Assembly (NCBI GenBank): GCA_028693235.1
Contig: JAQUVW010000004.1
Location: 62,001-126,000, forward strand
Length of the DNA stretch: 64,000 bases
Direction of reading: 5' to 3'
Origin: Candidatus Gastranaerophilales bacterium
GTDB taxonomy: Bacteria > Cyanobacteriota > Vampirovibrionia > Gastranaerophilales > Gastranaerophilaceae
The translations under genes were made by a program, and so were the position numbers. The notes beneath the pieces were generated by a model. That model was not told the DNA's origin and did no database searches. It saw only the letters and a program-made list of their open reading frames with translations. Positions 1-64,000 of this stretch are shown piece after piece (the first letter of the stretch is position 1; each line of letters begins with the position of its first letter).

Positions 1-639
1 TTTTGCTGAATAAGAATAATAATCAGGACTTGCAACATCCATATCACCAAACCTTAGTGATAACGTATTCAAAATCAAAGAATCCAATGAGGAGGTTTCG
101 TTAAAAACTTCTAACGCCAATTGTTGTCTAAGTTCAAGAGATGTTTCACCGTCATTTTCTTCTAAATTATCAAGAACTTTGGCATATTGTTCCGGAGAAG
201 AAACAGCTGTTACTCTTGCACAATTTTTAGCCGCAGCCCTTAGCATTGTAGGTCCGCCGATATCAATATTTTTTATCAACTCTGGAGTTGAAATTCCTTT
301 TGAGGCAGCTTCTGCAAATGGATAGAAGTTGCCAACAACCATTTCAACAGGTTTTATACCTGCGTTTTCGATTTGTTCCACTTCAAGATTATTATCCGTA
401 TCAACCAAAATCCCAGCGTGGATATTCGGGTGCAAGGTTTTAACTTTACCATTAAGCATTTCTGAAAAACCGGTAATTTCGCTAACTTCTATCGCATTTA
501 TCCCGTGTTCTGTTAAGGTTTTATAAGTTGCACCTGTTGAAATAATTTCAAAATCATATTTTTCAGTCAAGATTTTTGCAAATTCTACAATTCCTTCTTT
601 ATTGAAGACACTGATTAAAGCACGTTTTTGGTTTTTCAT
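1..639 (-). CDS. purH: PurH, bifunctional AICAR formyltransferase/IMP cyclohydrolase (N-terminal part, runs off window)
   Basis: The minus-strand frame opens at an ATG whose reverse complement lies at 637-639 and stays open to the window edge, giving about 213 residues. It starts MKNQKRALISVFNKEGIVEF and continues with ISTGATYKTL, KTLHPNIHAGIL, VVGNFYPF and IDIGGPTMLRAAAKN. These are the conserved blocks of the MGS-like IMP cyclohydrolase domain of PurH, with the start of the AICAR transformylase domain following. PurH carries out the last two steps of purine synthesis (AICAR to FAICAR to IMP) in the cytoplasm. A strong ribosome-binding sequence (GGAGCGGAT) precedes the ATG. The gene is divergent from the RlmD gene with about 97 bp between them, so promoters for both should lie there. 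The C-terminal part is outside the window. Confidence 0.95.
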   Translation of the reverse strand, partial: MKNQKRALISVFNKEGIVEFAKILTEKYDFEIISTGATYKTLTEHGINAIEVSEITGFSEMLNGKVKTLHPNIHAGILVDTDNNLEVEQIENAGIKPVEMVVGNFYPFAEAASKGISTPELIKNIDIGGPTMLRAAAKNCARVTAVSSPEQYAKVLDNLEENDGETSLELRQQLALEVFNETSSLDSLILNTLSLRFGDMDVASPDYYSYSAK

Positions 640-736
640 ATCCGCTCCATTTTTTGTTATACATAAGTAAAGCTTAGCACAAATATGTTTTAAATAACTC
701 ACTATTCAGGCATATTTGATGTAAGATATTGGTATT

Positions 737-2098
737 ATGAATATTGATGATGAAATAATTGTAAATGTAGAAAAATTGCTTTATGAAGGTCAAGGACTCG
801 CTCGAGTCGACAACTTCCCGATTTTTATCGAAGATGTCTGCCCTCAAGACAAGGTAAAAATAAAAATTGTAAAGCTCAAAAAAAATTACGCACAAGGTCA
901 ACTCGTTGAAATAATTGAGCCATCACCTCAAAGAGTAAAACCTTTTTGTGCACTTCACAATGTATGTGGCGGCTGTCAGTGGCAGTTTGTAAGCTATGAC
1001 GAACAAATAAAACAAAAAAAGAACATTGTTGATGAAACATTAAAAAAATTCACGGGCTCTGATATTGAGGTCAAAGATGTCATAAAAAGCCCTGTAACAA
1101 CTGAATACAGGCACAAAATCCAATATCCTATCAGTCAAACAAAAGTTTCTAAAAGACTGCTTTCGGGATATTACAAAAAACACACCCATGAGCTCATCAA
1201 TATTAAACATTGCCCTATTCAACCTGTTGCTATAGATGAACTTATCTGCGAAATAAAGGAAAAAGCTCAGGAATTCAATATTTCCGCTTACAACGAACGA
1301 AAACATTCAGGACTTTTACGTCACGTTGTGTTTAAAAATTCTTGCTCAAACGGCAAAAATCTTATCATATTTGTCATTAATGATGAGGAAATCTCTGAAA
1401 ATATAGACAAATTAGCAACTTATATTTATAAAAATTGCAAAAATATTGCTGGAATTTTAGTCAACTTCAACACGAAAAAAAATAATGTCATTTTAGGTAA
1501 AGAATCAAAACTTCTTATAGGAGAAGCTTTCTATGAAGAAAATTTGGGTGACAAGACCTTCCAAATAAGTGCAAACAGCTTCTTTCAAGTAAATCCGAAA
1601 AGTGCTGAAAAAATTCTCGAAACAACAAAAATTATGATTCAAGAAAACACTACTGAGCCCACAATTTTAGACGCATATGCAGGTGTTTCAAGCTTCGGGA
1701 TATATTTGAGCGATATAGCTCAAACTGTCGTCTGCGTTGAAGAAGTCGAGGGTGCCTCTGAAGATGCCCGAACAAATAAATTTAAAAATAACGCTACAAA
1801 TGTTGAAATCGTAAACGGAGATGCCTCAGCTGAATTCAAAAAAATGCTCGATAACAACAAACAATTTGATGTCGTCATCTTAGACCCGCCAAGAAAAGGC
1901 TGCAGCGAGGAAGCTTTGGATTTCGCTTCAAAATTAAGCAAAAAATTAATTATATATGTAAGTTGCAACCCTGCAACTTTGGCTAGGGATTTGAAATATT
2001 TACACGAAAACGGTTTTAAAACAAAATACGTCCAGCCTGTAGATATGTTCCCTCACACATACCACATAGAGTCTGTAGCCCTTATCATAAAGGAATAA
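737..2098 (+). CDS. rlmD: 23S rRNA (uracil-5-)-methyltransferase, RlmD/RumA (TrmA) family
   Basis: The 453-residue protein has the full layout of the TrmA/RlmD family. An N-terminal TRAM-like domain spans about residues 1-60. Four cysteines are placed as for a [4Fe-4S] cluster: C71, C77 and C80 in CALHNVCGGCQW, and C159. The C-terminal SAM-dependent methyltransferase domain contains LDAYAGVSSFG and LDPPRKGC. The catalytic nucleophile is C410 in YVSCNPATLARDL, and E445 in HIESVAL is the expected general base. The family forms 5-methyluridine in 23S rRNA using SAM. Sequence alone does not fix whether the target is U1939, U747 or both (the RlmCD type). The next gene starts 2 bp after the stop, so they are probably co-transcribed. 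Confidence 0.92.
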   Translation: MNIDDEIIVNVEKLLYEGQGLARVDNFPIFIEDVCPQDKVKIKIVKLKKNYAQGQLVEIIEPSPQRVKPFCALHNVCGGCQWQFVSYDEQIKQKKNIVDETLKKFTGSDIEVKDVIKSPVTTEYRHKIQYPISQTKVSKRLLSGYYKKHTHELINIKHCPIQPVAIDELICEIKEKAQEFNISAYNERKHSGLLRHVVFKNSCSNGKNLIIFVINDEEISENIDKLATYIYKNCKNIAGILVNFNTKKNNVILGKESKLLIGEAFYEENLGDKTFQISANSFFQVNPKSAEKILETTKIMIQENTTEPTILDAYAGVSSFGIYLSDIAQTVVCVEEVEGASEDARTNKFKNNATNVEIVNGDASAEFKKMLDNNKQFDVVILDPPRKGCSEEALDFASKLSKKLIIYVSCNPATLARDLKYLHENGFKTKYVQPVDMFPHTYHIESVALIIKE

Positions 2099-2100
2099 GA

Positions 2101-2883
2101 ATGAATACTTTGCCCAAAATAGAACTTCAAACCATCATAAATCTTGTTAAATCAACAAAACATCTTATCCTAGGTCAAGATGTTGAATCAAATTATGACG
2201 AAAAAGGGCTCGCTGATTACGTCACAAAAGTAGACATCAGTGTTCAGGCTTATTTGCAAAAAGAACTCAAAATTTTATACCCTGAAATTCAATTCATGGG
2301 GGAAGAAAAAGATAACAACGAACTCGATTTATCTAAGCCAACATGGATTTTAGACCCGATTGACGGTACAACTAATCTTATTCATAAATATCAAATGAGT
2401 GCCGTTTCATTAGGACTCATGATTAACAAAAAACCCTATCTCGGCGTTGTTTACAACCCTTTTACCAATGAAATTTTTTATGCCGAAAAAAACAAAGGTG
2501 CATTCCTTAATAATACAAAAATTCAATCCAGCAAAGTAAATTCCCTCTCTGATTGCCTAGTTTCTATCGGAACATCTCCTTATGAAAAATACAGGGCTGA
2601 TGAGAATTTTGAACTCTTTAAAAAAATATTTTTAACAGCACAAGATATTCGCCGCTCAGGCTCTGCCGCTCTTGATTTATGCTACGTAGCAGCAGGCAGG
2701 TTGGGAGCATATCTGGAAAGAGGTTTGAAACCTTGGGACTACGCTGCAGGAGTCTTGATAATTGAAGAAGCCGGAGGAAAAGTGACGGATTTTTCAGGTA
2801 AACAAATAAATTTTGGAGAATATTCTGACATACTTTCCTCAAACCAATTTGTACACGATAATATGATTGAACTCATCAAATAA
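2101..2883 (+). CDS. suhB: Inositol monophosphatase family protein (SuhB-like)
   Basis: The 260-residue protein has the metal-binding motifs of the inositol monophosphatase family: GEEKDN (catalytic Glu), WILDPIDGTTN (the D-P-I-D-G-T signature), a mid-protein RRSGSAALDLCYVA block and the C-terminal WDYAAGVLIIEEAGG signature. These bind Mg ions that hydrolyse phosphate monoesters such as myo-inositol 1-phosphate. Length is normal for the family. Relatives also act on fructose-1,6-bisphosphate or PAP, so the exact substrate is inference. It starts 2 bp after the RlmD gene and 12 bp before the LOG gene, suggesting one transcript. Confidence 0.88.
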   Translation: MNTLPKIELQTIINLVKSTKHLILGQDVESNYDEKGLADYVTKVDISVQAYLQKELKILYPEIQFMGEEKDNNELDLSKPTWILDPIDGTTNLIHKYQMSAVSLGLMINKKPYLGVVYNPFTNEIFYAEKNKGAFLNNTKIQSSKVNSLSDCLVSIGTSPYEKYRADENFELFKKIFLTAQDIRRSGSAALDLCYVAAGRLGAYLERGLKPWDYAAGVLIIEEAGGKVTDFSGKQINFGEYSDILSSNQFVHDNMIELIK

Positions 2884-2895
2884 AGGAGTCGAAAA

Positions 2896-3477
2896 TTGCC
2901 AAACAACAAAATTAAAAATATATGCGTTTATTGCTCCTCCAGCAACTATTTAGATGAAAAATTCTACAAACTTGCTGAAGCTCTCGGAATAAAAATGGCT
3001 CAAAGTGGTTTCGACTTGGTTTATGGAGGCACAAACGTAGGGACGATGGGCTCTCTTGCTAACGCTGTTCTAGCAAATGGAGGCAAGGTTCTTGGCGTTA
3101 TCCCGAAAATTATCGAAGAAAAAGGATTGAGCCACCCTGACCTTGCAAACATCATCATAACCAACGATATGCGTGAAAGAAAAGCAACTATGGAAAAAAA
3201 TGCCGATGCTTTCATTACGTTACCCGGAGGCTTCGGAACTTTTGAAGAAGTCTCAGAAATGATTGTCGCAAAACAGCTCGGATATCACAAAAAACCTATC
3301 ATTTTCCTTAATCTTGATGGCTTTTACAATCCTTTATTCGATATGTTTGAAAATGTTTACAAATATAAATTTGCAAAAAAAGAAATGAAAAGCCTCTACT
3401 TCCTTGCAAATACTATTGAAGATGCCTTAACGTATCTCAAAAACTACACTGAACAAGAATTCGTTTTGAAATGGTAA
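2896..3477 (+). CDS. LOG family protein (TIGR00730 Rossmann fold nucleosidase)
   Basis: The 193-residue protein has the LOG/YvdD-type Rossmann fold: ICVYCSSSNYLD at the N terminus, LVYGGTNVGTMG, and the signature LPGGFGTFEEVSE (PGGxGTxxE) that binds nucleotide and carries catalytic residues. The family cleaves nucleoside 5'-monophosphates to base and ribose 5-phosphate; in plants and some bacteria this activates cytokinins. It was formerly mis-annotated as lysine decarboxylase. The start is TTG at 2896, chosen because AAAGGAG lies just upstream and the conserved N terminus begins there. It is the third gene of the rlmD-suhB-LOG run. Confidence 0.88.
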   Translation: MPNNKIKNICVYCSSSNYLDEKFYKLAEALGIKMAQSGFDLVYGGTNVGTMGSLANAVLANGGKVLGVIPKIIEEKGLSHPDLANIIITNDMRERKATMEKNADAFITLPGGFGTFEEVSEMIVAKQLGYHKKPIIFLNLDGFYNPLFDMFENVYKYKFAKKEMKSLYFLANTIEDALTYLKNYTEQEFVLKW

Positions 3478-3505
3478 AAGATTGTTGCCAATTTAAAAGT
3501 TTTCT

Positions 3506-3534
3506 TTGATTATTAGACATTATTTAGGTAAAAT
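3506..3534 (+). promoter_or_regulatory. Predicted sigma-70-type promoter of the GT26-transketolase-ftsEX run
   Basis: TTGATT at 3506-3511 and TAAAAT at 3529-3534 are separated by 17 bp, close to consensus, and the ATG of the next gene follows at 3543. A start point near 3541 would give an almost leaderless transcript, so the true start might differ. The prediction rests on sequence only. Confidence 0.4.
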
Positions 3535-3542
3535 TAACTATT

Positions 3543-4268
3543 ATGGAACGCAAACAAAAAGATATTTTAGGTTTTAATGTCGATTTATTCTCTTTTGATG
3601 AATCAATCGAATATATTATGGAACGTATAGACTGCGGAGAATCCACTCACGTCGTAACCATAAACCCTGAGATGATTGAACTGGCTTGTAAAAATTACGA
3701 CTTCAATGAAGCTCTCAAAGGTGCTGATATGGTTATACCTGATGGCGTTGGCATCAAAATAGCTCTTAAAATGAAAGGGGTTCAACAAGAACAAATCCCC
3801 GGCATTGAATTTTCAAAATCTGTTATTGAAAAATGTGAGCAAAATGAATATCCGATTGCCTTAATCGGTGCTCAAGATAATGTTATCAAAAAAACTGTTG
3901 AAAATTTAAAAAAAGAGTTCCCAAACCTCAATATCTGCTACTCTCACAATGGATTTTTCGACGAACAAGAAGAAAAACAAATGCTTCTTGATATTAAATA
4001 CTCACAAGCTAAACTTGTGCTCGTTGCATTAGGAGCTCCAAAACAAGAACTCTTTATAAATAAAGTTAAACAAATTCTTCCCCGTGCCGCTTATGTCGGA
4101 GTCGGCGGAAGCTTTGACGTATGGGCAGGCACGGTTCAAAGAGCACCCATCATTTTTAGAAAATTAGGCTGTGAATGGCTTTTTAGACTTTTGAAACAAC
4201 CTTCAAGGTTTAAAAGAATATTCCCGACATTGCCTTTATTCCTAATTAAAGTTATGCTAAGCAAATAA
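3543..4268 (+). CDS. WecG/TagA/CpsF family glycosyltransferase (GT26)
   Basis: The 241-residue protein matches the GT26 family: VTINPEMIELACKN, MVIPDGVGIKIALKMKG, LIGAQDNVI, LVALGAPKQELFI and YVGVGGSFDVWAGTVQRAP. GT26 enzymes transfer ManNAc or ManNAcA from UDP-sugar onto lipid-linked GlcNAc during enterobacterial common antigen, teichoic acid or capsule synthesis. The enzyme acts at the inner face of the cytoplasmic membrane; the C-terminal basic RFKRIFPTLPLFL segment fits membrane association. The polysaccharide it serves cannot be told from the window. It leads an apparent operon with split transketolase, ftsEX and an HDOD gene. Confidence 0.88.
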   Translation: MERKQKDILGFNVDLFSFDESIEYIMERIDCGESTHVVTINPEMIELACKNYDFNEALKGADMVIPDGVGIKIALKMKGVQQEQIPGIEFSKSVIEKCEQNEYPIALIGAQDNVIKKTVENLKKEFPNLNICYSHNGFFDEQEEKQMLLDIKYSQAKLVLVALGAPKQELFINKVKQILPRAAYVGVGGSFDVWAGTVQRAPIIFRKLGCEWLFRLLKQPSRFKRIFPTLPLFLIKVMLSK

Positions 4269-4297
4269 TGGTCACATAAAAAAAGAATAGGCGGGTT

Positions 4298-5134
4298 ATG
4301 TTGAAAAAACTTTCATCTGACGAAATTAAAGAAATTCAAGAAATCTGTAAAAAAGAAAGACGTGAAATCTTGTCAATGATTTTCAATGCAAAATCAGGAC
4401 ACCCCGGTGGCAGTCTTTCCGCTATAGATATTTTAACGGTACTTTACACAAAAGTTATGAAACACTTTCCTGAATGTGAAAAAAATCCTAACTACAATTC
4501 AAGAGACCGTTTTATCCTTTCTAAAGGGCACGCATCAGCTGCTTTATACGCTGTTTTAGCTCACTGCGGATATATTCAAGAAAACGAATTAATGGGATTT
4601 AGAAAAATGGGCTCAATTCTACAAGGTCACCCATCTTGCAAACTCGTTAAAGGGGTAGAGGTTTCTACAGGCTCTTTAGGTCAAGGACTTTCTATGGCTT
4701 GCGGAATGGCTCTTGGACTAAGATTAGACAATATAAATAACAAAATTTTTGTCCTGATGGGCGACGGCGAGCTTCAAGAAGGTAGCGTCTGGGAGGCTGC
4801 AATGCAAGCTTCTGCAAGAAATTTGAAAAATATAATTGCCATCGTTGATAGAAACAAGCTCCAAATTGACGGCTCCACTGAAGATGTTATGGCAATTGGT
4901 TCTGCTGCTGATAAATTCAAAGCCTTCGGTTGGAACACAATGGAAATCAACGGACACAATATCGAAGAAATATATGAAGCTTTAGAAACAGCAAAATTAA
5001 ACGATAAACCGACAGCTATTATTGCAAATACAATCAAAGGCAAAGGTGTATCATTTATGGAAAATAATCCTGCATGGCACGGAAAAGTTCCGAGTAACGA
5101 ACAATTTGAAACAGCTTTGGCTGAATTAACGTAG
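4298..5134 (+). CDS. Transketolase, N-terminal (thiamine diphosphate-binding) subunit
   Basis: The 278-residue protein corresponds to the first third of a full transketolase. It has [32 protein letters not shown], the ThDP/Mg motif [14 protein letters not shown] followed by [14 protein letters not shown], and a closing [17 protein letters not shown]. Transketolase moves two-carbon ketol units between sugar phosphates in the non-oxidative pentose phosphate pathway. The two-subunit form is common in anaerobes and archaea. GGCGGG upstream of the ATG acts as ribosome-binding site. The C-terminal subunit gene starts 12 bp after its stop. Confidence 0.92.
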
Positions 5135-5146
5135 GAAGGATTTAAA

Positions 5147-6088
5147 ATGACAGAAATGAAAACATATCAATCAGCAAGAGCTGAATATGGAAAAACATTA
5201 GTTGACCTTGGAAGAGCTGATAAAAATGTCGTTGTAATAGATGCGGATTTATCTTCTTCTACTCAAACAAAATTATTTAAGGCTGAATTTCCTGAAAGAC
5301 ATTTTAACGTAGGAATAGCCGAACAAGACGCAATGACAACTGCTGCAGGGCTCTCTACTGTCGGCAAAATTCCTTTCGTTTCTACCTTTGCCGTTTTCGC
5401 ATCAGGTAGAGCTTGGGAGCAAATCAGAAATGCGATTTGTTATCCCAAATTTAATGTAAAAATAGTTGCAACTCACGGCGGAATAACAGTCGGCGAAGAT
5501 GGTGCAAGCCATCAAGCTCTCGAGGATATCGCCCTAATGCGTACAATCCCAAACATGACTGTAATTGTTCCTGCTGATGCTATTCAAACCCGCAAAGCTG
5601 TTGAATTTGCCGTTCAATACAAAGGTCCTGTTTACATAAGAGTCTCAAGAGCTAATTTGCCTGATGTATTCGATACTTCTTACACTTTCGATGTAATGAA
5701 AGCTATTAAAATGACAGAAGGCTCTGACGTTTCAATTGTTACAAACGGTGAAACTTTGGCAGAATCGCTTGAATGTGCTAAAATTTTAAAATCAAAAGGA
5801 ATTAATGCGGAAGTAATCAATGCTCCAGTAGTTAAACCTTTAGATATTGAAACAATTATCAAGTCGGCTCAAAAAACGCATAAAGTTGTAACTGTCGAAA
5901 ACCATTCTATCATAGGCGGTTTAGGCGGTGCGGTGTGTGAAGGGTTAAGTGAAAATTATCCTACTAAAATCCTTAGAATAGGTACCATGGACGAATTCGG
6001 ACAAAGCGGTACTTCCGAAGAATTAATGGATTTTTACGGACTTACAGCAAATAAATTGGCAGAAAAAATTATAGGATTTGTAAAATAA
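5147..6088 (+). CDS. Transketolase, C-terminal (pyrimidine-binding plus C-terminal domain) subunit
   Basis: The 313-residue protein supplies the rest of transketolase. VVVIDADLSSSTQTKLF begins the pyrimidine-binding domain. FNVGIAEQDAMTTAAGL carries the invariant Glu that activates ThDP. HGGITVGEDGASHQALED and MTVIVPADA follow, then the transketolase C domain (VVTVENHSIIGGLGGAV). It should pair with the N-terminal subunit encoded immediately upstream to form the active site at the interface. AGGAAGG lies just before the ATG. The ftsE gene begins one base after its stop, so translation of the two operon parts is closely linked. Confidence 0.92.
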   Translation: MTEMKTYQSARAEYGKTLVDLGRADKNVVVIDADLSSSTQTKLFKAEFPERHFNVGIAEQDAMTTAAGLSTVGKIPFVSTFAVFASGRAWEQIRNAICYPKFNVKIVATHGGITVGEDGASHQALEDIALMRTIPNMTVIVPADAIQTRKAVEFAVQYKGPVYIRVSRANLPDVFDTSYTFDVMKAIKMTEGSDVSIVTNGETLAESLECAKILKSKGINAEVINAPVVKPLDIETIIKSAQKTHKVVTVENHSIIGGLGGAVCEGLSENYPTKILRIGTMDEFGQSGTSEELMDFYGLTANKLAEKIIGFVK

Positions 6089-6089
6089 A

Positions 6090-6770
6090 ATGATTCAATT
6101 ACGTGGCGTAACAAAAAGATATAAAGACAATTATGCCTTGAAAAATGTAAATTTGGACATAATGTCTGGGGAATTCGTTTTCTTGACTGGTTCAAGCGGT
6201 GCCGGCAAGTCAACAATGATGAAACTTCTTTATAGAGAAGAAATCCCTACCTCCGGTACTGTTATGGTCGGGGGCATCAATGTTGCTAATCTTGCAAATG
6301 ACAGAGTCCCAAATCTACGAAGATGCATGGGGATAGTTTTCCAAGATTATAAACTTTTACCAAACATAAGCGTTTACGACAACATTGCCTACGTAATAAG
6401 AACTCTCGGTATGAGCACTAGAGAAATTGAAGCAAGGGTTACAGGTGCTTTAAAAGTCGTCGGATTAATCGACAAAATGAAAGCTAAACCAACTGAATTA
6501 TCAGGTGGAGAACAACAACGTGTAAGTATTGCCCGTGCAATTGTCAATGGTCCACCTTTACTAATAGCAGATGAACCCACCGGCAACCTCGACCCGAAAA
6601 ACTCAATGGAAATTATGCAAATTCTTGAACAAATAAACCAAAAAGGTATAACTATTTTGGTTGCAACTCACGATCACGCTATGGTAGATTACTTTAGAAA
6701 AAGGGTAATCACTATGGACAAAGGACAAATCATAAAAGATATTCAAGCAGGTACTTATGAGCAACGATAG
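6090..6770 (+). CDS. ftsE: FtsE, cell-division ABC transporter ATP-binding protein
   Basis: The 226-residue ATPase has a Walker A motif GSSGAGKST (about residues 34-42), Q-loop [13 protein letters not shown] signature [15 protein letters not shown], Walker [13 protein letters not shown] and the H-loop ATHD. It is immediately followed by, and overlaps by 14 bp, an FtsX-type permease gene, which fixes its identity as FtsE rather than LolD or MacB. FtsEX sits at the division site and, in studied species, uses ATP hydrolysis to switch periplasmic peptidoglycan hydrolases on. The gene starts one base after the transketolase subunit stop, within the same operon. Confidence 0.94.
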
Positions 6771-7668
6771 TAAAGCTAAAATCAAAAAAAAGGTAAAATC
6801 TCACATCCCAAAAGATTGGCTTGGTGAGCTTAGAATAATTTATAGAATAGCTATGGAAACCGTAAATGGTATCCAACGTACAGGTTGGATTAATGTCGCT
6901 ATTATTACAACAATGGCTGCCATTTTAACTATTTTCGGAGCTCTATTCAGAACAACTTTGTCACTGTCTACAATCGTTCATCAACTCGGAAGTGCTTTAG
7001 AAATATCAGTTTACGTTAAACAAAATTCCAACACCGACCAAGTTATTGCAAGAATTAAAGAAATTCCGCATGTTGAAAAAGTTAAGCTTATCACTAAAGA
7101 TAAAGCCTGGAGCGATATGCGAAAAGAGCTTGATGTAGCTGATATTGAAAATCCGCTCCCTGATACGCTCCATGTAAAAGTCGACAAAACCGAAAACATA
7201 CAAAATGTCTATGGCTCGATGAAAAATATATCCGGAATAGAAGACTATAACTACGCACAAGATATCGCAAAAAAGATGGAAGTCTTTAATAATGCTGTCA
7301 ATGTTATGACCCTATTTGTCGTCGTAATCGTTGCCGTGCTGACAATTGCTATCATAAACAACACTATTCAGCTCGTAATTCAATCCCGTAAAAAAGAAAT
7401 TGAAATAATGAGGCTAATGGGCGTAAGCAATTGGTATATTAAAATTCCATTAATTTTGCAAGGTGCTATATACGGCTTTTTTGGTGCACTAATTGCATTA
7501 ATTCCTTTGAATTTTGTTCAAACTTGGCTTTTGAAAGTCCATGCTTTCTTTATGATTCCTTCACCAGTTCTTGCCGTTAACACCGTTATTATGACCTTAT
7601 TCATTATCGCTGTCGGCTTCGGTGCGGGAGGCAGTTTATTACCAATTAAGAAATATTTGCAGGTGTAG
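6757..7668 (+). CDS. ftsX: FtsX, cell-division ABC transporter permease
   Basis: The 303-residue protein has the FtsX plan: a cytoplasmic lysine-rich start, TM1 near residues 45-70 (WINVAIITTMAAILTIFGA), a periplasmic domain of about 100 residues containing LEISVYVKQN and the conserved FtsX ECD region, then three C-terminal TM segments. The motif IEIMRLMGVSNWYIKIP between the second and third TMs is the coupling region of FtsX/MacB-type permeases. It overlaps ftsE by 14 bp. The periplasmic amidase or hydrolase it regulates is not adjacent; the LysM/amidase at 12.8-14.2 kb is a possible but unproven partner. Confidence 0.93.
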   Translation: MSNDSKAKIKKKVKSHIPKDWLGELRIIYRIAMETVNGIQRTGWINVAIITTMAAILTIFGALFRTTLSLSTIVHQLGSALEISVYVKQNSNTDQVIARIKEIPHVEKVKLITKDKAWSDMRKELDVADIENPLPDTLHVKVDKTENIQNVYGSMKNISGIEDYNYAQDIAKKMEVFNNAVNVMTLFVVVIVAVLTIAIINNTIQLVIQSRKKEIEIMRLMGVSNWYIKIPLILQGAIYGFFGALIALIPLNFVQTWLLKVHAFFMIPSPVLAVNTVIMTLFIIAVGFGAGGSLLPIKKYLQV

Positions 7669-8466
7669 ATGAATTTAGAAGAATTTATAATTGAACCATA
7701 TCAAATCCCTTCAATGCCTCAAGTTATTGTAAAAGCATTGAACATAATAAAAGACGAGGACTCCGGAGTTAAAGAACTTGCGGACATAATCTCTTATGAC
7801 CAAGCTCTTACAACTCAAATTTTAAAACTCGTAAATTCGGCTTACTACGGTTTTTCTCAACAAATAGTATCAATATCAAAGGCTATTTCATTGTTAGGTA
7901 TGAGCCAAGCTAAAAATATAATCATCACAGTTGCGATGAAGTCAGTTCTTACCTCTAATGGCGGCAAAGAATTATGGCAACATTCATTGAGATGCGGTAT
8001 AGCTTGTGAATATTTAGCTAAAGAATTTAAGTTGATGAGTCCCGATGAAGCATTTATTCTAGGCTTTTTACACGATATCGGTAAAATTCTCTTGAACAAA
8101 AAAAGCCCTAAATTGTATGCAAAAGCCGTTGAAATCGCAGACAGAGGTCTTAATGTTGTCGAGGCTGAGGAAATTTTCTTCAAAACTAATCATGCTGAAG
8201 TCGGTTTCTATCTGGCGTCAAAATGGAAACTATCAATTATTATAGCTAACGCAATTAAATACCACCATGACCCGTTAAAATCTTCAATGAGCAATGTGGC
8301 TTCTTTGGTCTACTTCGCCGACACAATGATTCAACCTAATTTTAAAAAACCATATTTTGACCAACAAATTGAAAGACGAACAAACATCTATATTGATGAC
8401 CCCATGGAATGCAAACAAATTATTGAAGAAAAAGCAAATTTATTAATGTCCGAATTAATAAAATAA
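7669..8466 (+). CDS. HDOD domain protein (signalling output domain)
   Basis: The 265-residue protein is essentially one HDOD domain. IPSMPQVIVKALNIIKDEDSG opens it, LTTQILKLVNSAYYGF follows, and SISKAISLLGMSQAKNIIITVA, LGFLHDIGKILL and AIKYHHDP cover the body. HDOD domains are HD-superfamily relatives. LHDIGK and HH are kept here, so a metal-dependent activity cannot be ruled out, although most HDOD proteins act as binding modules in signalling. The ATG follows the ftsX stop with no gap, so it is the last gene of the GT26-transketolase-ftsEX run. What it senses is unknown. Confidence 0.85.
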   Translation: MNLEEFIIEPYQIPSMPQVIVKALNIIKDEDSGVKELADIISYDQALTTQILKLVNSAYYGFSQQIVSISKAISLLGMSQAKNIIITVAMKSVLTSNGGKELWQHSLRCGIACEYLAKEFKLMSPDEAFILGFLHDIGKILLNKKSPKLYAKAVEIADRGLNVVEAEEIFFKTNHAEVGFYLASKWKLSIIIANAIKYHHDPLKSSMSNVASLVYFADTMIQPNFKKPYFDQQIERRTNIYIDDPMECKQIIEEKANLLMSELIK

Positions 8467-8487
8467 TGCTTGTCTAACTCAAAACCT

Positions 8488-8515
8488 TTGTGTTAGAATA
8501 ATAACACTTGATAAT
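8488..8515 (+). promoter_or_regulatory. Predicted promoter of the tRNA-Ser gene
   Basis: TTGTGT (8488-8493) and GATAAT (8510-8515) are separated by 16 bp, and the tRNA 5' end lies 10 bp after the -10 box. The spacing fits a start point at or just before the mature 5' end. Sequence prediction only. Confidence 0.45.
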
Positions 8516-8524
8516 TGAATAAAT

Positions 8525-8613
8525 GGAGAAGTGGCCGAGTGGCTGAAGGCGGCACCCTGCTAAGGTGTTATATGGATTACTCTGTATCCAGGGTTCGAAT
8601 CCCTGCTTCTCCG
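8525..8613 (+). tRNA. tRNA-Ser (anticodon GCT)
   Basis: The acceptor arms GGAGAAG (8525-8531) and CTTCTCC pair fully, followed by discriminator G at 8613. The D arm contains GCCGAGTGGCTGAAGGC. The anticodon stem-loop CACC-CTGCTAA-GGTG gives anticodon GCT, reading AGC/AGT serine codons. A long variable arm, as expected for class II tRNA-Ser, precedes the T arm GGGTTCGAATCCC. The 3' CCA is not encoded. Confidence 0.97.
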
Positions 8614-8618
8614 ATTTT

Positions 8619-8643
8619 AAAAAGAGGCACCGGCCTCTTTTTA
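8619..8643 (+). terminator. Rho-independent terminator after tRNA-Ser
   Basis: A hairpin with GAGGC at 8624-8628 and GCCTC at 8633-8637, extended by flanking A and T runs, ends in TTTTT. It sits 6 bp after the tRNA 3' end. Confidence 0.85.
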
Positions 8644-8794
8644 TTCTTATAATGATTTTTAATAACATTATAAATTTATTTTTTCAGACTGTTAAAAATA
8701 TTTTATTTGTGTTATTATAATTGAAAACTTATCTTTAATGTATTTTATTGCTCTTATACATTTTAGTAATTTAAGAGCATTTACAAGGATATTT

Positions 8795-8878
8795 ATGGAT
8801 ACATTCAATAAAATTACAAATAACACGATTAAAGCAATATCAGTTTGCTTTAAATATTATACTAAGCAATTTATTTAA
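8795..8878 (+). CDS. Possible 27-residue peptide
   Basis: An ATG at 8795, preceded by AAGGATATTT, opens a 27-residue frame (MDTFNKITNNTIKAISVCF and on) ending at TAA 8876-8878. It lies 18 bp ahead of the zinc-ribbon gene. It might be a small or leader peptide, or chance. A TATAAT at 8716-8721 could serve the whole string of small genes. I recognise no family. Confidence 0.3.
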   Translation: MDTFNKITNNTIKAISVCFKYYTKQFI

Positions 8879-8896
8879 CAAAGAAAGAAGGAAAAA

Positions 8897-9082
8897 ATGA
8901 CTTACGAAACTCGTGAATTAACATGTGCTGACTGTGGAGAAACTTTTGAATTTACAGCTGAAGAACAAGAATTTTATTCAAGCAAAGGATTCTCTGAACC
9001 AAAAAGATGCCCTAAATGCAGAGCTGCAAGAAAAAATGCAAGAAACTCAAACTCAAGACATCAATATGGCAGAAGCTACTAA
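8897..9082 (+). CDS. Small zinc-ribbon domain protein
   Basis: The 61-residue protein has two CxxC knuckles, LTCADCGETFEFTAEEQEF and PKRCPKCRAARKNAR, the pattern of the probable zinc-ribbon family found in many bacteria (often annotated as zinc-ribbon domain-containing, zf-trcl-like). The acidic/aromatic stretch between the knuckles and the basic tail after the second are typical. It probably binds one zinc ion and may bind nucleic acid; no reaction is known. A strong AGAAAGAAGG ribosome-binding region precedes the ATG. It is followed 20 bp later by a very basic 32-residue protein, and both share one terminator. Confidence 0.75.
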   Translation: MTYETRELTCADCGETFEFTAEEQEFYSSKGFSEPKRCPKCRAARKNARNSNSRHQYGRSY

Positions 9083-9102
9083 TTAATAAGGAAGGATTAT
9101 TG

Positions 9103-9201
9103 ATGGCTAAAAATAATTTAAAAAAAGAAAAAGCTCAAAGAAACAAAATTAACGCTGATAAATATAAAAAAAGAACCACATCAAAATTCAGAAGTAAATA
9201 A
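9103..9201 (+). CDS. Very small, strongly basic protein (32 aa)
   Basis: ATG at 9103 is preceded by AAGGAAGGATTATTG, an excellent ribosome-binding site, and encodes MAKNNLKKEKAQRNKINADK followed by YKKRTTSKFRSK. About 13 of 32 residues are Lys or Arg. The frame is open further upstream, into the preceding gene, but only this ATG has a ribosome-binding site. The composition resembles small ribosome- or nucleic-acid-associated proteins; I recognise no family. It sits between the zinc-ribbon gene and a strong terminator. Confidence 0.55.
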   Translation: MAKNNLKKEKAQRNKINADKYKKRTTSKFRSK

Positions 9202-9220
9202 ATTGTTTTTATAATGCATA

Positions 9221-9256
9221 AAACAAGGCAAACTTATATAAGTTGCCTTGTTTTTA
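9221..9256 (+). terminator. Terminator after the small zinc-ribbon operon
   Basis: A long hairpin (AAACAAGGCAA...CTT pairing with AAGTTGCCTTGTTT, one bulged A) followed by TTTTTA. The convergent gene at 9271-9537 ends 15 bp away. The other strand reads TTTTATG after the stem, so the hairpin may work in both directions. Confidence 0.85.
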
Positions 9257-9270
9257 GTTTATACAGTTAT

Positions 9271-9537
9271 TTAAAACAATTTTTTAATAAAAGATTTTAT
9301 TGTTGAAACCAATGACTTTTTTGCGGCTGGAGCACTTTTGGTAACTTTACTCAATACTACTTCATCAAATTGGTCTAATTGTTTCATTACTTTATTTGAG
9401 GCTTCTAGATATTTTCTTACATTTGGATCTGAAATTTGCTTTGCAGCAGCTTCCAGCTTTTTTTGTTGCAATTTGGATTGCTCTATGCTTGCTTTAAACG
9501 CATTTTGCAACGAATCAGAACCTTGTATTTTTGTCAT
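9271..9537 (-). CDS. Uncharacterised small helical protein (88 aa)
   Basis: The 88-residue protein (MTKIQGSDSLQNAFKASIEQ at the N terminus) is rich in Lys, Gln, Ser and Ala with heptad-like spacing (SKLQQKKLEAAAKQI), suggesting an alpha-helical or coiled-coil protein. The tail SLVSTIKSFIKKLF is an amphipathic basic helix. AAAGGGAAGAATA before the ATG is a good ribosome-binding site, which argues for a real gene. I recognise no family and cannot assign a function. It is convergent with the zinc-ribbon pair. Confidence 0.55.
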   Translation of the reverse strand: MTKIQGSDSLQNAFKASIEQSKLQQKKLEAAAKQISDPNVRKYLEASNKVMKQLDQFDEVVLSKVTKSAPAAKKSLVSTIKSFIKKLF

Positions 9538-9675
9538 TATTCTTCCCTTTATTATTTCCTTATATATATAAAGTTTTTATTTCATGCAAAATTGCTACTT
9601 GACTCTATAAGAATATAAGTTGTAAAATTATTCAGCAATTAGATATTAGATAGTTGGGCTAAAGTTTTATATAAA

Positions 9676-11262
9676 ATGAAAAATAAACAAAGCATTAGAA
9701 ATATAGCGATTACTCTCGTTTGCTTTATTTCTGTATTTATCTTACATATAATTAGTGGTAAGCATATTATTTTTGATGATTTTTATAACTATCATTTATG
9801 TAATGCATGGGAATTTTTAAATCATAGGATTGCTTATGATATTCTGCCTGTCGGAATTCAAAGTTATTTTAATCCAATTTTAGATATCATAAATTTTTTA
9901 TTATGGAAAACTTTTAATAATTATCCACGGATAATATTGTTCATTTATGCAATTCCTACAACTCTATTATTGTTTTTAAGTTTCAAAATTTCAGAAAATG
10001 TTTTATCAGACAAAATGCCGTTTAAAATTTTTGTTTGCAGTTTAATTTGTTTTGTTTTTTTACAAGATAATACTTTATTAATACTTACAGGTTCTTTTAC
10101 GAATGACATCATCACGGCTGTGATTACAATGTCTGCTTACCTCGTATGTTTGAAAAGTATAAAAAAAAATGGCTGCATTACACCAAAATCCTTAAATATA
10201 ATAATGTTTATTTCAGGTCTTGCTATTGGGCTTAAACTTACTGCATTAGTTCTGGTTATCGGGCTTTTTGTTGCCTCATATTTTTTTGTTAAAAATAAAA
10301 AAAATATTTTATTTTCATTACCATATTTCTTACTCGGATATCTACCAATTGCGGGGGTGTGGAATTTATATATTTTTCTAAAATTTGGAAATCCTGTTTT
10401 CCCTTATTTTAATAATATTTTCCACTCATCATTAGCTAACTCTGTTTCATTTTTTTATGAAGATTTTTACTTTTTAAGACCTCAAAAAATTCTTGATTTA
10501 ATATACTTTAAGCCATTATTTGAAAAAAACTTCACAAATATATTTATCTTTTTAGGCGGATTTTGCGGAATATTATCTACTTTTATCAATGTGATAAGAA
10601 ATAAAATCGGAGATTACTTTGAAAGAAACACCCTATTTTTTATTGCTACGAGTAGCCTTGTTTCCTATTTTTCAGGTATTTTAATTTTTGGAGATAAAAG
10701 ATATTTTATTCCTCTCAAATTTATGTTTTGTATTTTGTTTATTTATTTTATCTATGTAATTTTTCGTCATTTCCGTATTGAAAATAAACTTTATCAAGCT
10801 GTCATTGCTATAGCCATAATAATTTCTTCTTTTTTTAAAATGTATTATGGTTTCCCAATAGAAACTAAAGAAAAGTTTTTTACAGTTTATAAAAACGCCG
10901 TTATCCCCAAGAATTCCACAGTGATTTTGACCTACAATACCGGTTACATTATGCTTTTTCAAGATAAAACCTTACAATATATACATCTGGGTAATATAAG
11001 GTTTAAGGAAGATTCTTTTCAAGAGTTTTATAATCTTGATTTATACTCCACTGACGGCAAAGAATACATAAAAAAGCTTATAGATAAAAACAAAAATAAT
11101 ATCTATATTTCGATTTCTATAATGAAAAACCCCGATGTAATAAAAAGTATTTTAAGAAAACAAGGTATAATGGTTAAATCTTTTACGCCTATTGGTATAG
11201 TAGATGCTTCACCCGAATGTATTTCGCAGTTTGATGCCATCATATATAAAGTGGTTTTTTAA
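9676..11262 (+). CDS. Polytopic membrane protein, probable GT-C-type glycosyltransferase
   Basis: The 528-residue protein has about ten or more hydrophobic segments. TM1 is followed by FDDFYNYHLCNAWEFLNHRI, an acidic DD plus Tyr/His motif in the first external loop. GT-C glycosyltransferases that use lipid-phosphate sugars have their catalytic Asp there. NPILDIINFLLW and the final soluble stretch of about 130 residues also fit GT-C enzymes. The likely job is adding a sugar to an envelope glycan or lipid on the periplasmic side; donor and acceptor are unknown. The start has no clear ribosome-binding site. It is convergent with the next gene, another polytopic protein, 6 bp away. Confidence 0.6.
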   Translation: MKNKQSIRNIAITLVCFISVFILHIISGKHIIFDDFYNYHLCNAWEFLNHRIAYDILPVGIQSYFNPILDIINFLLWKTFNNYPRIILFIYAIPTTLLLFLSFKISENVLSDKMPFKIFVCSLICFVFLQDNTLLILTGSFTNDIITAVITMSAYLVCLKSIKKNGCITPKSLNIIMFISGLAIGLKLTALVLVIGLFVASYFFVKNKKNILFSLPYFLLGYLPIAGVWNLYIFLKFGNPVFPYFNNIFHSSLANSVSFFYEDFYFLRPQKILDLIYFKPLFEKNFTNIFIFLGGFCGILSTFINVIRNKIGDYFERNTLFFIATSSLVSYFSGILIFGDKRYFIPLKFMFCILFIYFIYVIFRHFRIENKLYQAVIAIAIIISSFFKMYYGFPIETKEKFFTVYKNAVIPKNSTVILTYNTGYIMLFQDKTLQYIHLGNIRFKEDSFQEFYNLDLYSTDGKEYIKKLIDKNKNNIYISISIMKNPDVIKSILRKQGIMVKSFTPIGIVDASPECISQFDAIIYKVVF

Positions 11263-11268
11263 CATTTT

Positions 11269-12768
11269 TTATCTCAAAAAATTATTAAAATCAGATTTTT
11301 CCAATTCTTCTTTTGTAAAAATCAGCCCATCTTTTTGAACTATCTTTATAAAGTCTTCATCTGTAACAAAATGCAACGGAATCGGGACTTGATGATAAAC
11401 GAGTTTATAATTTTCATAAAAAATGCATAAGCACCAATTATAGTAATATTTTGTATATGTATAGACATCCCAATCTACATATTTTTTAGGAACTACTGCA
11501 TATTTGGCACCTTTTGATATATAGAATTTTTCTGATTTTATTATTTTATACATTTCTTGTCTTACTAATTTTGTATTTTCATAATTATTTTTGAAATAAG
11601 GGATAAAGGAAATAAACATAATCAAAGAGCAGCAAAACGGCAATAAACAATATTTATTTTTTAAATTTTTAGAAGCTTCTCCCCATAATAAGAATAAAGG
11701 AATGAGAATAAAATAATAATGAACCAAAAATACTCGAGAAAATGAAATCCAATAATAACGCCCGAAAGCATATGTTTTACCGCAAAAAATCAATGCATAA
11801 AAAAACAGCAATCCCGCTACGATTATAATTATTGAAGTAGTCATTATTTTTGAGATTTTTTTATTTTTCCAATATAAAAAAACAAATAATCCTATTATTA
11901 ATACATTTAGAATGAAAACTGCAGGTATCGTAAACATGCTGTGTATCCACTCTGATGTATATGGAAATAAATCATATCTTAAAAAATGTTCAATACTCAC
12001 AAAATGAGAACGTTTACCGGATAAAATTTGTAAATTTGGATTAGTAAGAATAAACCCCAATCCTCCTAATAATATTATAATCGGCAATCTTATACCGACA
12101 TATTTTTCGCCGGAGAAAAACTCTTTGAATGAAAATTTATATTTTAGCTTACTATAAATTGCAATATAACTAAGTACCCACAAGCTCATATATACATTGA
12201 AATATGATGAAATACCGTTTATGAAAAACAAAAGAGAATTCCGCAAAAGATGTTTGCGTTGAGGAATTTCTTCTTTGAAAAAATATTCCAAAACAGGATA
12301 AAGAAAAAGCAAAAATAAAATAAAACAAAACACATACTCAAAATGCTGATTTAAACGTAACAAATAATCTGTATGCAACAATGTCAACGAAAAACAAATG
12401 AAAAAAGCTGTTAAATAAACCAATGGATTTGTGTATTTTTTATTTGCAGACAGTTTTGTTAATCTGGCATATAAAAACGGCAAAAGGGCAAAATTGAATG
12501 CAACAAATAGCCTCGGAATAATGTTTTCATTAGGATGAATACCTAAAAGCAATGAAGATGAATGGCAAACCATTTTTTGCATAATATAGCTGATATATTT
12601 TGCGTGATCTGCATTTTTCCATAAGTCCATAGGATTATAGGTATAAAAAAAGCTTTGCAAATAGTCATCAAATTCATAAATATCATATTGAAGATAAAAT
12701 GTCACGCCAACAACAATACAAATAAAAATCACTGTATTCACTATTTGTAGCGGTATTTTTCTTAACAT
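11269..12768 (-). CDS. Polytopic membrane protein, possibly GT-C-like
   Basis: The 499-residue protein has a TM near residues 10-28, then EFDDYLQSFFYTYNPMDLW, again an acidic pair in the first external loop as in GT-C enzymes, followed by roughly ten hydrophobic segments and a C-terminal soluble tail. It differs clearly in sequence from the neighbouring polytopic protein. Membrane location is well supported; glycosyltransferase function is inference from layout only. It is upstream-adjacent to the amidase gene on its right, but that gene reads toward it, with 55 bp between them. Confidence 0.5.
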   Translation of the reverse strand: MLRKIPLQIVNTVIFICIVVGVTFYLQYDIYEFDDYLQSFFYTYNPMDLWKNADHAKYISYIMQKMVCHSSSLLLGIHPNENIIPRLFVAFNFALLPFLYARLTKLSANKKYTNPLVYLTAFFICFSLTLLHTDYLLRLNQHFEYVFCFILFLLFLYPVLEYFFKEEIPQRKHLLRNSLLFFINGISSYFNVYMSLWVLSYIAIYSKLKYKFSFKEFFSGEKYVGIRLPIIILLGGLGFILTNPNLQILSGKRSHFVSIEHFLRYDLFPYTSEWIHSMFTIPAVFILNVLIIGLFVFLYWKNKKISKIMTTSIIIIVAGLLFFYALIFCGKTYAFGRYYWISFSRVFLVHYYFILIPLFLLWGEASKNLKNKYCLLPFCCSLIMFISFIPYFKNNYENTKLVRQEMYKIIKSEKFYISKGAKYAVVPKKYVDWDVYTYTKYYYNWCLCIFYENYKLVYHQVPIPLHFVTDEDFIKIVQKDGLIFTKEELEKSDFNNFLR

Positions 12769-12823
12769 ATTATTCCTAACATTTAGCTAATTTTCGGTTT
12801 TTATAGCGTGCACTATATTATCA

Positions 12824-14242
12824 TTAGCCTCGTAAAGAATCAAGCAACCCATCGACGATTTCAATTGCTTTTTGAGTCCTGTCAGTTTGATTCAAGATAT
12901 TTGCCAAATCTGTTTTATTAGACATAAAACCAGCCTCAATTAAAACTGATGGATTATTATTGCTGGCTCTTAAGACAGCATAATTTCCTTCTCTGACGCT
13001 AGGTGAGGCATTCGGGTCTATGTTATTAACAATATTATTAGCTAATTCATTATTTTCATCGGGTTCTGTTGTATTTGTATAAATTTGGTAGCCTTGAGCT
13101 GAAGCATCATCTGCATAATTCAAATGAACGCTCAATGTTGCATCAACGGAATCTGAATATTTACTGATTTCATCAGTAACAGTATAGACACTGCCACTTG
13201 TATAAATAACTTTTGCACCTTTTGCCAATAAGTCATCTTTAATTTGACCTGCCAAAAGTTTATTCATGTACCATTCTTCTACATCATTGCCGTTTTCATC
13301 AACTCCTTTTGTCCCCGGATCGAATAATCCGTTATTAGGGTTATACCCACCATGCCCTGAGTTTACTAAAATAGTTTTGCCTGAAAGCTCGCCTTTTTTC
13401 GTAGGTTCAAAAATCTTTACCTCAGCTACAATATTTCCATCAGAATCAACGATTGGGTGAGGGCGTTCAGCTCCATTTGGTGCAACTGAAATGGCAACAT
13501 CATACATATAATCTGTGGATAATATAGTTCCATCTTCTAACCTTGCAGAACCTTCTGGAACTTCAACAGGAGTTGGTGGTATATTTTCAATCACTTGCGG
13601 AACAAAAGAATAAAGCTTTTCTCCTTTTGAAACAGGTGAATCAGGTGACATTTCATTCAAGGTGGCAAACGCATCAATATCTGCAATATTATTTTTTAGA
13701 GCAACATCATTAAGCGTGGTATCGGCATCTGCCTCAATTATAGGCACATTTTCGATAATTTGTCCTGCTAACAAGTTGTCAGGTGAAATATCAGTATATG
13801 CCGCAAAATTGTCTACAGAGGTTTGGAATTTACTTGAAATACCCCATAAAGTTTCGCCTGCTGCGACATAGTAATTCCCAGCTTCTTTGGCTTTTGCTTT
13901 TTCGGCAGAAACATCTACACTATCAACTTGAGATTGATTATCAATTGCTTCATTTATAATATTTTGTATATCTGTATCATAATCGGTTTCGGCTTGTTGC
14001 TGAACAATCGCAGTTTGAGGATTTTCCGCTTTATCATTGTAGTTAATCAACATTTTATTTGATGCGGCTAGCGTTGTGTTTACAATAGCTAAAGCTATAG
14101 CCGCTCCTGTTATAGTATCGCCGACAAACTGTTTAACAGTATATTCGTCATCTTTCTTTTTGTATTTTGATTTTACAGAAGTTACATTTGGGTTGTATGA
14201 TGAATCATAATAAACACGGCGATAGTTATTATTTGCTCGCAT
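12824..14242 (-). CDS. N-acetylmuramoyl-L-alanine amidase (Amidase_3) with LysM domain
   Basis: I chose the ATG at 14242 (MRANNNYRRVYYD) because GAAAGGTG precedes it; a GTG 15 bp upstream is the alternative. The 472-residue protein has an N-terminal hydrophobic segment (TITGAAIALAIVNTTLAA) as anchor or signal. A LysM domain follows (YYVAAGETLWGISSKFQTS), then a weaker second LysM-like repeat (LNDVALKNNIADIDAFATLN). The C-terminal zinc amidase domain has ILVNSGHGGYNP, a later Glu, SVHLNYAD and LIEAGFMSN, so the His-Glu-His ligands and catalytic Glu appear intact. It should cleave the lactyl-L-Ala bond of peptidoglycan in the periplasm, in cell separation or remodelling. FtsEX-type control is possible but not shown. 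Confidence 0.9.
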   Translation of the reverse strand: MRANNNYRRVYYDSSYNPNVTSVKSKYKKKDDEYTVKQFVGDTITGAAIALAIVNTTLAASNKMLINYNDKAENPQTAIVQQQAETDYDTDIQNIINEAIDNQSQVDSVDVSAEKAKAKEAGNYYVAAGETLWGISSKFQTSVDNFAAYTDISPDNLLAGQIIENVPIIEADADTTLNDVALKNNIADIDAFATLNEMSPDSPVSKGEKLYSFVPQVIENIPPTPVEVPEGSARLEDGTILSTDYMYDVAISVAPNGAERPHPIVDSDGNIVAEVKIFEPTKKGELSGKTILVNSGHGGYNPNNGLFDPGTKGVDENGNDVEEWYMNKLLAGQIKDDLLAKGAKVIYTSGSVYTVTDEISKYSDSVDATLSVHLNYADDASAQGYQIYTNTTEPDENNELANNIVNNIDPNASPSVREGNYAVLRASNNNPSVLIEAGFMSNKTDLANILNQTDRTQKAIEIVDGLLDSLRG

Positions 14243-14327
14243 AAAAACACCTTTCACACAATTGAAGATGTTGAAATAAAAAACATAAACAGAAAAAGTT
14301 GCGTTTTTAATACTTATTGTTAAGTTT

Positions 14328-17126
14328 TTATTTAATCTTTTTTAATGAAGAAAGGAAATTGTTATGTTCAACATCACCTTCAACCTTAGTCAAGAATACC
14401 TGAGAGCCAATTTCTCCTGTTTCAAGTTCAGGTAATTGAGAAAGTTCAGAAGCATAATAATTACTGTCATTGCGTCCACTCAAAGGGACTTTATTTGCTA
14501 AGCTATTCAAGGAAATATTTCTCAAGAAACCAGCAAAACCTTTATCTTTACCACTAAATTTTGTATAAATACGAAGCGAAGCATCTCTTGACTCAAGGTC
14601 GAAACGCCCTGCAACAAAAGAGCTTAACTGGGGTGAAGCTGATTTTATACTCATTTTATATATGACATTATCTTTAATATCAATAAGCCCTATAATGCTT
14701 TTGAATGTTCCTTCCGGAATATTTACCAAATCAACAACAGTAGAAGGGCTAATCATTGCTAAGGGATTTCTGAACAATGCCGCAACTTTTAGAACATATT
14801 CAACATAACCTAATTTTCCGATTGTTCCATCTTTTACAATAAACTTTATTGAGCCATTTAGTTTTGCTGAATCATCTGTATAAAATTCCATCAAGGCACT
14901 TGCTTTGCCTGATATTTCTTTTTTTAAGCCTAAAATAGCTGTTGCTATTAAATCAGAATCCACATCTTTTGCCCCGAGTCTTATACTATATTTGTGTTTT
15001 AGCAAATCACAATAAACCTTGCATGAAGAAATTCCCTCTGCAAAATCAAACTTATTTGACTCAATTTTCAAAATGCCTTTTGGTGTAAGAGTCAAATTGG
15101 CGTGTAAATTTCCAAATTTTATTTCTTTGTAAACGCCTTTATTGACATTGAACATACATTTTTCAACAGCAATAACATCTGGAACATATTCATAAGGCTC
15201 CATATCATTTTCATTAAATTCATCTTGGGCACTTTGAGCATCATTTTTAATGTCTTCTGCTTTTTTTAATGCTTCTTTTTCAGCTTGTCGTGCAACTGAT
15301 TGCATAACTTTTTCTATATCAAGATTTTCAAAAGTTAAATTTACATCTTTGACAACAACCGGTAGAACCATTTCGTTCTTGATATCTCCATTAAATTTAT
15401 AATTCGTTCGTCTAAATCTGCCTATAGAATCAATGTGGATAAGATTGCTGTCTGTATGCAAAATACCTTCTTCAATTTTTAATCGTTGAGATGGAACCCT
15501 AACTCCAACAAGTTTTATATTTCCGTCTAAAATCGAAGGGGCCGATTGATTTATATATTCAAGATTACCTGATACAGTACCTTTTTTAAATATCTTTTGT
15601 CCTAAAAGCATATTCAAAAATTCACTCGGAAGAGCTTTAGGAATTTCAAACCCTAAACTCTTAATAGTGACTTCTTTTTTGATATCAAATTGTCCTTTTA
15701 TTCGAACAATCGGTTTTGCTCTGTGAGTTTTGTTTATTTCCTCTGCGATACAATAATCTAAAGCTTTCAGAGTTAGCAATGTCCCCGCATAATTCAAGTC
15801 GAGTTTTAACGCTGTTTCATAGCCCTTTGGAGCAAGTGATGTGCTTTCGATAAACAAGCTATTACCTTTTTTTACCTTAAAAAAGCCTGTTACGTCAAAA
15901 ATATTGTTTTTAGATTTTATCTTAATTCTTGCCTTAGACTGACCGGTCATCGACAGGTTGCAATTTGCAAGTTTTGAAAGATATTTGTGCACAAAATCAT
16001 TATTGACAACAGATTTTACAGACAAATTCATCGCAACTGATTTCGTATAATCTTTAACATCGCCTTTTAAAATTATTTCGTTTTTTTGATTATTTTCATA
16101 ATAACCTTTTATATTTTTCAAAGAAACATTTTTTTCATCAAAGGTAATAACGCCCTCTTTGACAGTAACAGGGAGTTTCGCCAAAGGAACGGCATTAAAT
16201 TTTATTGGTTTCAAAGAGATAAGCCCTTTTATATGTTTATTAGAAAGGTTTATTTTAAAATCAAAATTACCTTTAATATTTGTCGTAAAAGCAAGTATCT
16301 CATTGCCATTAGGAACTATTAAATCAGAAGAAATTAAGTCTGTTAAAATTTTTATATCAAAATTATTAGCATAAAGTAAAATATTAAATTTGTTTTGGGC
16401 GTCCCCGATAGACTCTATATATATCTTGGAATTATTCACAAACAAATATAAATCATCAAGATACATTTTTTTATTTTTTATATACACCTTATTTCTGTCT
16501 TTCAAAGACAAATCGATTTTATAATTATTTTTGGTTAGTGTTATAGTTGAATCAAAATGCACATATTTGGGTTTTCTATCTGCAGTAATCTCAAAGTTTT
16601 TACCCTCAATTTTCACACCAATATTGTCAGTAGGTTTATATATTACAAGAAGTTTACCCAAATAAAATCTTGAATCAAGCCAATCAATTTTATAATCTGA
16701 TTTTTGCTCTTTCTTTGCCTCATTTGGAGTTAATGACATAAGCCCATTAACATCTGCATAAATAGAATCTGTAGAATAGTCTACAATTTGTATTCGGTGT
16801 TCAAGTATTTTTTCTAAGGAAAGAACCAAATTAACATTTGAAATAGAAAAAATTTCTTTTTTATTTTTCGAAAGTTCTACTTTTTTAACGCCTAAAGCAA
16901 TATTTGGAGATAATTGAGTGACAATATATGGAGTCTCAATCGACAAATCAGCACCTGTGGAATCTTTGACAAGCATTTTTGCATAGTTTATTGTTCTTTG
17001 ATTTGAGACAATGTATGGAACGATTTTCAAATAAAACACAAACGGAAATGAAACAAAAAAAGCTATAATCACAATCATAAGTGTAATTATCAACGATTTA
17101 AACTTTAAACTTTTTCTCTCAAGCAT
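14328..17126 (-). CDS. AsmA/TamB-superfamily-like envelope protein (932 aa)
   Basis: The 932-residue protein has one N-terminal TM (LIITLMIVIIAFFVSFPFVF) and a very long region of short beta-strand-like repeats with periodic LKGDVK, LEYINQSAPSILDGNIKL and similar segments. Near the C terminus lies an AsmA-like segment (VAALFRNPLAMISPSTVVDL and ASLRIYTKFSGKD). This is the plan of AsmA/YhdP/TamB proteins, thought to form hydrophobic grooves that move phospholipids from inner to outer membrane. A helical insert of Lys/Glu/Ala-rich sequence lies near residues 610-640. The family assignment rests on architecture, not on a specific catalytic motif. It is divergent from the WG-repeat gene. Confidence 0.7.
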   Translation of the reverse strand: MLERKSLKFKSLIITLMIVIIAFFVSFPFVFYLKIVPYIVSNQRTINYAKMLVKDSTGADLSIETPYIVTQLSPNIALGVKKVELSKNKKEIFSISNVNLVLSLEKILEHRIQIVDYSTDSIYADVNGLMSLTPNEAKKEQKSDYKIDWLDSRFYLGKLLVIYKPTDNIGVKIEGKNFEITADRKPKYVHFDSTITLTKNNYKIDLSLKDRNKVYIKNKKMYLDDLYLFVNNSKIYIESIGDAQNKFNILLYANNFDIKILTDLISSDLIVPNGNEILAFTTNIKGNFDFKINLSNKHIKGLISLKPIKFNAVPLAKLPVTVKEGVITFDEKNVSLKNIKGYYENNQKNEIILKGDVKDYTKSVAMNLSVKSVVNNDFVHKYLSKLANCNLSMTGQSKARIKIKSKNNIFDVTGFFKVKKGNSLFIESTSLAPKGYETALKLDLNYAGTLLTLKALDYCIAEEINKTHRAKPIVRIKGQFDIKKEVTIKSLGFEIPKALPSEFLNMLLGQKIFKKGTVSGNLEYINQSAPSILDGNIKLVGVRVPSQRLKIEEGILHTDSNLIHIDSIGRFRRTNYKFNGDIKNEMVLPVVVKDVNLTFENLDIEKVMQSVARQAEKEALKKAEDIKNDAQSAQDEFNENDMEPYEYVPDVIAVEKCMFNVNKGVYKEIKFGNLHANLTLTPKGILKIESNKFDFAEGISSCKVYCDLLKHKYSIRLGAKDVDSDLIATAILGLKKEISGKASALMEFYTDDSAKLNGSIKFIVKDGTIGKLGYVEYVLKVAALFRNPLAMISPSTVVDLVNIPEGTFKSIIGLIDIKDNVIYKMSIKSASPQLSSFVAGRFDLESRDASLRIYTKFSGKDKGFAGFLRNISLNSLANKVPLSGRNDSNYYASELSQLPELETGEIGSQVFLTKVEGDVEHNNFLSSLKKIK

Positions 17127-17163
17127 AATTTTCTTTTATTAAATAATATTCTCTATGGAAATT

Positions 17164-17185
17164 ATACCATATAGATTTATGGTAT
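17164..17185. promoter_or_regulatory. Inverted repeat between divergent AsmA-like and WG-repeat genes
   Basis: ATACCATA (17164-17171) and TATGGTAT (17178-17185) form a perfect 8-bp inverted repeat with a 6-bp spacer in the 68-bp gap between the divergent genes. -10-like TATAAT/TATACT sequences overlap both arms (one on each strand). It may be an operator or simply paired promoters. Confidence 0.35.
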
Positions 17186-17194
17186 TATACTGTT

Positions 17195-18097
17195 ATGAAA
17201 AAAGTTCTATCTTTATTTTTGTTAATATTAACGTTTAAATGCAATTGTTATGCATCAGAAGCAACATTTAGCCCTGCTCAAAACAAGCAAATTCAAGTCT
17301 ATTCAGAAAAAAACAAATTCGGACTTGAGGAAAAGAACGGCAATAAAATAACCCCTGCAAACTACAAAAAATTGATTATTCTTGGAAAAAATTCCTATTT
17401 GTGCCAAAAAGGTAACCGCTTTGGGATTATAGACAAGGAAGGCAAATTCCTTGTACCTGCAAGATTCAGGCACGCAGAAAGAATCTTCGGTCAATACGCA
17501 AAACTAGGTAATGACGGAGATTATGGTCTATACAATCAATTTGGTGAAATTATCATAAAGCCTGAATATTCATCAATTGAACCTCTTTTCGGCAAAATGT
17601 ATGTTACTTGCAAAAACTATCAATACGGAATCGTAAGCTTTGACGGGCAAACGATTTTGGCAAACAGATTTGATGACATCTATATGCCAAACCCATCTGA
17701 ATTGAGAATAAATTATCAAGGTAAATGGTACGAGCTTGAAAGAGTAGACAAAGAAGCCATTACTCTACCTGTCGATTTGATTAGCTCAAAAAACAAACAA
17801 GATGAATATACCCTTACTGATTTAGTTGAAAATACAGGAATTATCTCGGGGTATTCTGTTGTTTCATTTACTGATTATTTGTTAAAAATATTCTCATCTA
17901 TTTCGCCTGCATACGAAGAAACTATTGACGAACTTATGTTCTCTCAAGGTGCCGAATCTGTAAATATAATAATCAAAGCCTCTTGGCTTCCCAGGTTTCC
18001 ATTTACCTATGCAAAAATGTATTATAGGAACCTTAAAGCCCCGAATTCAGGACCTTTATCCAATATTAGAACTGATTTAAAACGTCAAATAAAATAG
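17195..18097 (+). CDS. WG-repeat protein, exported
   Basis: The 300-residue protein begins with a signal peptide (MKKVLSLFLLILTFKCNCYA). At least three WG (beta-propeller-like) repeats follow, visible as NKFGLEEKNGNKITPANYKKL, NRFGIIDKEGKFLVPARFRHA and YGLYNQFGEIIIKPEYSSIE, plus a weaker fourth (YGIVSFDGQTILANRFDDI). The C-terminal half lacks repeats and may be a separate domain. WG repeats are thought to mediate binding; no enzymatic role is known. It is convergent with gmhA, one base between stops. Confidence 0.75.
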   Translation: MKKVLSLFLLILTFKCNCYASEATFSPAQNKQIQVYSEKNKFGLEEKNGNKITPANYKKLIILGKNSYLCQKGNRFGIIDKEGKFLVPARFRHAERIFGQYAKLGNDGDYGLYNQFGEIIIKPEYSSIEPLFGKMYVTCKNYQYGIVSFDGQTILANRFDDIYMPNPSELRINYQGKWYELERVDKEAITLPVDLISSKNKQDEYTLTDLVENTGIISGYSVVSFTDYLLKIFSSISPAYEETIDELMFSQGAESVNIIIKASWLPRFPFTYAKMYYRNLKAPNSGPLSNIRTDLKRQIK

Positions 18098-18098
18098 T

Positions 18099-18674
18099 TT
18101 ATTCAAACAGTTTTTTTTCAACTAAATCACAAATTATATGCCCCAGCATTATATGTGCTTCTTGGATTTTTGACACCTCAAAAGACGGAGCTTTCAGCAA
18201 ATAATCACATATTCCATCGATTTTAGAGGGCTTCTGACCGGTTAAGCCTACAACAACAACTCCAAGCTCTTTGGCTTTATTTATTGCATTGATTATGTTT
18301 TGAGAATTTCCCGATGTCGAAATGGCAAAAAAGATATCTCCATTATCAGCAATAGCTTCAAGTTGTCTTGAAAACAGCTTTTCAAAGTGATAATCATTGC
18401 TTATCGCCGTCAAAATCGAAGAATTTACGGTTAAAGATATTGCCCTCAATGGATGTCTATCCAAATTGAACTTGGAAACAAACTCGCAAGCTATATGTTG
18501 AGCATCAGCAGCTGAGCCGCCATTGCCTGCTGTGATGATTTTTTTCTTGTTTTGATAAGCTTTTATTACTTGGTTTACAATCTTCTCAACTTCAGAAACC
18601 ATCGCATCATCATTCATTATTTTTGTTTTGACATCTATTGACGTAGAAATATAATTTTTAATAAAATCACGCAT
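18099..18674 (-). CDS. gmhA: Phosphoheptose isomerase GmhA (SIS domain)
   Basis: The 191-residue protein is a single SIS domain of GmhA type: IITAGNGGSAADAQHIACEF near residue 48, LRAISLTVNSSILTAISND, IFFAISTSGNSQNIINAI and the C-terminal QEAHIMLGHIICDLVE. Active-site His and Glu positions of GmhA are present. It converts sedoheptulose 7-phosphate to D-glycero-D-manno-heptose 7-phosphate, the first step to the ADP- or GDP-heptose used for LPS core or other surface glycans. The substrate is made by the transketolase encoded at 4.3-6.1 kb. A DnaA-associated DiaA-type SIS role is less likely given these motifs. Confidence 0.88.
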   Translation of the reverse strand: MRDFIKNYISTSIDVKTKIMNDDAMVSEVEKIVNQVIKAYQNKKKIITAGNGGSAADAQHIACEFVSKFNLDRHPLRAISLTVNSSILTAISNDYHFEKLFSRQLEAIADNGDIFFAISTSGNSQNIINAINKAKELGVVVVGLTGQKPSKIDGICDYLLKAPSFEVSKIQEAHIMLGHIICDLVEKKLFE

Positions 18675-18736
18675 AAAATAATATTAACATAGATTTTATT
18701 ATTAGAACAAATTATCTTATTATAGAAACAAATATT

Positions 18737-18764
18737 TTGAGATAGAGCCAAATAGCAGTATAAT
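18737..18764 (+). promoter_or_regulatory. Predicted promoter of the CstA-like gene
   Basis: TTGAGA (18737-18742) and TATAAT (18759-18764) are separated by 16 bp, 29 bp before the ATG at 18794. A perfect -10 box makes this one of the clearer promoters in the window. Confidence 0.5.
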
Positions 18765-18793
18765 ATAAACGACATTACACAGTGGAGCACAAT

Positions 18794-20272
18794 ATGATAA
18801 CTTTTATATGCGGGCTTTGTATTTTGTTTTTTGGATATTTGTTTTATTCAAAATACACAGAGTCACAATTTGAACCTGATAGCCGCCCTACTCCGGCAAA
18901 CTCAATAAACGATGGCGTTGATTATGTTCCCTTGAATAAATGGAAAAATATGCTTATTCAATTGTTGAATATTGCAGGCTTAGGTCCTATTTTGGGTGCA
19001 ATACAGGGCGTTTTGTTCGGACCTGTTGCTTTCATTCTTATTCCTCTCGGATGCGTTTTTATGGGTAGCGTCCACGACTATTTCGCAGGCATGATTTCTT
19101 TAAGAAACAAAGGACTACAAATTCCTGCATTAATAAAAAAATACCTCGGCGAAAAAGAATATAAAATTTTTATGGTGATAGTATGCACAATGCTGATTTT
19201 TGTAGCAGCAGTTTTTGTATATACATCAGGAGATATTATCGCTGGCAAATTCTTCAACGAAACAGATTTTTCACTCGCTAACCCGTTGATGATTGCTATA
19301 TACGGAATTATCGCAGCTTATTATATTTTAGCAACACTGTTTCCTATAGACAAAATAATCGGCAAATTGTATCCATATTTCGGAGCTCTATTACTTATCG
19401 GAACAGGTTTAATATTAGTAAAATTTATGCTTCACGGCTGCAGTCTTGAGAATATTGACTTTTCTAACTTGAACCAACACCCTAAGCATATCCCGATTAT
19501 TCCAATGTTTTTTATGACAATCAGTTGCGGATTGTTGTCAGGTTTTCACTCAACGCAATCAACTCTAATTTCAAGAACTTTAGACAGGGAAAAAGAAGGA
19601 AAAAATGTCTTTTACGGGATGATGTGCGTCGAATCCTTAATAGGTATGATTTGGGCAGCTGCTGCTATGCACGTCTATGATATCAATATTGTGCCCAAAG
19701 CAATGATTGGTACAGTAAATGTCGTAAATATAATAACAACACACTTTGTTCCTTCGTTTTTAGCTATAATTGTCACATTGGCTGTTGTAATATTGCCAAT
19801 AACTTCGGGGGATACTGCTTTAAGAAGCCTCAGGATTACTCTTTCTGACGGCTTATCTTTAAATCAAAAACCAATAGCAAACAGACTTTATCTGATGTTG
19901 CCTATTGTGTTTATTTTGATTGGCATTATTTTCTTGGCAAAAACTCATTCCGATAGTTTCGCTATAATTTGGAGATATTTTACTTTCTTCAATCAATTAA
20001 TTGCAATCCCTACATTTTTCTATGCAACCTTGTATTTGTATCAACACAAAAAAAATTATTATATGACAATGATACCCGGTTTATTCTACGTATTTATAAC
20101 AATGTCTTTTATCTTTAATGCAAAAATCGGTTTCGGGCTCAATTTATATACAGCGGAAATTGTCGGATTTATCTTGACAGTTGCAGGATTTATTTATTTA
20201 AAAAACAAGATGAAAAAAACAACAATCTCAAAACTTGCAGAAAACAACATTAAAGAAAATGCAAAAATCTAA
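18794..20272 (+). CDS. CstA family carbon-starvation permease (short form)
   Basis: Start ATG at 18794 is supported by GTGGAGCAC just upstream; an in-frame GTG at 18782 lies inside that site. The 492-residue protein has about 13 TM segments with CstA-family blocks LNIAGLGPILGAIQGVLFGP, FMGSVHDYFAGMISLRNKG, a conserved SGFHSTQSTLISRTLD segment and ITSGDTALRSLRI. CstA proteins import peptides or pyruvate when carbon is scarce. At about 490 residues it is the short form (E. coli CstA is about 700), common in anaerobes. The substrate here is unknown. It overlaps the stop of the convergent MFS gene by 4 bp. Confidence 0.88.
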   Translation: MITFICGLCILFFGYLFYSKYTESQFEPDSRPTPANSINDGVDYVPLNKWKNMLIQLLNIAGLGPILGAIQGVLFGPVAFILIPLGCVFMGSVHDYFAGMISLRNKGLQIPALIKKYLGEKEYKIFMVIVCTMLIFVAAVFVYTSGDIIAGKFFNETDFSLANPLMIAIYGIIAAYYILATLFPIDKIIGKLYPYFGALLLIGTGLILVKFMLHGCSLENIDFSNLNQHPKHIPIIPMFFMTISCGLLSGFHSTQSTLISRTLDREKEGKNVFYGMMCVESLIGMIWAAAAMHVYDINIVPKAMIGTVNVVNIITTHFVPSFLAIIVTLAVVILPITSGDTALRSLRITLSDGLSLNQKPIANRLYLMLPIVFILIGIIFLAKTHSDSFAIIWRYFTFFNQLIAIPTFFYATLYLYQHKKNYYMTMIPGLFYVFITMSFIFNAKIGFGLNLYTAEIVGFILTVAGFIYLKNKMKKTTISKLAENNIKENAKI

Positions 20273-21555
20273 CTTTCAATATTTTGAATAAAAACTCTTT
20301 TTTGTGCTTTAAATTTGAGATGTTTCAATTTTTGAACAAACCAATAAGAAGCTATAATCATAGCTATTCCCAAAAACAAAAAAGTATTCAAAACTCCAAT
20401 TTTATCAGCCATAGCACCCAGGAACAAATTGCCGAAAGGAACAGTTCCTATAAAAGCTATTGAATAAAGACTCATAACACGTCCTCTTTTATCATCATCA
20501 ACCACGTGTTGAACAAGCGTATTTGCGATAATCAAAGATGATACAATTCCATAGCCGACCAAAAAGAGTAATATCATAGCAACAATCGAGTTATGATTGA
20601 GCCCCAAGCCACATAATCCTAATGACAAAATTAAGCCACCTTTAAAAAGCATACGAGGAAGACCTTTTATACCCTCTTTTGAAGCCAAGATTAGAGAAGC
20701 TATTAAAGCTCCCACTCCGGCTGAACTCATCAAAAAGCCCATAGTCTTTGCACCACCGTCAAGGATTTCTTTGCACAAAATAGGCATTAAAAGCTGATAA
20801 GACAAACCTATTGAGGTAATTAATGCTAAAAAGATAATCACATATTTTATCTCAGGCATTTCTAATACGTATTTAAACCCTTCTTTGAAATCTTCAATCG
20901 GCTTTTGATTTTTTATACGAAGTTCTTTTTTCGGAATTTTCATTAAAAATAAAGCCCAAATTACAGCAATATAGCTTAAAGCATTAATCAAAAAACAATA
21001 TCCTTCGCCCACAGCAGCAATTAAAACACCCGCAATCGCCGGACCTAAAAGCCTTGCAAAATTAAAACACGTAGAGTTTAAAGATATTGCGTTGCTTAAA
21101 TCTTCATGGTTATCGACAAGCTCCACAACAAGTGCCTGTCTTGTCGGCATATCAAATGCCACTATAAGGCTTAATAAAATACCTAAAAAAACAACATGCC
21201 AAGTTTGAATAGCCCCACTTAGTGTCAAAACAGCCATAGCAAAAGCCTGAATACCAAAAAGGAACTGAATTAATATCAGCAATTTATGTTTTTGAACCCT
21301 GTCAACAACGACGCCTGCAAAAGGGGATAAAAAAATCGGAGGCAATGTAACCACAAAAAGCACATACCCCATCATCAAAGCAGACTTTGTCAAAGAATAT
21401 AAAAGCCAACCTATTGCAACATTTTGAAGCCACGTTCCTATTAATGAAATACACTGCCCAAAGAAAAAAAGACGATAATTTCTTGAATTAAAAGCTCTAA
21501 AAGTTGTTGCTATTTGTTGTTTTATATTTTTATCCATAATATTAATTTTCAGCAT
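20269..21555 (-). CDS. MFS transporter (MFS_3/enterobactin-exporter-like)
   Basis: The 428-residue protein has 12 predicted TM segments in two halves. The first begins NYRLFFFGQCISLIGTWLQN, and FAGVVVDRVQKHKLLI is the cytoplasmic loop 2-3 signature. DDDKRGRVMSLYSIAFIGTV and GNLFLGAMADKIG in the second half are typical of the MFS_3 (EntS-like) subgroup. Members export drugs, siderophores or metabolites; no substrate can be assigned. A second ATG six codons downstream is an alternative start. Its end is convergent with and overlaps the CstA-like gene. Confidence 0.82.
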   Translation of the reverse strand: MLKINIMDKNIKQQIATTFRAFNSRNYRLFFFGQCISLIGTWLQNVAIGWLLYSLTKSALMMGYVLFVVTLPPIFLSPFAGVVVDRVQKHKLLILIQFLFGIQAFAMAVLTLSGAIQTWHVVFLGILLSLIVAFDMPTRQALVVELVDNHEDLSNAISLNSTCFNFARLLGPAIAGVLIAAVGEGYCFLINALSYIAVIWALFLMKIPKKELRIKNQKPIEDFKEGFKYVLEMPEIKYVIIFLALITSIGLSYQLLMPILCKEILDGGAKTMGFLMSSAGVGALIASLILASKEGIKGLPRMLFKGGLILSLGLCGLGLNHNSIVAMILLFLVGYGIVSSLIIANTLVQHVVDDDKRGRVMSLYSIAFIGTVPFGNLFLGAMADKIGVLNTFLFLGIAMIIASYWFVQKLKHLKFKAQKRVFIQNIES

Positions 21556-21585
21556 GCTTTAGAATTATACAACTATATAATTTAA

Positions 21586-22518
21586 TTAACCAGCTTTTTT
21601 AAAAAGATTAACGGCTATAAAAATTAAAAACGCAGTACCTATAGCAACTTCAAAAGGGAACATAACAAGTTCTGCAGTTGGCAAAATTAACGGCAATAAC
21701 AAAATAGCTCCTGAGGGCGGAAATAAGATTTTTACCCTATCAAACACGATGAAAAGTAAGACACAAGCTAAAATTGCAGACAAGGATAAAGGTAACTCTA
21801 AAAACGAATTAAGCCCCAATCTTAGAACTGTACCAATTGTAGCAGCAAAAACCATAATAGCCCACACTTGTCCCTTTTTGTGTCGTAAAGGGCTGTTTGG
21901 GTTTGCAAATTCTGCATAAGTAACAATTAAAGGCGGTGCCAACAAGAAAATATGCCGACTTTGAACAGGTAAAAATGAAATAACGGCAAATACCAGCAGC
22001 AATTTAGCCCATTGACTAATTTCAAATTTTAAATCAAAAAATTCTGATGAATAGATATTTTTAGGACGCAATCTGTTTTTTTCCATAAGCCATTGTGCAG
22101 CAATAACAATCAAAGACATAATAGCGACGGCAAGAGGATATACCCAGCTTGTAGTTTGCATATATACAGGCAAAATGCACGCTGAAATAATAGGGATAAA
22201 CGAAGATTTTGCAACAATCAAAGCTACTCCGGTAAACAAAAAACATATCAAAATCTGAAAAAACAAATGCACATGACTATATTTAACCGTAACAACTCCA
22301 ATAATTGCAGACAAAGACATTAATAAAAAAATTCTTCTTTTATTTACATTCCAAGGTTGCTTTTCAGCTATCCATGCACCCGTCATAACAGCAGCAATTT
22401 CAGGAAATATTATTTCTTTTTGTCCGCTGATTTCAGCAAGCCAAAACATCACAAGCGTCATAAGAGCTGCGAACAAATATCTCTCTATCCGTATCCGAGT
22501 TAACAAGCTAGTATTCAT
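21586..22518 (-). CDS. Polytopic membrane protein, HPP-like
   Basis: The 310-residue protein has about ten hydrophobic segments in what looks like two repeats of five. Each repeat ends with a Pro-rich re-entrant-looking stretch (KSSFIPIISACILPVYMQTT and ILFPPSGAILLLPLILP). The FPPSGA motif resembles HPP-family (nitrite/small-molecule channel-like) proteins, but I am not sure of the family. It lies 30 bp upstream of the MFS transporter gene on the same strand, so they may be co-transcribed. Function is unknown. Confidence 0.5.
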   Translation of the reverse strand: MNTSLLTRIRIERYLFAALMTLVMFWLAEISGQKEIIFPEIAAVMTGAWIAEKQPWNVNKRRIFLLMSLSAIIGVVTVKYSHVHLFFQILICFLFTGVALIVAKSSFIPIISACILPVYMQTTSWVYPLAVAIMSLIVIAAQWLMEKNRLRPKNIYSSEFFDLKFEISQWAKLLLVFAVISFLPVQSRHIFLLAPPLIVTYAEFANPNSPLRHKKGQVWAIMVFAATIGTVLRLGLNSFLELPLSLSAILACVLLFIVFDRVKILFPPSGAILLLPLILPTAELVMFPFEVAIGTAFLIFIAVNLFKKAG

Positions 22519-22541
22519 AAGTCAATTATATAGCAGTAAGA

Positions 22542-23627
22542 CTATATTTCAACACAGGCATCTTTATTTTGGCAACGAACCTTATAAAACTCATCTTTTA
22601 TTTCCATAAAAGCATCGACAATATAAGGGTCAAATTGAGTTCCTCTGCCATCTTGTATAATTTGAACACATTTTTCTTGAGGAAAAGCATCTTTGTAGAC
22701 ACGTTTTGTACCCAAAGCATCATAGACATCAGCGATAGACATTATTCTTGCGGCAAGTGGGATTTCTTCCCCTTTTAAACATTCCGGATAACCGTTGCCA
22801 TCCCAACGTTCGTGGTGATATCTGGCGATAACCGTTCCCATTTTAATAAATTCGTTATCTCCGAATTTTGAATAAACTTCTTCTAATGTATCAGCACCGA
22901 TAGTCGTATGTTTTTTCATTTCTGCAAATTCTTCAGGCGTAAGCTTTCCGGGCTTCAACAAAATCAAATCCGAAATTCCGACTTTGCCAATATCATGAAG
23001 CGGGCTTGCGTGCACAATATTTCTAATAAATGTTTTGTCTATATACTTTGCATAAGGTGAATTGTGAGCTAACTTTTTAGCCAACAAAAAACAATATTTT
23101 TGAACTCTTTCGAGGTGCTTACCAGTATCATCATCTCTCGATTGAGCCAACTTTGCCAAGGAAAAAATTGTTTCCATTTGCGTATCAGAGATTTTTTTAA
23201 CCTGTTCTTCAACTTTTTGTTCAAGTAACTTATTAGTTTCTTCAAGCTCAGTTTGCAAATCATGAATTTTCAAATGAGTAGCAACCCTGATTTTAACTTC
23301 CTCAGCCTTATAAGGTTTAGTGATATAGTCAACAGCACCTTGGGTAAATCCGTTTACGATATCATCCGCCTCAGACAATGCACTGATAAATATAACAGGC
23401 ACATTTTTTGTAACATCTTCATTCTTCAATAATTCACAAAGAGTAAAGCCATCAATATCAGGCATATTTATATCCAAAAGAATTAGGTCCGGAACCTTGC
23501 TGATAGCGACACTAAGCACTTGCAAAGCATCATTAAGTGCAATCACTGAATATCCGGCTTTTGTCAAAATAAGATTTAAAATTTTTAAATTTGTTTCGTT
23601 ATCATCAACTATAAGTATTCTTTTCAT
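22542..23627 (-). CDS. Response regulator with HD-GYP c-di-GMP phosphodiesterase domain
   Basis: The 361-residue protein has an N-terminal receiver domain (ILIVDDNETNLKILN, phospho-acceptor Asp in DLILLDINMPD, KPYKAEEVKIRV), a coiled-coil linker (about residues 125-160) and an HD-GYP domain: HASPLHDIGKVGISD, HTTIGADTLEEV and HHERWDGNGYPECLKGEEIP with the GYP signature. HD-GYP enzymes hydrolyse cyclic di-GMP to GMP or pGpG. The key HD and HHE metal ligands are present, so it should be active. The gene is divergent from a hybrid histidine kinase gene 82 bp away, which is the likely phosphodonor. Confidence 0.92.
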   Translation of the reverse strand: MKRILIVDDNETNLKILNLILTKAGYSVIALNDALQVLSVAISKVPDLILLDINMPDIDGFTLCELLKNEDVTKNVPVIFISALSEADDIVNGFTQGAVDYITKPYKAEEVKIRVATHLKIHDLQTELEETNKLLEQKVEEQVKKISDTQMETIFSLAKLAQSRDDDTGKHLERVQKYCFLLAKKLAHNSPYAKYIDKTFIRNIVHASPLHDIGKVGISDLILLKPGKLTPEEFAEMKKHTTIGADTLEEVYSKFGDNEFIKMGTVIARYHHERWDGNGYPECLKGEEIPLAARIMSIADVYDALGTKRVYKDAFPQEKCVQIIQDGRGTQFDPYIVDAFMEIKDEFYKVRCQNKDACVEI

Positions 23628-23709
23628 ATATGAATTATAACAATTTTATTTTCATTTGTAAAATATTTGATATAATAATAGAGTTGTAGCCAAAAAACGA
23701 AGGTGTGAG

Positions 23710-26445
23710 ATGGATACAGATTTACAAACGCAAATAGAAGCTTGGCGGAATTGGATAAACTCAATTACGGAATTTATATTTTTTAAAGACCTTAGTGGGA
23801 TATACCGTGGCGTTTCGAATTCTACAGCGAATCTCGCAGGACTTAATAATGCCTCCGAAATGGTTGGAAAAAATGATTTTGAAATATATTCTGACGAACT
23901 CAGCAAATTATTCACAGATGAAGATAAACGAGTTATAGAAACAGGCGAAATCGTAAAAGGCGAATCTTGGGTCAAGCATTTAACAAAAGGTTCAATGTTA
24001 ATCGAAACTGTAAAATCACCATTATATAATAATAAACACGAAATTGTAGGCGTTGCAGGCATTTCAAGAGATATAACCGAAAAATATAAAATGAATGAAA
24101 AAATCCTTGAACAAAGCTCTCAATTAACAGCAATCTTTAACAATATTCCGTTTGCCTTATGGATTAAAGATACTCAAGGCAAGTATATTATGCTGAACAA
24201 AGAATATGAAAATTTTTATAATGTAAAAAAAGAAAACTTAATCAACAAAGAAGTAATGAAAACCCTACTCGACAACAATCTTGCAACAGAAGAAACTGTC
24301 CACGATTTGATTGAAGCCGATAAAGAAGTAATTACTCAGAAAAAAATAATTAACAATGAAGCAATAATGCTTATAAACGGTGAAAATCGCCATATCGCCA
24401 TAACTAAAGCTCCAATAATTGACGAAAAAGGCAACACGAGAGGACTACTGGGTATATCTTATGACAACACAAAACGCAAGCAGTACGAACAGCTTCTCGT
24501 AAAATCAAAAGAACTAGCTGAAGAATCAAACAAAGCCAAAAGTGAATTTTTGGCGAATATGAGCCACGAAATAAGAACTCCTATGAATGGTATTATGGGA
24601 TTTATTCAACTTCTCGCTGATACTAAATTAGACAGCGAACAAAAAGATTTCGTCGATGAAGCTAAAAAATCCTCTGAAATATTGCTCTCTTTGCTTAATG
24701 ATATTTTAGACTTATCAAAAGTTGAAGCAGGCAAAATGACAATGGAAAATATCAGCTTTAATATAAGACACGTACTTGAAGATGTTGGAACATTGGCGTC
24801 TTCTAATGCCTCAAAAAAGAACCTCGAAATCAACGTTTTGTGCTATTCTAACGTACCTGAAAAAGTTAAAGGTGACCCAAGCAGATTAAAACAGGTCTTA
24901 AACAACTTTGTAAATAACGCAATAAAGTTCACTCAGACAGGCGAAATCAACTTAACTGCAAAAGTAATTAAAAAAGATGATAAAACCGTCAAATTAACTT
25001 TCGCTATTCAAGATACCGGAATTGGAATTTCTAAAGAAAATCAAGCAAAAATATTCGAAGCTTTTACTCAAGCCGATAGCTCAACAACAAGAAAATATGG
25101 CGGAACGGGACTTGGTCTAACTATTTCAAAAAATATTGTAAAAATGATGCACGGTGAAATAAACGTGGAATCCGAATTAAATGTCGGCTCTACTTTTTCT
25201 TTCACGGCTGAGTTTGAAATCGACAATACTGTAGAACCTGCTTTTGAAAAGAAAAAACTCTCAATCGAAGGCACTAAAATTCTAATTGTTGACGACAATA
25301 AAACAAACTTAAAAGTTATTGAACATTATCTTAAAGAATACGGCTGTCAAACTGTTTGCACGGAAGATGCCGTAAGTGCCTTATCGAAAATAAAAGATGC
25401 CCCATACGTATTTGATATAATCTTAACCGATTATTGTATGCCTCTAATCAATGGGCTTGATTTCGCATTGATGGTTCAAAAACTTGATAAATACGAAAAT
25501 ATTCCAATTGTTTTACTAACTTCAAGAGCACAAATCGGCGACTACAAAGCCGCTAAAGAAAATAAATTCAGAGGCTATTTACCCAAACCTTTAAGAAAAA
25601 ATGACCTTATCGAATGCATAATGCTCATCGTGAATAATGAAGGACCGATAAAAGAAGCTCCTGACGCTCTTATAACAAGACATACAATAAACGAAATGCG
25701 TCGTGATGCAAAATTAAAGATTTTGCTTGTCGAAGATAATGCTCTCAACCAAAAACTTACAACTAAAATGCTAAACAAGGCTGGCTTGACTTGCGACATT
25801 GCCAACAACGGGAAGGAAGCTATTGAATCATACCAAAATAACAATTACGATATAATTTTTATGGATTGCCAAATGCCTATAATGGATGGCTATGAAGCCA
25901 CTCGAAAGATAAGACAATTAGAACAAAATCAACCAAATAAAACCCCGATTATTGCTCTGACTGCAAATGCAATGGATTCTGATATTAAAAAATGCCTTGA
26001 CGCTGGAATGAGCGACTATTTGGCAAAACCATTAAAATATGAATATTTACTTGAAAAAATTGATATTTATTCAACAGAAATCCAAGAAGAAGAAAAGTCC
26101 CAAGGACAAACTACTAACCAAACTACACACACATTTGACCAAAACTCAATAATTGATAATATAGTAAATGATTTGGGAATTGACAGACCCGATGCTGAAG
26201 AATTATTAAACGAATTTTGGGAGGATTTAGACAAAGAATTGCCTGTTCTTAAAAGCCTCATTGATGATGGAAATGTTGAAGATATTGAACAGCTTTCACA
26301 CTCTTTAAAAGGTGCCAGTGGAAATTTAAGAATTACGACCTTATATAATTTAACAAAAGAACTCAACGACAGAGCTAAAGTCAATGATTTGTCAGAAGCT
26401 GAAAATATATACAACAAAATAATTGAGTTCAAAAAACAAGTATAA
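23710..26445 (+). CDS. Hybrid sensor histidine kinase (PAS-PAS-HisKA-HATPase-REC-REC-HPt)
   Basis: The 911-residue protein reads PAS (about 10-125), PAS (about 135-255), HisKA with phospho-His H286 in NMSHEIRTPMNG, and HATPase_c with NNAIKFT, DTGIGI and GGTGLGL boxes. Two receiver domains follow (ILIVDDNKTNLKVI with DIILTDYCMP; ILLVEDNALNQKLT with IIFMDCQMPIMDG), then a C-terminal HPt domain with LSHSLKGASGNLR. No TM segment is visible, so it is a cytoplasmic sensor. Phosphate can pass H286 to a receiver Asp to the HPt His, then to a separate regulator; the divergent HD-GYP regulator is the obvious target. A terminator follows directly. Confidence 0.93.
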   Translation: MDTDLQTQIEAWRNWINSITEFIFFKDLSGIYRGVSNSTANLAGLNNASEMVGKNDFEIYSDELSKLFTDEDKRVIETGEIVKGESWVKHLTKGSMLIETVKSPLYNNKHEIVGVAGISRDITEKYKMNEKILEQSSQLTAIFNNIPFALWIKDTQGKYIMLNKEYENFYNVKKENLINKEVMKTLLDNNLATEETVHDLIEADKEVITQKKIINNEAIMLINGENRHIAITKAPIIDEKGNTRGLLGISYDNTKRKQYEQLLVKSKELAEESNKAKSEFLANMSHEIRTPMNGIMGFIQLLADTKLDSEQKDFVDEAKKSSEILLSLLNDILDLSKVEAGKMTMENISFNIRHVLEDVGTLASSNASKKNLEINVLCYSNVPEKVKGDPSRLKQVLNNFVNNAIKFTQTGEINLTAKVIKKDDKTVKLTFAIQDTGIGISKENQAKIFEAFTQADSSTTRKYGGTGLGLTISKNIVKMMHGEINVESELNVGSTFSFTAEFEIDNTVEPAFEKKKLSIEGTKILIVDDNKTNLKVIEHYLKEYGCQTVCTEDAVSALSKIKDAPYVFDIILTDYCMPLINGLDFALMVQKLDKYENIPIVLLTSRAQIGDYKAAKENKFRGYLPKPLRKNDLIECIMLIVNNEGPIKEAPDALITRHTINEMRRDAKLKILLVEDNALNQKLTTKMLNKAGLTCDIANNGKEAIESYQNNNYDIIFMDCQMPIMDGYEATRKIRQLEQNQPNKTPIIALTANAMDSDIKKCLDAGMSDYLAKPLKYEYLLEKIDIYSTEIQEEEKSQGQTTNQTTHTFDQNSIIDNIVNDLGIDRPDAEELLNEFWEDLDKELPVLKSLIDDGNVEDIEQLSHSLKGASGNLRITTLYNLTKELNDRAKVNDLSEAENIYNKIIEFKKQV

Positions 26446-26475
26446 AAAAATGGTGGAATAATTCCACCATTTTTA
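26446..26475. terminator. Terminator shared by hybrid kinase and helicase genes
   Basis: AAATGGTGGAA and TTCCACCATTT form a perfect stem flanked by A and T runs, in the 33-bp gap between two convergent genes. It can act as a bidirectional Rho-independent terminator. Confidence 0.9.
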
Positions 26476-26478
26476 TCA

Positions 26479-29133
26479 TTAAGCATTTAATTCATATTTC
26501 AAAATATCAGTAATCGGAGGCTTTTTTAACATTTCAATAGCACTATCGGCTTTTTCTTTCAATTCATCATTTTCAGCAACATCACTCATCGTATGAAGCA
26601 AATCGATTGTACCGTTAACCACTCTCAACATATCACCTTCGTAGTTAATCAAATGTTTTTCTCGAAGCTCGTTAATCATATCTTTCCAAACTTTTTGCGG
26701 GTCATCTTCTGTTATATCGGTTTGAGCGAACTTCAGAATTGACGTAGCCAAACTTGTGCTGGTAGGCAGTTTTTCATATATTTTGTGACGATATTCTTGA
26801 CCTTTTACATAGTTAGCCATTTCTATTGCGGGAGCGGCTTTTTCTGCAAAATCCTTATATTCAGGAGAGAAAGTTTGTTTAGGATTATCATCCTTAACAT
26901 CAGCAAAAATAGCCATCAATCCTGCGAGTTCAGCAGATGACATATCTTTTGTATATTTAGGGTCGGTTAAAATTTCAGTCATAACAATTTCATTTACGCC
27001 GAATATTTTTTTTGCAATATCACCTTTTTCTGTTGTTGAATATATTCCGTTTGCATCTTTTTGGACATATCCCATACTTTCAAGCAATTGCTTTTTACTT
27101 TGAGCTTCAGTCAATATATTTTTGTTTTTGTCCTTCTTTTGGTAATAAGCAAAAGTATTTTTCAAAGTTTCATCCATATGGTTAAGCATATTTGGCGACA
27201 ACAATGAAGAATAAGTAGCTTTATATTGGCTGTTTATAGAAGTATCTGTTGATTTTAACAATTTATAAAAATTTTCCAAATCGCTTCTGCTCTTAGGCAT
27301 AATTATTACGTTGCCAATATTATCAATACCGCGTCGTCCTGAACGTCCGGAACCTTGTTTGAATGTTGAATTCGGAAGCAAAATCGTGCCTGAGCCGTTG
27401 GATTTATTCAAAGAAGTCAACACGACTGTTTTGAAAGGCATATTTATTCCAGCAATCAATGTTTCTGTCGCAAAACAAACTTTTACCAAACCTTCACGAG
27501 CAAGCCCTTCCACTAAACTTTTATAAGCAGGTAACATGCCGGCATGGTGAACGGCGTAGCCTTTCATCAAACTGTTTAGGCAATTTTCATCGAAATCTTT
27601 TCCGAGATAAATACCTTTTTCTTTAGCATCGTTGACCCTGTCGAGGACTTGTTTTGATTGTTCCGGAGTCAAAAGAGTACCTACTTTTTTATTTGCAAAA
27701 TCACAATATTTTTGACAATTTTTTTTGCTGAAAACAAAGAATAAAGCAGGGGTTTTATCTTCTTTATTAAGGATTTTTATCAAAGCGTTAGTTTTAGGAG
27801 TTTTGGAGGGGAAATCCAAATTAAAACAATCGTTGTAAACCGCTTTATTTTTATTAGCAAGAACTAGAGCAATTTGCTCAGCCTTTTCTTTTTCAGCCCC
27901 ATCAGCAATAAGTTTTTCAGTAAATTTATCAGTTGAGATAGCACCATCTTCTTGAATATCTTTCCAAGTTTTAATTTTTTCGGTAGGATTTTCGGTTTGA
28001 TAAAGTTCTTTCAAATCGTTTAAAGCAAGGACTTGCCTGTCGCTAAGATTTTCAGAATCCAAATCGTCCATAAAAATTTTGTAAGTTGCAGCAGGTTGAA
28101 TTTTCATACCTTCGCCTTGCTCGAAGCCGAAAACATATTCTTTCAAAGGAACGTGACGTTCTGTTTCAGGTACATTTATCAGTGCTACTTTCTTTTCAGG
28201 ATTTAATTCATTAACCCATTCTGCAATTTGAGGAGCGTTTGAAGCTGTCGCAGAAAGCATCATTTGCTTCATGTGTTTAGGAGTATTCATAACAGATTCT
28301 TCCCAAACTTTACCTCTATCGGGGTCGTTCATGTAATGAAATTCGTCGTAAATAACAGCATCGAAGTCTTTTAATTTTTCAGCAGCTTCTTCTTTTGTGC
28401 CGCAAGTAAGCATATTTCTGTATATTTCAGTAGTCATAACAAGTAGCTGTGCGTCAGGATTTATAGCTATATCGCCGGTAATAATACCTACATTTTTGCT
28501 ATCTTCAAAATCATAATATTTGCCGTAATTTCCGAATAATTCACTGAATTTTGTATATTTTTCATTGCTCAATGCTTTTAAAGGTGAAAGATAAATAACT
28601 TTTTTACCTTTTTTTAAAATATCATCAATTCCATATTCAGCAATAAGTGTTTTACCGGTTCCTGTAGGAGCGGTAACAATAGAAGTCTTGCCACTATTAA
28701 ATTCATCAATAGCTTCTTGTTGATATTTATCGAGCGTCAAATATTTATCCCCAAGCTCAAACGGAATAGGTCCGCCTTTTGTTTTTTGAGGAAGCTCTAT
28801 AGATAAAATTTCATCCATATCAAGGTCGTTAATACTCTGAGCAGACTTGTCAGCGTCAGTCACTTCGTCAATGTGTTCAGCTAAACGTTCTTGTTCTTCG
28901 GCTTTAAGTCTTTCTTGCAACTGAAGTTCTTTTATTTCATCAATCTTAGACTGAATTTCAGATGGAAGTGGAGTTTGATTATATAAGAAAGCAGGACGCT
29001 CTGGTGTTTTAATATTAGGGCAAGTGATTTTATATTCACTAGGCGATTTGACCTTAGGCGGTGTATCTTTTTCCTTGTGTAAGCCTTCGTAAGGCTTTGT
29101 TTTTGGACTATAATCACCTGTAACTTTGAGCAT
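26479..29133 (-). CDS. Ski2/Mtr4-like superfamily 2 RNA helicase
   Basis: The 884-residue protein has an unusual Pro/Lys/Glu-rich N terminus of about 120 residues, then an SF2 helicase core. Motif I is APTGTGKT (155-162), Ia LSPLKALSNEKY, II DEFH in AVIYDEFHYMNDP, III SATAS, IV FVFSKKNC, V FATETLIAGINMPF and VI QGSGRSGRRGIDN. Motif VI and the AVHHAGMLPAYK block are marks of the Ski2-like group (Ski2, Mtr4, archaeal Hel308, actinobacterial HelY). Such helicases unwind RNA or DNA, often with a nuclease; no nuclease gene is adjacent. The C-terminal 250 residues are helical and lack a DSHCT domain that I can recognise. Confidence 0.85.
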   Translation of the reverse strand: MLKVTGDYSPKTKPYEGLHKEKDTPPKVKSPSEYKITCPNIKTPERPAFLYNQTPLPSEIQSKIDEIKELQLQERLKAEEQERLAEHIDEVTDADKSAQSINDLDMDEILSIELPQKTKGGPIPFELGDKYLTLDKYQQEAIDEFNSGKTSIVTAPTGTGKTLIAEYGIDDILKKGKKVIYLSPLKALSNEKYTKFSELFGNYGKYYDFEDSKNVGIITGDIAINPDAQLLVMTTEIYRNMLTCGTKEEAAEKLKDFDAVIYDEFHYMNDPDRGKVWEESVMNTPKHMKQMMLSATASNAPQIAEWVNELNPEKKVALINVPETERHVPLKEYVFGFEQGEGMKIQPAATYKIFMDDLDSENLSDRQVLALNDLKELYQTENPTEKIKTWKDIQEDGAISTDKFTEKLIADGAEKEKAEQIALVLANKNKAVYNDCFNLDFPSKTPKTNALIKILNKEDKTPALFFVFSKKNCQKYCDFANKKVGTLLTPEQSKQVLDRVNDAKEKGIYLGKDFDENCLNSLMKGYAVHHAGMLPAYKSLVEGLAREGLVKVCFATETLIAGINMPFKTVVLTSLNKSNGSGTILLPNSTFKQGSGRSGRRGIDNIGNVIIMPKSRSDLENFYKLLKSTDTSINSQYKATYSSLLSPNMLNHMDETLKNTFAYYQKKDKNKNILTEAQSKKQLLESMGYVQKDANGIYSTTEKGDIAKKIFGVNEIVMTEILTDPKYTKDMSSAELAGLMAIFADVKDDNPKQTFSPEYKDFAEKAAPAIEMANYVKGQEYRHKIYEKLPTSTSLATSILKFAQTDITEDDPQKVWKDMINELREKHLINYEGDMLRVVNGTIDLLHTMSDVAENDELKEKADSAIEMLKKPPITDILKYELNA

Positions 29134-29318
29134 ATTTTACCTCTCACACTTTAAATTATATTGTTTTAAACCCCGCATACTGATTTTTTGAATACTTTTA
29201 ACAAAAACCACGCAAGAAAAGACACAATTTGTAACATGAAAGAGGTCGTATGAATGAGAAATTGTTGACAATATATCTCTGTATATATTATTATTGTAAT
29301 AAAGTATTTGGAGCATTA

Positions 29319-29921
29319 ATGGATAAAAAAGCATTTACGTTGGCCGAAGTTCTTATTACACTCGTGATAATCGGTGTTATTGCTGCACTTACTATACCGT
29401 CCCTGTTAAATGACACAAATGATAAAGAAATTCGAACAGGTGTCAAAAAAGCTTATTCAATGTTATCTCAAGCTCAAGAAAAAGAATACTCAGAAAGCGG
29501 ACAGTGTTTCAAAGATATTAGAGAATCTTGTGCTGATTCAAATTGTTTATTTGAAAATTTTTATAAAAAACATTTCAACATTATCTCAACAACAGCCGCA
29601 TCATCAGCAACCGCTTGTAGCAATATCGGCGGTGACTTTGGCGACGGAATTACTTTTTATACCGCTGACGGAATGGCTTTTTCACCAAAAGAAGACCTTG
29701 TAATTGTTGACGTGAACGGCGATAAAAAACCTAATACAATAACTCATAGCGGAACTGACTTAAAAGACAGTTTCGTTTTTGTTTTTGAGAGGAATACAAA
29801 TAGTAACGGCGAAGAAATTCACAAAGTTACCCCAATTCCGCCTGCAGTTTCCGTGATAAAAGACATAGACTGCAACAAAATTAAATCTGAGCAATCAGCA
29901 ACAGCAGGTTGCGGTTTTTAG
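29319..29921 (+). CDS. Type IV pilin-like / pseudopilin protein
   Basis: ATG at 29319 is chosen because TTTGGAGC precedes it and gives a short prepilin leader (MDKKA); an open frame upstream to 29250 would make an unusually long leader. The 200-residue protein starts the mature part FTLAEVLITLVIIGVIAAL with the Glu at position 5 and a hydrophobic helix, the class III/type IVa prepilin signature. Residue -1 is Ala rather than the usual Gly. The C-terminal half contains TFYTADGMAF and DVNGDKKPNT, shared with the next gene, and several cysteines. It should be processed by a prepilin peptidase and assembled by the machine encoded at 56.8-62.9 kb or a similar one. Confidence 0.85.
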   Translation: MDKKAFTLAEVLITLVIIGVIAALTIPSLLNDTNDKEIRTGVKKAYSMLSQAQEKEYSESGQCFKDIRESCADSNCLFENFYKKHFNIISTTAASSATACSNIGGDFGDGITFYTADGMAFSPKEDLVIVDVNGDKKPNTITHSGTDLKDSFVFVFERNTNSNGEEIHKVTPIPPAVSVIKDIDCNKIKSEQSATAGCGF

Positions 29922-29934
29922 AACAGGAGTTTGA

Positions 29935-30504
29935 ATGAAAGAACAAAAAGCTTTTACTTTGGCAGAAGTCCTAATAACATTGGTTATTATAGGCATTATT
30001 GCGGCTCTTACTATTCCTTCATTACTAAATAAAACTAACGATGAGGAAAAAAAGGTTGGTGTCAAAAAAGCATATTCTGTATTACATCAAGCAGTTATGA
30101 AATTTGAAGCTGATTCGGGCGAAAACCTAGAAGATTTAACAAACAAATGCAGTGACGACCAATGTTGGTATGATGAATTTTACTCAAAATATTTCAATAT
30201 AGTTTCATCAATGCCTCCAGAACAAGCAAAAGCTTGCCACGAAATAGATGACTATTCTGGCACTATAACCTTTTACACTGCAGACGGAATGGCTTTTTCT
30301 ATAAGTAATAATTATATTTTAATAGACGTAAACGGCGATAGGGGTCCGAATACAATAACCCATTATGCAAACGAACTCAACGACGGATATGTTTTTGAAC
30401 TATCTTATTACAACGGTAATCAAATATATCCGATTAGAGGAGCTGAAGCAATATTGACAAATATCGACTGCAAAAAAGATCCGGAAAATTACTTGTGTAA
30501 TTAG
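29935..30504 (+). CDS. Type IV pilin-like / pseudopilin protein (paralogue)
   Basis: The 189-residue protein starts MKEQKA followed by FTLAEVLITLVIIGIIAAL, an intact prepilin signature with Ala at -1. It shares with the gene upstream the segments VKKAYSVLHQA, a pair of C-terminal boxes (TFYTADGMAFS and DVNGDRGPNT) and cysteines near the C terminus, so the two arose by duplication. GGAG lies before the ATG and the gap to the upstream gene is 13 bp, so they form an operon. The stop is 2 bp from the convergent MacB-like permease stop. Confidence 0.85.
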   Translation: MKEQKAFTLAEVLITLVIIGIIAALTIPSLLNKTNDEEKKVGVKKAYSVLHQAVMKFEADSGENLEDLTNKCSDDQCWYDEFYSKYFNIVSSMPPEQAKACHEIDDYSGTITFYTADGMAFSISNNYILIDVNGDRGPNTITHYANELNDGYVFELSYYNGNQIYPIRGAEAILTNIDCKKDPENYLCN

Positions 30505-30506
30505 GC

Positions 30507-31736
30507 TTATTCATAGCGTAAAGCATCAATAGGATTTAACAAAGAGGCTTTGTATGCGGGATAATATCCGAATACCACACCGATAAAGCCTGAAAAACCC
30601 AATGCTAAGCAAATAGAGAATAAAGACACTTTTGCACTCATAGCACCGCCCATTTGGATTAATGCAGCTCCGCTTATTCCTATGATTACGCCTATGATGC
30701 CACCGGCTAAGGAAAGAATGATTGATTCAATCAAAAATTGAACCCTTATATCAGCAGGTTTTGCACCTATAGACATTCTGATGCCTATTTCTTTTGTTCT
30801 TTCTGTAACAGAAACAAGCATTATATTCATAATACCAATCCCGCCTACAAGCAATGAAATTGAAGCTATCGCCCCTAGTAGAACCGACATTGTTTTTGCT
30901 GAAGATTTTATTGTTTCCTGCATCTGAGCCATGTTTCTTATTTGAAAATCATCTTCTTGAAATTTTCCGATGTGATGTTTTTCTCTTATCAAATCTGTAA
31001 TTTCATCTTCTAAATTTGTCAACGCCTCTGAATCTGTGGCTTTGACGTTTATCATAGAAACAGTTCCCGGAAAATCAGTCCCAAAAACTTTACGTTGAGC
31101 AGTTGTTATCGGAATAAAAGAAATATCATCTTGGTCTTGCCCCATACCGCTTTGGCCTTTTGTTGCAAGCACTCCTATAATTTTAAAAGGTACATTCCCA
31201 ATTCTGAAAGTTTTGCCAATAGGCTCCATGTCGCCAAAAAGTTCTGTTGCGATTGTGTTACCGATTATTGCAACTTTTGAGGCATTTTTAACATCTTCGT
31301 TTGAAAAATTTCGCCCTGATTGAATTTCATAATTTCTTATAAATAAAAACGAATCCGTTGTACCGCCAACAGTTGAGGACCAGTTCTGGTTTCTGAAAGT
31401 AAGCTGTTTTACTTCGCTTGAATAAGGTGCAATTGATAATACATTTGAGCAACTTTTTTCTATAGCTTTTGCATCTTTTAATGTCAATGTAGGCTTGGAG
31501 CCACTGCCCATTCTTACACCGCCTGAATTTGCAGCCCCGGAACGAACAACAAGAATGTTGCTCCCCATAGATTCCATATCTTTTGCGATTTTCTCTCTTG
31601 CACCTGTCCCGACTGCAAGCATAATAATTACGGCACTAACGCCGATTATAATGCCTAAACTCGTTAAAATTGAACGCATTTTGTTTATTTTTAAAGAGCG
31701 AATTGCCATATTAAATGTGGATTTGGCATCAATCAT
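30507..31736 (-). CDS. ABC transporter permease, MacB type
   Basis: The 409-residue protein has one N-terminal TM (ILTSLGIIIGVSAVIIMLAV), a large periplasmic MacB-PCD domain (about residues 45-240) and three C-terminal TMs with the FtsX-type motif VTERTKEIGIRMSIGAKPADI. This is the MacB/LolC-type mechanotransmission fold without a fused ATPase. Its ATPase is encoded by the overlapping upstream gene (4-bp ATGA overlap). With the MacA-like adaptor and TolC-like channel genes it forms a four-gene export operon. Cargo might be a peptide, lipid, drug or siderophore; nothing in sequence decides. Confidence 0.88.
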   Translation of the reverse strand: MIDAKSTFNMAIRSLKINKMRSILTSLGIIIGVSAVIIMLAVGTGAREKIAKDMESMGSNILVVRSGAANSGGVRMGSGSKPTLTLKDAKAIEKSCSNVLSIAPYSSEVKQLTFRNQNWSSTVGGTTDSFLFIRNYEIQSGRNFSNEDVKNASKVAIIGNTIATELFGDMEPIGKTFRIGNVPFKIIGVLATKGQSGMGQDQDDISFIPITTAQRKVFGTDFPGTVSMINVKATDSEALTNLEDEITDLIREKHHIGKFQEDDFQIRNMAQMQETIKSSAKTMSVLLGAIASISLLVGGIGIMNIMLVSVTERTKEIGIRMSIGAKPADIRVQFLIESIILSLAGGIIGVIIGISGAALIQMGGAMSAKVSLFSICLALGFSGFIGVVFGYYPAYKASLLNPIDALRYE

Positions 31737-32416
31737 AATTTCACCTCGTCAGAGATTATATTTCCGTCTTTAAAACGCACTATCCGCTTGCAATATTCTG
31801 CAATATCAGGCTCATGGGTTACAAGAATAATCGTTTTGCCTGTTGTATTCAATTTAATAAAAAGCTCCATTATTTCAACACTTGTTTTCGTATCGAGATT
31901 TCCAGTGGGTTCATCTGCCAAAATAAGCGGAGCATCATTCACTATAGCCCTTGCTATTGCGACCCTTTGTTGTTGCCCACCTGAAATTTGATTAGGCATA
32001 TGATTTTCACGCCCCTCAAGACCGACCGTTTTAAGAGCTTTCATCGCTATTTTTATTCGTTCATCTTCCGAAACTCCCTTATATATCATCGGGAGCTCGA
32101 CATTTTCAAGAGCAGAGGTTCTTGAAATCAGATTAAATCCCTGAAAAACAAAACCCATTTTCAAATTTCTGATTTCAGCAAGTGTATTAATATTTTGGGA
32201 TAAAATGTCAATTCCATCAAGCTTGTATGACCCTGAATTCGGGATATCCAAACAACCTAACAGATTCATAAATGTTGATTTACCAGAACCTGAAGCTCCC
32301 ATAATCGCAACAAATTCACCTTTTTCAACATTCAAGGAAACATCATTTAAAGCATTAAACGAATTTTCGCCTGACAAATATGTTTTTATAACATTTTTTA
32401 CTTCAATTAAACTCAT
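31733..32416 (-). CDS. ABC transporter ATP-binding protein, MacB/LolD type
   Basis: The 227-residue ATPase has Walker A GASGSGKST, Q-loop FVFQGFNLI, signature ISGGQQQRVAIARAI, Walker [13 protein letters not shown] and switch His in LVTHEPD. The length and sequence fit the LolD/MacB ATPase subgroup. It overlaps the permease gene by 4 bp and its start touches the adaptor stop (32416), indicating translational coupling within the MacA-ATPase-permease-TolC operon. It powers conformational cycling of the MacB-like permease rather than transport through the membrane domain itself. Confidence 0.9.
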   Translation of the reverse strand: MSLIEVKNVIKTYLSGENSFNALNDVSLNVEKGEFVAIMGASGSGKSTFMNLLGCLDIPNSGSYKLDGIDILSQNINTLAEIRNLKMGFVFQGFNLISRTSALENVELPMIYKGVSEDERIKIAMKALKTVGLEGRENHMPNQISGGQQQRVAIARAIVNDAPLILADEPTGNLDTKTSVEIMELFIKLNTTGKTIILVTHEPDIAEYCKRIVRFKDGNIISDEVKL

Positions 32417-33606
32417 TAGAACATTCTCATTGGCGACTTGCCGCTTTTAGAGCCTCCACGAGAAGATGAGATATCGTGAGCCATTTTTTCACCTTTTTTG
32501 TTTTTTTGTTCTAAAATAACTTGCATGCCGGATTTCAATTCTTTTGATATAACTTCTGTCACAGAATCATTACTTGTACCTGTTTTTATATTAAATCTTT
32601 CGGGCTTGTTTTTCACCAAAATCCAAAGCCCTTGTTCCTTGTATTTTTGTTCAGCATCCATAGTAAATTTCAAAGCGTTATTTGGGGCACATAGCACGTT
32701 TTCGCTTTTGCTTGTAATAATGGATACATTAGCAGTCATACCGGGGACAAGCTTCAAATCATCATTATTAACTTCGACAATAACAGGGTACGTAACGACA
32801 TTTGAAACAGTTGTAGCAGAGAGTCTAACCTGCGAAACTTTTCCTGTAAATTCAGAATCAGGATAACCGTCGAGAGTATATTTAACTTCTTGCCCGACTT
32901 TCACTTTGCTTATATCGGCTTCTGAGACATTAACTTCAATTTGCATTTTTTTCAAATCTTGAGCAATAGTAAACAATTCAGGAGCTTGAAAGCTTGCTGC
33001 AACCGGTTGTCCAACGTCAATTTTTCTTGAAATAACAGTACCATCAACAGGTGCGACAATTCTTGTATAGCCTAGATTTGTCATAGCTGTTTGATATTGT
33101 GCTTGATTTTGACGAATTTGAGCTCTTGCAGCAGAAATCTGAGCCATACTAGCCTTATAGTCACTTTCAGCTTGGTCCAATTCGCTTTTTGCGACAAAAT
33201 TTCTTGAATACAAATTTTTATAACGAGTGTAAGTTTTTCTACTCATTTCGGCAGTTGCTTGAAGTTTTATAAGATTAGCCTTTGAATTCGCAATTGAGGC
33301 TTCGTTTTGGGCGACTGTAGCTTCAAAATTCGCAGGGTCAATTTGAGCCAAAATTTGTCCTTTTTTAACTTCTGAGTTAAAATCGACATAAATCCCTTTT
33401 ATAAGACCTGACACTGTAGAACCAACGCTAACAGTATTTACGGGGTTTATTGTTCCAGAGGCTTCAACGACTTCTGTTATAGTACAAGTCTCAAGCGGTT
33501 TTGTTTCAAATTTCGGTTGTTTTTGTGCAGACAGAAATCCGCCAATTGCAACAATGGCAATGCAAACCACCGAAACAGCTATTACCTTAGGATTTTTTAT
33601 ATTCAT
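32416..33606 (-). CDS. Periplasmic adaptor (membrane fusion) protein, MacA/HlyD family
   Basis: The 396-residue protein has an N-terminal TM anchor (VIAVSVVCIAIVAIGGFLSA), a barrel-sandwich lipoyl half (VSVGSTVSGLIKGIYVDFNS), a coiled-coil hairpin of about 80 residues rich in Ala/Gln (KANLIKLQATAEMSRKTYTR onward), the second lipoyl half (YTRIVAPVDGTVISRKIDVG), and beta-barrel and membrane-proximal domains. It ends in a Ser/Gly/Lys tail. It links the MacB-like permease to the TolC-like channel. Its start overlaps the end of the tolC gene by 20 bp. Confidence 0.9.
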   Translation of the reverse strand: MNIKNPKVIAVSVVCIAIVAIGGFLSAQKQPKFETKPLETCTITEVVEASGTINPVNTVSVGSTVSGLIKGIYVDFNSEVKKGQILAQIDPANFEATVAQNEASIANSKANLIKLQATAEMSRKTYTRYKNLYSRNFVAKSELDQAESDYKASMAQISAARAQIRQNQAQYQTAMTNLGYTRIVAPVDGTVISRKIDVGQPVAASFQAPELFTIAQDLKKMQIEVNVSEADISKVKVGQEVKYTLDGYPDSEFTGKVSQVRLSATTVSNVVTYPVIVEVNNDDLKLVPGMTANVSIITSKSENVLCAPNNALKFTMDAEQKYKEQGLWILVKNKPERFNIKTGTSNDSVTEVISKELKSGMQVILEQKNKKGEKMAHDISSSRGGSKSGKSPMRMF

Positions 33607-35080
33607 TTTTTATATCCTCAATTTTTATTGCAGTATCTTGTTCAAGTGCGACAACCCTTTCAAGTGCCGCTCTTGCTACGTTGTAATTTTGAACCGTTTG
33701 CACGTAAGAATATTGAGCAGAATTATAATTAACTTTTGCATCTTGAAGTTCAATATAATCTCCTAAACCGACAGAATATCTGCCATCAGCCAGCTCCAAA
33801 TTTTCCTTTGTTTGTTTAACTTTAATAGCTAATAGTGGGATTTGACGTTCCAATTCGAGCATATTTACATATGCATCTTGAATTTGAAAATATATATTTT
33901 GATTTAACAAATCAATTTCATTTTGAGCAAGTTCAACTTTAACTTTAGCCTTGTCAATGTCATTTTTTACCTGCATTACATTTAAATTTGTGGTCAAATT
34001 AACAGCGGCAGTTAAAGATTTGGTACTGTTTAAATCCCTGTAAGCATAGCCGACTTTGCCACTTAAAGATGGATAATATTCTCTTTTTACATACAACAAA
34101 TTTTCCTGCATGGCTTTTAAAGTTGACTCGTATGCTTTCAAATCGGGACGGTTTTTCTTTGCTAAGTCAAGACATTCCTCAAACGAATACGGAAATTCTT
34201 CAAATTTATAATTTGTGACAATATCCACCTTCTCAACTTTTGAGATTAAAAAAGCATCATTGACGCCTTTTGGTGGAGCACTTATATCTTTTTTTTCGTC
34301 AATTTTCAAAAAATTAACAGGCGATAAGCCCTTGTTTTGTTTTACGGATTTAATATCTTCTATTTCATAAATCGGAGTATATGCCATATACATAGAGTTA
34401 TTGAGCTTTATAAGAGCATTTTTATAAGAATTTTCAGCTTTTACAAGCGTTACTTTTGAATCGCTCAAATAGACCTCCGCATTTACAAGGTCTATTTTTG
34501 ATTTAATACCCTCTTCAAAGAAAGCTTTTGTTCTTTGATAATTTCTCTCATTCATATCGACGTTATATTTTGCAATATCAACATTTGCTTCGGCTGCAAG
34601 AACACCATAATAATTGACTTTGACATCAAAAATCGTAGTCAAAACAGTATTGTCAAAATTGAATAATGCAGTTATTTTATTAAAGCCCTGCATTTTGATA
34701 TTGGCATATGATTTTCCAAAATCCCAAATAAGCTGATTTAAAGACGCCTCCGCTGCATAATAGTTCTGATTAATATTGGTGTAAGAAGTATCATTTTTAT
34801 TATAATTATACCCCGTACCAAGCCCAATAGTAGGAGCATACACTGATTTTGAGATACCAACGTCAGCCTTTGCGGATTCATAATTCAATTTGGATTTTTT
34901 AACATTAGGACTGTTCTGCAAAGCAGTATTAATACAATCTTTAATAGTCATAGGTGCTCTTTTTACAGTTGCTTCCTCCAAAGAAAAAGCTTGATTTGCG
35001 GGCAGTAAAAAGGTTAAAGTTAAAGTCAAAGCCCAAACAGCTATTTTATATCCAAACTTCATCCTACTTTTAGTCCCCAA
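33587..35080 (-). CDS. TolC family outer-membrane efflux channel protein
   Basis: The 497-residue protein has a signal peptide (VWALTLTLTFLLPANQAFS) and two OEP repeats: MTIKDCINTALQNSPNVKKS opens the first, FEECLDLAKKNRPDLKAYES the second, with WDFGKSYANIKM between. It should form a trimeric outer-membrane channel for the MacAB-like pump encoded downstream. The TTG at 35080 (with AGGAAA upstream) and the ATG at 35062 are both possible starts. The first 207 bp around the start and promoter are duplicated at 36.1-36.4 kb. Confidence 0.88.
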   Translation of the reverse strand: MGTKSRMKFGYKIAVWALTLTLTFLLPANQAFSLEEATVKRAPMTIKDCINTALQNSPNVKKSKLNYESAKADVGISKSVYAPTIGLGTGYNYNKNDTSYTNINQNYYAAEASLNQLIWDFGKSYANIKMQGFNKITALFNFDNTVLTTIFDVKVNYYGVLAAEANVDIAKYNVDMNERNYQRTKAFFEEGIKSKIDLVNAEVYLSDSKVTLVKAENSYKNALIKLNNSMYMAYTPIYEIEDIKSVKQNKGLSPVNFLKIDEKKDISAPPKGVNDAFLISKVEKVDIVTNYKFEEFPYSFEECLDLAKKNRPDLKAYESTLKAMQENLLYVKREYYPSLSGKVGYAYRDLNSTKSLTAAVNLTTNLNVMQVKNDIDKAKVKVELAQNEIDLLNQNIYFQIQDAYVNMLELERQIPLLAIKVKQTKENLELADGRYSVGLGDYIELQDAKVNYNSAQYSYVQTVQNYNVARAALERVVALEQDTAIKIEDIKNEYKKS

Positions 35081-35114
35081 TTATATTTCCTATATATATA
35101 ACGATTAAACCACA
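34908..35114. repeat. 207-bp direct repeat, copy 1 (tolC 5' end and upstream region)
   Basis: This block is the same as 36146-36352 except for one base that I can see (G versus A in the signal-peptide codon that gives Ala here and Val there). It covers about the first 58 codons of the tolC gene and 34 bp upstream. Both copies run in the same direction, 1238 bp apart. Confidence 0.95.
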
Positions 35115-35228
35115 ATATTAGTTCAAATCACTCATTCATCTGGGGAATATTTTATAGGTTTTAGCTTCACTTTACAATAGGTAATAATTGGGGTAATCTA
35201 TAGTTAGTTTGGCTTATTATATACAAAA

Positions 35229-35966
35229 ATGGAATTATTTATGCAATTTATCATCCCAACTCAATACAATCCTGTAACAACAAGGTCTTTTACCGCTTTC
35301 ACATTAGCTGAAGTTTTGATTACTTTAGTCATAATTGGTATTATCGCTGCGATGACAATACCTTCATTGCTGAACAAAACCAATGAGCAAGAAACAATAA
35401 CAGCGGTAAAAAAAGCATATTCAACTTTAAGCCGTGCTCACGGTCTCGTGTTGAGCCAAGATTCTTTTGATATTGCTGACTATGGAGGCTATTACGATGC
35501 AACGATGGCTTATGCGGGATACATCACTCAATATCTAAACATAAACAAAAAATGCGGAAGAATGAATGAATATAACAGTGGTTGTTTCCCCTCTGTTACT
35601 TACAAAAATCTGGACGGATCTTCCGGCAGCACATTTGGAGGAACATATTTCTACACACTTCAACTGACTGATGGAATGTCTCTGGCAATAAATCTATTAG
35701 CAAGCAGTTACCTCTCATTCCCTGCTTTTGGCACAATCACCGTAGATATTAACGGAGATAAATACCCGAATACATTCGGAAAAGATTTATTTAGCTTTAT
35801 AATACACAAAGATTCTATAGTGCCTGACGGTATGCCAAACTATAAATATCCGGAATATAGTTTTAATAGAGATCCTTCACTTTGCCACACCAAAGGCACA
35901 GGTTGCACTGCGTGGGTCATTATGAAAGGAAACTTGGACTACCTTAGAAAAGATGTCTCATTGTAG
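35229..35966 (+). CDS. Type IV pilin-like protein with long leader
   Basis: The 245-residue frame has the prepilin signature FTLAEVLITLVIIGIIAAM preceded by a leader of 23 residues ending TTRSFTA, longer than the usual 5-10 residues. A second ATG at 35241 would shorten it to 19. The C-terminal half has TDGMSLAIN and VDINGDKYPNTFG, a weaker version of the DVNGD box of the other two pilin-like proteins, and cysteines near the end (PSLCHTKGTGCTAW). It lies between the two direct repeats of the tolC 5' region and overlaps the truncated tolC copy by 23 bp at its 3' end. Confidence 0.78.
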   Translation: MELFMQFIIPTQYNPVTTRSFTAFTLAEVLITLVIIGIIAAMTIPSLLNKTNEQETITAVKKAYSTLSRAHGLVLSQDSFDIADYGGYYDATMAYAGYITQYLNINKKCGRMNEYNSGCFPSVTYKNLDGSSGSTFGGTYFYTLQLTDGMSLAINLLASSYLSFPAFGTITVDINGDKYPNTFGKDLFSFIIHKDSIVPDGMPNYKYPEYSFNRDPSLCHTKGTGCTAWVIMKGNLDYLRKDVSL

Positions 35967-36318
35967 GAGTGCCTTTTTTTATAGATGTTTGAAGCTTTTT
36001 ATTTATCGTACTTTTAGTACGCAGGCACGCTGTCAGATTTTGATTTGTTTGCTCTTGATTAACGTAGTTAGACGTAGGAGCCGTTTTAGAAATACCAACT
36101 TCTGTTTTTGCAAGATTATAATTAAGACGTGATTTTTTAACAGTCGGACTGTTCTGCAAAGCAGTATTAATACAATCTTTAATAGTCATAGGTGCTCTTT
36201 TTACAGTTGCTTCCTCCAAAGAAAAAGCTTGATTTACGGGCAGTAAAAAGGTTAAAGTTAAAGTCAAAGCCCAAACAGCTATTTTATATCCAAACTTCAT
36301 CCTACTTTTAGTCCCCAA
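35944..36318 (-). pseudogene. Truncated duplicate of the tolC gene
   Basis: The 124-residue frame starts with the same signal peptide and first OEP residues as the TolC homologue at 33587-35080 (identical over the start apart from one Ala/Val change, then diverging after about residue 58). From about residue 80 it has unrelated sequence and stops inside the 3' end of the pilin gene. It lacks nearly all of the barrel and helical domains, so it cannot form a channel. It is a partial gene duplication, possibly still transcribed from the copied promoter. Confidence 0.85.
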
Positions 36319-36352
36319 TTATATTTCCTATATATATAACGATTAAACCACA
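36146..36352. repeat. 207-bp direct repeat, copy 2
   Basis: Matches 34908-35114 with a single visible difference. The similarity continues weakly on both sides (for example GGGGAATATTTT downstream), which suggests an older, longer duplication whose core has been kept the same. Confidence 0.95.
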
Positions 36353-36393
36353 CCTCAAGTTCAAATAACTCATACAGATGGGGAATATTTTTA

Positions 36394-36423
36394 TTTCCAA
36401 ATAAAATGTGTTTATTGTATAAT
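36394..36423 (+). promoter_or_regulatory. Predicted promoter of the Fe-S scaffold/GGGtGRT operon
   Basis: TATAAT at 36418-36423 with TTTCCA (4 of 6 to consensus) at 36394-36399, spacer 18 bp. The start point predicted about 7 bp after the -10 box falls at the first base of the hairpin at 36429, which supports both calls. Confidence 0.45.
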
Positions 36424-36428
36424 CGTGA

Positions 36429-36479
36429 TGTCTGGAAGGATTAGCCCGACTAGCCGTTTTGAGGCATGCCTATCCGACA
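36429..36479 (+). ncRNA. Candidate structured 5' leader RNA of the Fe-S scaffold/GGGtGRT operon
   Basis: A long imperfect stem can be drawn: TGTC 36429-36432 with GACA 36476-36479, GGA 36434-36436 with TCC 36473-36475, AGG 36437-36439 with CCT 36469-36471, with single-base bulges at 36433 and 36472. An inner hairpin GCC 36453-36455 / GGC 36463-36465 closes a 7-base loop. It sits in the 5' UTR, 48 bp before the next ATG, with no T-run. I do not recognise it as a known riboswitch class; it might be a leader regulating the operon. Confidence 0.35.
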
Positions 36480-36527
36480 CATATAGATTTTATTTTAATG
36501 AAAGTTATATAGAAACAAGGAGGTCAT

Positions 36528-37229
36528 ATGGATCACATTCAATTAACAAAGGAAATCGAAGAAAAATGCTGTGTAGCTCGCGGCGTTAAAGGTGTTCCTG
36601 CTCCAATTCCTCAAGAAGGACAATGGACAAAATGTAAGGAAATTAAAGATATTTCCGGTTTAACTCACGGTTGCGGATGTTGTGCTCCACAACAAGGTAC
36701 TTGCAAATTAACCCTAAATGTTAAAGACGGTATCATCGAAGAAGCTTTAGTTGAAACCTTAGGTTGCTCAGGAATGACTCACTCTGCTGCTATGGCAGGC
36801 GAAATTCTACCCGGTAAAACAATCCTGGAAGCTTTAAATACTGACTTGGTTTGCGATGCTATAAATGTTGCTATGAGAGAATTATTCCTACAAATCGTTT
36901 ACGGCCGTACTCAAACTGCTTTCTCTGAAAACGGTTTACCAATTGGTGCCGGTCTTGAAGATTTGGGTAAAGGTCTTTGCTCTATGGCCGGTACAATCCA
37001 CTCTACAAAAGCTAAAGGCGTTAGATACCTTTCTCTTACAGAAGGCTATATCCTAGAATTAGGATTGGATAAAAATGACGAAGTTATCGGATACAAATTC
37101 GTAAACCTCGGCAAAGTTATGGATGCTATAAAAGCAGGTAAAGACCCTAAAGAAGCTTATGAAAAAAATATCGGTACTTACGGCAGATTTGCTGACGCTG
37201 TCAAAACTATTGACCCGAGAAAAGAATAA
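36528..37229 (+). CDS. Iron-sulfur cluster assembly scaffold-like protein (NifU/IscU N-like), GGGtGRT partner
   Basis: The 233-residue protein is cysteine-rich: CC near residue 14, THGCGCCAPQQGTCKL and LGCSGMTHSAAMAGEIL, the last resembling the NifU/IscU scaffold segment with its conserved Cys. Proteins of this type are found next to GGGtGRT genes in many anaerobes and are annotated as Fe-S scaffold proteins; their physiological role is not established. An ideal AAGGAGG ribosome-binding site precedes the ATG, and codon use looks optimised (many repeated preferred codons), suggesting high expression. The GGGtGRT gene follows after 57 bp. Confidence 0.8.
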   Translation: MDHIQLTKEIEEKCCVARGVKGVPAPIPQEGQWTKCKEIKDISGLTHGCGCCAPQQGTCKLTLNVKDGIIEEALVETLGCSGMTHSAAMAGEILPGKTILEALNTDLVCDAINVAMRELFLQIVYGRTQTAFSENGLPIGAGLEDLGKGLCSMAGTIHSTKAKGVRYLSLTEGYILELGLDKNDEVIGYKFVNLGKVMDAIKAGKDPKEAYEKNIGTYGRFADAVKTIDPRKE

Positions 37230-37286
37230 ATCAAGCTTACAAAACATATATACACTTAATAGTAATTAATTATAAGGAAATAAAAA

Positions 37287-38285
37287 ATGGCAAAATTTGA
37301 AGGACAAGACAGACGTGAAGCTTCTTTGGCTAAAGTCTTAGCTGAATATGGCTTCAAATCTTTAGACGAAGCTAATGAATTATGCTTATCTAAAGGTATA
37401 AACGTTGACGAAATCGTTAAAGGCATTCAACCTATTGCTTTTGATAATGCCTCTTGGGCATATACATTGGGTTGTGCCATCGCAATTAAAAAAGGTATCA
37501 AAAACGCAGCTGATGCAGCTGAAACAATCGGTATCGGCTTACAAGCATTCGCGGTACCCGGCTCTGTCGGTGACACAAGAAAAGTCGGACTTGGTCACGG
37601 AAACCTTGGTGCTATGCTTTTGAGAGAAGAAACTAAATGTTTCTGCTTCTTAGCCGGTCACGAATCATTCGCTGCAGCTGAAGGTGCTATCGGTATTGCA
37701 AGAAATGCTAACAAAGTAAGAAAAGAACCCTTAAGAGTTATCTTGAACGGTCTGGGAAAAGACGCCGCTTACGTTATCGCTAGAATCAACGGTTTTACAG
37801 CTGTTGAAACTGCTTATGATTTCAAAACAAGCGAACTCAAAATCGTTAAAGAAACTCCATTTTCTGAGGGCGAAAGAGCTAAAGTTAAATGCTACGGTGC
37901 AGATGATGTTTCTGAAGGCGTTGCTATCATGATTAAAGAAGGTGTTGACGTTTCTATAACCGGTAATTCAACTAACCCGACTCGTTTCCAACATCCTGTT
38001 GCCGGTACTTACAAAAAATGGTGCTGGGAAAACGGTAGAAAATACTTCTCAGTAGCTTCTGGTGGTGGTACAGGTAGAACTCTTCACCCAGATAACGTTG
38101 CTGCCGGTCCTGCTTCATACGGTATGACTGATACTATGGGAAGAATGCACGGCGATGCTCAATTTGCTGGTTCATCTTCTGTTCCGGCTCACGTTGAGAT
38201 GATGGGCGTTATCGGCATGGGCAACAACCCGATGGTTGGTGCTACTGTAGCTTGTGCTGTTGCTGTTCAAAAAGCTATGGCTTAA
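37287..38285 (+). CDS. GGGtGRT protein
   Basis: The 332-residue protein contains the name-giving motif in SVASGGGTGRTLHPDNV near residue 260. Other conserved-looking blocks include DNASWAYTLGCAIAIKKG, KVGLGHGNLGAMLL, FLAGHESFAAAEGAIGIA, SITGNSTNPTRFQHPVAG and IGMGNNPMVGATVA. Its family is widespread in strict anaerobes and always near an Fe-S scaffold-like gene; no reaction has been assigned as far as I know. The Gly-rich motif suggests nucleotide or phosphate binding (inference). AAGGAAAT lies before the ATG. A terminator follows. Confidence 0.88.
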   Translation: MAKFEGQDRREASLAKVLAEYGFKSLDEANELCLSKGINVDEIVKGIQPIAFDNASWAYTLGCAIAIKKGIKNAADAAETIGIGLQAFAVPGSVGDTRKVGLGHGNLGAMLLREETKCFCFLAGHESFAAAEGAIGIARNANKVRKEPLRVILNGLGKDAAYVIARINGFTAVETAYDFKTSELKIVKETPFSEGERAKVKCYGADDVSEGVAIMIKEGVDVSITGNSTNPTRFQHPVAGTYKKWCWENGRKYFSVASGGGTGRTLHPDNVAAGPASYGMTDTMGRMHGDAQFAGSSSVPAHVEMMGVIGMGNNPMVGATVACAVAVQKAMA

Positions 38286-38303
38286 CTTATAAAATTTATT
38301 CAT

Positions 38304-38335
38304 AAAAAGAGTGTGATTTCGGTCATGCTCTTTTT
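38304..38335 (+). terminator. Terminator after the GGGtGRT operon
   Basis: AAAAAGAG (38304-38311) pairs with CTCTTTTT (38328-38335), extended by TGA/TCA, with an internal mismatch and a TTTCGG loop; the T-run forms the 3' end of the stem. Confidence 0.75.
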
Positions 38336-38435
38336 GTGTATTAACTTTTTAAAATACCCGTTATAATGTATTGACCTTCTTTAATAAAAATTTTAAAATA
38401 GATATGTATTTAATTATTTGCGTTTGAGGTAGTTT

Positions 38436-39893
38436 ATGAGTATTGAAAAATTCAGCTTTAGAAAAAAAATAAATTTATTAGTAATTTCAATTGTTTGATT
38501 AGTGGCAATATTAACTTCAGTCGCAAGTGTTATTCAGATTAAAAAAGCAATAACAGATTCTGCACAAGTCAAAATTGAAGAACTCACAGAAGTTGCATAT
38601 AATATGGTGTCGTTTTATGGTGACAAGGCGAAAAATGGAGAAATGACTGTCGCTGATGCTAAAAAAGCAGCTGAACAAGCTATAGAAACTTATTCTTATG
38701 AAAATGGTAAGAATTACATATGGATAAATGACTACAACAATATAATGATATATAACCCAAAAAGACCATTCCATTCTGATTGCACTGCCACTACAGGTCC
38801 GGATGGAAAATATTTTTACAAAGATATTACGGAAATGGCAAAATCAGGTAACGGCGAATTCTATAAATATAAAGTGGTAAGAAAAATACCCGGTGGACCT
38901 GCTGAAGGTACAATTGTTGATAAAATTTCTACTGCAAAAGCTTATAAACCGTGGGGCTGGGTCATTGCTACCGGTGTATATTTAACAGAAGTCAATGAAA
39001 TGGTCAACAAAACTGTAATAATAATCCTTAGCTTAAATATACTCGTCATGCTTGGACTTATTTTAGTTACAAAATTCTTTTTTACTGATAAAGTAGTTAA
39101 AGATTTACTATCTTTATATGATGAATTAAATTCGACCTCTAATAATTTATTATCTTCTTCTAAAAATCTAATCAACTCAAGCGAAGCACTTGCTAAAGGT
39201 TCAACTGAACAAGCTGCTTCTGTTGAAGAAATTTCTGCTTCAATACAAGAAACTTCATCTATGATTGATAGAAATGACGAAAATACTTCTTTCGCAGCTA
39301 AGTTATCAAAAGAAAGCTTAGAAGGCACTAAAAAAAGCTATGAAAAAATGAATATTCTTATGGATTCAATGGAAAAAATTAATATTTCCAGTCAAGAAAT
39401 TTCAAAAATCATTAAAGTAATTGATGAAATTTCATTCCAAACTAATATTCTTGCTCTTAATGCGGCTGTTGAAGCAGCAAGGGCAGGAGAGGCAGGCAAA
39501 GGTTTTGCTGTTGTCGCTGAAGAAGTTAGAAATTTAGCACAAAGAAGTACTGAATCTTCAAAAGATACAACTGCTTTAATTGAAAATAATATAATTTTAT
39601 GCGACCAAAGTAATCAAATTGCTAAAGATGTTCACAAAGCTATTGTAGAAATTACAGATAAAACTAAAAAAGTTGACGAAATTATGCAAGAAATAACAGT
39701 TTCAACTAATGAACAAAAAATCGGTGTTGAACAAATTTCAACAGCAATAAATCAAGTCACAGGCATTCTTAACAATAATGCTGAAACAGCTAGAAATACT
39801 GCATTAATTTCTGAAGACTTGGATAATGAAGCAGAAACTCTAAACGGAGTATTATCACATCTAAATAGTATAATTAACGAACAAAATAATTAA
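38436..39893 (+). pseudogene. Methyl-accepting chemotaxis protein gene with in-frame TGA at codon 21
   Basis: A good start exists at ATG 38436 with GAGGTAG upstream (MSIEKFSFRKKINLLVISIV), but codon 21 is TGA (38496-38498). The frame then runs on without a break to 39893. Together they give a complete chemoreceptor: cytoplasmic start, TM1 broken by the stop, sCache-type sensor domain ([20 protein letters not shown] and [13 protein letters not shown]), TM2 ([20 protein letters not shown]), and an MCP signalling domain with tip [20 protein letters not shown]. No HAMP is obvious. A GTG at 38502 could start a 463-residue product lacking the start of TM1, but it has no ribosome-binding site. Nonsense mutation or sequence error are both possible. 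Confidence 0.8.
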
Positions 39894-39911
39894 CAACGAA
39901 GGATATTAAAA

Positions 39912-41249
39912 TTGAAGAAAAACTTATTGGCACTTTTTTGTGTCGGAGTAGGTCTTTCAGCTCTGTTTAGTGGGAAAGCTTTAGCTTTAAATGAAATAAC
40001 CCTTCCAATAGATACGACCACAGACTCTATTCATTCCTACCAACCTGCATCTATTACACAAACTCAGGAAAATTACAAACAAAATTTATTTGAAAACGAT
40101 GCATATTCTACCACTTATCAAATAGCTCAAGCTTTAACTCCAGGTGTCAAAATTGACCTTGGTGTACAAAAAAATGAAGCAAATATTGAAAATTCAGATG
40201 CAAATTATTCGACTATAATTGATGAAAATGGCAAACCCACCTTTGTCCAAAGAATTTCTATTGAAGAAAACAGACCAAAGCCATTACAAATATTCAATAA
40301 AGATGGTTATCAGTTTGAAGGGGGACCAATCAAAAGTTTCAAAATGGGGCTTTTATATGTTGGAGGCGAAACTCTCACTTATCCTTGGGAAGGCTCAAGG
40401 ATTGGCAACAACTGGAATAACACGGTAGGTGAAATTTCTACCATTACTAAATTTAAAGATAACAAAACGACTTTGAGATTTTCTTATAATTTGTTAAAAT
40501 TTGTCAAGGGACACGAAAACAGATTTATGGAAAAAGTTTCCGAAATGGGGCTTGTCTACGAATTTAATAAACACAATCAAGTGCATTTGGGACAAACTTG
40601 GCGTTTACCGATTGGTGTTGACGGATATGTATCTACCTTCAACCAAGATTTGCCGACTCGTTCTCAAATCGGTAGAACTTTTGGTAATACGAGATCCTTT
40701 GGTATCAGAAATGTCGGTAATTACAAATATATGGATTACGATATAGGGTTATATGACAGCACTCGCTATTGGGAAAATCTTACTAACGGTGTAGATTTTA
40801 CAAGTTGGTTGACATTAAAGCCTTTGGCAAATTTAGATGCTGAAAAATTCGGAAAACTCACAATGGGAACCGGCATTTCAACTGGTAAAAATGATGTTTC
40901 ATATTCTGTTTATGGGGCTTATATAGGCTATGACTATAAAAATTTTCATAATAAATTTGAATATTCCCACGCAGACGGATTTAACGCCGGTGCTCAAGGA
41001 AGAAACGAGTGTGAAGGTTTTTACGACACTATAATTTATGATATAAATAAAAAACTTCAAGTAATCGGAAGATATGATGTCTTCAATCCTAATTTGCAAG
41101 CAACTACTCATCTAATAACAGAATGTACCGGTGGACTTGCATACAAAATAAGTAATAGCTTTAAAATACTTGCAGCCTATACGTATCGCAATGTCGACAA
41201 TGGGGAACATTCAAATATGATTTCCATTCAAACAAGGGTTAAAATTTAG
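39912..41249 (+). CDS. Putative outer-membrane beta-barrel protein
   Basis: Start is TTG at 39912 with GAAGGA upstream. The 445-residue protein has a signal peptide (LALFCVGVGLSALFSGKALA). After it comes a region of alternating hydrophobic/polar strands with many aromatic residues (KFGKLTMGTGISTG, FKILAAYTYRNV) and a C-terminal NMISIQTRVKI ending in alternating residues, as expected for a beta-barrel. I recognise no specific porin family. It lies 18 bp after the broken chemoreceptor gene and may share its transcript. Confidence 0.55.
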   Translation: MKKNLLALFCVGVGLSALFSGKALALNEITLPIDTTTDSIHSYQPASITQTQENYKQNLFENDAYSTTYQIAQALTPGVKIDLGVQKNEANIENSDANYSTIIDENGKPTFVQRISIEENRPKPLQIFNKDGYQFEGGPIKSFKMGLLYVGGETLTYPWEGSRIGNNWNNTVGEISTITKFKDNKTTLRFSYNLLKFVKGHENRFMEKVSEMGLVYEFNKHNQVHLGQTWRLPIGVDGYVSTFNQDLPTRSQIGRTFGNTRSFGIRNVGNYKYMDYDIGLYDSTRYWENLTNGVDFTSWLTLKPLANLDAEKFGKLTMGTGISTGKNDVSYSVYGAYIGYDYKNFHNKFEYSHADGFNAGAQGRNECEGFYDTIIYDINKKLQVIGRYDVFNPNLQATTHLITECTGGLAYKISNSFKILAAYTYRNVDNGEHSNMISIQTRVKI

Positions 41250-41281
41250 TTACTACAATATATTAATGTTTACACTTTTCA

Positions 41282-41310
41282 AATCAGTTTTTATTTTACA
41301 AAAGCTGATT
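41282..41310 (+). terminator. Possible terminator after the beta-barrel gene
   Basis: AATCAGTTTT and AAAAGCTGATT can pair around an 8-base loop with one bulged G. No clean T-run follows, so termination is uncertain. Confidence 0.35.
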
Positions 41311-41356
41311 AGTATTGTATTTTTATAATTATGGCATACCATAAAATAGGAGTCGA

Positions 41357-41989
41357 ATGAAAACTATATTTTGTTACGGTGATTCAAATACATATGGCTA
41401 TAAAGCTGATGACCATACCAGATTTGACAAAAATACTCGTTGGACAGGTGTTTTAACAAACCTTTTGAAAAATAAATGTAATATTGTAGAAGAAGGTTGC
41501 AACAATAGAACAGCGTTTGTAAAATCATATGATGGCTTAAAACAATCCGGATTGGAATATCTTGATTCTTGCTTACCTAATTGCCCGATTGATTATTTTA
41601 TCTTTGCATTGGGGGCAAACGATTTGCAATACGTCTACAAGCTTGAACCAAAAGATATTGAAGCTGGACTTATCAAATTTATAAAAAAATTAAAATCATA
41701 TAAACATATATCCAATATAATAGTTATCGAACCGCCAGAGCTTAATCAGGATATTAAAAAAGGCTTTTTTAGTTTTCAGTTTAATGATTACTCGATAAAT
41801 CTTTCAAAATGTGTGCATCAAATATATTCCAAAGTGGCAGATTCTGAAAATGTAGAGTTAATAACATTCGGAAAAGACATCAAAACTGCAGTTGAAGACA
41901 ATTTGCATTATACAAAAGAGGCTCATTCTCTTATCGGGCATTTGATTTTTGAGAAAATTAAAAATAAAATACTCACTTTTGATATTTAG
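41357..41989 (+). CDS. SGNH/GDSL-type hydrolase
   Basis: The 210-residue protein has the four SGNH blocks: IFCYGDSNTYGY (catalytic Ser in GDSN), EEGCNNRTAF (Gly), FALGANDLQ (Asn) and DNLHYTKEAH (Asp/His pair, D-x2-H spacing). Such enzymes remove acyl groups from lipids, sugars or polysaccharides. The first block (GDSNTYGY) is closest to the acetylxylan/aryl-esterase SGNH subgroup. No signal peptide is present, so it should act in the cytoplasm. GGAGTC lies before the ATG. The TolC-like gene follows after 17 bp. Confidence 0.85.
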   Translation: MKTIFCYGDSNTYGYKADDHTRFDKNTRWTGVLTNLLKNKCNIVEEGCNNRTAFVKSYDGLKQSGLEYLDSCLPNCPIDYFIFALGANDLQYVYKLEPKDIEAGLIKFIKKLKSYKHISNIIVIEPPELNQDIKKGFFSFQFNDYSINLSKCVHQIYSKVADSENVELITFGKDIKTAVEDNLHYTKEAHSLIGHLIFEKIKNKILTFDI

Positions 41990-42006
41990 ACTATAATGGT
42001 TTTGTT

Positions 42007-43548
42007 ATGAAAAAATATAAATACAAAAAGATATTTTCACTATTTTTAATTGTTTTATGTTTTGCTTTATATAGCTCAAAAGTTTCAGCCATTGAAGCAC
42101 CTCACCACTGCTGTTGCGAAACGGAACATCACCATCAACAACCGGTGATAAAAGATGGTGCAATCTTATCCATTACAGACTGTATTGCCGTCGGAATAAG
42201 CAACAGCCCGATAATCAAAGAATATGAGCACAAGTATGAGCTTGCAAAAAGTAATGTTGGAACAGCTAAATCAGAATATTTTCCTACTCTTGGGCTAAGT
42301 GCTAATATTGGTCAAATTTATAACTCTGACCATGAGGATTTTTATCACAATTATAAAGAATATCCTAACTTTAACGTAATGCTAAATAAAATGATTTGGG
42401 ATTTTGGAAAAACTACCGCCAATATCAGAATGGAAGAATTTTTAAAAATTGCAGCACAATATGAATTTGAAGACTCTGTTTGCTCCACTGTTTTCGACAT
42501 CAAAGATAAATATTATGCCACTTTAAGAGCAAAGGCTATTTTCGCTGCTGCTCAACAAAATTACAAAATTGAAGCTCAAACAACAAAAGAGATGGAAAAT
42601 TTGGTTTTATCTAAAAAAAAGAATAAAGTCGATTTTTTAAACTCTCAAATTCAACAATCTCAAGCAAAAATCCAAATGCTTGATGCTGAAGATGATTATG
42701 CAAATGCAAAAGAAAATCTCAATAATGCAATGTTCCTTGATAATGCTCCTAATTATGAAATTTACGAAACTCAAACCTTTCAATATTTTACAGAAAAATC
42801 ACCTTATATAAATATTTCTAACAAAAAAAATGCCACTATAAAAAAAGATGAAACTATATTCGAACATCCTCATTTTACATATTCTGAAGCAACATCTCTT
42901 GCGTACAAAAACAGCCCTGATTTAAAAGTTCTCGTTGCTGTAAAAAACGCAATGGAACAATCGTTGTTGTTTGTAAAACGCTCATATTACCCTGAAATTG
43001 GAGGAAGAATTGGTTATGATATTTTGAACACAAATCAATATTATAATAACGATTTGGCTATTGGGGTTAATGTTTCCTCATCATTAAATCTTATGAAACA
43101 AAAATACGATATAAAAAGTGCAAATCAAGAACTAAATATAGCACAAGATACCATTAACAAGTTCAAAAAAGATTTATATTATAGAGTGCGAAGAGCTTTA
43201 AATACAGTCAATGAAACCCAATCTTTAATCCCGATTGCAAAAGAACAAAACAAAATTGCAGAAAACAATTTGACTCTCACAAAAAATAATTATACCTTAG
43301 GCTCTATGAACCAATTAGACGTTCAAGATGCCATAAAAAGCTATCATCAATCCTTGCTAAACGTGATAAATTCGCAATACCGCTATAACATAGCTCTAAT
43401 CAATCTTGAGATGTCTATGCATTACCATTTAATCGATTACCACGAAAAATCCGAGCACGCTATCGAATACCACGAAGATAATCCATCTGATACTTTAAGC
43501 AAAATGATTACTTGCAAGAAAAAACACAAACAAGAAAGTAAGCTTTAA
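42007..43548 (+). CDS. TolC family outer-membrane channel with His/Cys-rich N terminus
   Basis: The 513-residue protein has a signal peptide (about residues 1-28), then an unusual metal-binding-like cluster HHCCCETEHHH (residues 33-43). Two OEP domains follow: LSITDCIAVGISNSPIIKEY, WDFGKTTANIRMEEF, and FTYSEATSLAYKNSPDLKV. Its C-terminal tail is also rich in His (HYHLIDYHEKSEHAIEYHED). It is only distantly similar to the TolC homologue at 33.6-35.1 kb. No pump or adaptor gene is next to it, so its partner is elsewhere. The His/Cys clusters suggest contact with metal ions, as in CusC-type efflux, but this is inference. Confidence 0.82.
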   Translation: MKKYKYKKIFSLFLIVLCFALYSSKVSAIEAPHHCCCETEHHHQQPVIKDGAILSITDCIAVGISNSPIIKEYEHKYELAKSNVGTAKSEYFPTLGLSANIGQIYNSDHEDFYHNYKEYPNFNVMLNKMIWDFGKTTANIRMEEFLKIAAQYEFEDSVCSTVFDIKDKYYATLRAKAIFAAAQQNYKIEAQTTKEMENLVLSKKKNKVDFLNSQIQQSQAKIQMLDAEDDYANAKENLNNAMFLDNAPNYEIYETQTFQYFTEKSPYINISNKKNATIKKDETIFEHPHFTYSEATSLAYKNSPDLKVLVAVKNAMEQSLLFVKRSYYPEIGGRIGYDILNTNQYYNNDLAIGVNVSSSLNLMKQKYDIKSANQELNIAQDTINKFKKDLYYRVRRALNTVNETQSLIPIAKEQNKIAENNLTLTKNNYTLGSMNQLDVQDAIKSYHQSLLNVINSQYRYNIALINLEMSMHYHLIDYHEKSEHAIEYHEDNPSDTLSKMITCKKKHKQESKL

Positions 43549-44741
43549 AGAGTTGCGGTTTCTTTTTCAGCTTTATTTTCTTCTCTAAGTTTTGTCACAA
43601 ACTTTTGCAATTTTTCCATAGCTATTTTTAATGTTTCTAATGAATAAGCATAAGATATTCTTAAATAGCCTTCTCCTGAATTCCCAAAAGCGGTTCCGGG
43701 GATTGTTGCGACTTTTTCTTCTTGCAAAAATCGTGTCGCAAATTCTTCACTGGATAGTCCAAATTCTTTTATACACGGAAACACGTAAAAAGCACCGTAT
43801 GGCTCAAAACAATCTAAATCCATCTCTTTAAATTTATGCATCAAAAAACGTCGTCTTTGATTATAAGATTGTTTCATCTCTTTCACGTCATCGTCACCGT
43901 GTTTTAATGCCTCAATAGCAGCATATTGACTTGTCGTAGGTGCACACATAATAGCAAATTGGTGAATTTTTGTCATTTGCTCAATTAGAATTTTTGGAGC
44001 ACAAGCATAGCCTAAACGCCACCCGGTCATTGCGTATGCTTTTGAAAAACCGTTTATTAAAATCGTACGCTCTTTCATTCCGGGGAGCGATGCAATAGAT
44101 GTGTGTTCACCTTTATAAGTAAGTGCCCCATATATTTCATCAGACATTACCCATATATCATTTTCTATTACAATTTTTGCAATAGCTTCTAAATCTGATT
44201 TTTCCATAATAGAACCTGTCGGATTATTCGGAAAAGGTAATACCAAAATTTTTGTTTTATCAGTAATCGCATCAAGTAGTTCTTGAGGTGTTAATCTAAA
44301 ATCATTTTCTGCTTTCAAGTCGATAATAACAGGCTTCGCACCTGCTAATACAGCACAAGGTTCGTAAGAAACATAGCTGGGTTGAGGAATTATAACTTCA
44401 TCTCCTGAGTTAATCATAGCTCTGAAACCGATATCAATAGCTTCTGAACCACCTACTGTAACCAAAACTTCATGTTCAAAATCATAACTGATTCCTTGTG
44501 TTCTTTTGGTAAAATTGGCAATTTCTTGTTTTAAATCTTTTAAACCGGAATTCGAGGTATAAAAAGTACGTCCACGTTCTAAAGAATAAATACCTTCATC
44601 TCTTATATGCCAAGGGGTATCAAAATCAGGCTCTCCAACACCAAGAGAAATTGCGTCTTGCATTTCATGAACTATATCAAAAAATTTTCTTATACCTGAC
44701 GGTTTTATATTTATAACACTTTTTGAAAGAGGGTTTTTCAT
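43545..44741 (-). CDS. PLP-dependent class I aminotransferase (AlaT/YugH-like)
   Basis: The 398-residue protein is a fold type I aminotransferase. Substrate/PLP blocks are SLGVGEPDFDTPWHIRDE, VGGSEAIDIGFRAM, PFPNNPTGSIME, SDEIYGAL and INGFSKAYAMTGWRLGYAC, where the Lys after Ser forms the Schiff base. It resembles the B. subtilis YugH/AlaT group (alanine transaminase), and an Lrp-type regulator gene sits directly upstream with a 4-bp overlap, exactly as alaR-alaT there. Aspartate or aromatic specificity cannot be excluded. Its stop overlaps the convergent TolC-like gene by 4 bp. Confidence 0.85.
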   Translation of the reverse strand: MKNPLSKSVINIKPSGIRKFFDIVHEMQDAISLGVGEPDFDTPWHIRDEGIYSLERGRTFYTSNSGLKDLKQEIANFTKRTQGISYDFEHEVLVTVGGSEAIDIGFRAMINSGDEVIIPQPSYVSYEPCAVLAGAKPVIIDLKAENDFRLTPQELLDAITDKTKILVLPFPNNPTGSIMEKSDLEAIAKIVIENDIWVMSDEIYGALTYKGEHTSIASLPGMKERTILINGFSKAYAMTGWRLGYACAPKILIEQMTKIHQFAIMCAPTTSQYAAIEALKHGDDDVKEMKQSYNQRRRFLMHKFKEMDLDCFEPYGAFYVFPCIKEFGLSSEEFATRFLQEEKVATIPGTAFGNSGEGYLRISYAYSLETLKIAMEKLQKFVTKLREENKAEKETATL

Positions 44742-45220
44742 GGAGTAATTACCTCTCTTTTATCTTCTATCTTCTTTGACAAAACCGTACCGTGGTCTTT
44801 GTATTTTTTCAATATAAAATGAGTAGCGGTACTCAAAACACTGTTTAACGTAGATAATTTATCAGAAACAAAACTTGAAATTTCTTTCAATGATTTTTCT
44901 TCTAATGTCACAAGTAAATCATATCCGCCTGAAATCAAATAGACAGCTCTAACCTCAGGATAGTTATATATTCTTTCGGCAATGTTATCAAAGCCTTGAC
45001 CACGTTGAGGCGTGACTCTTACTTCTATCAATGCGGTAACCTTTTCGATAGATGTTTTTTCCCAATTTATCAAAGTATGATAACCGCAAATTATACCTTC
45101 ATTTTCCAATGCGGCGAGTTCATTAACGACATCAATTTCTTCTACACCAAGAATAACAGCGAGTTCTTTCAAATCAATTCTGCTGTTTTTTTCAATTACA
45201 GTTAATAATTCGTCTCTCAT
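44738..45220 (-). CDS. Lrp/AsnC family transcriptional regulator (AlaR/YugG-like)
   Basis: The 160-residue protein has an N-terminal winged helix-turn-helix (DLKELAVILGVEEIDVVNELAAL with GIICGYHTLINW) and a C-terminal RAM ligand-binding domain (TALIEVRVTPQRG, YLISGGYDLLVTLEEKSLKE). Such proteins sense amino acids as octamers and usually regulate the neighbouring gene. It overlaps the aminotransferase gene by 4 bp and precedes it in the operon. AAAAGGAGAAATC is a strong ribosome-binding site. Confidence 0.9.
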   Translation of the reverse strand: MRDELLTVIEKNSRIDLKELAVILGVEEIDVVNELAALENEGIICGYHTLINWEKTSIEKVTALIEVRVTPQRGQGFDNIAERIYNYPEVRAVYLISGGYDLLVTLEEKSLKEISSFVSDKLSTLNSVLSTATHFILKKYKDHGTVLSKKIEDKREVITP

Positions 45221-45279
45221 GATTTCTCCTTTTAGATATTATACATTATATCACCAGATACAAAATAAAAAGCAACTAT

Positions 45280-45312
45280 TTACATAAAAAAGGACGCTAA
45301 ATGCGTCCTTAA
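45280..45312 (-). terminator. Terminator of the DXS-like/cupin operon
   Basis: On the minus strand AAGGACGC and GCGTCCTT (45290-45297 and 45303-45310) form an 8-bp stem with a 5-base loop followed by a run of seven T, 5 bp after the cupin stop. Confidence 0.9.
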
Positions 45313-45314
45313 AT

Positions 45315-45710
45315 TTAGCTATAGTATTCTTCGTCAGAAACAGGCTCTAACCATTCAACAATACCAAGGTTGATATTTGCCCCTATCGCAAGATGAACAA
45401 GTTTAGAATTTTCAGTTGCACCATGCCAGTGCTCTTTATCGGGTGGAATTTTAACGACATCACCTTTTGTAATTTTCTTTTTTGAACTTCCTCTTTCTTG
45501 ATAGTATCCTTCGCCATCTATAACCAACAAGATTTGTCCGCCTGGGTGTTTATGCCAGTTATTACGGCTTTTTGCTTCAAATACCACATTCCAAATCGGA
45601 CAATTAAAGTCATCAATTTCAACCAAGGTTTGGGCAGAGGCAAGCCCCACAAAATACTGATTTTCACTCAATTCTGCCGTTTTGAAAACAGGGTCAATTA
45701 TTTGTTTCAT
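45315..45710 (-). CDS. Cupin domain protein
   Basis: The 131-residue protein is a single cupin: NNWHKHPGGQILLVIDGEG carries the first motif (HxH and a Gln in place of the usual Glu spacing), and KGDVVKIPPDKEHWHGA the second with His. It should bind a metal. Single cupins of this type act as small-molecule isomerases, oxygenases or decarboxylases; none can be specified. It follows the DXS-like gene by 12 bp on the same strand and shares its MerR-type promoter and terminator. Confidence 0.8.
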   Translation of the reverse strand: MKQIIDPVFKTAELSENQYFVGLASAQTLVEIDDFNCPIWNVVFEAKSRNNWHKHPGGQILLVIDGEGYYQERGSSKKKITKGDVVKIPPDKEHWHGATENSKLVHLAIGANINLGIVEWLEPVSDEEYYS

Positions 45711-45722
45711 AAAAACACCTTT

Positions 45723-47471
45723 CTATAGAACCTTTTTAACATCATCGACAATTAATTCAGGAGTCAAATGATATTTTTCAAATAAAACCTCCATGGGAAC
45801 TCTATCTGTAAATTCTTTCTTTCCGCCAAAATTTAAAACTTTCATATCAGTTGGTCCATAAAAGCTTGCAATTTTTTGTCCAAAGCCACCATCTAAAATC
45901 CCACTTTCTAAAGTAACTACAACTTGATGATTATTTTTTAGTGAATTTAAAAGTTCTTCATCAGTACCTGTTAAGAATTTTGGATTTATCAAAGTAGCAT
46001 TTATTCCCAATTTCTTTTGTAATTCTGTCTTTACAGCCACTCCAAGATTAAAGAAATTTCCCACAGCAATTATCGCAACTTTATCACCTTGTTCAACAGT
46101 TTCATATTTATTTAACAAGGAATAATTCGTTTCATCCTTTTTACCCGTAGATACAAATGCGCCAAAAGGCACTCTTATTGCAACAGGATGCTCTTTTTGT
46201 TCAACAGACCAATCAAGCATAGCCAGATACTCTTCCTTTGTTGTAGGAGCTAAATAAACAATATTTGGAATATTGCTAATCAAAGGAATGTCAAAAGAGC
46301 CCAAGTGCGTCATATCAGCATTTGAAAGCCCTCCCCAATATACCAAAATGGTTGCGGGTGAGTTATTTAAGCATAAATCTTGTGAAAGTTGGTCATACGT
46401 TCTTTGAACAAAGGAGCTCAATATCGCCAATACAGGTTTTCCGCCGTTTTTTGCAATAGCTGAAGAATATGCGATTGCGTGCTCCTCTGCAATTCCTACA
46501 TCTGTATAATTGTCGCCAAGCAAACTTCTGAATTCTTTTGAAAATCCTGTAGCACCCGGAGTTGCAGGCGAAATAGCAACAACAGTTTTATCATTTTTTT
46601 GTTTGTTCAAAATATAATCAGTAGTTATACTGTCATAGCTTTCAACTTGTGTTATTGTTTCATTTTTAGGCTCCATAAATCCAGGCATTTGCCAATGATA
46701 AAATTCTTTATCAATCACAGCAGGTTCATATCCTTTACCTTTTAAGGTGTGAATATGTAAAACCGTAGGTTTTTCAGAATCTTTAATATTTTCAAAAGCC
46801 GAAATCATCAATTTTATATCATTTCCATTCTCAACATAATGATAATCAAACCCTAAAGCCTTAAAGAAATTAAGCTCTGATTTTCCATTAGTTTTTCTTA
46901 GCAATTTTAAATTTTCATACAAGCCGCCATGATTTTCAGCAATAGACATTTCGTTGTCATTGACAACAATAATAATGTTTGACCCCAAGACAGCTGCATT
47001 ATTAAGCCCCTCGTAAGCCTCTCCGCCACTTAAAGAGCCATCGCCGATTAAAGCAATTACGTTGTATTTTTCACCCTTCAAATCTCTTGCTTTAGCCAAT
47101 CCTGTAGCCAAACTTACCGATGTTGAAGTATGTCCAATTATGAAATGGTCATGTTCACTTTCTTCAGGATTTGAATAGCCCGAAACAGAGAAATATTTAT
47201 CAGCTGTTGTAAAGCCCTCTTTTCTGCCTGTCAACATTTTATGAGGATAACATTGATGGGAAACATCAAATACAAACTTGTCGACAGGCGAATTAAATAC
47301 ATAGTGCATCGCAATTGACGCCTCAACTATTCCTAAATCCGGACCCAAGTGGCCCCCTATCGTATTTACTCTTTTTAAAATACAATTTCTCATTTCAGCC
47401 GAAAGCTCATCCATTTCAGCAACTGAAAGTTCTTTCAAATCTTGTGGTGAATCAATTTTGTCTAATATCAT
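45723..47471 (-). CDS. 1-deoxy-D-xylulose-5-phosphate synthase-like (DXS-like) enzyme
   Basis: The 582-residue protein has the DXS order of domains: VGTIGGHLGPDLGIVEA-like start (NTIGGHLGPDLG), VFDVSHQCYPHKMLTGR, ThDP motif GDGSLSGGEAYEGLNNAA with VVNDNEMSIAENHGG, then the pyrimidine domain with DVGIAEEHAIAYSSAIA, and a transketolase C domain. It is shorter than canonical DXS (about 620) and differs at the usual GDGALTGG motif. With an adjacent cupin and a MerR regulator it looks like an accessory paralogue rather than the housekeeping enzyme. The normal reaction joins pyruvate and glyceraldehyde 3-phosphate for isoprenoid or thiamine synthesis; the true substrate here may differ. Confidence 0.75.
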   Translation of the reverse strand: MILDKIDSPQDLKELSVAEMDELSAEMRNCILKRVNTIGGHLGPDLGIVEASIAMHYVFNSPVDKFVFDVSHQCYPHKMLTGRKEGFTTADKYFSVSGYSNPEESEHDHFIIGHTSTSVSLATGLAKARDLKGEKYNVIALIGDGSLSGGEAYEGLNNAAVLGSNIIIVVNDNEMSIAENHGGLYENLKLLRKTNGKSELNFFKALGFDYHYVENGNDIKLMISAFENIKDSEKPTVLHIHTLKGKGYEPAVIDKEFYHWQMPGFMEPKNETITQVESYDSITTDYILNKQKNDKTVVAISPATPGATGFSKEFRSLLGDNYTDVGIAEEHAIAYSSAIAKNGGKPVLAILSSFVQRTYDQLSQDLCLNNSPATILVYWGGLSNADMTHLGSFDIPLISNIPNIVYLAPTTKEEYLAMLDWSVEQKEHPVAIRVPFGAFVSTGKKDETNYSLLNKYETVEQGDKVAIIAVGNFFNLGVAVKTELQKKLGINATLINPKFLTGTDEELLNSLKNNHQVVVTLESGILDGGFGQKIASFYGPTDMKVLNFGGKKEFTDRVPMEVLFEKYHLTPELIVDDVKKVL

Positions 47472-47511
47472 TTTTCTACCTTTATTTTTAACTTAAATCT
47501 ATGATATTATA

Positions 47512-47543
47512 ATTTTAAAACTTGATAGTAACTATCAGTCAAG
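47512..47543 (-). promoter_or_regulatory. MerR-type promoter/operator of the DXS-like/cupin operon
   Basis: Read on the minus strand: -35 TTGACT (plus 47537-47542), a 19-bp spacer, -10 TAAAAT (plus 47512-47517). The spacer contains most of a near-perfect palindrome TGATAGTTACTATCA (plus 47523-47537, 7+1+7). A 19-bp spacer with a dyad inside it is the hallmark of MerR-activated promoters. A plus-strand TATAAT at 47508-47513 would place the merR start inside the dyad, allowing autoregulation. Confidence 0.75.
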
Positions 47544-47552
47544 GGGGGTAAA

Positions 47553-47960
47553 ATGTACACAATAAAAGAAGTATCAGAAAAAACGGGAATATCTGAACAT
47601 ACACTCAGATTTTGGGCAAAAAATGAGCTATTTCCAGAAATATCAAGAAATAAAAATAATATCAGAATGTTTAACGAAAACGATTTGGCATGGGTAAAAA
47701 TGGTTAATTGCCTTCGGAGCGTTGGGACAGAAATAAAAGAAGTAAAAAAATACATTGATTTGTGTCTTGAAGGTGATTCAACTATAAAAGAACGTTTTGA
47801 AATAATAAAAAATACAAAAACTAACGCCATAAAAAAAATGGAAGAATTAAAAAATCAACTTGAACTTTTAGACTATAAAGAAAATTATTATAAAAATCTT
47901 ATAAACAACCACCTCCAAGATGAGTGGAATCCGGCAAACCAACTTACAAAATGCAATTAA
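47553..47960 (+). CDS. MerR family transcriptional regulator
   Basis: The 135-residue protein begins MYTIKEVSEKTGISEHTLRF, the MerR helix-turn-helix start, followed by the wing (NKNNIRMFNENDLAWVKMVN) and a dimerising coiled coil (about residues 75-120). The C terminus is short and has one Cys, with no clear metal site. A strong AAGGGGGG ribosome-binding site precedes the ATG. It is divergent from the DXS-like gene with a 19-bp-spacer promoter between them, so it most likely activates that operon on binding an unknown ligand. Confidence 0.9.
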   Translation: MYTIKEVSEKTGISEHTLRFWAKNELFPEISRNKNNIRMFNENDLAWVKMVNCLRSVGTEIKEVKKYIDLCLEGDSTIKERFEIIKNTKTNAIKKMEELKNQLELLDYKENYYKNLINNHLQDEWNPANQLTKCN

Positions 47961-48054
47961 TATATTGTAATTTTGCGTTAATTAATGTTAAAAATAATAT
48001 TCAAAATGACGGTTTTTAGTTCTTTTAAGACTATAATTGGTGAAGGGTGGATAT

Positions 48055-48333
48055 ATGAATATTATTGGACTTATCTCCGTTTTACTTATAATAGCTTTAG
48101 TTTGTTTTTTGTTCCTCTTTTTTAGGAAAGAGAAATATATTAAAACTTGTGCCACCTTTTTGACAATCATAGCCGTAATCGGAACAGGCATGATTATTTG
48201 TGAAAAACCTAAACTTCACGCTCCTGTTTCAATGAGTGTTATTGATTATTTAATAAAATTTAATGATGATGGTTCTGTTATTACAACTAAAAAAACTACT
48301 CGTACAAACTATAAAAATAAGGAGATGAAATAA
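48055..48333 (+). CDS. Uncharacterised small membrane protein (92 aa)
   Basis: ATG at 48055 has GAAGGGTGG upstream; an upstream frame from 48037 exists but lacks a site. The 92-residue protein has two hydrophobic segments (IIGLISVLLIIALVCFLFLF and a second near residues 30-48), then a short polar tail ending KNKEMK. I recognise no family. Its stop shares bases (TAATG) with the start of the next gene, so they are translationally coupled; it is the first gene of the 48-53 kb cluster. Confidence 0.6.
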   Translation: MNIIGLISVLLIIALVCFLFLFFRKEKYIKTCATFLTIIAVIGTGMIICEKPKLHAPVSMSVIDYLIKFNDDGSVITTKKTTRTNYKNKEMK

Positions 48334-49376
48334 TGAAAAAATTCATTTGTTTATTTCTATGTTTTTTTTATTTTGCTTCGTCAAATATTTGTTTTGCGGA
48401 CTCTACGCATCTTTATTTTGTTAAAAATACCAATAAAAGCCTGCTTAAACCTTATGTTGAACAATCCTATTTGAAAGAAAAATATGACTTAACAAAAACA
48501 GATCCTTATTATGGTGTTTTAAAAACTGATAATTCAAATTCTGCATTAATAATTTTGCAAACTACAGGTTCGAATGTGTTTTATTTCTATAAATCAACCT
48601 CTAACAATAGACTTGATAAAGCAATATTAAAAATGCTAAAAACAAACAATATTGTTTATGAAGAATCGTTTAATACTAATTATATAAATTTGTTTGAAAC
48701 TCAATCAAATAAAATCTTGTCAAACAACGGAACCGATTTATATAGTTTTGACTCAACAACAACAAAATATCAAGCTCCCGCAAAAAAAAGTCAAACCAGC
48801 CAATCAACTGCATTAAAGGGGTATATAGGGAAAGTAGTTTCGGGCACTACTTTTAAAACATATTTACAAACGCCAATAAACACATCTACTGCCTCAAAAG
48901 GAGATGTCGTAACCGCTGTTTTGTCAGAAGATTGGAGCTACAATGGAAATATTATAGCACCACAAGGAAGCTTAGTTTCTGGCATTTTGACCAACGCTAG
49001 ACATGCTTCAGTTGGTTCTTTTAACGGTAAAGCGATTATTGATTTCAATAAAATTACAACACCAGATAATAAGATTTATTATATTTCTACTGAACCGATT
49101 GATTTTTCCGTCACAAATGAGGGAAAAATTGCAAAGTCTACAAAATCTGTAATAACCGCAGCTGCAGTTGGTGCGGTTGTCGGATTACTAGCTGCTGCTT
49201 GTTTTAGCGGTAGTGGCTCCAATCTGGGGAAAGCTGCTGCACTTGGTGCCGCTAGCGGTGCCGGCATTAGCTTGGTTTCTTCGGTTGCCGAAAAAGGTGT
49301 TGATGCGGAAATTCCTGTTTATACGGATTTGGAATTGAAATTAATAAAACCATTGAATGTAATGTTAAAATATTAA
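48333..49376 (+). CDS. Exported protein with possible VirB10/TrbI-like C-terminal domain
   Basis: The 347-residue protein has a signal peptide (FICLFLCFFYFASSNICFA). The first half has no recognised domain. The second half (GDVVTAVLSEDW, IIAPQGSLVSGILTN, and KAIIDFNKITTPDNKIYYI) loosely follows the order of blocks in VirB10/TrbI proteins. A hydrophobic Gly/Ala-rich stretch follows (AAAVGAVVGLLAAACF and AAALGAASGAGISLV). It ends EIPVYTDLELKLIKPL. The match to TrbI is weak and may be wrong. It is the second gene of an apparent operon of envelope proteins. Confidence 0.45.
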   Translation: MKKFICLFLCFFYFASSNICFADSTHLYFVKNTNKSLLKPYVEQSYLKEKYDLTKTDPYYGVLKTDNSNSALIILQTTGSNVFYFYKSTSNNRLDKAILKMLKTNNIVYEESFNTNYINLFETQSNKILSNNGTDLYSFDSTTTKYQAPAKKSQTSQSTALKGYIGKVVSGTTFKTYLQTPINTSTASKGDVVTAVLSEDWSYNGNIIAPQGSLVSGILTNARHASVGSFNGKAIIDFNKITTPDNKIYYISTEPIDFSVTNEGKIAKSTKSVITAAAVGAVVGLLAAACFSGSGSNLGKAAALGAASGAGISLVSSVAEKGVDAEIPVYTDLELKLIKPLNVMLKY

Positions 49377-49388
49377 GGATTAAAATTT

Positions 49389-50057
49389 ATGAATAAAAGA
49401 TTAATAATTATCGGAATTATAATATTAGCAATATCAATAATAGGGAAATTGTTATTTGTTCTTTCAAAAAATATTAAGGTAGATGATTTTCATAAATCAG
49501 CGATTATTTTTGTCGTTGATTCATCAGCATCTAACCAAAAAATGTTACCAAAACAAATAAAATATTTAAAATCATTTTGTTCTATTCTTGACCCAGAAGA
49601 TGAAATAAAAATCTTAAACGTTTCGCAAAAAGCATATTTAATATTTGAAGGTTCCCCAAGTGATTCTTCAGGAATATCAAAAGCCGTAAATACATTTACT
49701 AAATATGATGAAAACAATTACGGAACAGCTTATGGCGAAGGGCTTAAAAAAGCATTTTCACATTCTTTAACAATGAAGAAAGAAGGATATGTTCCAGCAA
49801 TAGTCGTAATCGGCGATTTGGCTAATGAAGGAGATACTTCAACTCAAATTAATTGGGATACTTTGCCGTCTAATGTTGAAAACGTCAAGAAATATGCACC
49901 TGACTTAGCTATGATGTTTGTTTTTGCTCATCCTGAAAAACTTGATTTTGTCAAAACAAAACTGGCACCTGTTTTAGGTGAAAAAAGACTCATCATTGCA
50001 ACCGAGCAAAATTCAACAAAAGCTCAACGTAAATTTTTAGAAGCAATTGGAAGATAG
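49389..50057 (+). CDS. Membrane-anchored von Willebrand factor A-like protein
   Basis: The 222-residue protein has one N-terminal TM (LIIIGIIILAISIIGKLLFV) followed by a VWA-like fold. IIFVVDSSASNQ is a DxSxS-type metal site, and TAYGEGLKKAFSHS and PAIVVIGDLANEGD cover the expected Thr and Asp positions. VWA domains bind Mg and partner proteins. No enzymatic motif is present. It lies 12 bp after the previous gene and 14 bp before the 8-TM protein gene, so the proteins likely work together in the membrane. Confidence 0.7.
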   Translation: MNKRLIIIGIIILAISIIGKLLFVLSKNIKVDDFHKSAIIFVVDSSASNQKMLPKQIKYLKSFCSILDPEDEIKILNVSQKAYLIFEGSPSDSSGISKAVNTFTKYDENNYGTAYGEGLKKAFSHSLTMKKEGYVPAIVVIGDLANEGDTSTQINWDTLPSNVENVKKYAPDLAMMFVFAHPEKLDFVKTKLAPVLGEKRLIIATEQNSTKAQRKFLEAIGR

Positions 50058-50071
50058 GAGTTTCTTAAATA

Positions 50072-51670
50072 ATGGCATTTACAATAATTTCAAAAAATAA
50101 AGAAAAAACATTTTCAGATAAAGAATTAGTCAATATTTGTTCAAAAGATGGTTTCGATTTCAAACTTGATGTCGATTTCGACTTTATGTTGGCTGTCCAA
50201 TATGATTTAAAAACTAATAAATGTATTCTGTTGAATCAATTTAACAACGAGAAATTTTTATTCAAAGGAAAGCCTCTGCCTGCTCGACTTGAAGTTGAAA
50301 AAATATGCAAAATTATGATTGCAGATTCAGATGAGTTTATTACTATAAAAATGATTGGGACTTCCTCTAATGTTGAGCTAAAAGAGGATAATCTTACCGA
50401 AAATGATTTAAAAGATTTATATGGCGATGAAGTAAATGCAAATATTCGATTAAAAATTGAAAAAAGAAAAAGTGAAATTGAGCAAGCAAGAATTTCTATA
50501 ATAAATCAGGTATCCCATACAATTAATGATTTACAACATAAATTGTCAATGAATTCAAAAGGGGGAATTGTTTTACATATTGCATTACTACTAGCTTCTC
50601 TGATTTGCTCTTTTGGAGTTTCAAATTATTTAATGGGACTACCTTTAGCTCAATCTTCAAATGTAATTCAAATGCCTACAAATTTAAAATTAATATTTGT
50701 TTTTGCTTTTGTTTTATATGGGCTTGGACTAATTATGAAACAAGGTATTTTCCTCTATTTACAAAACAAGTCAAATATTGACAGTGATACATCAATAATT
50801 GCTGAAAAATTTATGATTGTTATGTCCTCAGTCTTTTATGTTGCAATTTATCTCATAAATGTTTTGTATTATTTGACGCCAAAAACAATACCTGTTTTCG
50901 CAGTTCTAATCTCGTTGTTATTCACTTCAATTGCAATGACACTTGCAATTGCTTGCGGGTATTTTAAACATAATAACGTTGAATTATCAAAGGAACTTAA
51001 TAAATTTGAATATAGAGAAGATTTTGAAAAAGTAGTAAAAGAATATCAAAATTGGATTGAAAGATTTGCCAATAACATGAGTTTGACAAAAATAAGGAAC
51101 ATAAAAGATAAATTATTTATGTTGCAGTTAAAATCAATCGGAGAAATAATTTTAGGTATTTTGACCGCTCCGTTTTTGGCGTATGGGGTTTCTAATACCC
51201 TAGCAATGTGCTTCCCTGAAGCTGCAGGCTGGATAAGAATATCAGGGCTACGTTTTAGTCCGGTATTTTTGGTATTAGCAACTGTAATGATTGTCTTTGC
51301 ATTTTTTGCTTTTGTTAATGCTTTTACTTGTAATCGTAAAATTCAGGCTTCGAATGTTTTAAAAACCGACGGATTTAGTAATTTTATTAACCACGGGGTA
51401 GAAATATTCGGATTACAAGGAGTCAGAAAACTTAATTCTGAAATGAGACAATCTTTTCTTATTGGAATTGCAATTATCGGAATAGAATTTACAATGAATA
51501 TCTCATATTTTATGCAAGAAATGGGTGGAGATTTGGGCGGAATGCTGTTGAGCGTATTGGCGGCACTTGTTCCTACTGCTATCTTGATTGCGGAAACATA
51601 TATGTTAAGTGCAACCAAATTTGAATCCTTCGTTTGTGATGGATTAATATCAAAAATAGATAAAGATTAA
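50072..51670 (+). CDS. Uncharacterised 8-TM membrane protein with soluble N-terminal domain
   Basis: The 532-residue protein has a soluble N-terminal region of about 125 residues with beta-strand character (FHA-like in pattern but not convincingly so), a coiled coil around residues 130-160, and eight predicted TM segments near 168-188, 205-226, 245-268, 272-296, 358-385, 395-420, 468-488 and 493-517. A cytoplasmic loop of about 60 residues separates TM4 and TM5. I recognise no family: it is not ExbB/TolQ-like in layout. GGAG lies before the ATG, and its stop shares bases with the next ATG (TAATG). Confidence 0.6.
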   Translation: MAFTIISKNKEKTFSDKELVNICSKDGFDFKLDVDFDFMLAVQYDLKTNKCILLNQFNNEKFLFKGKPLPARLEVEKICKIMIADSDEFITIKMIGTSSNVELKEDNLTENDLKDLYGDEVNANIRLKIEKRKSEIEQARISIINQVSHTINDLQHKLSMNSKGGIVLHIALLLASLICSFGVSNYLMGLPLAQSSNVIQMPTNLKLIFVFAFVLYGLGLIMKQGIFLYLQNKSNIDSDTSIIAEKFMIVMSSVFYVAIYLINVLYYLTPKTIPVFAVLISLLFTSIAMTLAIACGYFKHNNVELSKELNKFEYREDFEKVVKEYQNWIERFANNMSLTKIRNIKDKLFMLQLKSIGEIILGILTAPFLAYGVSNTLAMCFPEAAGWIRISGLRFSPVFLVLATVMIVFAFFAFVNAFTCNRKIQASNVLKTDGFSNFINHGVEIFGLQGVRKLNSEMRQSFLIGIAIIGIEFTMNISYFMQEMGGDLGGMLLSVLAALVPTAILIAETYMLSATKFESFVCDGLISKIDKD

Positions 51671-52413
51671 TGTTTTATAATTTATTTTTTAAAATTTTAA
51701 TAGCTCTAATTATATTTATTACACTCTTAATTTGTGGGATTAAGCCACATCTTCATACAAAAATATTGGTTTATGATTCAAATTTTGAACAAGTCCAAAA
51801 TGATGACTCTTCACAAAAATCCGATTTGCAAAATGTGCAAACCAAAAATCTAACTTTGTCAAAAAGTTTGCCCCAAAAAACAGACAACTACATATCGGAA
51901 GTTAAAAGAAATAAAGCATTACCTCAAATTACAAAACAAGATTCGAAACAACATCTACAAAGAACTTCAACAATAAAAGACAATACGGTTCAACAAATTA
52001 AAAAGCCTGCTTCTTCCATAAAAATGCAACCTGCAAAATCCAAAAAAACTCTAGAATCGCTGGCAAAACAAGAAGAAATCGCTTGGAATGTATGGCGATC
52101 AAATATACAAAATCAAATAATGAATGATGCCTCTATTGGCGGGGTTCCAAACGGTACTGTTTTTAAATTTAGCTTTGTTGTAGATAGATATGGTAAGGTT
52201 TCTAATGTTAAAACTTGGTCTTTAAATCCCACTTATACACCTCTTGCAATTCAGTATATAGCACCTGTTATAAGAGGTTATCAAGGACATTCTATTCTAG
52301 ATTTCCCAAGGTCGTCAAATCGCATTACAACAACAGTTGATGGCGGATTTAAAGTTTCTCAAGTTGCAAAATATAGTAAACCTAGTGATTATAATGATAT
52401 AGAAAAAAAGTGA
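51670..52413 (+). CDS. TonB-like protein (N-terminal TM, Lys/Gln/Ser linker, TonB-C-like domain)
   Basis: The 247-residue protein has one TM (about 5-25), a long Lys/Gln/Ser/Pro-rich linker (residues about 35-135) and a C-terminal domain of about 90 residues: WNVWRSNIQNQIMNDAS, then FKFSFVVDRYGKVSNVKTWS, matching the strand order of the TonB C-terminal fold. TonB proteins carry energy from inner to outer membrane, but no ExbB/ExbD or TonB-dependent receptor is in the window. It follows the 8-TM gene with a start overlapping its stop. Confidence 0.65.
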   Translation: MFYNLFFKILIALIIFITLLICGIKPHLHTKILVYDSNFEQVQNDDSSQKSDLQNVQTKNLTLSKSLPQKTDNYISEVKRNKALPQITKQDSKQHLQRTSTIKDNTVQQIKKPASSIKMQPAKSKKTLESLAKQEEIAWNVWRSNIQNQIMNDASIGGVPNGTVFKFSFVVDRYGKVSNVKTWSLNPTYTPLAIQYIAPVIRGYQGHSILDFPRSSNRITTTVDGGFKVSQVAKYSKPSDYNDIEKK

Positions 52414-52420
52414 GGACACA

Positions 52421-53278
52421 ATGTTTAGGTGTAAAGAATGTGGCTTTGATTATGATATCAAACCTGATTATTGCGAATGTGGTAATGATGAATTTGATGA
52501 AATTATAGAAAACAAATCCATAAATTCGAATTTAGATAATAAAAAAGAACCACATATATATAAAACTAAAAACGACGCCACAAAAAAGAATAAAATTCAT
52601 ATTCCATCTGTTTGTATTTTTATGTTTTGCTTACTTTTATCAGCTTTTGTTCTTCTTTTTGCTTGGAATCCCAAAGCTGTTAATACTTCTTCTATAAAAA
52701 ATACAAAAGTTGAAAATAATCAAAACATTCCCAACATTGATAAAATATGGAATTCATCTACTCCAAGCAAAATGCCTGAAAAGCAAGAAAAGGAACCCTC
52801 AATTAAACAACAAATAGAAGAAAAACCTATTGAGATAATTCAACAAACAAAAGAACAAAATATTAATAAAACGATAGCTAATAAGCAAAATAAAATGCCT
52901 AAACAGCAAGTCAAAACGCAAAAAATCATACAAACACCTGTTCAAATAAAAGCCAAACCGGTTTCAACATCAAAAATAAATAAGCAAGAACTTAATTATT
53001 ACAAGTATTCTTTAAGAAATAAAATTGCATCAAAAATTGATTTTACAAACATTTTAGGAGACGGGACTTGTGTTGTATCATTTACCCTTTCTAAAGCAGG
53101 GGCATTGCAAAACAGAAGATTTACTCTTCAATCTGACAATGGAATGTTGAATGATGCTGTTTATGAAGCTGTATTAGCAGTTCCAACATATACTTCTCCT
53201 CCATCTGCCTATAACAATGAAGTTCTAAATTTTACCGTAAAATTTTATAATGGAAATTTTGAAATTACATTAATTTAA
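52421..53278 (+). CDS. Zinc-ribbon/TonB-C-like membrane protein
   Basis: The 285-residue protein starts with a zinc ribbon (FRCKECGFDYDIKPDYCECG, C-x2-C and C-x-C). A TM follows (VCIFMFCLLLSAFVLLFAW, residues about 63-82), then a long Lys/Gln/Pro-rich linker and a TonB-C-like domain (YYKYSLRNKIASKIDFTN, CVVSFTLSKAGALQNRRF). A cytoplasmic zinc ribbon joined to a periplasmic TonB-type domain is unusual. It is the second TonB-like gene of the cluster, 7 bp after the first. Its stop overlaps the convergent VWA gene by 4 bp. Confidence 0.65.
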   Translation: MFRCKECGFDYDIKPDYCECGNDEFDEIIENKSINSNLDNKKEPHIYKTKNDATKKNKIHIPSVCIFMFCLLLSAFVLLFAWNPKAVNTSSIKNTKVENNQNIPNIDKIWNSSTPSKMPEKQEKEPSIKQQIEEKPIEIIQQTKEQNINKTIANKQNKMPKQQVKTQKIIQTPVQIKAKPVSTSKINKQELNYYKYSLRNKIASKIDFTNILGDGTCVVSFTLSKAGALQNRRFTLQSDNGMLNDAVYEAVLAVPTYTSPPSAYNNEVLNFTVKFYNGNFEITLI

Positions 53279-54171
53279 TCTTTATAAAATTCATATTGAG
53301 TCTTATTTTGAGGCGATTGTTTTATTTGCCCCGGTTGAGAGGTTATAGCTTGGGTCAATACAGATTGTAGATTAGACAAGTTGTTTATGTTATAGACTTT
53401 GCCCCCTGTAGTAGAAGCTAAACAAGCCAATCCTTCATCATTGTCTGAAGAAACAAGAATTATATCCACATGAACATCTGAACGTTGTTTTATGAGGTTT
53501 TTAGCAAATGCACAAGGATCGCCTCCACAATTTTCACCGCCATCAGTAATTAAAATAACCTTTTTGGGGGTGGTTTTATCTAAATATGCAAAATCTTGAT
53601 TTATAGCTCTATCAAGACCGTAGACCATTGGTGTTGAGGTTCCAATCCTCACTGAATTCATACCCGCAATTAACGAGTTAGCATTCGCCGTTGTTATTGA
53701 TGCTACTTGTTCTGTTGCAGAACAAGCACCAGATGCTCTTCCTGCTGGATTACAATTTGCAATAACTTTGTATTTTTTATTTTCTTTTTTTATAGATTTA
53801 ATTGTTCCTAAAAGACGGGTAGAATTTGAGGTATTTTGGCTTTGCCCGAATACTCTTAATCCAACCCTTGTGGTTTGAGGTATTTGGGCGATTATGTAGG
53901 ACATAATTGATTTTGTTTTTTCAATACAATTGGACATACTTCCAGAATAGTCCATAACTAAATTAACAATTTGAACTTGAGCTACTTGTTTTGTAGCATT
54001 ATATGTTTGTGGGGTATAAACATTATATGGATTCATATTCGTTTGTGTTTGTATAATTTTCCCATTCGTTTTAATGACCCCGGAAGTGTTAATTTTGTAC
54101 TTTGCGGCATGACAAGCTCCGACCGAGAAAATTATTAACAGAAAAGTTATACTAAATATTCGCTTAATCAT
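53275..54171 (-). CDS. Exported von Willebrand factor A domain protein
   Basis: Start ATG at 54171 (MIKRIFSITFLLIIFSVGAC) is supported by AAAAGGATTTTT; an upstream ATG at 54198 lacks a site. The 298-residue protein has a signal peptide, possibly of lipoprotein type (VGAC box), then a VWA domain with an intact MIDAS: LVMDYSGSMSNC (DxSxS), a Thr in GTSTPMVYGLDRAI, and LITDGGENCGGDPC. Repeated Cys pairs (NC...CF, CNP...CS) suggest disulfides. It resembles calcium-activated channel/TerD-unrelated secreted VWA proteins of bacteria with unknown partners. It is convergent with the TonB-like gene and may belong to the same system. Confidence 0.75.
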   Translation of the reverse strand: MIKRIFSITFLLIIFSVGACHAAKYKINTSGVIKTNGKIIQTQTNMNPYNVYTPQTYNATKQVAQVQIVNLVMDYSGSMSNCIEKTKSIMSYIIAQIPQTTRVGLRVFGQSQNTSNSTRLLGTIKSIKKENKKYKVIANCNPAGRASGACSATEQVASITTANANSLIAGMNSVRIGTSTPMVYGLDRAINQDFAYLDKTTPKKVILITDGGENCGGDPCAFAKNLIKQRSDVHVDIILVSSDNDEGLACLASTTGGKVYNINNLSNLQSVLTQAITSQPGQIKQSPQNKTQYEFYKD

Positions 54172-54270
54172 AAAAATCCTTTTTGTAAATTGTACCATAT
54201 TTCAAATATTCAATACTATGAATTTCGCAAATATCAATAAGATTTTTTATTAAAATTATTATTAAAAATA

Positions 54271-54327
54271 TAGAGATAGAAAGGAAAATGAAAAATAATT
54301 TTTATAACCTTTCTATTATTATCTCTA
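54271..54327. repeat. Imperfect inverted repeat
   Basis: TAGAGATA (54271-54278) pairs with TATCTCTA (54320-54327), and inner GAAAGG with CCTTTC, with a 6-base asymmetry on one side and an A/T-rich loop. It lies in the 190-bp gap upstream of the VWA gene. No T-run follows, so it may be a structured RNA, a repeat remnant or chance. Confidence 0.35.
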
Positions 54328-54362
54328 TCAAATATCAAATCAACTGAAAAACAATAAATAAT

Positions 54363-54663
54363 ATGATTAATAAACTACCGACTTTCATCATTGAATTTGA
54401 CAATTCAAGCCTGACAAAATAGGAACAAAAAAAGCATCTTTTGATTTATTCAATTTACTTTTTAAAATATAAAAGAAACAAAAACTTTCCAAAATTAAAA
54501 TGAAAAGAACTACCCGAAACAGAGAAAAACATACAAAATAAATATAGCTTACAATGATTACCTTTTGCCGAATAAATATTTCAGGTCCGTCGCCGAATAG
54601 AACTTTGTAGCACGGAAAACTCACTTATAGCATGAAAAAAGAGACCTTAATGTCTCTTTTTTA
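54363..54663 (+). pseudogene. Decayed, internally deleted copy of the small gene at 55390
   Basis: ATG at 54363 encodes MINKLPTFIIEFDNSSLTK then a stop; this matches the start of the 55390 gene (MTNKKPNFIIEFGNSKPTYE). The DNA then jumps to sequence like its middle (GGAACAAAAAAAGCAT versus CGAACAAAAAGCAT), and ends with the same 3' flank and terminator: 54591-54660 matches 55761-55830 at 61 of 70 positions by eye. The relic spans about 300 bp versus about 440 bp for the intact unit, implying an internal deletion. Confidence 0.6.
54637..54662. terminator. Terminator in the decayed copy
   Basis: AAAAAAGAGAC and GTCTCTTTTTT form a perfect stem around CTTAAT, with a T-run. The same hairpin (with one base changed) stands at 55804-55830. 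Confidence 0.8.
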
Positions 54664-54803
54664 AAATTTGGACTAAAAGAGGCGAAACTAGAACTTTTGG
54701 TCAATAAATTTATTAAGAATTTAAAAGACGAAGATTTTCTTCCGTTAATTTTTAAAATTGATAGCATAAATCTTTTAGGAAATGTTGCATAATTTCATTA
54801 TGA

Positions 54804-55358
54804 TTAGTTTGAATTAAGTTTGTATAAATCTTTTAAGCAAATATCAAGTTCATTTAAATATTCAAATATTAAGACTCTATAATTTATGTGTGATGAATCT
54901 TCAGAAATTCGTTCTTTGTCATACATTATTACGTCAATGAAATCGTTATCAATTGAGCAACGTGTTGTGTAGCAAAGTAATTTTCCGTATTTTGCGGCTA
55001 CGGGATGACCAGAAATTTGTATTCTAACATCTCTTATGCTTTTGAAAGCACTTTTACATTGATATTGAATATTTACTAGTTTGTATAGTTCAATTATCGC
55101 ATCTTGTTGTATTATTATTGATTGCAATAATCCCCAAAGTTTCAAATATTTTTCTCCGGCTTCATTTCCAAGTCCATTTTTAAAATAAAATTCAATAGCT
55201 AAGTAACTATCTTCGATAGCGTCAAGAGAACAACAAAAAATATTAAAATTAATTTTTGATTTATAAATTAAATCATTAGTGTTTTTTATTAATAAATTTC
55301 TAAGATTTTCTGTATCTTGCTTTATATCTTTTAGTAATTTTATTTCTTCTTTGTTCAT
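54804..55358 (-). CDS. Uncharacterised helical protein with HEPN-like R-x5-H motif
   Basis: The 184-residue protein is predicted mainly helical. Its C-terminal half contains SIRDVRIQISGHPVAAKYG with R112-x5-H118, the spacing of the HEPN RNase motif (R-x4-6-H), with GHP after it as in some uncharacterised HEPN-like families. I cannot confirm the family. It is divergent from the 93-residue gene at 55390 with 31 bp between, a layout that suggests a linked pair. Neither gene has a recognised role. Confidence 0.5.
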   Translation of the reverse strand: MNKEEIKLLKDIKQDTENLRNLLIKNTNDLIYKSKINFNIFCCSLDAIEDSYLAIEFYFKNGLGNEAGEKYLKLWGLLQSIIIQQDAIIELYKLVNIQYQCKSAFKSIRDVRIQISGHPVAAKYGKLLCYTTRCSIDNDFIDVIMYDKERISEDSSHINYRVLIFEYLNELDICLKDLYKLNSN

Positions 55359-55389
55359 AAATTAATTATAACTTAAAAAGGAGAAAACT

Positions 55390-55671
55390 ATGACAAACAA
55401 AAAACCGAATTTTATCATTGAATTTGGCAATTCAAAACCAACTTATGAGGAATCAAGAAAATCTATTTTGAAACTTGCAGAAATTTTGCAGAGGATTGAG
55501 TTAGGAGAAATTAATCAATCAAAGGATATTGTTAAAGAAGAAAAAGTGGAAACAACTCTACAAATACAAGCCGAACAAAAAGCATTTTTCAAATTTTTTG
55601 ATGACAATTTCGACACATTTGTTCCGAAATGTAAGGAATTATTCGAAGAAAATCAAGATAATGACTCGTAA
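55390..55671 (+). CDS. Uncharacterised small protein (93 aa)
   Basis: AAAAAGGAGAAAACT before the ATG is a strong ribosome-binding site. The 93-residue protein begins MTNKKPNFIIEFGNSKPTYE and is acidic toward the C terminus (LFEENQDNDS). Most of it is probably helical. It matches no family I know. A decayed copy lies 1 kb upstream with the same 3' flank, so the unit (gene plus flank) has been duplicated. It is divergent from the HEPN-like gene. Confidence 0.6.
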   Translation: MTNKKPNFIIEFGNSKPTYEESRKSILKLAEILQRIELGEINQSKDIVKEEKVETTLQIQAEQKAFFKFFDDNFDTFVPKCKELFEENQDNDS

Positions 55672-55760
55672 TCATTGCCTTATTCGCACTCGAACTTTTG
55701 TAAACTTTTAATTTAATTGAGTTTCAAGGTAATAGAAATCAAAAATTAGAAATGGTATCT

Positions 55761-55830
55761 CGCCGAATAGAACTTTGTAGAGCCGAAAAGCGGCTTATAA
55801 CATGAAAAAAGAGACCTTAAGGTCTCTTTT
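55761..55830. repeat. Repeated 70-bp 3' flank, copy 2 (copy 1 at 54591-54660)
   Basis: Aligned without gaps, 61 of 70 bases agree, including a perfect 20-bp block at the start and the terminator hairpin at the end. Here the middle can fold into AGCCG-AAAAG-CGGCT, which is lost in copy 1. Confidence 0.85.
55804..55830. terminator. Terminator downstream of tRNA-Ala (and of the 93-aa gene)
   Basis: AAAAGAGACC and GGTCTCTTTT form a perfect stem. On the minus strand it follows the tRNA-Ala 3' end by 7 bp and ends in TTTTTT; on the plus strand the T-run is TTTT. Confidence 0.85.
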
Positions 55831-55836
55831 AATAAA

Positions 55837-55913
55837 TGGTGGAGGATAGGAGGCTCGAACTCCTGACCCCCTGCGTGCAAAGCAGGTGCTCTACCAAACT
55901 GAGCTAATCCCCC
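55837..55913 (-). tRNA. tRNA-Ala (anticodon TGC), CCA encoded
   Basis: On the minus strand GGGGGAT pairs with ATCCTCC (one G-T pair). The D arm GCTCAGTTTGGTAGAGC, anticodon arm CCTGC-TTTGCAC-GCAGG (anticodon TGC) and T arm with GTTCGAGCC are all intact. Discriminator A and CCA are encoded (55840 and 55837-55839). Confidence 0.97.
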
Positions 55914-55927
55914 TTGGGAACAATATT

Positions 55928-55955
55928 ATGATATCATAAGCAAAAAAAAAATCAA
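55928..55955 (-). promoter_or_regulatory. Predicted promoter of tRNA-Ala
   Basis: On the minus strand TTGATT (plus 55950-55955), 16-bp spacer rich in T, TATCAT (plus 55928-55933), 14 bp before the tRNA 5' end at 55913. Confidence 0.4.
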
Positions 55956-56014
55956 TACTGTCGTTTTATATTTGAATGTAAAATTTTTTGTTAAATGTAT
56001 TTTATCCTACACCT

Positions 56015-56215
56015 ATGGTATATTATTTGGACAGACAGTTTGATAAAACTTTGAATATTACCTCGGACACTGAAAATCTCGAAAATCTATCAAAAATAGC
56101 TGGAGCTTATCTAGCAGATGTAAGCTCTAAAGTAGAAAATGATTTAAATTCATCTATAAATCAAACAAATACAACTATTATTATTAATCAGAATATACTT
56201 CAAGCTATTCAATAA
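56015..56215 (+). CDS. Possible small protein (66 aa)
   Basis: An ATG at 56015 opens a 66-residue frame (MVYYLDRQFDKTLNITSDTE and on, ending NQNILQAIQ) between the two tRNA genes. No ribosome-binding site is visible; a TTG at 55988 in the same frame is no better. The amino-acid composition is plausible for a soluble helical protein, but I recognise no family and it may not be a gene. Confidence 0.3.
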   Translation: MVYYLDRQFDKTLNITSDTENLENLSKIAGAYLADVSSKVENDLNSSINQTNTTIIINQNILQAIQ

Positions 56216-56355
56216 TTCTTTGCTGGATAAATTTGTACTTAAAACGATGTCTCAACCCATTGTAACTTGAACGGTATAATATATAAGATGATTTAAAAGT
56301 TTACTATCTGAATTTCTCAAAGTATATCATGGGGTTCAAACAATTTATAAATATA

Positions 56356-56388
56356 CAAAAAATAAAAAGACCGAATAACGGTCTTTTT
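56356..56388 (-). terminator. Terminator of tRNA-Ile
   Basis: AAAAAGACCG (56364-56373) and CGGTCTTTTT (56379-56388) form a 10-bp stem with loop AATAA. On the minus strand it lies one base after the tRNA-Ile CCA and is followed by a T-rich run. Confidence 0.85.
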
Positions 56389-56389
56389 A

Positions 56390-56466
<77 letters not shown>

Positions 56467-56523
56467 TTTGTCTTTCAATATACTATATTGATACCATAGA
56501 CATTTCTCAAAATCAAGCTTTTT

Positions 56524-56823
56524 TTATTCTTCTTCGTCATCTAACGGTCGAAGCAATATTATAGAGCCCAAATTTAACTGCAAAAAATCATGATTTTCTA
56601 CTTTTCTATTTGGAAATTCTCTATGTTTAATCTCACAATCTTTTATTGCCACAAATCGTTTTCCGCCATTGAGAATATCTGACAATACACGATTGCGTCT
56701 TCCCGTTTTGGGCATAAAGACATTCCCTTTTATCTCATAGTCTTTGGTAATTACCAATATTCTTTCTGACCATATACCCGTTATAAAATCTTGATCTATT
56801 TGTTTTTTTTCATCTTTTGACAT
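56524..56823 (-). CDS. Small conserved-looking protein at the end of the pilus operon (99 aa)
   Basis: ATG at 56823 is preceded by AAAGAGGATGTT; an upstream TTG at 56844 overlaps the GspF gene. The 99-residue protein is predicted to be beta-rich (RILVITKDYEIKGNVFMPK, RFVAIKDCEIKHREFP, DFLQLNLGSIILLRPL) and acidic at the end. It looks like the DUF6812-type proteins found near pilus genes in this bacterial group, but I am not certain. It is the last gene of the PilP-like/secretin/GspE/GspF operon, so a role in pilus function is plausible. A PilZ-like fold is another possibility. Confidence 0.55.
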   Translation of the reverse strand: MSKDEKKQIDQDFITGIWSERILVITKDYEIKGNVFMPKTGRRNRVLSDILNGGKRFVAIKDCEIKHREFPNRKVENHDFLQLNLGSIILLRPLDDEEE

Positions 56824-56836
56824 AACATCCTCTTTC

Positions 56837-58051
56837 TTATGCAAGTTGGTATGATTGGAATAAAGGTAAGTATAATGACAAAGCCAAGAAACAAACTATA
56901 CCACCAATGAATATTAACAATATCGGTTCAATCATTTTTGATATAATATCAATTACCCTGTCTAACTCTTGGTCAATATACAATACTGACTGATGCATCA
57001 ACTCACCAAGCTTACCGGATTGTTCACCTGTCGCAACCATAAACAAAATCATTTTGGGAAATATTTTAGCACTACGCATTGCTACAGACAAATGAGCACC
57101 GCCTTGAACCTTTTTTATCGCCTGATTTACAGCCTCATGCATCATTGAGTTGGAAAATGTCAAATTAGACAAATATAAACAATCCACAATTGGGATACCT
57201 GCCTCATATGCTACTTGCAACACAGATAAGAAATTTGAAAAAGCTGAAAATTTTAACAAATCAGATAACAATGGTATCCTCAACATCAATTTATCAATTT
57301 CTTTTCTTGATACAGACCATTTCCAGAGATAAACAACACTCCAGATTAAAGTACCCAAGCCAAGAGGTATAACGAACCATTTATCTTTTAAGAACTCTCC
57401 GGCTCCCATACAAATTCTGGTAAAGATAGGAAGTTCTTTTCCCATCATGTCAAACATATCTTTAAAAGCAGGGAAAACAAACATCAACATAATCAGAACT
57501 ACTACGTGTGCAAGAACGACAACAAAAGACGGATAAGCTAAAGCGGAAACCACTCTACCTCTAATATCGCTTTCTTTTTGTAACAATTCAATTATTCTGT
57601 CGAAGGATCTTTCCATTTCACCAGAATCTTCACCGGCTTTCGCCAAACCTATATACACTTGACCAAATATTTGCGGATAATGAGCCAACGTATCAGAAAA
57701 AGTATAACCTGATATAATCTGTTTTCTTATTTCTCTAGCTAATAATCTGATTCTTCTGCTTGAAGCATCATTCTCCATAAAAATCAAGCTCTCAACAACC
57801 GGCAAACCTGCCTTATGCAAGGTTCTAAAAGTTGAAGTAAAATCAATTTTTTCCTTCAAAGAAAGGCTCTGCAATTTTGCGACATTGACTGTTTGTTGTT
57901 GAGACGAGTTTGAAGCCGTATCGTAGACCTTTGTAGGGACATAACCTAATTGACGAATTTGCTGACGTGCTTGTCTTGTGTCATCAGCCTCAATTTTGCC
58001 TTTTACAACTTCACTATTATTTTTTAATGCTATGTAATTATATACCGGCAT
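56837..58051 (-). CDS. Type II secretion/type IV pilus inner-membrane platform protein GspF/PilC
   Basis: The 404-residue protein has the full plan of the family: N-terminal MPVYNYIALKN with KIEADDTRQARQQIRQLGY, then two T2SSF domains. The first has FTSTFRTLHKAGLPVVESL and YTFSDTLAHYPQIFGQVY; the second FSNFLSVLQVAYEAGIPIVDC and FPKMILFMVATGEQSGKLGEL. Three TM segments lie near residues 170-195, 215-240 and 375-400. It is the membrane platform that the GspE/PilB ATPase turns during pilus or pseudopilus assembly. It starts 12 bp after the ATPase stop. Confidence 0.95.
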   Translation of the reverse strand: MPVYNYIALKNNSEVVKGKIEADDTRQARQQIRQLGYVPTKVYDTASNSSQQQTVNVAKLQSLSLKEKIDFTSTFRTLHKAGLPVVESLIFMENDASSRRIRLLAREIRKQIISGYTFSDTLAHYPQIFGQVYIGLAKAGEDSGEMERSFDRIIELLQKESDIRGRVVSALAYPSFVVVLAHVVVLIMLMFVFPAFKDMFDMMGKELPIFTRICMGAGEFLKDKWFVIPLGLGTLIWSVVYLWKWSVSRKEIDKLMLRIPLLSDLLKFSAFSNFLSVLQVAYEAGIPIVDCLYLSNLTFSNSMMHEAVNQAIKKVQGGAHLSVAMRSAKIFPKMILFMVATGEQSGKLGELMHQSVLYIDQELDRVIDIISKMIEPILLIFIGGIVCFLALSLYLPLFQSYQLA

Positions 58052-58062
58052 ACATCAAACCC

Positions 58063-60138
58063 TTATTCATTCACCGGACCTAATACACGAATGAACTCAT
58101 CAATCGTTGTATCACCACGCAATATATGTCCAAGACAAGACTGTTGCAATGTTTTCATTCCAGTACCAATTGCAGCTTCTTCAATTTGAATGTCATGAGC
58201 ACCTAAAGCTATTTGTCTTTTTATTTCTTTAGTAACTTGCAGTACTTCATATACACCTATTCTGCCTTCATAGCCTTGGAAACCACATTTTTCGCAACCC
58301 TTTGGCTTGTATATAGGAACCTGCATAAACCTTTCAATTTCTTTATCATTCATTACAACAAGTTGAGCTTCTTCTCTTGAAGCATGGTATTCTTCTTTAC
58401 AATGAGGGCACAATCTTCTTACCAAACGCTGTGCGATTACGCCAGCGATTGTTGATGATATCAAATAATCTTTAGCACCCATTTCAATCAATCTGGTGAT
58501 AGTAGCAGCAGCCGAATTTGTATGCAAGGTACTCAATACTAAGTGACCTGTCAACGCAGCCGAAATTGCAACTTCTAAAGTTTCATAGTCACGAATTTCA
58601 CCTACTAATATAACATCGGGGTCTTGTCTTAAAATAGCTCTTAAGCAAGAAGCAAAAGTAATACCCGCTTTCGTATTAATTTGTGATTGATTTACACCTT
58701 CAATACGAATTTCGACCGGATCTTCGATAGTAGTTATATTTATTTTTTCATCATTAATATTTTTTAGCAACGCATACAAAGTAGTTGTTTTACCACTTCC
58801 GGTAGGTCCTGTTGCGAGGATAATCCCGTTTGGAACTGATTTTATACGTTTAATTCTTTCTAAATCATCATCCATAGCCCCATTTAGTTCAATATCTTGA
58901 TTTTGAACAGTCATAGCTACGGCTGGCGTCAAAATTCTGATTACCATTTTTTCTTTACCTGCAACAGGCAAAGTATTTATTCTGAAATCGTAGTCTTGAT
59001 TTTTATATTTAATTGAAAAAGAACCATCTTGAGGGCGTCTATGCTCTGCAATATTCATTTTTGAAATAACTTTAAGACGGGTCAAAATTGCGGATTCAGA
59101 TTTTGCAGGAAGTTGCAATACTTCTCTCAAAATGCCGTCAATTCTGTATCTGACAACAAATTTTGCTAGTCTTGGCTCAATGTGAATATCACTTGCGTGC
59201 GACTCAATAGCGTCTGTAATAATTTTATTTACAAACTTAACTACAGAACTTGAAGTGTCTTGAAGTTCACGCTCTGCTTGTTCAAATAAAGATTCTTCTT
59301 CACTGAATTCAATTGACTCTTGTTCAACTGATTTCATAATTTGAGAAGTTTCTTTTTTAGACTCGTTATAATAGGTTTCCAAACACATTGTAAATTCATA
59401 ATACGTAATCAACATAACTCGAGGTCTCAAGCCTGTTAAATACACAATGTCATTTATAACATGTTTTTCATTTGGGTTTACCATACCAACGACAAGAGTT
59501 TTGCCGTCAAAGCTTAAAGGAATAACTTTATTTAATTTAATAAAATCTTCGGGCAATATATTTAAGATATTAGAATCAATTTTCAACTGATCTGCATTTA
59601 CTGATTCAAACCCCTGTTGAGCAGACAATGCAACCTTCAAATCAGCAATTGAAACATACCCTTTTTGAACAAGTGCTGTTCCGACAGGAACTGATGATTT
59701 TTTAGCAACAACCAACGCATCAAAGAGTTGATCCTCTGTAATAAAGCCCATATCAATAAGAATTTCACCAATTCTTTTTTTAGAGCCTGAGTTTTGACTT
59801 GGATTAGCTTCTCCAACCGCCTCATTTGGAGCATCATGAATTGCTGATGGTGTAGCTACTTGAGCCATTCCTGAGTGCTGATGTATATAGTTAAGGACAT
59901 CGGCAAATGCAACATGTTCCACAACCAAAAATTTGCAATTATGAACACTGACGGTTTTTTCTATTATTTGTTGGACAGCATCTTGATTTGCACCTGATAA
60001 AACTGCCGCATAAAACAGGTTATTTTTTTGACCTAATGGGATAAAACCAAGTTGAGAAAATTCTTCTGTGTCGAATTGTGCCACAGAAGAAAAATCTATA
60101 ATTTGTTTTAATTTATCTGTAATTTGTTGGTTTGCCAT
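58063..60138 (-). CDS. Type II secretion/type IV pilus assembly ATPase GspE/PilB
   Basis: The 691-residue protein has an N-terminal region, a GspEN domain (RIGEILIDMGFITEDQLFDAL, about 120-280) and the secretion ATPase core: ASDIHIEPR, Walker A GPTGSGKTTTLY, Asp box TTIEDPVE, Walker B ILVGEIRDYETLE, His box STLHTNSAAATITRL, and zinc-binding CPHC...CEKC. It drives extension of the pilus or pseudopilus. No PilT-type retraction ATPase gene is in the window. It lies 11 bp downstream of the secretin gene. Confidence 0.95.
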   Translation of the reverse strand: MANQQITDKLKQIIDFSSVAQFDTEEFSQLGFIPLGQKNNLFYAAVLSGANQDAVQQIIEKTVSVHNCKFLVVEHVAFADVLNYIHQHSGMAQVATPSAIHDAPNEAVGEANPSQNSGSKKRIGEILIDMGFITEDQLFDALVVAKKSSVPVGTALVQKGYVSIADLKVALSAQQGFESVNADQLKIDSNILNILPEDFIKLNKVIPLSFDGKTLVVGMVNPNEKHVINDIVYLTGLRPRVMLITYYEFTMCLETYYNESKKETSQIMKSVEQESIEFSEEESLFEQAERELQDTSSSVVKFVNKIITDAIESHASDIHIEPRLAKFVVRYRIDGILREVLQLPAKSESAILTRLKVISKMNIAEHRRPQDGSFSIKYKNQDYDFRINTLPVAGKEKMVIRILTPAVAMTVQNQDIELNGAMDDDLERIKRIKSVPNGIILATGPTGSGKTTTLYALLKNINDEKINITTIEDPVEIRIEGVNQSQINTKAGITFASCLRAILRQDPDVILVGEIRDYETLEVAISAALTGHLVLSTLHTNSAAATITRLIEMGAKDYLISSTIAGVIAQRLVRRLCPHCKEEYHASREEAQLVVMNDKEIERFMQVPIYKPKGCEKCGFQGYEGRIGVYEVLQVTKEIKRQIALGAHDIQIEEAAIGTGMKTLQQSCLGHILRGDTTIDEFIRVLGPVNE

Positions 60139-60148
60139 TTTTTACTCT

Positions 60149-62005
60149 TTATAACTGAGCAACATCCTCAGTATCTTTGATAATACGTGGTGTAATTAAG
60201 ATTACAAGCTCTGATTTAGAATTTGATTTATAAGAGTTTCTAAAGAATACTCCCAAAACAGGGATATCACCCAAAATAGGTACTTTTGTTACCTCTTTTT
60301 TCTCTTCTTCTTTTGTTAAACCACCAAGAACCAATGTTTCACCATCTTTGATTCTTATGTTATTTAATTCTAAGTTTCTTCTGCTTAACAAAGTAGCCGC
60401 AAGATATTTATAATCACCGCTACTTGTTTTTAAAGTATCATTAACTTCTTTATAAACAGTAGAATAATCAGGTTTTACATTCATTGAAACATAGCCATCG
60501 GGGCTGATAAAAGCAACCAATGTAACTTTCATACCCAAATCGTCACCAATTGTGTAAGTCTTTTCTATACCACCGGCAACTGTACCACTTGAAGATGTCA
60601 TTACTTGAGCTTCAATTTTTTCTATATAATCAGATGTTAAATCGATAACAGATTTTTGACCGCTTGTTACAATTACCTTTGGATTTGCAAGTTGACGACC
60701 TTTATTATTTGTTATCAAATAAGAAATTCTTTGTGTCAAATAATCTGTACCTGTAGAATAAGGTCCATGCCAAGGGATAACTCCTGTTGAAAAACCATTA
60801 TCAGGAGAAAATGCAGCCGAGAAATTACCAAAAGATAGTTCCCAAGAGTTTTGGAAGTCTTTTGCACCTTCTTCAGTTAATTCGACAATAGAGATTTCAA
60901 TCATTGCTTGAGGTTGTTTTCTATCATTTGCAGCGATATAATCACTAATTAATTTTATTTGTTCAGGAGAGCCGCCGAAAATTGAAACAGAGCCCAAACC
61001 TGTATTATATATAACAGACATAGAATTGTTATTGAATGATGAAAGAGCACCTGCATTAGCACTATTTTCTATTCTGCAAGCGACAACGCCACCTCCCATT
61101 TCAAGGTCTTTAACTTCAGAAGAAGATGATGATGAAGATGAAGAAGATGATGAACTTGAAGAGCTTGATGAACTAGCACCACCTGTTGGTTTACCTCCCT
61201 GCGGAGATCCTGATTGAGATGAAGACGCAGAAGATGAAGAACCTGTTGCAGCTGAACCCGCAGAACCACCTTTTGCCAACAATGTTGTACAAATCAAATT
61301 AGCCATTTCTTTTGGTGTTGTATGATTTACTTTGTATGTAGTTGCTGTAGGCTTAACATCCAACTTATCGACTATTTTCTTGGCCATTCTATAATCATTA
61401 TCTGTACCAAAAATTAATAATTCATTTCTCAACGGATTTGTAACAACGATTTCTGAATTAGAAAGCCCAGGTTTATTTATAGAAAATACATTTTTATTCA
61501 AAAACGAAGCAAGTGCAGAAGCATCAACATATTTAACCGGAATCGTAGTCATTGTATCTTTTGATACATTACTTGTTTTACTAGCGGTAGCTGACATAAC
61601 CATAATAGTGTCATTTTTGATTACATAAGACAAATCGCTCATTTGCATAATCATTTTGAAAGCGTTATTCAAAGTAACATTAACCAAGTCTAAAGTAATT
61701 TTTCCATCTACTGAACTGTGGAAAATAATATTCAAACCTGCTTTATCCGCAAACATTCTAAGAGCTTGTTTGACATCTGAATCACGTAAACTAACACTAA
61801 TTATCTGATTGCCATGACTCAAAGAGACATCACCTTCAAGCTTAATATTATTCGGATTAGAATAAGCACCTCTGGCTTGCGGATGATAGGCAGTAGCCTG
61901 CATTTTAGCCTGAGGAGCCGCAATCGCCATATATGAGAATACCATAGATAGCATTGCTGCTACCGAAAAGCATTTTAATATTTTTTTATTTTTGTTATCT
62001 AACAT
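60149..62005 (-). CDS. Secretin (GspD/PilQ family) outer-membrane channel
   Basis: The 618-residue protein has a signal peptide (SVAAMLSMVFSYMAIAAPQA), a secretin/TonB short N-terminal (STN) domain (SLRDSDVKQALRMFADKAGL, near residues 70-135) and N1-type domains (ASALASFLNKNVFSI, VNHTTPKEMANLICTTLLA). A long Ser-rich linker holds 19 consecutive serines. The secretin core has LANPKVIVTSGQKSVI, ELNNIRIKDGETLVLGGL and VPILGDIPVLGVFFR. It forms the outer-membrane pore for the pilus or secreted protein. It is the second gene of the operon. Confidence 0.95.
   Translation of the reverse strand: MLDNKNKKILKCFSVAAMLSMVFSYMAIAAPQAKMQATAYHPQARGAYSNPNNIKLEGDVSLSHGNQIISVSLRDSDVKQALRMFADKAGLNIIFHSSVDGKITLDLVNVTLNNAFKMIMQMSDLSYVIKNDTIMVMSATASKTSNVSKDTMTTIPVKYVDASALASFLNKNVFSINKPGLSNSEIVVTNPLRNELLIFGTDNDYRMAKKIVDKLDVKPTATTYKVNHTTPKEMANLICTTLLAKGGSAGSAATGSSSSASSSQSGSPQGGKPTGGASSSSSSSSSSSSSSSSSSSEVKDLEMGGGVVACRIENSANAGALSSFNNNSMSVIYNTGLGSVSIFGGSPEQIKLISDYIAANDRKQPQAMIEISIVELTEEGAKDFQNSWELSFGNFSAAFSPDNGFSTGVIPWHGPYSTGTDYLTQRISYLITNNKGRQLANPKVIVTSGQKSVIDLTSDYIEKIEAQVMTSSSGTVAGGIEKTYTIGDDLGMKVTLVAFISPDGYVSMNVKPDYSTVYKEVNDTLKTSSGDYKYLAATLLSRRNLELNNIRIKDGETLVLGGLTKEEEKKEVTKVPILGDIPVLGVFFRNSYKSNSKSELVILITPRIIKDTEDVAQL
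61118..61174 (-). repeat. Homopolymeric serine tract (19 codons) in the secretin gene
   Basis: On the minus strand 19 consecutive serine codons (mix of TCA, TCT, AGT and AGC) encode the linker between the N-terminal domains and the secretin core. The mixed codons argue against simple slippage expansion alone. Confidence 0.9.
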
Positions 62006-62020
62006 ATATACTTAACTCCT

Positions 62021-62911
62021 CTAGTTATCAAATCTTAATGATTTTATATTTCTACCGTTATACGCTCCGCCAAATTTATTTTGCAGATTAGCAACATGGA
62101 CAACACCATCTGTGGTAAAGGATTGACCGACATAAGCTCTAAAGACATTTGTTCCAGCCTTTACTATGACTTTATCTCTGGCAATATTCAATATCGTAAA
62201 GCCAGCTAATCTATCGCCCACTCTTACAAGTTGATCTTTTCCGTTAATATTTACAATAGCTGATGGTTTTTTAGAATCAAACATAATACCTGATATGGTT
62301 GTTTGCATTAATTCTTCTGCTTGAACATCAGGTAAAGTAGCTTTCGGAGGTTCAATCAAATCAAATCCAATAGTAGGGTACGAAACGCTTGGACCGGAAG
62401 AACCACTTTTTGATATAGTAGGAATAAACGGATTTTCACGTCCGCCTCCACCTATTGAAACGAAAACCAAATCTTTATCTTGACCGGCTTGAGCAATGGG
62501 AGGCAATCCGTCTTTCCCTTGAGCAACATCATCTGCAGGCAATTTACCCTTAACAGAAGCACCATCAGGCAAACCTGAGTCTACGGCAACTTCTACAGTA
62601 GCTGTTTCATTTGAACCATCTTTACTTTTGGCTTGATCATAGAAATAATCGCCCATTTCTTCTTGGTTAGACGTTTTGTCGATATCTTTATTTATGTCTT
62701 GAGTATGTTTAAACAAACCTATTGCCAATAAAGCAAGGAATATCACAACAACTATAATAATTTTTTTTATTTTTTGAGCATCACCTTGATTAGGAGCCAA
62801 CTCCTGTAAATCTTCTTCAGTCGCAACATTATCTGACGGAGCCTGTGCTTCATCTTGATTTTGTTGATTTTCATCTTCTATATTGTGCCACTCGTTCGGG
62901 TTATTCAGCAT
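62021..62911 (-). CDS. PilP/GspC-like inner-membrane pilus protein
   Basis: The 296-residue protein has an acidic N terminus, one TM (IIIVVVIFLALLAIGLF, residues about 50-67), a Lys/Asp/Gly-rich linker and a C-terminal domain of PilP/GspC homology-region type: ISGIMFDSKKPSAIVNING, VRVGDRLAGFTILNIARDKV and VFRAYVGQSF. PilP and GspC connect the inner-membrane parts to the secretin. Gene order (before the secretin) supports this. PilM, PilN and PilO genes are not in the window. Confidence 0.75.
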   Translation of the reverse strand: MLNNPNEWHNIEDENQQNQDEAQAPSDNVATEEDLQELAPNQGDAQKIKKIIIVVVIFLALLAIGLFKHTQDINKDIDKTSNQEEMGDYFYDQAKSKDGSNETATVEVAVDSGLPDGASVKGKLPADDVAQGKDGLPPIAQAGQDKDLVFVSIGGGGRENPFIPTISKSGSSGPSVSYPTIGFDLIEPPKATLPDVQAEELMQTTISGIMFDSKKPSAIVNINGKDQLVRVGDRLAGFTILNIARDKVIVKAGTNVFRAYVGQSFTTDGVVHVANLQNKFGGAYNGRNIKSLRFDN

Positions 62912-63045
62912 CTATAATTCTCACTCAATACTTATCAGAATTTTATACCTTCCTGCTAACGAGGTTATCGTATAAAAACAGTAATTTATTTATATTTTAC
63001 TTTGGTTTATAAAAATTGGCAAATTCATTACTATTTACCAAAAAT

Positions 63046-63075
63046 AGTATAACAGCATAAAACAATAGCATGCAA
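63046..63075 (-). promoter_or_regulatory. Predicted promoter of the pilus/secretion operon
   Basis: On the minus strand TTGCAT (plus 63070-63075) and TATACT (plus 63046-63051), 18-bp spacer. It would give a leader of about 125 bases ahead of the first gene at 62911. The 254-bp gap between the divergent operons holds no gene that I can see; a short dyad (CTATTT/AAATAG near 63031-63046) overlaps the -10 region. Confidence 0.4.
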
Positions 63076-63165
63076 ATATATAAACTATATGGAGTATAAA
63101 TTTATAATAATTTACTTGAAATGAATGAGATAAATTTGTAATATATATATAAATTGGGGTAAAAA

Positions 63166-64000
63166 TTGAAAGAAATATTTGTAATATCACCTATAAAAAA
63201 ACCTTCCGACATTGATACCTTTACTCAAAATTCATCATGCCGAGAGTTTTATGTTTATCATCACAAATTTCTTAACAACAATTTTGACTATGTTAAAGAG
63301 TTTATAGACAAGGCACACGCCACAAATTCAAAGATATATGTCAATTTCAAGCACAATATAACAGAAGATGAAATTGTCGAAATAAAAAAATTCATTACAT
63401 ATTTAAAATCGACTAAAATTGATGGAATTTTTATAAACAGCTTTGCAATACTTGAAGCTGTGAAAACGCACAACTTACCTTACGAAGTGATTATCGACTC
63501 GTATTTTGATATACACAATCTGGCTGGAATCGACTTTATAAACAATTTTCATAAGGCAAACAGGCTTATTATTACGGAAGAAATTTACCTCAAAAATATT
63601 GCAAAAATAAAGCAATACACCAATCTTTCACTCTCAATTGACAGCGACAACTTACCTTGGTGTGCAGAAGATATAAAAAAACTAAAAGCTATTGACTCCA
63701 TTGTTATCAAAGGGAAATTTGCAACCTCTGAAGAAATATTAGACGGTATAAATCTTGTTGAAAAAATTCTTGAAAAACCAAAAGTTTTCAAAAATCAGAA
63801 ATTGCCTTTTAAACATATAAGAAAAAGCTTTTACCAAACGAACCACTTTTCAGGAGAAGTTATAAGTGCTCAAGGAAAAGATTTCAAATTCAGCAGATAC
63901 ATCAAGACATTCGAATGGGATGCAAAAAGAACTCGTCTAAAAGGTCATGTCGAATACAAATCATTGAATTTACCAAAAATAAATCTAAGACTATCTTCTC
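63166..64000 (+). CDS. Peptidase U32-like protein (N-terminal part, runs off window)
   Basis: A TTG at 63166 with GGGGT five bases before opens a frame that runs to the window edge (about 278 residues). It begins MKEIFVISPIKKPSDIDTF. It alternates strands and helices (KIYVNFKHNITEDEIVEIK, GIFINSFAILEAVKTH, ANRLIITEEIYLKNIAKIK) in the order expected for a TIM-barrel of the peptidase U32 family, and then has FYQTNHFSGEVISAQGKDF. U32 proteins act in RNA and ubiquinone modification as well as proteolysis. The usual U32 signature cysteines are not in the visible part. It is divergent from the pilus operon. Confidence 0.5.
   Translation, partial: MKEIFVISPIKKPSDIDTFTQNSSCREFYVYHHKFLNNNFDYVKEFIDKAHATNSKIYVNFKHNITEDEIVEIKKFITYLKSTKIDGIFINSFAILEAVKTHNLPYEVIIDSYFDIHNLAGIDFINNFHKANRLIITEEIYLKNIAKIKQYTNLSLSIDSDNLPWCAEDIKKLKAIDSIVIKGKFATSEEILDGINLVEKILEKPKVFKNQKLPFKHIRKSFYQTNHFSGEVISAQGKDFKFSRYIKTFEWDAKRTRLKGHVEYKSLNLPKINLRLSS

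Follow-up and report, generated by a model that had tools for sequence, protein, structure and literature searches.

The TonB- and TolA-type rods known to us run on a single motor family (ExbB/TolQ), and FHA and VWA domains, both of which occur in the locus described below, are typical protein-binding modules. In E. coli TonB and TolA, a Ser-x3-His motif contacts ExbB or TolQ, and its histidine is essential (PMC12215075). Here, the gene set, gene order, co-inheritance and domain content of a block of seven genes (A to G) were analyzed in the window (the whole stretch of DNA under study, 64,000 nucleotides). The hosts of this block are gut bacteria of a family related to cyanobacteria, and their envelope biology is almost untouched. 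A sequence-only reading had proposed an undescribed trans-envelope machine, and had named two grounds for giving it up, namely scattering of the genes in relatives and an evident correspondence with an established conjugation, TonB or Tol-Pal set; the gene order was found to recur across loci, and no such match appeared. An undescribed, co-conserved trans-envelope gene set was supported; an FHA domain in D had been overlooked, and ExbBD and TonB_2 genes are encoded elsewhere in the genome. No published description of the gene set was found in a literature search that missed most subscription journals.

Layout of the block

The tightly spaced six genes on the plus strand and the convergent seventh that had been read from the sequence alone were confirmed as open reading frames A to F (+) and G (-). 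Their features are as follows (positions in the window):

48055-48333, +, gene A, small membrane protein whose TM segment precedes a juxtamembrane element of the PxMHK type; optional
48208-48222, +, PxMHK-type motif of A (residues 52-56), PKLHA in the window copy; P52 and H55 invariant in the alignment
48333-49376, +, gene B, exported protein with a TrbI/VirB10-like region (PF03743 matches of its relatives) and a Gly-zipper; optional
49134-49268, +, Gly-zipper-like stretch of B (about residues 268-312); PF13441 in 6 of 14 relatives, weak TagQ match
49389-50057, +, gene C, N-terminal TM anchor and VWA domain (PF13519) with a near-complete MIDAS
50072-51670, +, gene D, FHA-like domain and 8-TM membrane domain, core of the block
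50072-50359, +, FHA-like domain of D (residues 1-96, from Foldseek), phosphothreonine site apparently degenerate
51131-51610, +, TM5-TM8 of D (residues 354-513), its most conserved part by column conservation
51670-52413, +, gene E, TM segment with a PxMHK-type element, long linker, weakly TonB-like C-domain
52421-53278, +, gene F, putatively cytoplasmic zinc ribbon, TM segment, long linker, TonB_2 C-domain (PF13103)
53275-54198, -, gene G, exported VWA protein with an intact MIDAS and conserved cysteines; optional, convergent with F

Adjacent genes share 1 bp (A/B and D/E) or are separated by 12 bp (B-C), 14 bp (C-D) and 7 bp (E-F), and the convergent F and G overlap by 4 bp. Among the seven products, convincing Pfam matches were obtained for C, F and G only; D, E and the window copies of A and B fell into no convincing family of Pfam, NCBIfam, PHROGs or PADLOC, and no defence-system model matched any of the seven. 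Promoter-like sites across the block did not exceed the level of shuffled sequences, and the Rfam search returned two tRNAs 3' of the block and nothing else. A MerR-type regulator gene (NmlR-like, 47553-47960) lies directly upstream of A in the window, a position that is not kept in relatives; the DXS neighbour is likewise not conserved at their loci.

Conservation and distribution of the gene set

GTDB species genomes were scanned with D, which yielded 22 loci whose gene order was then mapped by tblastn; the organisms named among them are Gastranaerophilales or Melainabacteria assemblies. Most of the 22 loci carry A-B-C-D-E-F followed by a convergent G, with differing flanks, and the best-conserved products are D and C, at 54-77% and 59-82% identity, whereas the linkers of E and F are variable. 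Samples of the order, the class and the phylum contained D in 99/146, 138/289 and 128/386 genomes, respectively; among the matches listed, all but one fall in a single family of Gastranaerophilales. Outside that family, the class and phylum samples gave no D with a 67-row profile, save in one incomplete genome (G020, 66% complete) of another family of the order, the near-identical block of which (L046) may reflect transfer or mis-binning. Neither the 72,556 plasmids nor the 50,697 phage records searched contained a match to D, and a plasmid or phage origin of the block was rejected on these grounds.

Further loci with remote paralogues were added, and 79 D genes were mapped with profile HMMs. 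A VWA gene (C or G) lies ≤ 6 kb from D in all 79 loci, C is found ≤ 150 bp upstream of D in 69 and E or F ≤ 150 bp downstream in 77, and the combination of a VWA gene, D and E/F is present in 78. C is missing from 9-10 loci, and A, B and G from many. The main architectures are C-D-E (23 loci), A-B-C-D-E-F-G (18), C-D-F (10) and B-D-E-F-G without C (9, of which seven have G-type genes divergently upstream, mostly two). These counts point to a conserved core of a VWA protein, D and one TonB-like protein, with A, B, G and one of E/F being optional; the seven-gene unit originally read does occur (18/79), but is one architecture only. Some genomes carry two locus types, which are nearly in tandem in one case (L035). 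That the gene order recurs in numerous independent loci whose flanks differ is far beyond chance, and the joint conservation in many Gastranaerophilales genomes that the sequence-only reading had asked for was borne out by these 79 loci. Tree distances of C and D are correlated (Mantel r 0.83, with permutations reaching 0.21 at most) and the two trees share three identical deep splits, which indicates that the two genes travel as a pair; they diverged through the same duplications.

Several loci show additional features. In L050 (12001-19001), C-D is followed by four E-like proteins, interleaved with TPR and WG-repeat proteins; three of the four lack the PxMHK element and some are apparently exported. 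Minimal C-D-F loci (L034, L049, L052, L054-L059) are always preceded by two genes, the one immediately before C-D-F in L034 being TrkH-like (potassium uptake), and the pair having a constant size in the other loci. An ORF of 285 aa is inserted on the opposite strand between C and D in L037, and one of 314 aa between E and F in L010.

Domains of the products and a candidate inner-membrane base

The AlphaFold2 model of D (67 sequences, pLDDT 83, pTM 0.66), which replaced a first one built from 18 rows (pLDDT 54), agrees in its helices with the eight TM segments and soluble N-domain recognized beforehand. The FHA-like identity of this N-domain had been missed and emerged from Foldseek: residues 1-96 form a beta sandwich (best match 6ccd, E 5.8e-4, TMt 0.75), with a probability of 1.00 against many FHA structures. 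At the position of the FHA IGR motif, all family members shown have, by eye, I-G/C/S-T/S/N, and one member weakly matches Yop-YscD_cpl (0.022). The phosphothreonine-binding residues (Arg/Ser) appear to be missing, and the domain therefore probably docks a protein without phosphate. In genus g6, the D-type FHA-like N-domain also stands alone as a 99-aa protein (L038:10386-10685, L039:9021-9320, L051:9798-10097), adjoining an efflux locus of the TolC/EmrA type that also has a MarR-type regulator.

For the 8-TM domain, the PDB, Pfam and viral structures offer no relative, and the model bears no structural likeness to ExbB/TolQ/MotA; judged against Pfam, NCBIfam, PHROGs, PADLOC and the PDB, D represents a new family of membrane proteins. 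Column conservation is highest in the TM5-6 loop (0.89), TM5 (0.80) and TM8 (0.78), compared with about 0.5 in TM1-4, and E358, E472, N476, T502, E508 and T509 of TM5-8 are invariant or nearly so. The FHA-like domain would be cytoplasmic and the TM5-6 loop periplasmic. An internal 4+4 TM duplication, suspected by eye from GVSNYL/GVSNTL, was not supported (hhalign 0.7%, score 16.7 vs. 14.0 for reversed controls).

Both VWA proteins kept the character first read for them, C as a TM-anchored protein (PF13519, VWA_2, 6.3e-7; MIDAS kept in 16-17 of 17 rows at each of its five positions) and G as an exported one with an intact MIDAS (PF00092, 7.9e-10; 15 of 15 rows). PDB profile searches with A2 (C), A3 and A4 returned nothing useful.

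Two TonB-type C-domains had been claimed. That of F stands: it is a TonB_2 domain in Pfam (PF13103, 2e-6, above the cut-off) and matches the C-domain of ExbB-linked TonB_2 proteins (hhalign 96%, E 4e-9, 95 columns), while that of E matches the latter weakly (38%). C4, C7, C18 and C20 of the zinc ribbon of F are invariant in the alignment. A and E have a TM-PxMHK element in common (profile match 94%), suggesting that they dock on the same partner; a likeness of the juxtamembrane part of E to that of ExbB-linked TonB_2 was rejected (profile match 6.6%). The SxxxH motif occurs in the TM helix of 1 of 50 E and 0 of 40 F proteins vs. 16 of 17 ExbB-type TonB_2 proteins, hence E and F probably dock on something other than ExbB.

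For B, a TrbI-like identity is suggested at the level of the family, since 6 of 14 relatives match PF03743 (TrbI, best 3.6e-10, in the C-terminal region and covering part of the family model), but the window copy has no Pfam match. Some relatives also match conjugative TraM, a profile-profile comparison with cyanobacterial TrbI gave 1.6%, and the Gly-zipper stretch reached 21.9 bits against TagQ (cut-off 300). Judged by sequence, B is a putative member of a remote TrbI/VirB10-like family. These TrbI and TraM matches would fit a machine for conjugation or type IV secretion in which B serves as the VirB10/TrbI subunit, a reading that we nevertheless regard as extremely unlikely: the block encodes no secretion ATPase (as had been noted), coupling protein or relaxase among its seven products, the neighbouring genes differ between loci, D is without a match in the plasmid and phage records, and B is absent from minimal loci and also occurs beside ExbBD.

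The absence of ExbB and ExbD, correctly read for the block, does not extend to the genome, in which MotA/ExbB-type genes occur at three sites and two ExbD genes lie side by side. On contig 1 (L118:2970-7275), ExbD-ExbD-ExbB-TonB_2 (393 aa) is followed by two exported TrbI-like Gly-zipper proteins, of which the one next to TonB_2 (L118:5862-6623) is a clear B homologue (E 1e-39, with 33% identity across 191 columns) and the second a weaker one. A long TonB_2 protein and a B-like gene are paired in 17 genomes, with ExbB beside the pair in L118 and L121, the two loci that were read to a sufficient distance. On sequence grounds, B and F are homologous to parts of this locus, and the B homologue adjoining ExbB, ExbD and TonB_2 ties the block to TonB-type systems. 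An outer membrane is present, as indicated by four Omp85 proteins here and by the LPS genes reported for Melainabacteria (PMC3787301). The TonB receptor missing from the block is missing from the whole genome as well (no PF00593).

With these genes at hand, E and F might be additional TonB proteins powered by the chromosomal ExbB-ExbD, leaving D and C another role, e.g., that of a transporter whose outer step E/F assist. The ExbB gene, the two ExbD genes and the true TonB_2 C-domain of F are compatible with this, yet it is made distinctly improbable by the missing SxxxH contact motif for ExbB, by the adjacency of E/F genes to D in 77/79 loci and by the lack of a TonB receptor in the genome.

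The parallel between ExbB+ExbD+TonB_2+B-like and D+C+E/F+B loci suggests D and C as the counterpart of ExbB and ExbD. Our preferred reading, plausible though short of probable, is a TonB/Tol-like trans-envelope device in which D (cytoplasmic FHA-like domain and eight TM segments) and the membrane-anchored, periplasmic C would form the inner-membrane base in place of ExbB-ExbD or TolQ-TolR. E, F and the short A would be single-TM proteins docked on this base; the long linkers of E/F would cross the periplasm, and their C-domains would engage a partner at either the outer membrane or the cell wall, with B (TrbI-like, Gly-zipper) and the exported G as likely outer-side partners. The FHA-like domain of D and the zinc ribbon of F would offer cytoplasmic docking or control surfaces. 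We infer from this that the proteins adopt the topology and contacts described and assemble into one complex. The reading is supported by the core present in 78/79 loci and the agreeing C and D trees, by the TonB_2 matches of F in Pfam and to ExbB-linked proteins, by the B homologue beside the genome's own ExbD-ExbD-ExbB-TonB_2 and its pairing in 17 genomes, by the absence of SxxxH from E/F together with the invariant Glu/Asn/Thr in TM5-8 of D, and by the outer membrane. It is weakened by the weakly TonB-like C-domain of E (38%), by the loci that lack A, B or G (many) or C (9-10), by the D membrane domain without a structural match to ExbB/TolQ/MotA and by the genome without a TonB-dependent receptor.

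The main rival is a passive scaffold or sensor, in which D, C and E/F would tether the inner membrane to either the cell wall or the outer membrane, with no force generated and the FHA-like domain reporting the envelope state. We consider it possible, if rather doubtful: the same gene data fit, FHA and VWA domains suit such binding roles, and minimal C-D-E/F loci need no outer partner, but the buried polar residues of TM5-8 in D are more strongly conserved than would seem necessary for a tether. Under the D-C base reading, these residues may couple the device to ion flow and force may be generated. An inner-membrane motor made up of D and C that is unrelated, arose independently and drives TonB-like rods by ion flow is unlikely; if true, it would add a further trans-envelope force transducer beside the ExbB/TolQ/MotA superfamily.

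Comparison with known systems

As in TonB-ExbB-ExbD, the block combines single-TM proteins with long linkers and a TonB_2-type C-domain (F) with a multi-TM partner (D) and a putative single-TM periplasmic partner (C), and a B-family protein also adjoins the genome's own ExbBD-TonB_2 genes. Unlike it, the block has no ExbB/ExbD among its seven products (Pfam), D is unrelated in sequence and fold as tested, E/F lack the SxxxH motif, the genome has no TonB receptor, and FHA, VWA and zinc-ribbon domains are added. The general plan of Tol-Pal (TolQ-TolR-TolA), an inner-membrane base with a rod across the periplasm, is recognizable, but the seven products include no TolQ/TolR homologue and, by Pfam, no TolB or Pal, and E/F lack the SHLS motif. 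Some relatives of B resemble VirB10/TrbI of type IV secretion in the C-terminal region, but B comes without the rest of the machine and, in the window copy, without a TrbI match. Since the block lacks several of the hallmarks of TonB-ExbBD and of type IV secretion that were looked for, it is filed in neither; any likeness to a TonB-type device would at most be one of function.

FHA-bearing membrane proteins (YscD-type, Rv1747) likewise have a cytoplasmic N-terminal FHA fold, whereas the 8-TM domain of D matches no solved structure and its phosphothreonine-binding Arg is apparently missing. The T6SS threonine-phosphorylation module (PpkA/Fha/TagQ) also brings FHA-like and VWA domains together, and B has its weak TagQ match, but neither a kinase nor a T6SS core gene lies in the block. 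The outcome is a defined three-gene core with named residues open to testing, and a family-wide gene set that would place TonB-like rods on an unrelated 8-TM FHA base, suggestive of another base fulfilling the same task or else of a new type of envelope sensor.
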